Both the position numbers and the translations under genes were made by a program. The notes under the pieces were generated by a model, which was given only the letters and a program-made list of their open reading frames with translations, made no database searches and had not been told where the DNA came from. A stretch of 24,559 nucleotides of DNA from a virus. The stretch is taken from positions 1-24,559 of the IMG/VR virus record IMGVR_UViG_3300002144_000177; one strand, given 5' to 3'. This document shows, piece by piece, positions 1 to 24,559 of the stretch (positions are counted from its first letter, which is position 1; the number at the start of each line of letters is the position of its first letter).

Positions 1-567
1 AAATTTGAAAATGCCATGGCGGCATATGATGCCCATGGTGAAGAGGGTTTAGCAAAAGCATTAGGTATGAGCCTTGACGAGTTTGACCAAGAACTTAACG
101 AATATGGAATGGAGCATGGATTACATGCTGACGATGACAGAGATACTATCATTCAGGGTATGGTTGAGCAGATGATCGATGATGAACATCAAATGGCAGA
201 TATGCGTAGACTGTCTGGACTTGAAGAAGCAGGCAAGCCAACTACTAATAGTAAACACAGTAGCGAAAGAGACTTAAAGCAATACGATCCGACACACGGA
301 CATTCTAAACCGGAAGGTGGCAATCCTGATGTATGCAAAGAATGTCACGGAGCAGGATGTACTCAATGTGATGACGGACAAGTAATTACTCCTAAACGCA
401 AAGACCCTAAAGTTGACGAAGCAGAAAACTCACCAGACGGTAACGTTGGTGCAGATGATGACGGAGCCAACGACAAATACAACCAAGATGCAGAGACAGT
501 GGCTGATCGTAAAAGCATACAAGAAGATGAAGATTTACTTGATATTATTAGAAGTATTAAACTTTAG
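1..567 (+). CDS. Acidic protein with DnaJ-like zinc knuckle (5' partial)
   Basis: The reading frame is open from base 1, and the first ATG (base 16) has no ribosome binding site before it, so this is probably the C-terminal part of a larger protein that begins outside the window. The visible part is very acidic and hydrophilic. Near its middle is a CxxCxGxGCxxC stretch (CKECHGAGCTQC), the same pattern as one repeat of the DnaJ cysteine-rich zinc domain, so it probably binds one zinc ion. The C-terminus (EDLLDIIRSIKL) looks like a short amphipathic helix. There are no membrane segments. The next gene starts 11 bases downstream behind a good ribosome binding site. I do not recognise the family. 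A structural, scaffold or head-core role is possible but unproven. Confidence 0.7.
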   Translation, partial: KFENAMAAYDAHGEEGLAKALGMSLDEFDQELNEYGMEHGLHADDDRDTIIQGMVEQMIDDEHQMADMRRLSGLEEAGKPTTNSKHSSERDLKQYDPTHGHSKPEGGNPDVCKECHGAGCTQCDDGQVITPKRKDPKVDEAENSPDGNVGADDDGANDKYNQDAETVADRKSIQEDEDLLDIIRSIKL

Positions 568-578
568 AGGAAAATAAA

Positions 579-1481
579 ATGAAAAAATATATATTATTAA
601 TTGTCGCATTTTTTGCGATTGGATTTGTAGGTTATGCTAATTATCTAACTTACACAGCCTATGAATCACCAACATTTAAACCTACGTTTGCTATTGATTA
701 CACAGATTGCGGAGAAATAAGTTTTCCATCCTCAGAAGGGTCAGTACAATTTGGAGATGCATCTACATCATGTGGTGGCAGAGTTGTCTCTAATGAAGGC
801 TATATTAACATTTCACAGATTCGTTTTACAGCAGACTTGAGCAATGTATCTGGTAACTTTGTTACTAGTACTTTTTATATGGTAAACAATCCAAACAATC
901 CTAGTTTAAAACCTGTCCATGACAACTATTGTGATGCTGGCGGAAACAATCCAAGTTGGAACTGCCAAGAAGTTGACTTCTTTGAAGTAAACAACAACGT
1001 AGTCTTTCAACACACAATGCATATTGGTGACGGTAGTTCATCTGCTCCACAAAACTTTCAGTTAAGTTATTCAACAACAGACAATCAATGTTTTGAAAAC
1101 TTGACTCCTTCTGAAGGTCTAGTATCATGGAACGGTATTGACATCAAACAACCTGTAGACTTTGTAGTTGACTTAGATGATTCAGGCATGACTATAACTG
1201 TTAAGCAAGGATCAATATCAACTGTTGTATACACAATGGGTCAAGGCTTTCCAGGAACAGATATCTTCACAGATGATCAAATCAAACGTTGGGCAGAAGG
1301 TAGAGCCCAAGGCTATTGGTTAAACTTAAGTCGTTGGCAAGATGCTAAAGATCCTTGGTCTCCTGGTTCAAAACAAAACTTATATGATTGGAGTTGTCCA
1401 TGGGGTAACGTTTGTAAAGCAACAGAAGCAGACTACTTCAAAGTATACGATGTTGAAGTAGACGCAGACAGCACATTATAA
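579..1481 (+). CDS. Membrane-anchored or exported glycosidase-like protein (clan GH-B-like ExDxxE motif)
   Basis: A 300-residue protein with an N-terminal hydrophobic segment (about residues 4-20) after MKK, either a signal peptide ending near GYA or a membrane anchor. The rest is polar, rich in Asn, Ser and Thr, and beta-like, with several cysteines that could form disulphides outside the cytoplasm. Residues 131-136 are EVDFFE, followed by His145 and His148. The spacing E-x-D-x-x-E then His is that of the catalytic strand of the GH16 and GH7 glycoside hydrolases (clan GH-B, jelly-roll fold), where the two Glu are nucleophile and acid/base. Length is in the GH16 range. The start has a clear AGAGGAAA site 8 bases upstream. 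Neighbours are a small membrane protein, a lipoprotein and a cysteine peptidase, which suggests envelope or polysaccharide degradation. The enzyme assignment rests on this one motif region and is tentative. Confidence 0.75.
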   Translation: MKKYILLIVAFFAIGFVGYANYLTYTAYESPTFKPTFAIDYTDCGEISFPSSEGSVQFGDASTSCGGRVVSNEGYINISQIRFTADLSNVSGNFVTSTFYMVNNPNNPSLKPVHDNYCDAGGNNPSWNCQEVDFFEVNNNVVFQHTMHIGDGSSSAPQNFQLSYSTTDNQCFENLTPSEGLVSWNGIDIKQPVDFVVDLDDSGMTITVKQGSISTVVYTMGQGFPGTDIFTDDQIKRWAEGRAQGYWLNLSRWQDAKDPWSPGSKQNLYDWSCPWGNVCKATEADYFKVYDVEVDADSTL

Positions 1482-1495
1482 TTAGAGGAAATATC

Positions 1496-1696
1496 ATGGA
1501 TAAGATTTTAGGGATTTTTAGTTTCATTAAAGGTTGGATCAGTGCAAGATTAAAAGAAAGAACATCTTGGGATGGAGCCGCCCTCATTGCAGCCGGAGTT
1601 TGTTTTCTAATGTTTAAGGGTATTGCAACTCTAGTTGCTTATGCCGCTATCGCATATGGAGCATGGACACTATGGAAAGAAGAATACAAAAACTAG
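1496..1696 (+). CDS. Small membrane protein, holin-like candidate
   Basis: A 66-residue protein with a short amphipathic, basic N-terminus, then a hydrophobic stretch from about residue 28 to 60 (GAALIAAGVCFLMFKG and ATLVAYAAIAYGAWTLW). It is broken by one Lys-Gly, so it could form two membrane segments in a hairpin. The C-terminus is charged (KEEYKN). The start has a strong GAGGAA site 6 bases upstream. The end overlaps the lipoprotein gene that follows, so the two are translationally linked. Size and topology fit a small phage holin, and the neighbouring lipoprotein and peptidase make a lysis role plausible, but no family-specific motif proves it. From memory, small proteins of this kind occur in other marine T4-like phages without an assigned function. 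Confidence 0.75.
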   Translation: MDKILGIFSFIKGWISARLKERTSWDGAALIAAGVCFLMFKGIATLVAYAAIAYGAWTLWKEEYKN

Positions 1697-1863
1697 TCGG
1701 TCTATTCGCAATATGCTTTTTAGTTAGTTGCGCCACTGTTGAAGACACAGGACCTACAGAGATGACTGGGGAACCAGTCAACATTGCTCTGAAAGGTCAA
1801 AAAGAAATGTGTGAACGTGAACCTGAATCAATACTTTGCAAAGAGGAAGAAGTAGATGAGTAA
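1672..1863 (+). CDS. Small lipoprotein (outer spanin-like candidate)
   Basis: The frame also has an ATG at 1663, but the start at 1672 (MERRIQK) is preferred: TGGAG at 1657-1661 lies 10 bases before it and only 1 base before the other. The resulting 63-residue protein has a textbook lipoprotein signal: Arg-Arg and Lys, a hydrophobic core, then LVSC with Cys20 as the lipidated residue. The mature part is short, acidic and hydrophilic with two more cysteines. It overlaps the end of the preceding membrane-protein gene by 25 bases, and its stop lies within the start of the next gene. Small outer-membrane lipoproteins nested with membrane-protein genes are typical of phage spanins (Rz1), but the preceding protein lacks a periplasmic coiled coil. 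Spanin is therefore only one option; a surface or exclusion lipoprotein is another. Confidence 0.7.
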   Translation: MERRIQKLVGLFAICFLVSCATVEDTGPTEMTGEPVNIALKGQKEMCEREPESILCKEEEVDE

Positions 1864-2254
1864 GGATATCGCTAAAAAAGTACACGCATTAGTCGAAAGC
1901 AAATTCACATATATACACGATGACAAACAATACATGCAGGCCGAACACTGGACTAGTCATGCTGATAAAGTATTAGCCGGAGAAGACTTCAGTGATGATT
2001 GCGATGGGTTTGCTAACACTTGTGCAGAACTATTAATCAAAGAAGGCATCGACAGAAAAGATGTGTCTGTGATATACTGTGTGACGGAAGAAGGTGAAGA
2101 TCATTTAGTATGCGGTGTCGCTGTTGACGGCAAAACTTACATATTAGAAAACAGATACGATAATCCGTATGACTGGAAAGACAAGCCTAGATATGATTTT
2201 AAATACTTTATGAAGTTTGATGATCCAGGACAATGGTTTAAAGTAACTAACTAA
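1856..2254 (+). CDS. Transglutaminase-like cysteine peptidase (BTLCP-like)
   Basis: A 132-residue protein with the layout of bacterial transglutaminase-like cysteine proteinases (the family that includes LapG). A catalytic cysteine sits in SDDCDGFANT (Cys49), a histidine in EDHLVCGV (His83), and the third site falls in ILENRYDNP, where the family usually has Asp and this protein has Glu98/Asn99. There is no signal peptide, so it would act in the cytoplasm or be released through a holin-type lesion. It overlaps the lipoprotein gene by 8 bases. Possible substrates are peptidoglycan peptides during lysis or a host or phage protein to be trimmed; the sequence cannot decide. The cysteine and histidine motifs make the fold assignment fairly firm, the biological role weak. 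Confidence 0.8.
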   Translation: MSKDIAKKVHALVESKFTYIHDDKQYMQAEHWTSHADKVLAGEDFSDDCDGFANTCAELLIKEGIDRKDVSVIYCVTEEGEDHLVCGVAVDGKTYILENRYDNPYDWKDKPRYDFKYFMKFDDPGQWFKVTN

Positions 2255-2271
2255 ATAATTGAGAATAAGAA

Positions 2272-3351
2272 ATGGAAATAAAAATAGTTGACAGCACACC
2301 TCGTGATGTTCGGTTATTTGAAGGCGTTGATTATCCTGCAAAATTAAATCCCACAGACATAGTAGAAATTTTCCAAACTCCCTTAACTGGTACATATAAT
2401 TGGGACTACACAGTCCAAGACAATCGCATTAGAAAACTTTATGAATTAGGCAAACAGTTAAACTGGAATGCTGAAGTTGATGTTGATTGGACACCAGAGT
2501 TCAAAGGCATTGGTGAAGATGCATTTAATTTTGAAGACAACCAATGGAATGAACATCCTGAATACAAAACTTGGGATAAAGCAAAACGATTAGATTTTTT
2601 AACAGACTTAAATGCTTGGGCTATTAGTCAGTTTCTACACGGAGAACAAGGTGCTTTATTAGTGGCAAGTCAACTCACAAGTTGTGCGCCTACATTTAAT
2701 GCTAAACTGTATGCGGCTAGTCAAACATTTGATGAAGCAAGACATGTAGAAGCATTCAACAAATATCTACAAACCAGACTTAAAAAGAGTTGGCCTATAG
2801 GCACAGCATTAAAAGGCTTACTGGATAAAATACTCACAGACCCTAGATGGGATTTAAAGTTTATTGGTATGCAAGTTGTTATAGAAGGACTGGCACTTGC
2901 GGCCTTTCAGGCAAGTAGAGAAGCAAGTAGTGATCCTGTATACCGTCAAATGGTTGAATACATTATCAGAGACGAAGCAAGACATGTAACATTTGGTATA
3001 AATTACTTAACAGAATATGTACAAACATTAAGTGAAGAAGATCAATTGGACAGAGCAAAATTTGCCTTAGAGGCATGTACTGTAAGCAGAAATAGATTAA
3101 GAGCATATGATGTTTGGGAAAAATATGGTATGGATTTAGAGTTTACAGACGAATATCAAAAAACAAATATATTTCAAACACAATTCCAAGATGTATTATT
3201 CAGTAGAATAATGCCTAACCTCAAAAAGATAGGACTCCTCAGAGAAGAACTCATACCAGAATATGAGAAACTGGGTGTGATGAGTTACGCCGATGGTGAC
3301 TCAGATTACGAAACCAGTTGGGAAGAACTATCAAAACCACTAAAAACATAA
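2272..3351 (+). CDS. Ferritin-like di-iron oxidase (R2-like)
   Basis: A 359-residue helical protein with the complete di-iron signature of the ferritin-like / R2 superfamily: Glu125 (HGEQGALL), Glu155 and His158 (DEARHVEAF), Glu205 (VIEGLALA), then Glu235 and His238 (DEARHVTFG). The two ExxH pairs come from two helix pairs and would hold two metal ions. The first ligand is Glu rather than the Asp usual in ribonucleotide reductase NrdB. Together with the length and the absence of a recognisable NrdB C-terminal tail, this points to an R2-like oxidase or oxygenase rather than a reductase subunit. No large reductase subunit is present in the window. The substrate is unknown. It is followed one base later by the bL33-like gene, so the two are co-transcribed. 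It is a likely auxiliary metabolic gene. Confidence 0.85.
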   Translation: MEIKIVDSTPRDVRLFEGVDYPAKLNPTDIVEIFQTPLTGTYNWDYTVQDNRIRKLYELGKQLNWNAEVDVDWTPEFKGIGEDAFNFEDNQWNEHPEYKTWDKAKRLDFLTDLNAWAISQFLHGEQGALLVASQLTSCAPTFNAKLYAASQTFDEARHVEAFNKYLQTRLKKSWPIGTALKGLLDKILTDPRWDLKFIGMQVVIEGLALAAFQASREASSDPVYRQMVEYIIRDEARHVTFGINYLTEYVQTLSEEDQLDRAKFALEACTVSRNRLRAYDVWEKYGMDLEFTDEYQKTNIFQTQFQDVLFSRIMPNLKKIGLLREELIPEYEKLGVMSYADGDSDYETSWEELSKPLKT

Positions 3352-3352
3352 T

Positions 3353-3559
3353 ATGGCAAAAGATAGTAAAAAGAAACAAAGTAAAGTTTACATGATACCA
3401 GAAGGTGAGACGAGAGATCATCACACCTATCATTATACAGTAGTTAAAACAAAAACACTTACTATAGAAAATAGAAAGTTAAAATTTAAAAAGTATAACC
3501 CAGTCAAAAGAAAGCATGAGTGGTTTATCGAGGCAAAGTTGCCACCACATTCCAAATAA
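3353..3559 (+). CDS. rpmG: bL33-like ribosomal protein
   Basis: A 68-residue, strongly basic protein. Its second half (RKLKFKKYNPVKRKHEWFIE then AKL) aligns position by position with the C-terminal half of bacterial ribosomal protein bL33, whose core is KLxLKKxDPVxRxHxxYKEAK. The shared residues are KL, KK, aromatic, PV, R, H, aromatic and EAK. The N-terminus MAKDSKKK also resembles bL33, and HYTVVKTKT sits where bL33 has FYTTTKNKR. It is about 13 residues longer than the usual 50-55. There is no zinc CxxC pair, so it would be the cysteine-free type. It starts one base after the di-iron oxidase stop with no Shine-Dalgarno, implying translational coupling. It would enter the host 50S subunit during infection. 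Symbol given by similarity. Confidence 0.72.
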   Translation: MAKDSKKKQSKVYMIPEGETRDHHTYHYTVVKTKTLTIENRKLKFKKYNPVKRKHEWFIEAKLPPHSK

Positions 3560-3563
3560 TTAC

Positions 3564-3668
3564 TTACTCAACGTCATTCAAAGGATTTTCTAAGATCGTT
3601 TGAATTCTTTCTTCTAATTCTTTTCTCTCTGATGTCTGAGTCCATTTTGTTAATGACATTCTTGTCAT
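3564..3668 (-). CDS. Short minus-strand ORF, 34 residues, uncertain
   Basis: On the minus strand downstream of the 112-residue gene is a 34-residue frame beginning MTRMSLTKWTQTSERK and ending in a helical acidic stretch (LEERIQTILENPLNDVE). It ends only 4 bases from the stop of the convergent bL33-like gene. The composition looks protein-like. A competing frame starts at 3684 (MTESINDK..., 36 residues, stop at 3574-3576) directly after the upstream stop and has a better ribosome binding site (AGAAGA), but its sequence is a less natural charged string. At most one of the two is likely real. No function can be given. Confidence 0.35.
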   Translation of the reverse strand: MTRMSLTKWTQTSERKELEERIQTILENPLNDVE

Positions 3669-3686
3669 TGATTGATTCTGTCATTA

Positions 3687-4025
3687 TTACTTGTCTTCTG
3701 GATGTGGATGTCCTTTCGTATGTTGATCAAACTCTTCCTGAATTTTAGCTATTTCCTTTTGGATGTATGCAATGTTTAAATCTTGGACAGCATCATCGGG
3801 TAAAGCACCTAACTCTCCCCTAGGCCATAAGATCCTAAACTCTGAATTAATCTCTACAGAATCTTGCATTCTAACTGTGTCTAATTGTAATTGAGCGATC
3901 TGTCCAGTCAGTGTAAAATATACACCTGCTATAGACAATATACCAATCAGTATTCCTGTTAAACTTTTTATATCTATTGTTAGTTGACTCCTGTCGTTCA
4001 ACGCCATTGGTTTTTCTGTTGCCAT
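3687..4025 (-). CDS. Membrane-anchored coiled-coil protein (minus strand)
   Basis: A 112-residue protein with a polar N-terminus, one transmembrane segment at about residues 22-42 (SLTGILIGILSIAGVYFTLT), and then a long, mostly helical, charged tail. The tail contains the motif FRILWPRGELGALPDD and ends in a His-rich, acidic tip. This would place an N-in anchor with the coiled coil in the periplasm. The start has a good AAAGGAAAA site. From memory, similar proteins with an FRxxWPRGELG motif recur in marine T4-like phages without known function. The topology would also suit an inner-membrane spanin. It is one of two genes transcribed against the rest of the window. A CATAAATA late-type box faces it at 4201-4208, about 175 bases upstream. 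Confidence 0.8.
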   Translation of the reverse strand: MATEKPMALNDRSQLTIDIKSLTGILIGILSIAGVYFTLTGQIAQLQLDTVRMQDSVEINSEFRILWPRGELGALPDDAVQDLNIAYIQKEIAKIQEEFDQHTKGHPHPEDK

Positions 4026-4200
4026 TTTTATTTTCCTTTATCGTATTGAATATTAACCATTTTTTGTAACTTCACTAAAAATGTTTTGACTATACATTCC
4101 CGCAATAAATAGTAGTGTAAATGCAATCTTTGATCGCTGTATGTGTTGTAAAAACATGATATATGGTCCCCCAGGGATTATTTAATATAGTTCGCACTGG

Positions 4201-4208
4201 TATTTATG
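4201..4208 (-). promoter_or_regulatory. Late-type promoter box, minus strand (candidate)
   Basis: Read on the minus strand this is CATAAATA, one base from the T4 late promoter TATAAATA and a fit to the NATAAATA form reported for T4-like cyanophages. It points toward the minus-strand coiled-coil gene whose ATG is about 175 bases away. The match is only eight bases in AT-rich DNA, so chance is possible. Confidence 0.3.
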
Positions 4209-4292
4209 ACTTTGGGCCCAAAGATTACTGTCTGTATTCGTTGCGGTCAACGGTTGTATTTGCACTTTTAAGTTTTTATTCTTTTGGGTACA

Positions 4293-4305
4293 TTAGTGAT
4301 AAATA
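4293..4305 (+). promoter_or_regulatory. Late-type promoter box upstream of gp32
   Basis: The 13-mer TTAGTGATAAATA contains GATAAATA, close to the T4-family late promoter TATAAATA. Exactly the same 13-mer occurs at 20348-20360 in front of the probable virion gene. Here it sits just upstream of the sigma70-type promoter of gp32, so gp32 may be transcribed both early or middle and late, as a protein needed throughout replication would be. Confidence 0.5.
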
Positions 4306-4309
4306 CTTA

Positions 4310-4337
4310 TTGACATAGGACTATATTAGTGTATAAT
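4310..4337 (+). promoter_or_regulatory. Consensus sigma70 promoter of gp32
   Basis: TTGACA at 4310-4315 and TATAAT at 4332-4337 are separated by 16 bases; both hexamers are perfect. The expected transcription start near 4344 gives a leader of about 104 bases before the gp32 ATG. The strength of the match implies direct use of host RNA polymerase with its housekeeping sigma factor. Confidence 0.8.
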
Positions 4338-4380
4338 AGAGTCATGTGTTAGAAAATTGTTTTTAACAAAAACTACACAA

Positions 4381-4440
4381 GTGAGACTTCGGTCTTGCGA
4401 CAACTAAACTAAAGCTAAAATTAAAGCATATTATAGGAGA
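4381..4440 (+). promoter_or_regulatory. gp32 mRNA leader: UUCG hairpin, A-rich tract and RBS (candidate autoregulatory operator)
   Basis: GTGAGAC (4381-4387) and GTCTTGC (4392-4398) form a seven-pair stem, with two G-U pairs, around a UUCG loop closed by C-G, the extra-stable tetraloop known from T4 messages. It is followed by an almost unstructured A-rich run (4401-4434, with repeated CTAAA / TTAAA units) and the ribosome binding site AGGAGA at 4435-4440, 7 bases before the ATG. In T4, Gp32 represses its own translation by binding from a folded element into an unstructured AU-rich tract covering the ribosome site. This leader has the same order of parts. I could not demonstrate a pseudoknot. 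Confidence 0.5.
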
Positions 4441-4447
4441 AAACATT

Positions 4448-5410
4448 ATGACAAGTCTAGCTGACATCCGTGCCAAACTCGCGGCACAAGATAAACCCCA
4501 AGGGAATTCATACCCACAATCTGACGGAGCGATCTATCCTCATTGGAAAATGGACGAAGGTGCATTAGCATCTCTACGTTTCTTACCCGATGCTGATACA
4601 GCAAACTCGTTCTTCTGGATTGAACGACAAATCATCAAACTACCATTCAATGGTGTTAAAGGTGATATAAACTCTAAACAAGTGACTGTTCAAGTTCCTT
4701 GCGTAGAGATGTTTGGTGAGAATTGTCCTGTACTGGCAGAAGTTCGTCCTTGGTACAAAGACGAATCTCTGAAAGAAATGGCAAACAAATATTGGAAGAA
4801 GCGTTCTTACATCTTTCAAGGCTTTGTACGTCAAAACCCTATCGGGGATGATCAAACTCCTGCGAATCCAATTCGTAGATTTGTTATATCACCTCAAATC
4901 TTCACTCTTATCAAAGCATCATTAATGGATCCTGAGATGGAAGAGTTGCCAACTGATTACATGCGTGGTCTTGATTTCAATATTAAGAAAACGACTAAAG
5001 GTCAGTATGCTGATTACTCGACATCTAACTGGTCTCGTAAAGAATCTGCATTGACTGAAGTAGAACAAGCGTCTATTGAAGCACATGGTCTATTCAATCT
5101 AGCAGACTTCTTACCCAAGAAGCCAAGTGAAGCAGAACTGCGTGTTATTAAAGAAATGTTCGAAGCATCTGTTGATGGTCGTCCATACGATAATGACAAG
5201 TGGGGAGCATACTATCGTCCATACGGACTTCAAGCACCAGAGGGCACCACTCCAGAAGTAACTACAGTAGCAACTCCAGTAGTTGCAACTGTATCGACAC
5301 CTCAGGTAGAAGAAGCTCCAGCTGTAGTGGCTCCTGCTAATTCAGGTACAACTAGCGATAAAGCACAGGACATTCTAGCAATGATTCGTGCAAGGCAAAG
5401 TAATAGCTAG
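4448..5410 (+). CDS. 32: Single-stranded DNA-binding protein Gp32
   Basis: A 320-residue protein matching the marine T4-like Gp32 pattern: a short basic N-terminus (LADIRAKLAAQ), a core with FFWIERQIIKLPFNGVKG, VQVPCVEMFGENCPVL, KYWKKRSYIFQGFV, NPIRRFVISPQIF and DYSTSNWSRKE, and a low-complexity C-terminal tail rich in Pro, Ala, Thr and Val ending in a short conserved-looking helix (AQDILAMIRARQ). It coats ssDNA and organises UvsX, UvsY, Gp41 and Gp61 at forks. T4 Gp32 binds zinc through His and three Cys; here Cys85 and Cys93 are visible but the position matching the last Cys is Leu96, so the zinc site is altered or absent. It has its own promoter, a structured leader and a terminator. Confidence 0.93.
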   Translation: MTSLADIRAKLAAQDKPQGNSYPQSDGAIYPHWKMDEGALASLRFLPDADTANSFFWIERQIIKLPFNGVKGDINSKQVTVQVPCVEMFGENCPVLAEVRPWYKDESLKEMANKYWKKRSYIFQGFVRQNPIGDDQTPANPIRRFVISPQIFTLIKASLMDPEMEELPTDYMRGLDFNIKKTTKGQYADYSTSNWSRKESALTEVEQASIEAHGLFNLADFLPKKPSEAELRVIKEMFEASVDGRPYDNDKWGAYYRPYGLQAPEGTTPEVTTVATPVVATVSTPQVEEAPAVVAPANSGTTSDKAQDILAMIRARQSNS

Positions 5411-5420
5411 TGTTAGGTAA

Positions 5421-5450
5421 AGGGAGAGTGTTTATCACTCTCCCTATTTT
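5421..5450 (+). terminator. Rho-independent terminator after gp32
   Basis: A perfect inverted repeat GGGAGAGTG / CACTCTCCC (5422-5430 and 5436-5444) with a TTTAT loop, extended by one A-T pair, is followed by TATTTT. It lies 11 bases after the gp32 stop and would isolate gp32 as a single-gene transcript with some read-through into uvsX. Confidence 0.85.
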
Positions 5451-5465
5451 GATAGGAGAATTATA

Positions 5466-5702
5466 ATGACCTTACCAACAGAAAGGTATAGAGCCCTCAA
5501 ACAGGGTACTAAATTATTAGAAGAACTATGTGATCCAGGTAAAACGCCTCGTGTTCCTAGTCTCATTAGAGACAGAGCAAGAAGCATTCTTAGGCACTTC
5601 CCTCATGATTTTGATATAGATCAAATCGCAGAGACTTGCCCAGAATTGCTTGACAAACCTTCTAATTCTGATAGACTCGTTAACAAACAATCAAACAGAT
5701 AG
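5466..5702 (+). CDS. BPSL0761-like small protein
   Basis: A 78-residue protein starting MTLPTERYRALKQG, with the pattern ER.RAL...L..LC......PRVP..IR..AR..LRHFP. This resembles small proteins annotated BPSL0761 family in bacteria and phages, whose function is unknown. It is helical, with a basic middle and no membrane segment. The start has an AGGAGA site at the usual distance. It lies between the gp32 terminator and uvsX, with AGGAGA for uvsX directly after its stop, so the two are co-transcribed. A role in recombination or replication is only inferred from position. The family match is from memory. Confidence 0.75.
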   Translation: MTLPTERYRALKQGTKLLEELCDPGKTPRVPSLIRDRARSILRHFPHDFDIDQIAETCPELLDKPSNSDRLVNKQSNR

Positions 5703-5711
5703 GAGAACATT

Positions 5712-6797
5712 TTGGCTAAACCATTTGACGTGTCTAAATTTAGAAAAGACATAACAAAGTCCATTGAAGGACTTTCAATCGGATTCAACGATCCGACAGA
5801 CTGGATCTCAACGGGTTCATATGCTCTCAATTACTTAATCAGTGGAGACTTTCATAAAGGAGTCCCACTAGGAAAAGTAACTGTGTTCGCAGGTGAATCA
5901 GGCGCAGGTAAATCATACTTCGCCGCAGGCAACATTGTGAAGTCAGCACAAGAGCAAGGTATCTTTGTAGTCTTAATCGATACAGAGAACGCACTTGACG
6001 AATCTTGGCTACATGCACTTGGTGTAGATACGACAGAAGAAAAACTTCTGAAGTTGAGCATGAGTATGATTGACGATGTAGCAAAAACTATATCAACCTT
6101 TATGAAAGATTACAAACTTCTGCCAGACGGTGAACGTCCTAAAGTTCTTTTTGTAATTGATTCATTAGGTATGATGTTAACACCGACTGATGTTGACCAG
6201 TTCGACAAAGGTGATATGAAAGGTGATATGGGTCGTAAACCCAAAGCACTAACATCTTTAGTGAGAAACTCAGTTAACATGTTCGGTAGTTATAACGTTG
6301 GACTTGTCGCAACTAATCACACTTATGCATCACAAGATATGTTTGACCCAGATGATAAAATCTCTGGTGGTCAAGGCTTTATCTACGCATCAAGTATTGT
6401 TGTTGCTATGAAGAAAATGAAACTTAAAGAAGATGCAGACGGCAACAAAATTTCTGATGTCAGAGGTATTCGTGCAGGCTGTAAAGTGATGAAGACTCGT
6501 TACGCAAAACCTTTCGAGGGTGTGCAAGTGAAGATTCCTTACGAGACAGGTATGAATCCTTATTCTGGTCTAGTAGACTTGTTTGAAAAAGCAAGCATAC
6601 TCACTAAACAAGGCAATCGTTTAAGGTATATCGCACAAGACGGTACTGAGATTCTTCAATTTAGAAAACCTTGGGAGGCAAATGCTAACGGTTGTTTGGA
6701 CATAGTAATGGCTGAATATGCTGAAGTTAAAGTAGCACTCGACAAACGAAATAACGAGGAAGCATTAACTCTACAAGAAGAGGAAGAGGTAGAATGA
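5712..6797 (+). CDS. uvsX: UvsX RecA-like recombinase
   Basis: A 361-residue RecA-family strand-exchange protein. The Walker A loop is GESGAGKS (residues 61-68), the Walker B strand is KVLFVIDSLG (about 144-153), and the L2/ATP-sensor region includes GLVATNHTY and SGGQGFIYASS, as in T4 UvsX. The C-terminus is strongly acidic (LQEEEEVE), as in UvsX and RecA. The length is close to that of T4 UvsX (about 390). The start codon is TTG with AGGAGA 5 bases upstream; the first residues AKPFDVSKFRKDI fit that choice. The stop overlaps the next start (ATGA). It forms filaments on Gp32-coated DNA with UvsY, encoded three genes on. Confidence 0.95.
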   Translation: MAKPFDVSKFRKDITKSIEGLSIGFNDPTDWISTGSYALNYLISGDFHKGVPLGKVTVFAGESGAGKSYFAAGNIVKSAQEQGIFVVLIDTENALDESWLHALGVDTTEEKLLKLSMSMIDDVAKTISTFMKDYKLLPDGERPKVLFVIDSLGMMLTPTDVDQFDKGDMKGDMGRKPKALTSLVRNSVNMFGSYNVGLVATNHTYASQDMFDPDDKISGGQGFIYASSIVVAMKKMKLKEDADGNKISDVRGIRAGCKVMKTRYAKPFEGVQVKIPYETGMNPYSGLVDLFEKASILTKQGNRLRYIAQDGTEILQFRKPWEANANGCLDIVMAEYAEVKVALDKRNNEEALTLQEEEEVE

Positions 6798-7045
6798 ATT
6801 TAAACGACTTAGCAAGTGTTTGGAAAATAATTAAACCTAGCATTGAAGATGGTGACCCAAGGGAAGCCGCTGATCTATTAGTTAATCATTTAATTGATGA
6901 TGGCATGACTGCACCTGAAATCAAAAAGGCGTTCGGCAAAGATGAGGAAATCATCGAAGCATTGTCGTATTTTTCTGATGAAGATGTAGATGCTATAGAC
7001 GAAGACGATGAAGATGAAGACGACCATGACGATGATTGGGATTAA
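6794..7045 (+). CDS. Small acidic protein
   Basis: An 83-residue protein sharing ATGA with the uvsX stop. The first 55 residues look like a compact helical domain (LASVWKIIKPSIEDGDPREA, LLVNHLIDDG, IKKAFG); the last 25 are almost all Asp and Glu, with His. The acidic tail could mimic DNA or be a protein-interaction tail. Position between uvsX and uvsY and translational coupling to uvsX suggest a recombination-related role. I do not recognise the family; Gp33-like late-transcription factors are also small acidic proteins, but no specific motif supports that. Confidence 0.75.
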   Translation: MNLNDLASVWKIIKPSIEDGDPREAADLLVNHLIDDGMTAPEIKKAFGKDEEIIEALSYFSDEDVDAIDEDDEDEDDHDDDWD

Positions 7046-7048
7046 TGT

Positions 7049-7246
7049 ATGTCTGTAATGAAACCAATGGCAAGTGACTATACTGATTTAAAAAAGTATG
7101 TAAAAGCCATGCAGGCATATTATGAATCCAGAGGTAAGTCACCTTATAAAGTGGCACTTCATGTTTACAAGGAAGCAGGTATCTATTCTATACAGGACTT
7201 GTTAGATCACAGGACAAATAATCCATGGAGTAGAGTAGACCTATGA
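7049..7246 (+). CDS. Small protein of unknown function
   Basis: A 65-residue protein (MSVMKPMASDYTDLKKYVKA...) that appears helical, with a mid-region rich in Lys and Tyr and an ending NNPWSRVDL. It starts 4 bases after the preceding stop. There is no clear Shine-Dalgarno, so translation probably depends on coupling; Met4 at 7058 is an alternative start. Its end overlaps the uvsY start (ATGA). No membrane segment or known motif was seen. Confidence 0.7.
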   Translation: MSVMKPMASDYTDLKKYVKAMQAYYESRGKSPYKVALHVYKEAGIYSIQDLLDHRTNNPWSRVDL

Positions 7247-7701
7247 ATTGGTACACTCGCATAAGTTATGACTTAGCAGTCATTCCAGACTTTATTGCTC
7301 ATTATGAAAATGAATTAATATCGTCAAAGGTAGATGTACGAGTTAGTGGTTTAGTAGAGAGACAGATAGCGGCACTCCCGGGTATAACTGAGCATCGTTT
7401 CAATCAACTACAAGAGGTTGAAGCGGTGCTTAATTTACTGAACATCAAACTACGCAAGATCCGTAGAGGTTACTTTCAGAAGTACTTAGAGAAATATGCG
7501 AGAGCATTGACCTCACGTGATGCTGAAAAGTATGTAGATGGTGAAGATGAAGTCATAGACTTCGAGTATCTAATCAATGAAGTAGCCTTACTTAGAAATA
7601 AGTATCTAGGCATTATGAAGGGATTAGATGCGAAACAGTGGCAAATGGGACACATAGTTCGTCTCAGGACTGCTGGAATGGAAGATATTTCTGTAGATTA
7701 G
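7243..7701 (+). CDS. uvsY: UvsY recombination mediator
   Basis: A 152-residue helical protein. The segment KLRKIRRGYFQKYLEKYARA, then LTSRDAEKYVDGEDEVIDFE, LLRNKYLGIMKGLDAKQWQMG and a C-terminal H-I-V-R-L-R-TAGMED resembles the UvsY proteins of marine T4-like phages as I remember them. T4 UvsY (137 residues) has the same size and the same kind of helical, basic centre. UvsY loads UvsX on Gp32-covered ssDNA as an oligomer. Position at the end of the uvsX operon supports the call. The start shares ATGA with the preceding gene; a terminator follows. Confidence 0.8.
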   Translation: MNWYTRISYDLAVIPDFIAHYENELISSKVDVRVSGLVERQIAALPGITEHRFNQLQEVEAVLNLLNIKLRKIRRGYFQKYLEKYARALTSRDAEKYVDGEDEVIDFEYLINEVALLRNKYLGIMKGLDAKQWQMGHIVRLRTAGMEDISVD

Positions 7702-7727
7702 TTCTAAGTTATTGATTTATAACGATG

Positions 7728-7755
7728 AAAAAGTGCATTTATTTGCACTTTTTTT
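7728..7755 (+). terminator. Rho-independent terminator after uvsY
   Basis: AAAAAGTGCA (7728-7737) and TGCACTTTTT (7744-7753) form a ten-pair stem with a six-base loop, running into a T tract. It ends the uvsX-uvsY operon just before the next promoter. Confidence 0.85.
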
Positions 7756-7756
7756 G

Positions 7757-7814
7757 CCCAAATGCTTGACATTACCCCAAAATGGCTGTATAATGCATAG
7801 TATAAACTGACACT
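7757..7814 (+). promoter_or_regulatory. Sigma70 promoter with shared flanks, copy 1
   Basis: TTGACA (7766-7771), 17 bases, TATAAT (7789-7794), both perfect. The -35 box lies within CCCAAATGCTTGACA (7757-7771), which matches 14 of 15 bases of the copy 2 promoter. ACTGACACT (7806-7814) follows 11 bases after the -10, at or just inside the expected transcript start, and is identical in copy 2. It drives the 121-residue unknown gene. Confidence 0.85.
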
Positions 7815-7827
7815 TTAGGAGTTAAAC

Positions 7828-8193
7828 ATGACTACATTAACTATCACAGCACAAGACATCAACACTTATACTGTAGAAGACCTTCAGACTATCCGAAGTG
7901 CGGCACTACAGGCGGCAGCCGATGCAGGTCAAGCCCATATGGACGCACACGGTGAGCATGCCTACTGTGGCTTTGCTTGGGTCAACATCTACGGTATCAA
8001 AGGTAACACCAAGTTGGGTAAGCGTATGAAGTTAGCAGGCTTTGAGAAAGACTACACTGGAGCCTACAGCATATGGAACCCAAGTGGCTTAGGCACACAG
8101 TGTATGAGCACCAAGACAGCAGGCGCTCATGCGTGTGCGAGTGTGTTCAACGCGGCAGGGTTCACAGCGTATGCAGGTAACAGGCCTGACTAA
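7828..8193 (+). CDS. Conserved-looking phage protein of unknown function
   Basis: A 121-residue soluble protein rich in Ala and Gly, with a short N-terminal helix (YTVEDLQTIRSAALQAAADA) and a beta-like core: HAYCGFAWVNIYG, KLGKRMKLAGFEKDYTGAYS, IWNPSGL and a C-terminal FTAYAGNRPD. From memory, proteins with the AWVNI...NTKLG core and IWNPSG motif occur in many unrelated phages, always without a function. It has its own consensus promoter and a TTTAGGAGTT site, which suggests strong early expression. The only conserved-type candidates for catalysis are two His, three Cys and the Trp residues, which is too little to name a reaction. Confidence 0.8.
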   Translation: MTTLTITAQDINTYTVEDLQTIRSAALQAAADAGQAHMDAHGEHAYCGFAWVNIYGIKGNTKLGKRMKLAGFEKDYTGAYSIWNPSGLGTQCMSTKTAGAHACASVFNAAGFTAYAGNRPD

Positions 8194-8212
8194 AATAATT
8201 CAAATTCTTTTA

Positions 8213-8271
8213 CCCAAAGGCTTGACAATAGCACTGAAAGGTGCTATAATACTATCTTACACACTGACACT
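8213..8271 (+). promoter_or_regulatory. Sigma70 promoter with shared flanks, copy 2
   Basis: TTGACA (8222-8227), 17 bases, TATAAT (8245-8250), preceded by CCCAAAGG and followed after 12 bases by ACTGACACT (8263-8271). The same upstream and downstream words flank the promoter at 7757-7814, while the spacer is different, so the flanks look selected rather than simply copied. It drives the AAA+ ATPase gene. Confidence 0.85.
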
Positions 8272-8283
8272 GAGGTAAATAAT

Positions 8284-9315
8284 ATGTCTACAATTAATGT
8301 AAAATACGGAACTTACAGGAACAATCCTGTAGTTGATCAACAATTCACTCTCGTTAAAGGCTTCACAGAAGGCAAACGTGGTGGATTTATAACTGTTAAG
8401 AACGAAGGACAATTCCCTCATTTTAACATTGCGAAAGTAAAAATTCAATTGAATAACATCAACGATGTTTCATGGGGAGGTGCACCAATTATGGGTGATT
8501 CTACAATCGCTTATCAGCCTGCTGTGGTCGAATCTGACGAAGATGCAATGAACCGAATCAAAATTCGATTTGATATTCTGGACGATATGGCAAGGGCCAC
8601 TATCGGTGGAGACATTAGAGCGATGATCGTTTCAGGTCCTCCAGGAGTAGGTAAGTCATTTGGAGTCGAACAGCAAATGGAGAAGGCTTCATTGTTCGAT
8701 CAACTATCAGGCAATCAAACTCGTTACGAGGTTGTTAAAGGTGCTATGACTGCATTAGGACTTTATGCAGTTCTTTACAAGTACTCTGATGCCAAGAACG
8801 TCTTGGTGTTTGATGACTGTGACTCTGTATTCGCTGATGATCTTGCTCTTAACATTCTTAAGGCGGCACTTGATTCAGGTAAGTCTAGGAAAATTTGCTG
8901 GAACTCAGACTCAAATCTGTTAAACAGAGAAGGCATTCCAAACTCATTCGTGTTTAAAGGTAGTGCAATCTTTATTACTAACTTGAAGTTTGAGAACATC
9001 AAGTCTAAGAAGTTACAAGATCACTTAGAGGCTTTACAGTCTAGGTGTCACTTCTTGGATCTTACTATCGATAATGACCGTGACAAGATGTTAAGAATCA
9101 AGCAAGTTGATAGAGACTGTGATGGCGGTTTGTTCAATGACTACAAGTTCAAAAACGGTGAAGGCAAGATGATCTTTGACTTCATGGAAGAGAACGCATC
9201 TAAGTTAAGAGAAGTCTCAATGAGAATGGCTCTTAAGATTGCTGACTTGTTTAAGATCCAGAAGAATGACAACTGGAAGATGTTAGCAGAATCAACGTGT
9301 ATGCGTAGAGTTTAA
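8284..9315 (+). CDS. AAA+ family ATPase
   Basis: A 343-residue protein. An N-terminal domain of about 100 residues (possibly substrate- or DNA-binding, with GGFITVKNEG and a NINDVSWGGAP segment) is followed by a P-loop domain with Walker A GPPGVGKS (118-125) and Walker B VLVFDDCDS (173-181). Beyond that is an AIFITNLKFEN sensor-1-like strand with Asn, then RCHFLDL and a helical lid (LREVSMRMALKIADLF). It is likely a single-ring AAA+ machine. It is not one of the core T4 helicases or the clamp loader Gp44 as far as the motifs show. It is a monocistronic unit with a consensus promoter and a strong terminator, so probably early and abundant. Function unknown. Confidence 0.85.
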   Translation: MSTINVKYGTYRNNPVVDQQFTLVKGFTEGKRGGFITVKNEGQFPHFNIAKVKIQLNNINDVSWGGAPIMGDSTIAYQPAVVESDEDAMNRIKIRFDILDDMARATIGGDIRAMIVSGPPGVGKSFGVEQQMEKASLFDQLSGNQTRYEVVKGAMTALGLYAVLYKYSDAKNVLVFDDCDSVFADDLALNILKAALDSGKSRKICWNSDSNLLNREGIPNSFVFKGSAIFITNLKFENIKSKKLQDHLEALQSRCHFLDLTIDNDRDKMLRIKQVDRDCDGGLFNDYKFKNGEGKMIFDFMEENASKLREVSMRMALKIADLFKIQKNDNWKMLAESTCMRRV

Positions 9316-9333
9316 CTCTGTGTCAGGAGTGGG

Positions 9334-9360
9334 GGCGGTCTTCGGATCGCCTTTTTTATT
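9334..9360 (+). terminator. Rho-independent terminator with UUCG loop
   Basis: GGCGGTC (9334-9340) and GATCGCC (9345-9351) pair around a TTCG loop closed by C-G, followed by a run of six T. It ends the AAA+ ATPase transcript. It uses the same tetraloop as the gp32 leader hairpin. Confidence 0.9.
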
Positions 9361-9370
9361 CCCAATTTAA

Positions 9371-9399
9371 TTGTTTTTATGAGGGGAGGAGAGTATAAT
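9371..9399 (+). promoter_or_regulatory. Promoter abutting an ATG (leaderless candidate 1)
   Basis: TTGTTT (9371-9376), 17 bases, TATAAT (9394-9399). Only 5 bases separate the -10 from the ATG at 9405, so a transcript from here would start at or within the codon. A GGAGGAG at 9385-9391 lies in the spacer, 13 bases before the ATG, and would be excluded from that transcript but usable on read-through RNA. The -35 is weak. Confidence 0.45.
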
Positions 9400-9404
9400 A
9401 AAGT

Positions 9405-10460
9405 ATGGAATTTCAACGTAAAGAACATCTCATTTATTACATGCTATCTAATAATAATGTTAGGTTAAGTCATTATGATTATTCCTTTTTAACGAGTATG
9501 CAATTTTTGGTACACGAGAAAAAAGATATCACTGAAGGTCAAGCCAATTTGTTTACTCGGTTGATTACAAAATATCAACATCAGTTATTCCTTAAGGGTC
9601 TTGTACAAAAATCACTTCATGCATTACCATGGCAAGCAAATGTCGTACCGAGTCTTCCCGAGTACACGAATGCAAGAGTTAAATATAACAAAGAAGAAAA
9701 TCTGTTAACCTTTGAAGTACCATTTAAAAAAGATTTTATTAATAAGTTCAACAGACACAGTTCAGACATCTGGCAATGGAACAAAGATAAAAGACGCTAT
9801 GAAGCACCTCCATCTACTGTTGCATTAAAGATGATATATACAACCTTGCCTAACTATTTTGAAACTGTGTATTACGGTGAGGTCAAAGAACTCATTGATG
9901 AATTAGAAAAAATAAGTAACACCACTACTCTTTGGAATCCAACCTTGGTAGAAACGAACGGCAATTATTTTATCGCCGCAAGTAATACTATATTAGATGA
10001 TCTGCTTAAAGACGTTCCTCTAAACGCAGAACCAAAAACACTTTGCAAGTTATCAGAAGTTGGTATTGCTATTGATGAAACGATTATAGCAAACAATGAT
10101 AAATTAAAATTCTGTTCGGAGTACACGACACAAATAGACATCGATCAAATACCTGAGGCTGCAAAATGGATTGCAGAATTGGGATGCGAGAAAGTTGTAC
10201 TAGCTAGAGGTTGGGCCCTTGACCACCTTGGTGTTCAGAACAAACCACACACATTAGAAATCATACAGCAGTTAAAAAATAATAACATTAACTTTGTTAG
10301 CAAAGCGTCAGTTGTAGTAGGCAATGATTTAGAGCAAGATTTAATGAAGGATGTAATGATATTGCAATACAGTACGTTACAAGACACGATGTCAAGTTCT
10401 AATCGTGGAGCAAGAAAGCATATACAAATAATAAACAGGAGAGCAATATCAGTAACATGA
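9405..10460 (+). CDS. Unknown protein encoded upstream of TonB receptor and uvsW (HARP-like segment)
   Basis: A 351-residue soluble protein. Residues about 42-65 (ITEGQANLFTRLITKYQHQL) form a helix of a type I recall in hypothetical proteins of marine phages. About residues 90-148 (LLTFEVPFKKDFINKFNRH, then IWQWNKDKRRYEAPPS and a helix) recall the HARP-like fold that accompanies SMARCAL1-type helicases, in which a strand-helix unit is followed by a Trp-containing turn. The C-terminal half has Rossmann-like alternation but no P-loop. It heads an operon with the TonB receptor and uvsW; its stop overlaps the receptor start (ATGA). It may be an accessory DNA-binding partner of UvsW; that is inference. 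Confidence 0.75.
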   Translation: MEFQRKEHLIYYMLSNNNVRLSHYDYSFLTSMQFLVHEKKDITEGQANLFTRLITKYQHQLFLKGLVQKSLHALPWQANVVPSLPEYTNARVKYNKEENLLTFEVPFKKDFINKFNRHSSDIWQWNKDKRRYEAPPSTVALKMIYTTLPNYFETVYYGEVKELIDELEKISNTTTLWNPTLVETNGNYFIAASNTILDDLLKDVPLNAEPKTLCKLSEVGIAIDETIIANNDKLKFCSEYTTQIDIDQIPEAAKWIAELGCEKVVLARGWALDHLGVQNKPHTLEIIQQLKNNNINFVSKASVVVGNDLEQDLMKDVMILQYSTLQDTMSSSNRGARKHIQIINRRAISVT

Positions 10461-12016
10461 AAAATAGAATAGCAATAGCAATGATGTTAACAGCATCAAT
10501 AGCAACATATACAAACGCCCAAGAGATCGAGGAGATCGTAGTCATGGGAACGACTATGTATGAAACAGAATCTAATCCAAGCACAGATGTCTTGTTGTTA
10601 GAATCACTCATACCAGAAGCAACACAAGCAGGTGGCTATGGTGGTTTTTCTGGTTATACAGAAAGAGGAACGCAAACAATACACACGAGTGTTTTTAGAA
10701 ATGGAGTCCCAGCAAATGATGCTGGCTCAGGTTGGTATGACTTTGGACATGACTACGCAACCGGCAACGAAACAATTAAAGTTGTTAACGGAGTCAACAG
10801 TGTTCTTTATGGTTCAGGTAGTTTAGGCGGGACAGTTTTTATTAACGATGATCTTATGAAAGATAGTTCTACTATCAGAGTAGGTGAACAACATAACTTT
10901 ATGTCTCATACATCAAACGGATTTAATATCTCATACTTTGATGTAAGCAATGACAGTGTTAAAACTAACAACGATGAAAGAGATGACTACTCTAACTTAA
11001 CTGTAAGAAATCAATTCACTGTAGGAGAGTTCACTACCAATCTTTCAGCCACTTCATACGACTATGACTATGATGGTTGTTACACTGCGAGTTTCTCATC
11101 ATCAAATGATTGTTCTCAGTTAGGTTCAAAAGGAACCTTATCAATAAGGAATGATAACTACACCTTTGGTTACTCTTTTAATAATGCCAAGTACAAGACT
11201 GAAAATGTACAAACATATTCATCAGATGCCGAGAGAGCATATGTAGATACAAGACACTCAGTTGGCAATCATATCTTTGGAGCAACGGTTGAGTATGAAG
11301 AATACGCAGACAACTCACAAGACAATATATCTGCTTATGCTTTGTTTAACTTCACTAACACTAACATAGGTGTTCGTGTAACAGAAGACACACTTGTAGG
11401 TAGATTAGGATTTGCGACAGACAACTTTTATTTCAGTGCTGGTACGTCTTATCGTAATCCAACTCTATACGAAATAAATGGTGATGCGTGGACACTAGCA
11501 AACTTTGATTTAGATCCTGAGGAAGCACTAGGGTATGAATTAGGTTATGGTAATCTAACATACTTTAACTATCATTTCTCAGAAGGGATTGATTACAGTT
11601 ATGCTTCATCGCAGTTTGTTAACACAGGCGAGTATGATACACAAGGGATAAGATATAACAACTCAATGTCCTTTGATTACTTAGATACATTCATAGGCTA
11701 TGAGTTAGGCTACACTGATTCAGATCAACCAAGAGTTGCCAAGTATAAAGCAATCATTACAAGTGTACATCAAGTAGACAACTATAAACTATCATTCACA
11801 TACACAGGACTGTTCGACAGAGAGCCTGGACCGTATGATGGGACAGCAATGTTAGATGATGTAAGTTCAATTGACTATAAGATCGAAGGATCTATTGCTC
11901 CAAACTACTTGCTATCGGCTACGATTAGAGATATACTTGACAGACGATATGAATACATTCCAGGATACAATTCTGGTGGCGTTGAATTCTTTATCACATT
12001 ACAATATAGGCCTTAA
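10457..12016 (+). CDS. TonB-dependent outer-membrane receptor
   Basis: A 519-residue protein with a signal peptide (MKNRIAIAMMLTASIATYTNA, cleavage likely before Gln22), a TonB box EEIVVMG (25-31), and a plug domain to about residue 130. The plug includes VFRNGVPAND, ETIKVVNGVNSVLYGSGSLG and GTVFIND, the family's NGxxSxLYGSxxxGGxxxI signature. The rest is a barrel of alternating Tyr/Phe/Asn-rich strands ending FFITLQYRP. It is shorter than BtuB (about 610), mainly through short loops. The last residue is Pro rather than the usual aromatic. These receptors import siderophores, vitamin B12 or other scarce ligands with TonB energy. A phage could use one to feed the host, or to replace or mask a receptor that rival phages use. 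AGGAGAG lies 13 bases before the ATG. The family call is firm, the role unknown. Confidence 0.9.
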   Translation: MKNRIAIAMMLTASIATYTNAQEIEEIVVMGTTMYETESNPSTDVLLLESLIPEATQAGGYGGFSGYTERGTQTIHTSVFRNGVPANDAGSGWYDFGHDYATGNETIKVVNGVNSVLYGSGSLGGTVFINDDLMKDSSTIRVGEQHNFMSHTSNGFNISYFDVSNDSVKTNNDERDDYSNLTVRNQFTVGEFTTNLSATSYDYDYDGCYTASFSSSNDCSQLGSKGTLSIRNDNYTFGYSFNNAKYKTENVQTYSSDAERAYVDTRHSVGNHIFGATVEYEEYADNSQDNISAYALFNFTNTNIGVRVTEDTLVGRLGFATDNFYFSAGTSYRNPTLYEINGDAWTLANFDLDPEEALGYELGYGNLTYFNYHFSEGIDYSYASSQFVNTGEYDTQGIRYNNSMSFDYLDTFIGYELGYTDSDQPRVAKYKAIITSVHQVDNYKLSFTYTGLFDREPGPYDGTAMLDDVSSIDYKIEGSIAPNYLLSATIRDILDRRYEYIPGYNSGGVEFFITLQYRP

Positions 12017-12020
12017 ACGA

Positions 12021-13478
12021 ATGCCCGGAACTGCAATACTTAAAATCAAAGACGAGGTCAATCTAAAGATTGAAGGACTCGAACTGGATGCTCGTAGAGC
12101 ATTGATGAAGAAATTCGAGTACGAAGTTCCAGGAGCCCGTTATATGCCTAGTGTAAGGTTGGGTAGATGGAATGGAAAGGTGACTTACTGTTCGTTAGCA
12201 GGCTCAACGTTTATTAATCTCTTACCACAAATTATTCCTATCTTAGAAGAACTCAATTATGATATCGAGTTGGAAGATTTACGGGGTTACACGAACACAT
12301 TTAACTTTGAAGAAGTTACAGTAGATACGTTTAAAGACGTTCTCTGGCCCAAAGGACACGTCTGTGAGGGGCAGTCTATCGAACTGAGGGACTATCAAGT
12401 AGAAGTTATTAATCAGTTCTTAGCAAACCCTCAATCGATTCAAGAGGTCGCTACAGGGGCAGGAAAGACGATTATGACTGCCGCCCTGAGTAAGAGTATC
12501 GAAGCATATGGACGAAGCATTGTCATCGTTCCTAACAAGAGTCTAGTTACACAAACAGAAGAAGATTATATAAATTTAGGTTTGGATGTCGGTGTCTATT
12601 TTGGTGATCGAAAAGAATACTTTAAGCAACACACTATCTGTACATGGCAATCACTCAACATTCTATTAAAGAACTCTAAGAAAGGTGATGTAGATTGCAC
12701 CATCGATGAGTTCATTGAAGGTGTTGTATGTGTCATGGTTGACGAAGTACACATGGCTAAAGCAGATGCGTTGAAGCAACTGTTAACAGGTGTCATGGCA
12801 CACATTCCCATTCGCTGGGGATTGACTGGGACAGTTCCGAAAGCAGAATACGAAAGACTTGCCTTAGAAGTTAGTTTAGGTCCAGTCATTAATAAATTGT
12901 CTGCTAAAGAATTACAAGACCAAGGTGTCTTGGCAAAATGTCACGTGAACATTGTGCAATTACAAGACGATAAAGAATTCAGTGACTATCAAGCCGAACT
13001 AAAACACTTGCTATCAGATTCTAACCGTTTAGATAAAATAGCAGAGTTGATAGATAAGATTAAAGAGACAGGCAATACACTAGTGTTAGTTGATCGAGTG
13101 AATGCAGGTAATGCCCTTGTTGAAAGATTAGACGATGCAGTATTTGTATCAGGGGGAATGAAAGTTGTCGATAGAAAAGAAGAATATGATGATGTTGCCA
13201 CTAGCACTAATAAAATTATTGTTGCTACTTACGGCGTGGCTAGTACTGGTATTAATATTCCTAGGATATTTAATCTTGTACTCCTTGAACCAGGTAAGAG
13301 TTTTGTTCGTGTCATACAGTCTATCGGGCGTGGCATTCGTAAAGCGGACGATAAAGACTTTGTTCAAATCTGGGACATAACAAGTTCGTGCAGATTTGCT
13401 AAACGACATTTAACTTCTCGTAAAGCATTTTACAAAGAAGCAAACTATCCGTTTGCTATAGAAAAATTAAAATATTGA
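12021..13478 (+). CDS. uvsW: UvsW-type SF2 DNA helicase
   Basis: The frame is open from 11871, but that would overlap the receptor gene. The start at 12021 (MPGTAILKIKDEVNLKIEG), 4 bases after the receptor stop, fits the N-terminal domain of UvsW, so the protein has 485 residues (T4 UvsW about 500). The N-terminal double-stranded-DNA-binding domain includes FEYEVPGARYMPSVRLGRWN. The helicase motifs are LRDYQ (Q-like), ATGAGKT (144-150), DEVH (241-244), GLTGT and QSIGRGIRK (motif VI). UvsW drives branch migration, unwinds R-loops and moves replication from origin to recombination mode. Only a weak ribosome site is present, so it is probably coupled to the receptor gene. Confidence 0.92.
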   Translation: MPGTAILKIKDEVNLKIEGLELDARRALMKKFEYEVPGARYMPSVRLGRWNGKVTYCSLAGSTFINLLPQIIPILEELNYDIELEDLRGYTNTFNFEEVTVDTFKDVLWPKGHVCEGQSIELRDYQVEVINQFLANPQSIQEVATGAGKTIMTAALSKSIEAYGRSIVIVPNKSLVTQTEEDYINLGLDVGVYFGDRKEYFKQHTICTWQSLNILLKNSKKGDVDCTIDEFIEGVVCVMVDEVHMAKADALKQLLTGVMAHIPIRWGLTGTVPKAEYERLALEVSLGPVINKLSAKELQDQGVLAKCHVNIVQLQDDKEFSDYQAELKHLLSDSNRLDKIAELIDKIKETGNTLVLVDRVNAGNALVERLDDAVFVSGGMKVVDRKEEYDDVATSTNKIIVATYGVASTGINIPRIFNLVLLEPGKSFVRVIQSIGRGIRKADDKDFVQIWDITSSCRFAKRHLTSRKAFYKEANYPFAIEKLKY

Positions 13479-13492
13479 AGTTACCATTTAAA

Positions 13493-13521
13493 TTGAACAT
13501 TACACACAGAGGAGTTATAAT
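13493..13521 (+). promoter_or_regulatory. Promoter abutting an ATG (leaderless candidate 2)
   Basis: TTGAAC (13493-13498), 17 bases, TATAAT (13516-13521). Six bases separate the -10 from the ATG at 13528, so the predicted first base of the RNA is the A of that ATG. AGAGGAG at 13508-13514 lies inside the spacer. It heads the longest gene chain in the window (13528-19947). Confidence 0.55.
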
Positions 13522-13527
13522 ACACAC

Positions 13528-14033
13528 ATGAAAATATTAACACTAGAGAACGAGGCCAGGCCTACGACTTAGAAACATTACCAGACGAGGTAGATGATTT
13601 ACGATTCGCCATCTTAGATAACTCGAACCCATTAAATGTAGATTATCATTACATACCACTCATCTTTTTAGAATCATTCAATGCCCCAGCAGTCGTATTA
13701 GAAATCGGAAACAAAACGATTAAAATGCCTGTTGATTGGCAAGTGTTAATTGGACATGAAGAACATGGAGACTTAGAAACTATTCCGTTGTCAAGTTTGA
13801 ATGATAGAGGCTTTGCAGTGTTCACATTTAATCCATTAACATCATTTTCCCCTAGTTTCTTAGACATTGAAATTGTTGATATCTATTCTGATGTGACATG
13901 GTATGCGCCTAGACTACGTAACGGACAATTTTTATGTGTCCCTATCGACGATGGTCCTAAGCCGAGATGTGTTTACTTTGTTAAGGAGATCAGTCGTAAT
14001 TGTGAGATTGTAGATTATGCACAAGCGTTTTGA
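13528..14033 (+). CDS. Marine T4-like protein of unknown function, apparent -1 frameshift near its start
   Basis: The only good start is the ATG at 13528 behind AGAGGAG, but its frame reads MKILTLENEARPTT and stops at 13570-13572. The adjacent -1 frame is open from 13521 to 14033 and reads RGQAYDLETLPDEVDDLRFA, ILDNSNPLN, FLESFNAPAVVLEIG, SLNDRGFAVFTFNPLTSF and YFVKEISRNCEIVDY. It has no ATG until 13725 (MPVDWQ), well inside what looks like a continuous domain. Joining MKILTLEN to GQAYDLETLP gives a protein of about 168 residues of the kind I remember from other marine T4-like phages. So a base is missing at about 13546-13560, or a frameshift is used. If neither, only the 102-residue 13725-14033 form is made. 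Function unknown. Confidence 0.65.
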
Positions 14034-14172
14034 TCATTGGAAGAATGTATGTAAATTACATTGGAAAGAAATAGTCACACTATCTATTGCATTGCATTGG
14101 ATAGTTGATTTGTTTATAATAGGTCCTATCGCAATTGCTTTAGGATGGTTTGCAAGAGGTTACTTTGGCTAG
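14017..14172 (+). CDS. 51-residue membrane protein
   Basis: This short frame begins MHKRFDHWKNVCKLHWKEIV and continues with a hydrophobic stretch (TLSIALHWIVDLFIIGPIAI, then ALGWFARGYFG), giving one long or two short membrane segments after a basic, cytoplasmic N-terminus. It overlaps the end of the preceding gene by 17 bases and the start of the next by 8, exactly filling the gap between them. Small proteins of this pattern (HKRFD...HW.EI...LHW..D) are, from memory, present in other marine T4-like phages. The function is unknown; it could be a membrane anchor for replication or an exclusion protein. Confidence 0.7.
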   Translation: MHKRFDHWKNVCKLHWKEIVTLSIALHWIVDLFIIGPIAIALGWFARGYFG

Positions 14173-14752
14173 AACAGCAGTTCCAAAAGATGAGAAGTTT
14201 GAGAAACAAGACTTTGATTTATTCGAAGCAATCACCGCTATTGACAAGAAAGATTATGGTTACTATGACAGACTAACTCCAGAACAGCAAAGGAAGTTTG
14301 TTCCTTTTATGATGTTACATTGGATTAGTGTTGTTAAAGGCAAACGTGAACTGTCTCAATACTATCTACAGAGTGTAGACTTTCATGCTAACACGTATTT
14401 GTTTAATGAGAACGTAATTAAACATCCTAAACTACAATGGTTAATGTTGTGTGCGGCATCACCTGGAATGGGCAAACAATTTCATGCATGGATACCACAC
14501 ATCAAGGCAGGCGTATCTAAGTTAAAAGATAAAGCAACACCAAAAGATATTAAAGAATACTACAAGAAAATATACCCTGGTCTGTCAACGGGCGATTTGA
14601 CAGAACTAGCAACTGCATTTTGTGATCAACATAAACGTAAAATGTATCTTGCTACAAAATATCCTAATTTAAAATTTGATGAGGTAGAATTGCTAAGTGA
14701 CATTATTACAGATTCAGAGATCGAACAATATGAAAAAGAACTCGGAAACTAA
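14165..14752 (+). CDS. Unknown protein of marine T4-like type (SPGMGKQFHAWIP motif)
   Basis: A 195-residue helical protein. The TTG at 14165 (MARTAVPKDEKFEKQ) is preferred over the TTG at 14150 because AGAGGT lies 4 bases before it. It has FDLFEAITAIDKKDYGYYDR, LTPEQQRKFVPFMMLHWISV, LCAASPGMGKQFHAWIPHIK and YYKKIYPGLS. The SPGMGK run looks like a P-loop but lacks the GxxxxGK[ST] spacing, so it is not taken as an ATP site. The size is near that of T4 Gp62, but I see no match to Gp62 and no gp44 neighbour. From memory this type is common in marine T4-like phages as a hypothetical protein. It overlaps both neighbours. Confidence 0.8.
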   Translation: MARTAVPKDEKFEKQDFDLFEAITAIDKKDYGYYDRLTPEQQRKFVPFMMLHWISVVKGKRELSQYYLQSVDFHANTYLFNENVIKHPKLQWLMLCAASPGMGKQFHAWIPHIKAGVSKLKDKATPKDIKEYYKKIYPGLSTGDLTELATAFCDQHKRKMYLATKYPNLKFDEVELLSDIITDSEIEQYEKELGN

Positions 14753-15428
14753 AACCGATTTTGGATGTGAGTTTTGTAATAGAAGTTTTCTAAAAGAAAC
14801 TACTATGGTAAAACACCTCTGTGAAAACAAACGCAGATGGGGAGACAAAGATTTAAAAGGTAATCGTATCGGGTTTCAGGCCTGGTTGAACTTCTATGCA
14901 AAAAATACCGCAACAAAGAAAACAAAAACGTATTTGGACTTTGTTAAAAGTTCTTACTATCTTGCCTTTGTTAAGTTCGGTCATTATTGTGTAAACGTTA
15001 ATGCTATTAATGTTAATCGATATGCTGATTGGTTGTTAAGAAATCAAATTAAAATCGATAAATGGACAAGCGATACAAACTATACTAAATTTGTCATTGA
15101 GTATCTACGAGAAGAAGACCCGCTAGATGCAATTGCTCGTAGTATTGAAACTACAATTAAAATTTCCAATGATGAACAGATGCCAAGCAAGGATTGTTTA
15201 CGTTATGGTCCAGTCAATAGGATATGTTACGAGATATCTAAAGGAAAAATCTCTCCGTGGATGCTATATCAATCTTCTTCTGGATTGCAATTCCTAACAT
15301 CAATGGATGAGACACAACAACAAATGGTTTTAGATTATATCGATCCCGAACGCTGGGCGATTAAATTTAAAAGAGATGTCAGCAGTATCTCTGAAGTAAA
15401 AGAGTTGCTTAAACAAGCCGGCTTCTAA
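14730..15428 (+). CDS. C2HC zinc-finger protein of unknown function
   Basis: A 232-residue protein counted from ATG 14730 (MKKNSETKTDFG). An earlier GTG at 14697 would add 11 residues but lies deep inside the preceding gene. Near the N-terminus is CEFCNRSFLKETTMVKHLC, a C2H2-like zinc finger with the last His replaced by Cys. The remainder is helical: RIGFQAWLNFYAK, YLDFVKSSYYLAFVKFGHYC, YADWLLRN and a C-terminal VKELLKQAGF. The finger suggests nucleic-acid binding. Its place among replication genes could make it a helicase-loader analogue, but it does not resemble T4 Gp59 by eye. It overlaps the preceding gene by 23 bases and the next by 1. Confidence 0.8.
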   Translation: MKKNSETKTDFGCEFCNRSFLKETTMVKHLCENKRRWGDKDLKGNRIGFQAWLNFYAKNTATKKTKTYLDFVKSSYYLAFVKFGHYCVNVNAINVNRYADWLLRNQIKIDKWTSDTNYTKFVIEYLREEDPLDAIARSIETTIKISNDEQMPSKDCLRYGPVNRICYEISKGKISPWMLYQSSSGLQFLTSMDETQQQMVLDYIDPERWAIKFKRDVSSISEVKELLKQAGF

Positions 15429-15841
15429 TGTCAAAAAGTAAACTTATCACCAAGAAACTTGATAGTAGATTTACTGGAAATCAATATTTCAAGTATCAAG
15501 TTACACTATTAAATTTGCCAGAGGGTGATAGATTTAGTCCAACACGAGGCTTCTACGAAGACTTACTCAAAATCATAGACTACAATAAAATCAGAGACTG
15601 GTGCTGGGATACTTGGGGAGCCAGTTGTGATCTAAAAGACTATGATAGAATTGCAGAACTCAAGCAGTACCCGTCAATAAATACATACAGTGATAGGATT
15701 GAAATATTGGATGATTATGGACTTAATGCAAAATGGTGTTTTTCTAATGAAGACATACCAGCGCCAGGTAACCAAAGAGATCGCAGAATTTATTTGCGTG
15801 GCAATGAAGAATTAGCATGGTTAGAACTCCGATGGAAGTAA
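15428..15841 (+). CDS. Unknown protein upstream of the radical SAM fusion
   Basis: A 137-residue protein with a basic N-terminus (MSKSKLITKKLDSRFTGN) and an aromatic-rich body (GFYEDLLKIIDYNKIRDWCW, DTWGASCDL, NAKWCFSNEDIPAPG, RRIYLRGNEELAWLELRW). Three cysteines and many Trp/Tyr suggest a compact mixed fold. Its start shares an A with the preceding stop (TAATG), and its end overlaps the radical SAM gene by 25 bases. I do not recognise the family. Tight coupling raises the possibility that it is a partner or a substrate of that enzyme, but nothing in the sequence resembles a RiPP precursor with a leader. Confidence 0.75.
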   Translation: MSKSKLITKKLDSRFTGNQYFKYQVTLLNLPEGDRFSPTRGFYEDLLKIIDYNKIRDWCWDTWGASCDLKDYDRIAELKQYPSINTYSDRIEILDDYGLNAKWCFSNEDIPAPGNQRDRRIYLRGNEELAWLELRWK

Positions 15842-17769
15842 AGGAACCGATCTATTGTGCGTTAGCATTTGGCTCTGCTTCAATTGACGGTAGAGGTTAC
15901 AAACCTTGTTGCAACATTAGGCCTAATTCATGGAAACGAAACGCAGATGATTTCAATCATCCTAACCTTATTGAAATAAGAGAACAACTTATTGAAGGTG
16001 ATTGGCATAAGGCTTGTTACAATTGTAAAGAGACAGAAGAAGCATCAAACACATCTATGCGTACTATATGGAATAAATCATTAAAAGATTATGATATTCC
16101 TATGACTTCTATTGTTGATCCCAATAACGTTTATTACCTGGACTTAACATTTAGTAACAAGTGTAATTCAAAATGTATTACATGTTCTCCTGATCTATCT
16201 AATCAATGGGGAGACGAATACAAAGCAATCTGGAAAACTGACCATCAGCCTATAGGACACAAAAACCCAATTGATCATCTAAGCATTTACATAGATGAAG
16301 ATGATGCAATTGATATTTACAACACTTATCCAAATGTAGAACGCATTGCATTCGTCGGTGGTGAACCTACGATTATGGAAGAACACACGTTGTTCTGTCA
16401 GCAACTAATTGACGGAGATAGAGCAAAGAATATAACGTTAGCATATGTTAGTAATCTAACAGGCATTACTGATAACCTAATAGAAATGTGGACACACTTT
16501 AAAGGAATACATTTAAGTTTATCAATTGATGGCTATGGCAAAGTAAATGATTATATACGTTATCCATTTAAATGGGCTAAAATAGAAAAAAACACACGAT
16601 TGTTGTTTGACTTACAGAAAAAAGAACCTCACAAGTATAGTTTGAATTTAAGTCATACTGTTAGTGTGTTTAACATTATACAATCTCCTAAATTATTGAA
16701 TTGGTGGGAGGATCTGCGTATTGAATATGGTTTTGCAAAGAACATGGGACCATCAGTATTTTTAAATCAAGTAACAGAACCAGTCCATGCAAAACCAAAC
16801 ATTATCTCACTTGAATACAGAGCAAGAGCAATACAAGAAGTAGAAAACTTAAGACTTAAGGTATCTGATCATAGCTTGTGGTTATCACAAATTGACATCT
16901 TACATTCATGGCTTGTTGAACCTCAACATGCTTCTGTACTGGACGCCAAACGATTGTATCAATTAATAACAGGGTCAGATGAATATAGAAATAGAAAATT
17001 AAAAGATTACATTCCAGAATTAGCAGAGGAATTAGATACTAAGTTTTTTAATAGTATACAGAGTGAACTACAACATGAAGGCAAAGGATATGATCTAGCA
17101 TATGATATTATACCTACTCCGTTACTAGATGCAGTTGCAGATAAACTCGATTCATGTTATCCTGTAAGAGCATCTACACACAAGAAACAATATGCAGAAG
17201 CAGAAGACACAAAGAAACTTCATGGCATTGCAGTCTGGTGGTCACAACTAACAGACGAATGGGAAGAGGTACAAAAAATAAATGATATTGTCTTTCCGAA
17301 AATACAAACACATATGCCAAATGCAGAATTTTATGCAAGTGATATCGTTACAATAAATGGACCAAGCAGATGGGTAGGCCCTCATGTTGATACGCCGCAT
17401 CGTTTCGAAAGATACAATAAAATGGCGACAGATTTAAACTTTGAACTCTTGGGCATACAAGTCATTATTCCTTTAGAAACAATAGATGCAGATTCTGGTG
17501 CGACTGGGTTACTACCTTATAGTCATCGACAAGATTGGAACATACAAGATTGCTACGACGGCCACTTTGATGATATGTTTAAAGAAGAAGCAGTACAACA
17601 CGACATGCCTAAAGGGTCAATGTTGTTTTACAATACTCGTTTACTGCATTCAACGATGCCAATGCATTTACCCAAAAAGCGTTCCATACTATTGCTTAAT
17701 TACCTGAGACGTGATATAATAAAGACTGTAAAAAAGATAGATAACGTGTGGAGTAGTAATGGCAAATGA
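15817..17769 (+). CDS. Radical SAM (twitch-type) / 2OG-Fe(II) dioxygenase fusion
   Basis: A 650-residue two-enzyme protein. Residues 12-85 resemble the cysteine-rich N-terminus of twitch-type radical SAM proteins: YCALAFGSASIDGRGYKPCC, then LIEIREQLIEGDWHKACYNC. Residues 106-310 are the radical SAM barrel, with the cluster-binding CNSKCITC (Cys116, 120, 123) and GGEP (181-184) for SAM binding. Residues about 425-635 are a phytanoyl-CoA dioxygenase-like domain with HVD (His523, Asp525), GATGLLPYSH, and distal His611 and Arg622 for iron and 2-oxoglutarate. Both active sites look intact. It would carry out a radical step and a hydroxylation, perhaps on one peptide or small molecule; the substrate is unknown. 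ATG 15832 is an alternative start. It overlaps both neighbours. Confidence 0.88.
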   Translation: MVRTPMEVKEPIYCALAFGSASIDGRGYKPCCNIRPNSWKRNADDFNHPNLIEIREQLIEGDWHKACYNCKETEEASNTSMRTIWNKSLKDYDIPMTSIVDPNNVYYLDLTFSNKCNSKCITCSPDLSNQWGDEYKAIWKTDHQPIGHKNPIDHLSIYIDEDDAIDIYNTYPNVERIAFVGGEPTIMEEHTLFCQQLIDGDRAKNITLAYVSNLTGITDNLIEMWTHFKGIHLSLSIDGYGKVNDYIRYPFKWAKIEKNTRLLFDLQKKEPHKYSLNLSHTVSVFNIIQSPKLLNWWEDLRIEYGFAKNMGPSVFLNQVTEPVHAKPNIISLEYRARAIQEVENLRLKVSDHSLWLSQIDILHSWLVEPQHASVLDAKRLYQLITGSDEYRNRKLKDYIPELAEELDTKFFNSIQSELQHEGKGYDLAYDIIPTPLLDAVADKLDSCYPVRASTHKKQYAEAEDTKKLHGIAVWWSQLTDEWEEVQKINDIVFPKIQTHMPNAEFYASDIVTINGPSRWVGPHVDTPHRFERYNKMATDLNFELLGIQVIIPLETIDADSGATGLLPYSHRQDWNIQDCYDGHFDDMFKEEAVQHDMPKGSMLFYNTRLLHSTMPMHLPKKRSILLLNYLRRDIIKTVKKIDNVWSSNGK

Positions 17770-18304
17770 TATAATGATAGATATGGAGACGTTGAGTACT
17801 CAACCAAACTGTGTCATATTAACGATCGGTGCAGTACGATTTGATCCTAAAGGGAATGGTGTCGTAGAACGCCTAGAACTTAGACCTACAATTGAAGAAC
17901 AAACAGAAGAATTCGACAGACATATAGATCCAGAGACACTGGATTGGTGGGGAAAACAATCAGAGGATGCAATCAATGAAGCAATGGGTGACAGTGGTCG
18001 GATATCGTTTAGAGATGCTATGGATCAACTGTATAAGTTTTGTTGGAACCGCAGAGCAATTTGGGCTAATGGCTCTATTTTTGATGTTGTTATTGCTGAA
18101 AATGCCTTTAAACAACTAGGCATCGCTAATCCATGGGCCTTCTGGTCAGTTAGAGATTGCAGAACAATATATGATCTTTGTAACGTCTCACTCAAAGACG
18201 GTGCCCACACAACGTCTCACAAGGCTGTAGAAGACGCTGAACACCAGGCAATAGTTGTGCAAAGAGCATATAAAAAACTAATAACAGCAGGGATTCAAGT
18301 TTAG
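17759..18304 (+). CDS. dexA: DexA-type 3'-5' exonuclease (DEDDh)
   Basis: A 181-residue exonuclease of the DnaQ/RNase T fold. The DEDDh residues are all visible: Asp8 and Glu10 in IMIDMET, Asp109 in WANGSIFDVVI, and His154 and Asp159 in SHKAVEDAEHQA. The combination WANG..FD..I and CRTIYDL matches the T4 DexA family (T4 protein 227 residues), so this is a compact form. It degrades single-stranded DNA ends from 3' to 5'. The start overlaps the fusion gene by 11 bases, and the stop shares a base with the next GTG. Co-expression with a DnaE-like protein is notable because polymerase III core pairs an alpha subunit with a DnaQ-fold exonuclease. Confidence 0.88.
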   Translation: MANDIMIDMETLSTQPNCVILTIGAVRFDPKGNGVVERLELRPTIEEQTEEFDRHIDPETLDWWGKQSEDAINEAMGDSGRISFRDAMDQLYKFCWNRRAIWANGSIFDVVIAENAFKQLGIANPWAFWSVRDCRTIYDLCNVSLKDGAHTTSHKAVEDAEHQAIVVQRAYKKLITAGIQV

Positions 18305-18894
18305 TGATAATAGATTCAGACATTGATATTGACTTTGGTGACAGAGACAAGATTCTCTCTTTGATCGAGCATATCCCAGCCGCTATGCGTAACGTTGATC
18401 CAATTAGAAAACATCCTACTGGAGTTTATATCACAGACGCTCCTTATGATCCTGTCAATAATATGTGTTCGTTAGATTACAAAGAAGCAGGTAAAAGAGG
18501 GTACTTTAAACTTGATTTGCTTAACGTGAATGTCTACAGTGGTGTCAAAGATGAACTACATCTTGTCAAGTTAATGTCAGAGCCAAATTGGAACCGATTG
18601 AAAGACAAAGCCTTTGTAGAAAAATTAATTCATTTAGGCAAACAGTATGCTACACTACAACAGATGCCTGAAGATGTTGATTCTATACCTAGGCTTGCAA
18701 TGTTTTTAGCAGTTATGCGTCCAGCAAAGAAACATTTAATTGGCAAGACATTTAAGGAAATAAGTACTACAGTGTGGAATAACGAGAATGAAGGATATTC
18801 ATTTAAAAAGTCACATGCTATAGCATACGCACAATTAGTTGTGGTACACATGAATTTAATAGAAGAAGCGGAGAAAGCAAATGAGCGAACATAA
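18304..18894 (+). CDS. Miniature DnaE-like (C-family polymerase palm) protein
   Basis: A 196-residue protein starting at GTG, with AGGGA 10 bases upstream. It reads as a drastically shortened DNA polymerase III alpha. SDIDIDFGDR (5-14) corresponds to the PDFDVDF palm strand with two catalytic Asp (here Asp8, Asp10). HPTGVYIT (37-44) corresponds to the HAAGVVI segment. GYFKLDLLNV (66-75) corresponds to LVKFDFLGL with the third catalytic Asp (Asp71). FLAVMRP (134-140) resembles LALYRPG, and YSFKKSHAIAYAQLV (165-179) corresponds to FNKSHAAAYALV. DnaE has about 1,160 residues; the PHP, most of fingers and thumb, and the clamp-binding parts are gone. It may be a nucleotidyltransferase or a repurposed scaffold. 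From memory similar proteins exist in other marine T4-like phages. Confidence 0.8.
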   Translation: MIIDSDIDIDFGDRDKILSLIEHIPAAMRNVDPIRKHPTGVYITDAPYDPVNNMCSLDYKEAGKRGYFKLDLLNVNVYSGVKDELHLVKLMSEPNWNRLKDKAFVEKLIHLGKQYATLQQMPEDVDSIPRLAMFLAVMRPAKKHLIGKTFKEISTTVWNNENEGYSFKKSHAIAYAQLVVVHMNLIEEAEKANERT

Positions 18895-19144
18895 TGAAAT
18901 CGTAGAACGACAAAGATTACTATTAGAAGCGGAAGCATGGGCAAAAGTGGTTACAACAATACACGCACATTCGTTATCATCTATGTGGTACGATGATAGA
19001 AAAAATGATGGCTCAGTATTAGATACTGAATACAACAGCGGCCTTATTAAGAGAGTAATTAGAGAGACAGGCGAAACTGTTTACTTTGGTAAAAAACTTA
19101 AAGGCGAGGCTCTCCTGGACCAATACACTAGAGTAGGAAGATAG
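18881..19144 (+). CDS. Small protein of unknown function
   Basis: An 87-residue soluble protein. The N-terminal helix (NEIVERQRLLLEAEAWAKVV) is followed by a polar section with SSMWYDDRKNDG and a basic, beta-like end (IRETGETVYFGKKLKGEALL). The start at 18881 has GGAGA 9 bases before it and overlaps the DnaE-like gene by 14 bases. No known motif or membrane segment was found. It appears to be an integral part of the same transcript. Confidence 0.72.
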   Translation: MSEHNEIVERQRLLLEAEAWAKVVTTIHAHSLSSMWYDDRKNDGSVLDTEYNSGLIKRVIRETGETVYFGKKLKGEALLDQYTRVGR

Positions 19145-19153
19145 AACTATAAC

Positions 19154-19369
19154 ATGTCCGAATTAGATTTAAATGATACGTTAGAAGAACAACTTAGGCA
19201 CATGCTTGTTGATAAAAATAATGAGTGTAATGGTCTCAAAGCACAGATAAAAATATTAGAAAACTCTGTTGCTGAAGAAGCCCAAGCCAAATACAAAGCG
19301 TATGAAAGAATTGCTGATCTTACAAACACAATAACTAACCTTAAAAAACACCAGGAAAGCAACAGATGA
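19154..19369 (+). CDS. Small coiled-coil protein
   Basis: A 71-residue protein that is nearly all predicted helix, with heptad-like spacing of Leu, Ile and Val (EEQLRHMLVDKN, LKAQIKILENSVAEEAQAKY, IADLTNTITNLKKH). It is probably a dimeric coiled coil. It begins 9 bases after the preceding stop with a weak ribosome site and ends in ATGA overlapping the peptide deformylase start. No family was recognised. Confidence 0.68.
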   Translation: MSELDLNDTLEEQLRHMLVDKNNECNGLKAQIKILENSVAEEAQAKYKAYERIADLTNTITNLKKHQESNR

Positions 19370-19947
19370 CGGATATAGAAACAGAGATCACTAAATTAGA
19401 ACTTGTATTAATTCCTGAAACAGATCCTAGACTTAAAGAACCTTGTACACCTTGGGACTTTACTAAAGATGGTGATCCAACTGAGTTAGTCGCGGCAATG
19501 GCAAAGATTATGCTCAATCCCGCTACGCAAGGCATTGGTCTGGCCGCCCCACAATGTGGAGTAATGAAAAATATTTTCATCATGGGAACAGATGAACATT
19601 TAGTTGCGTGTATTAATCCAGCCGTAGATGAACTCATAGGTGACAAAGAAATTTACTTAGAAGGGTGTTTAAGTTTTCCTAACTTGTGGTTACATGTTAA
19701 ACGTAACCCAGAAGCATTAGTATCGTATCAAACAACTACTGGGGAGTCGGTGACTAAACAGAAACTAACAGGGCTTAAAGCACGTGTGTTCTTGCATGAG
19801 TTTGATCATCTACTAGGAGTGACGTTTGTCGAACGTGTGAGTGAATTGGGATTGAGTCTTGGTAAAAAACGTAGGTCGAAAACAATAAGATTAAAACAGA
19901 AACTTGCTAAGAGAGTCGCTTCACAAGCGTTATCGTCTTCCTCTTAA
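19366..19947 (+). CDS. def: Peptide deformylase
   Basis: A 193-residue polypeptide deformylase with all three family motifs: GIGLAAPQ (56-63), EGCLSFP (99-105, Cys101 as metal ligand) and the zinc-binding HEFDH (144-148, family HExDH). It removes the formyl group from nascent N-terminal methionine. Phage-borne deformylases are known from T4-like cyanophages, where they are thought to keep newly made proteins active during infection. The C-terminal tail is unusually basic (GKKRRSKTIRLKQKLAKR), which could tie it to the ribosome; that is inference. The start overlaps the coiled-coil gene (ATGA), and the 3' end overlaps the convergent minus-strand gene by 41 bases. Confidence 0.93.
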   Translation: MTDIETEITKLELVLIPETDPRLKEPCTPWDFTKDGDPTELVAAMAKIMLNPATQGIGLAAPQCGVMKNIFIMGTDEHLVACINPAVDELIGDKEIYLEGCLSFPNLWLHVKRNPEALVSYQTTTGESVTKQKLTGLKARVFLHEFDHLLGVTFVERVSELGLSLGKKRRSKTIRLKQKLAKRVASQALSSSS

Positions 19948-20296
19948 CTCTTTTCTTTTGAAAGTCAGTCATACTGACAACAGGTCCGTGTACAAAAACA
20001 AGACTCTTGTTATTGAAGGTACGTAGAAAAGGTTTGAAAAGTATCCACTCTTGCTTTAGAAACAAATGAATAGGGATTTGACGATTACTTTCCCACCACC
20101 ACACATCACCTAATTCTAAGAACTTCTCTTTTAACTCGGTCTCAACTATAGCGCCGTAATCGTAAATCGTAGTGACAAGGTCATCTTTGTTTTGTACAAT
20201 TCCTACAAAGTCTTGTCCAGCATATTGCAATACCGTTATGAATGGATGCGTCTCTGAGAGTTTGATAAAGAAATCTTTAGGTGTTTGTGTTTTCAC
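19907..20296 (-). CDS. Unknown protein of marine T4-like type (minus strand)
   Basis: A 129-residue protein beginning at GTG (20294-20296). It reads KDFFIKLSETHPFITVLQYA, GQDFVGIVQNKDDLVTTIYD, LGDVWWWESNRQIPIHLFLK, FLRTFNNKSLVFVHGP and a basic tail KKRVKRKTITLVKRL. The WWWESNR...IP core and HGP turn are of a kind I remember in hypothetical proteins of T4-like cyanophages. No Shine-Dalgarno is seen; GTAAATAC about 15 bases upstream on the same strand could be part of a late-type promoter. It converges on the deformylase gene with a 41-base overlap. Function unknown. Confidence 0.78.
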   Translation of the reverse strand: MKTQTPKDFFIKLSETHPFITVLQYAGQDFVGIVQNKDDLVTTIYDYGAIVETELKEKFLELGDVWWWESNRQIPIHLFLKQEWILFKPFLRTFNNKSLVFVHGPVVSMTDFQKKRVKRKTITLVKRLS

Positions 20297-20347
20297 ACAT
20301 GTATTTACTCGTTTGAAAAAAGGATATATATTTCCTAGATAAAAACC

Positions 20348-20360
20348 TTAGTGATAAATA
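20348..20360 (+). promoter_or_regulatory. Late-type promoter box
   Basis: TTAGTGATAAATA is identical to the 13-mer at 4293-4305. GATAAATA approximates the T4 late promoter TATAAATA. Here it sits 22 bases before the GTG start of the probable virion gene, with AGGAGAG between, which is exactly where a late promoter would be expected. Confidence 0.6.
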
Positions 20361-20382
20361 TATCTACAGGAGAGAAGAATTT

Positions 20383-21183
20383 GTGTCGTACACTACATCA
20401 GTTTATACTTATACAGTCAGACAAATCGTTGTTGTCTTGTCAGGCACAAGTCCGAGAAAATATATGCCAGTCTATTCAAAGCAACTAACGTTAAACAAAG
20501 GCGTTGACAATCAATTACAGTTTCAGTTTCTGAATCAGGAACAGAAGCCTGTCGATCTGTCAGCCATTGCTACAGCAAATCAACAAATTTCATTTAGAGC
20601 AATCAACTCAGATGGAACTGAAATCCTTTTCAGAAAGGCTTTAACACCTGTCCTTGATATCAACGGTATCTTTGTTCTTAATACATCGGCCGCCGAAATC
20701 GAAAACATTGCATCACAACAAGCATATTACTCATTAGAATGGCCAAGTGGAAATCTAAACTTACCTGTATTTGTTGATTCAAAAGCAGGAGCACGTGGCG
20801 ATCTTAATATAGTAGATTCAGTTCTACCTTCATTTGTTCCTTCAGAAACTGTTACAATACCAGACAGTCAAGCACTTCCGAGTGCTAACGCAAATGCAAA
20901 CTCAAACTCTGTTACATACTATTCAAGTGTTATCGGCACACAAGATAATCCTGTATTGACAACATCAATTGACTATGCAAACTATGTCGGTAACCTAACA
21001 CTTCAAGGCTCAACTTTAGTTGATGCTGACTTTTATGATATCAATTCATACCAATACGGCAATGCCGCAAACGGTAATAGTGAATCAGGAACTATTGGTT
21101 ATACTATCACTGGATATCATCCTTATATACGTCTTAAATTTGATTCCAATGTGGGTAACATAGTTACTATTTTGGCGAGATAA
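20383..21183 (+). CDS. Probable virion (baseplate, tail or fibre) protein
   Basis: A 266-residue protein from a GTG start with AGGAGAG 8 bases upstream. It lacks charged clusters and is rich in Ser, Thr, Asn, Gln and Val. The segment KQLTLNKGVDNQLQFQFLNQ, followed by PVDLSAI...ISFRAINSDGTE, resembles the N-terminal beta domain of BppU-type baseplate proteins, where an added material property is described by short strands. The second half contains repeats of Asn and Ser (ANANANSNSVTYYSS) and ends in beta strands (YIRLKFDSNVGNIVTILAR). There is no signal peptide. The late-type promoter immediately upstream supports a structural role. The exact part of the virion cannot be assigned. Confidence 0.7.
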   Translation: MSYTTSVYTYTVRQIVVVLSGTSPRKYMPVYSKQLTLNKGVDNQLQFQFLNQEQKPVDLSAIATANQQISFRAINSDGTEILFRKALTPVLDINGIFVLNTSAAEIENIASQQAYYSLEWPSGNLNLPVFVDSKAGARGDLNIVDSVLPSFVPSETVTIPDSQALPSANANANSNSVTYYSSVIGTQDNPVLTTSIDYANYVGNLTLQGSTLVDADFYDINSYQYGNAANGNSESGTIGYTITGYHPYIRLKFDSNVGNIVTILAR

Positions 21184-21197
21184 GTTACCCTCTTTAC

Positions 21198-21226
21198 TTG
21201 CTTCTTCTCTCGTTTTAGTTTATAAT
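21198..21226 (+). promoter_or_regulatory. Promoter abutting an ATG (leaderless candidate 3)
   Basis: TTGCTT (21198-21203), 17 bases, TATAAT (21221-21226), then 6 bases to the ATG of the primase gene at 21233, so RNA would begin on the A of the start codon. No Shine-Dalgarno is present anywhere in the 40 bases upstream, which makes this the cleanest of the three leaderless candidates. Confidence 0.6.
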
Positions 21227-21232
21227 AACGAA

Positions 21233-22207
21233 ATGTTTGATATACTTACGATTGCCCCTGGCAAAAAGAAAACGACACAAAGCGGTTGGACTTCGTTCAA
21301 TGCTCCGTGCTGTATTCATAATGGTCATAGTTTAGACAAACGTGGACGTGGCGGAATCAAAACAGATGGAGATGATTGGTCATATCATTGTTTTAACTGT
21401 AACTTCAAGTGTGGATTCAAACTAGGCAGGAACATCAGTAAGAATTGTCGTAAATTCTTGGGCTGGTGTGGTATGGATGACTCAGACATTAACAAGTGGT
21501 CATTGCATTCACTTCAACACAAAGACTTACTTGATTCTATTATAACTAAAAAGAAACAACATGTAGTACCTAAGTTTAAAGAAGTTGAAATGCCTGAGGG
21601 CGAATTGATTTATGCAGTAAATCCACAGCACAAAGTCTACATTGATTATCTTGCAACAAGAGGGTTGACACACAATGATTATCCTTTCTTAGTCACGCCA
21701 AACGAAGAAGGTCGAAACTCACAACGATTGATCATACCCTATACATACGAAAACAAAGTTGTAGGTAGCACGAGCAGATACTTAGACAACAGAGTGCCTA
21801 AGTTTATTAACGATCAACAACCTGGCTATGTATTTGGTATCGATCTACAAAAATCTGATTGGGAAGTGTGTCTAGTTTTTGAGGGTATCTTTGATGCAAT
21901 CTCAATGAATGGATGTGCATTAACTCATAACACGATTAATGACAATCAAGTTGGGGTGTTGAAAAAATTGGGTAAACGAATCATTGTAGTTCCTGATCAG
22001 GATAAGACAGGACTAGAGATATGTGATAGAGCATTAGAACTAGGGTTTGATGTATCATTACCTAACTGGGAAGACGATGTAAAAGATGCAAATGATGCGA
22101 TGGTAAAATATGGTAGACTGGCGACACTACTAAGTATACTTGAGACTGCAACAAGCAGTAAGATAAAAATAGAAATGATGAGGAATAAAATTGGCAAACG
22201 AATATAA
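21233..22207 (+). CDS. 61: DNA primase Gp61
   Basis: A 324-residue primase. The N-terminal zinc-binding domain carries Cys26, Cys27 and His29 (APCCIHNGH) and Cys53 and Cys56 (YHCFNCNFKCG). The TOPRIM domain has VFEGIFDAI (215-223, catalytic Glu) and VVPDQDKTG (252-260, paired Asp for metal). The length is close to T4 Gp61 (342). It makes primers for lagging-strand synthesis as part of the Gp41-Gp61 primosome. No ribosome binding site precedes the ATG. The 3' end overlaps the helicase gene by 17 bases. Confidence 0.92.
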   Translation: MFDILTIAPGKKKTTQSGWTSFNAPCCIHNGHSLDKRGRGGIKTDGDDWSYHCFNCNFKCGFKLGRNISKNCRKFLGWCGMDDSDINKWSLHSLQHKDLLDSIITKKKQHVVPKFKEVEMPEGELIYAVNPQHKVYIDYLATRGLTHNDYPFLVTPNEEGRNSQRLIIPYTYENKVVGSTSRYLDNRVPKFINDQQPGYVFGIDLQKSDWEVCLVFEGIFDAISMNGCALTHNTINDNQVGVLKKLGKRIIVVPDQDKTGLEICDRALELGFDVSLPNWEDDVKDANDAMVKYGRLATLLSILETATSSKIKIEMMRNKIGKRI

Positions 22208-23618
22208 TACAGATATGCAAGAACTTTTCTTGCGAATGATAGTAACAAATGCAGAGTTGTTTGTTAGGGTTACTAACATATTCAATCCAGAAAATTTTGA
22301 CAGAAAGCTAAGGCCAGTTGCAGAGTTTATGAGAGAACACACAATGGAGTATGGTATCTTGCCTAACTCTACACAGATCAAGGCAACGACTGGCGAGACT
22401 ATTGAATCAGTAGACGATATGGACGAAGCACATTCTGAATGGTTTCTTAATGAGTTTGAATCGTTTACAAAAAGACAAGAACTAGAACGAGCAATTATGA
22501 AATCAGCAGATTTGCTCGAAACAGGTGATTTTGGCCCTGTTGAAAAACTTATTAAAGATGCAGTACAAATCTCTCTGCAACGTGACATGGGAACAGATTA
22601 CTTTGAAGACCCAGCGGCTCGTTTGAACAAATACTATAATCAAGGTGGACAAGTTAGTACTGGCTGGGGTCAAATGGATAGACTATTGTATGGTGGCATG
22701 TCCAGACAAGAATTGAATATCTTTGCAGGCGGTTCAGGATCAGGTAAATCGTTATTGATGATGAATCTTGCTCTTAACTGGTTGGCACAGGGATTGAGCG
22801 GAGTATATATCACGTTAGAATTGTCAGAAGAATTAACATCATTGAGGACTGACGCAATGCAGACAGGTTTGAGTACAAAAGACATTCGTAAAGACATTGA
22901 CAATACTGCTCTTAAAGTTCGAATGTCTTCTAAGAAAATGGGTCAGTATCGAGTTAAAGGAATGCCCGCTCAAAGTAACGTGAATGATATTCGTTCTTAC
23001 TTAAAAGAAGTACAGATTCAAACAGGAATCAAAGTTGATTTTGTAATGGTTGATTATTTGGATCTTGTGATGCCAGTATCAATCAAAGTAAACCCGAATG
23101 ATCAATTTATCAAAGATAAATATGTATCAGAAGAATTGCGTAATTTGGCTAAAGAGTTGAATGTAGTTTTAGTTACTGCATCTCAGTTAAATCGATCTGC
23201 TGTTGAAGAAATTGAATTTGATCACAGTCATATTGCAGGTGGTATTTCTAAGATTAATACTGCTGACAACGTATTCGGTATCTTCACAAGCAGAAGCATG
23301 AGAGAACGTGGTAAGTATCAACTTCAATGTATGAAGTCTCGTTCATCTACAGGTGTAGGTCAAAAGATTGACTTAGAGTATGATATTAATACAATGCGTA
23401 TGAGTGATCCTGATGAAGATACAACTGATTTAGCAAGCATCACACAGCCTTCAGCACAAACTATCATGGCTAAATTTAAAACTACATCACAAGTTGGACA
23501 AGTAGATAGAGCAGTGCAAGAGCAACTAGAACCGTCCACTAAAGCGGTAAAAGGTGTAGGAATGAATGCAAAGTTAAGGCAGATGGTAAATGATCTTCAC
23601 CTAAACAATAAAGACTAA
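22191..23618 (+). CDS. 41: Replicative DNA helicase Gp41
   Basis: A 475-residue DnaB-family hexameric helicase. An N-terminal helical domain (to about residue 140) precedes the RecA-like motor with Walker A GGSGSGKS (180-187), GVYITLELSEE, Walker B VDFVMVDYLD (282-291), VVLVTASQLNRS, and a final SRSMRERG...KSRSSTGVGQ region carrying the arginine finger. The start codon is TTG with GAGG about 10 bases upstream, inside the primase gene. T4 Gp41 has the same length. It unwinds the fork 5' to 3' and recruits Gp61. Translational coupling to the primase gene suits their fixed partnership. Confidence 0.95.
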   Translation: MANEYNTDMQELFLRMIVTNAELFVRVTNIFNPENFDRKLRPVAEFMREHTMEYGILPNSTQIKATTGETIESVDDMDEAHSEWFLNEFESFTKRQELERAIMKSADLLETGDFGPVEKLIKDAVQISLQRDMGTDYFEDPAARLNKYYNQGGQVSTGWGQMDRLLYGGMSRQELNIFAGGSGSGKSLLMMNLALNWLAQGLSGVYITLELSEELTSLRTDAMQTGLSTKDIRKDIDNTALKVRMSSKKMGQYRVKGMPAQSNVNDIRSYLKEVQIQTGIKVDFVMVDYLDLVMPVSIKVNPNDQFIKDKYVSEELRNLAKELNVVLVTASQLNRSAVEEIEFDHSHIAGGISKINTADNVFGIFTSRSMRERGKYQLQCMKSRSSTGVGQKIDLEYDINTMRMSDPDEDTTDLASITQPSAQTIMAKFKTTSQVGQVDRAVQEQLEPSTKAVKGVGMNAKLRQMVNDLHLNNKD

Positions 23619-23621
23619 ATA
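23614..23621 (+). promoter_or_regulatory. Late-type box overlapping the gp41 stop (weak)
   Basis: ACTAAATA overlaps the gp41 stop and lies 22 bases before the next gene. The same octamer overlaps the stop at 2250-2257 before the di-iron oxidase gene. It differs from TATAAATA at two positions, and a TAA stop contributes half of it, so chance is a real possibility. Confidence 0.25.
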
Positions 23622-23642
23622 CATACAAGATAGGTAATAATT

Positions 23643-23882
23643 ATGCAAAAGAAAACACGAAGCCTTTTAGAAGAACTCGAAACTATCGGAGCCAATAGAA
23701 ATATTCCAGAGATGGTAGAGTCTCGTGCATCAAATGTTATTACTAGTGCTATTAATCTCATAGAGTATATCAGCCGACATTATGACAGCGACCAAGCAGA
23801 ATTACTTGAGAAAAAATTATTAAGTTCTATTAGAGGCCGCGATGTCACTCGTTTCTCTAAGACGATTAAGAAGGTAAAATAA
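23643..23882 (+). CDS. Small helical protein
   Basis: A 79-residue, basic, helical protein: KKTRSLLEELETIGANRNIP, EMVESRASNVITSAINLIEY, ISRHYDSDQAELLEKKLLSS and IRGRDVTRFSKTIKKVK. There are no membrane segments. Its start has TAGG about 9 bases upstream, and the following gene begins immediately after its stop. From memory small proteins of this pattern follow gp41 in other marine T4-like phages. Function unknown. Confidence 0.75.
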   Translation: MQKKTRSLLEELETIGANRNIPEMVESRASNVITSAINLIEYISRHYDSDQAELLEKKLLSSIRGRDVTRFSKTIKKVK

Positions 23883-24559
23883 ATGAAAATCGATGATGTA
23901 AAAGATATTAAAGAAGGTATGGCGGCAAATCTATTTGGTAGAGGCGCGGCAGCCGGAATCAACTCTAAGATCGGCAAACAAAAAGGACAAACGCAAGAAC
24001 ATATTCTTGCACAAGATATTTTCTTAACAGATTTTACAAGTGATGCTCTAGGAGCCATTCAGTCTGCCATTGATGCAGGGTTAATTTATAAAGAAACAAA
24101 AACCCGTAAAGCAAAAGTTGTAGATCCAGCGGCCGTTGCAGATCCACAAGCACAACCACAAGCACAACCTGCTCAAGCAAAAGCACCTAGACCACAAGGT
24201 GACGGTGGTAAAGCGGCACAAGCCGCTGTTCAAGCAACAAACAATTACATCAAAGGCATCTCTCAGCAAATGTCTAAGATACAAGATCCAAAGCAAAAAA
24301 TGGAGTTATCAAAAGAACTAGTTAACTACATGAAAGATCGTCAAGGTTATGCTGAATGGGAAAACGGTGTTAAGACAGCAGAAATGGTACTAAAGAAAAA
24401 CTTAGATCCTAAATTTGCAATGGGTCTGATCGGACAATTAAAACGTCCTCTAAAACAAGCACAACAAACACAATCACAAAACCCTAGTGCGGCTCCTAAA
24501 GGAAACGTACAAGAAGCATATGGCATCTACATGTTGAACCAACTTGCAGAAGCATGTGG
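23883..24559 (+). CDS. Ala/Gln-rich protein, 3' partial
   Basis: The frame opens at ATG 23883, directly after the preceding stop, and continues to the window end (225 codons visible, no stop). The N-terminus MKIDDVKDIKEGMAANLFGR is followed by a predicted helical section (HILAQDIFLTDFTSDALGAI). Next is a Pro/Gln/Ala-rich linker (ADPQAQPQAQPAQAKAP), then a second helical domain (YIKGISQQMSKIQDPKQKME and MVLKKNLDPKFAMGLIGQLK) and a second Gln-rich linker. No signal peptide. Flexible Ala/Gln/Pro linkers and the absence of enzyme motifs suggest a structural or internal virion protein, but that is inference. Confidence 0.75.
   Translation, partial: MKIDDVKDIKEGMAANLFGRGAAAGINSKIGKQKGQTQEHILAQDIFLTDFTSDALGAIQSAIDAGLIYKETKTRKAKVVDPAAVADPQAQPQAQPAQAKAPRPQGDGGKAAQAAVQATNNYIKGISQQMSKIQDPKQKMELSKELVNYMKDRQGYAEWENGVKTAEMVLKKNLDPKFAMGLIGQLKRPLKQAQQTQSQNPSAAPKGNVQEAYGIYMLNQLAEAC

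Follow-up and report, generated by a model that had tools for sequence, protein, structure and literature searches.

The window analysed here is the entire 24,559-base IMG/VR record, and its gene content is that of a T4-like replication region. It encodes gp32 (at 4448), uvsX (5712), uvsW (12021), a primase (21233) and a DnaB-type helicase (22191), which bears out the "recombination operon" setting proposed in an earlier note made from the sequence. Judged by UvsW, the nearest isolated relatives are large phages, namely Sinorhizobium phage Phosso (469 kb) and PA5oct-like phages, at about 52–54% identity. The gene of interest lies directly before uvsW (Table 1). It is a complete open reading frame with an ATG start and no internal stop, the opposite strand of the same stretch being rich in stops. 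The tight packing described in the earlier note is also found: there is a 4-base overlap with the upstream gene, and 4 bases separate the end of the gene from the uvsW ATG.

Table 1. Features of the receptor gene, its protein and its surroundings (positions in the window).
Feature	Position	Strand	Basis
Sigma-70 consensus promoter, 12/12, extended -10	8222..8250	+	
Intrinsic terminator-like hairpin, ahead of the gene group from 9405 through the receptor gene to uvsW	9331..9354	+	
Upstream gene, overlapping the receptor gene by 4 bases	9405..10460	+	ORF
BtuB-like TonB-dependent receptor, 519 aa	10457..12016	+	Pfam, AlphaFold, Foldseek
Signal peptide, residues 1-22 (MKNRIAIAMMLTASIATYTNAQ)	10457..10522	+	Sequence reading; predicted helix 2-15
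Ton box IEEIVVMG, residues 24-31	10526..10549	+	Kept in alignments A1, A2, A4
Plug domain, residues 32-131	10550..10849	+	PF07715; Ton box-to-RG spacing
Plug vestibule loop RNGVPANDAGSGWYDFGHDY, putative ligand site	10697..10756	+	Lowest entropy in family; YDF[GA][HN] motif
22-stranded beta barrel, residues 137-517	10865..12007	+	AlphaFold models
Asp-rich extracellular loops L2 (165-176) and L3 (206-218)	10949..11113	+	Alignment, loop conservation
uvsW-type DNA helicase, 4 bases downstream of the receptor gene	12021..13478	+	PHROG DNA helicase 2e-83; UvsW_N, ResIII

The encoded protein has the parts expected of a TonB-dependent receptor. Residues 41–126 match PF07715 (Plug) at 3e-8, with 34.6 bits against a gathering cut-off of 23.9, and PF00593 (TonB_dep_Rec, the barrel) is matched at 7.7e-7, with 29.8 bits against a cut-off of 27. 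The signal peptide, TonB box, plug and barrel that had been read from the letters are thus all present in the complete 519-residue frame, according to Pfam, alignments and the predicted structure. In the alignment the L2/L3 stretch lines up with the calcium-loop region of BtuB, and C208 and C219 form an invariant cysteine pair at loop L3. The C-terminus ends in QYRP in 15 of the 66 aligned relatives, the others having YK or the usual aromatic W. Since the C-termini of relatives vary in this way, the final proline is a detail of the lineage and not, as had been suggested, a mark of a plug-like or decoy form. Some distant family members have long loops and reach a total size of up to 689 residues.

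An AlphaFold model built from 66 rows (pLDDT 87, pTM 0.85) consists of a plug, with strands at 33–38, 78–81, 105–111 and 126–131, and a barrel at 137–517 of exactly 22 strands; an earlier model from 16 rows also gave 22 barrel strands. The barrel had been described as compact, with short loops. Several extracellular loops of the model are indeed only 2–4 residues long, but the barrel itself is not reduced.

The best Foldseek match of the model is the BtuB:TonB complex 2gsk (E 1.6e-19, TM 0.78), and places 1 to 13 among the PDB matches are all BtuB structures. In a profile search against the PDB, BtuB, at 8e-17, is the one receptor with a value under 0.01, and hhalign of the phage profile against E. 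coli BtuB gives E 4.5e-18. TIGR01779 (TonB-B12) is matched by 13 of the 13 rows of alignment A1. However, the TIGR01779/NF007926 equivalog cut-off is missed by far (50.7 against 599.7 bits), and the protein is for this reason called BtuB-like here, not BtuB. Of the calcium and B12 sites of E. coli BtuB, the Asp-rich L2/L3 loops are kept, while single positions match in part, depending on the alignment. In its nearest sequences and its predicted fold, the phage protein is specifically a BtuB-like TonB-dependent receptor, and the earlier note's proposal of a phage-encoded receptor of this class inside the recombination region is supported.

BtuB is among the smallest receptors of known structure, and compactness alone could favour it in such comparisons. 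A second line of evidence was therefore sought in riboswitches. The bacterial kin of the phage receptor were chosen by running the phage profile against some 700 Pseudomonadota genomes and taking the best matches (L152, near a contig end, was left out). A cobalamin or AdoCbl-II riboswitch lies directly upstream on the same strand in 13 of these 14 matches, compared with 2 of 20 other receptors of the same genomes, which were the strongest PF00593 matches and not a random draw (Fisher p = 1.4e-6). The vestibule motif YDF[GA][HN] is common to the phage proteins and several of the best-matching bacterial receptors, for example L149. No cobalamin riboswitch was found in the window or in 8 phage loci scanned, so that at these loci B12 itself would not shut off uptake.

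The plug differs in length from that of BtuB. Ton box and first plug RG motif are separated by 45–46 residues in 62 of the 62 phage proteins in which this spacing could be measured, compared with 61 residues in E. coli BtuB and in L161. The N-terminal side of the plug is thus about 15 residues short throughout the phage family.

Relatives of the receptor, at 36–94% identity, occur in at least 222 viral stretches (successive scans gave 14 loci, 45, and then 222); the sampling was pattern-based, so these frequencies are no population estimates. A survey of related phages, as the earlier note had suggested, finds the gene directly upstream of uvsW in 102 of the 104 distinct loci that have both genes, the other two having it about 190 bases away. 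In the receptor-less relatives the site is empty, and in many of them the homologue of the gene at 9405 directly overlaps the start of uvsW. The gene is by this pattern an accessory gene (moron), the site beside uvsW being filled in some phages and empty in related ones. On a UvsW tree the receptor is found in two groups, and the group that includes the window is nested among receptor-less phages. Four changes suffice to explain the presence of the receptor on this tree, compared with 36 in shuffles. A second TonB-dependent receptor was not found in any of the receptor-bearing records, and the receptor-less relatives are without any plug domain.

The proposed placement in a tree with bacterial receptors puts the phage copies in a single clade (support 100), separate from all bacterial rows. 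Its closest neighbour, tentatively because the branches are long, is the E. coli BtuB group (support 88). A pattern scan of 85,000 species for a bacterial source of the gene gave 94 pattern matches and, within the limits of the pattern, no relatives. Movement can be seen between phages. The synonymous divergence between the window and L002/L003 is 0.16 in the receptor gene, compared with 0.61–0.72 in the adjoining uvsW, and at the nucleotide level the body of the receptor gene is 91–99% identical, uvsW 76–97% and the greater part of the upstream gene 52–76%. By this pattern the receptor gene looks like a cassette recently exchanged between relatives.

The gene is under purifying selection, with dN/dS of 0.12–0.22 for the whole gene and 0.04–0.11 for the plug. 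Column entropy, averaged over each part in the 66-row alignment, is lowest in the vestibule loop (0.64) and rises through the Ton box (0.74), the extracellular loops (1.31) and the barrel strands (1.72) to the signal peptide (2.39), where the family varies most. The strands are thus less well conserved than the Ton box, the plug vestibule or the extracellular loops. This order is the opposite of that expected from an arms race at the outer face, and since the ligand face and the Ton box are kept, the conservation pattern favours a functioning transporter rather than a decoy.

Three perfect sigma-70 promoters are present in the window (at 4310–4337 and 7766–7794 besides that in Table 1), where shuffling predicts 0.02, and none of the three is at the start of the receptor gene. 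Over both receptor-bearing groups together, 34 of 94 distinct loci have a host-type sigma-70 consensus of 11–12 of 12 that coincides with the start of the receptor gene or lies shortly upstream of it, and in 41 of 94 a uvsW promoter (12 of 12) overlaps the final receptor codons. From these consensus sites we infer early expression of the receptor. In L013, L295 and others, the uvsW promoter lies within the last receptor codons, with TTGACA encoding Leu-Thr and TATAAT just past the stop. The uvsW promoter is preserved at the empty site in L266–L282.

On the basis of these observations we consider it probable, at somewhat better than even chances, that the protein is a phage-lineage receptor of the BtuB type that imports cobalamin or a close corrinoid into the infected cell by way of the host TonB-ExbBD. 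The receptor would be made early in infection and exported to the outer membrane, where it is presumably displayed on the surface. TonB_C was found in 0 of 19 records, and with no phage TonB found it is the host TonB that would be used. Host TonB-ExbBD would then power the uptake of vitamin B12 (cobalamin) or a closely related corrinoid, and the host BtuFCD would pass it onward. The phage may benefit because B12 no longer shuts off uptake, and because supply may be secured for the host MetH and for the B12-binding radical SAM enzymes of some of these phages. Of the two roles put forward in the earlier note, feeding of the infected cell is thus favoured and can be narrowed to uptake of the cobalamin type by the BtuB matches and the riboswitch-bearing kin. 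The decoy or plug-like form is disfavoured by the 22 strands, the Ton box, the selection on the plug and the conserved loops.

The phage genomes were also searched for users of B12. Cobalamin-binding radical SAM proteins are encoded in two receptor-bearing records, one of them of a KedN5-like methylcobalamin type. Such genes are equally frequent with and without the receptor (2 of 15 and 2 of 16 in two sets), and as they are no commoner than in receptor-less relatives, a link between them and the receptor was rejected. Ribonucleotide reductase was not found in the first 15 records and is present in 7 of 22 further ones. The one that was classified, from a receptor-bearing record, is class Ia, with NrdB alongside, and is B12-independent; a class II (B12-dependent) enzyme, and with it dNTP supply, is accordingly not supported as the motive for B12 uptake. 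This leaves host methionine synthase and the radical SAM enzymes as the proposed beneficiaries.

The receptor could instead have drifted from B12 and import another scarce ligand, such as a siderophore, heme or an unusual corrinoid. The stem of the phage clade is long (2.06 changes per site), its vestibule sequence WYDFxHD is unlike that of E. coli BtuB, and the calcium residues of BtuB are not all kept in the alignment. However, vestibules with YDFGH, YDFGN and YDFA also occur in bacterial receptors, mostly behind cobalamin riboswitches, and every best fold match is BtuB. We regard such a change of ligand as unlikely.

Receptors of the BtuB type are known receptors for phages and colicins. 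A phage copy could for this reason act at the surface, competing with or replacing a BtuB-like receptor of the host and so blocking later phages or colicin-like toxins. The exchange of the gene among relatives as an island would suit this role, and the PDB matches include BtuB with colicin E3. The loops of such a protein would be expected to diversify, yet they are better conserved than the strands, and the plug and Ton box, which are unnecessary for display, are the best-kept parts. In addition, the receptor has no match to a defence family. A role in decoy or receptor exchange is therefore somewhat less likely still. The remaining concern, that the gene is host DNA, an assembly chimera or a passing passenger, has nothing in its favour except that the receptor family is a bacterial one and can be dismissed as extremely improbable, contamination and chimerism being refuted by the synteny of the 104 loci, and the single phage clade, the neighbour-like codon-position GC (GC3 0.29) and the purifying selection also speaking against it.

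The phage protein can be compared with known systems. Like E. coli BtuB (2gsk, 1nqh), it has a plug and a 22-strand barrel, a Ton box and Asp-rich L2/L3 loops. Unlike BtuB, it is about 95 residues shorter overall, with the plug about 15 shorter near the Ton box, has the invariant cysteine pair in L3, is phage-borne without a cobalamin riboswitch, and scores far under the equivalog level. The best bacterial matches, the riboswitch-controlled BtuB-like receptors of Pseudomonadota, share the YDF[GA][HN] motif and, in the case of L149, a D-x-C...NDC loop. They differ in being at least 613 residues long, riboswitch-controlled and chromosomal.

Among viral proteins, the only strong fold match in BFVD is A0A8D9FQQ5, "TonB-dependent receptor SusC [uncultured marine phage]" (E 1.8e-8), which has 10% identity and 805 residues and is of the SusC rather than the BtuB type. 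In the pelagiphage Polarivirus skadi, a gene annotated as a TonB-dependent receptor sits within the structural genes, flanked by those for tail tube proteins and capsid, and was taken by the authors as a hint to the adsorption receptor (PMC10504331). The nearest published idea that we found is that of the CsgG/CsgF outer-membrane pores encoded by pelagimyophages and Melnitz, for which a role in uptake has been proposed (PMC7029224, PMC9004378). Like the present receptor these are outer-membrane channels of T4-like phages, in their case marine ones, but they have another fold, are passive pores and belong to an unrelated family. CsgG is also present in one receptor-bearing record.

A collection of 50,697 phage records yielded no convincing homologue, with one marginal partial match at E 7e-3, and two distant family members used as queries found none there either. 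BtuB matches in "phage" records were set aside, since most came from contigs of bacteria that had been entered under a phage label (Salmonella, Acinetobacter) or from fragments without annotation. A literature search, with subscription papers and preprints outside its scope, gave no report of a phage-encoded TonB-dependent receptor or btuB as an auxiliary gene. The phages that carry the family are large, T4-like and known from metagenomes alone, and as far as we have searched, a widespread phage clade carrying its own TonB-dependent receptor in the replication region is undescribed.

TonB-dependent receptors are used by phages as entry doors, and many aquatic microbes depend on a supply of vitamin B12. 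If B12 is what is imported, phage infection would be tied to the vitamin supply of aquatic microbes. The broader proposal, that T4-like phages keep their own clade of B12 receptors as a riboswitch-free cassette beside uvsW and so sustain B12 import during infection, has in our view slightly less than an even chance of being correct; if true, it would place vitamin supply under active phage control. With its shortened plug, seemingly still under selection, the protein would in addition give structural studies a minimal TonB-dependent transporter.

Some minor observations can be added. The receptor has a 4e-10 match to PHROG 5687 (phrog_5687; 760 positions, annotated as of unknown function). This suggests other phage proteins of the group to be TonB-dependent receptors as well. 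The 83-kb receptor-bearing record L054–L058 encodes CsgG, ThyX, CHASE2, guanylate cyclase and FecR domains together with a B12-binding radical SAM protein. Elsewhere in the window, 1856–2254 encodes a small protein over the cut-off for Peptidase_C93 (bacterial transglutaminase-like cysteine proteinase), and 2272–3351 a ferritin-like di-iron protein without a PHROG, with weak matches to AurF, the RNR small chain and R2-like oxidase. Finally, the 650-residue protein encoded at 15817–17769 is a radical SAM domain fused to a PhyH (phytanoyl-CoA dioxygenase) domain, its homologue in relatives such as L026 being the PhyH part alone, of 275 residues.
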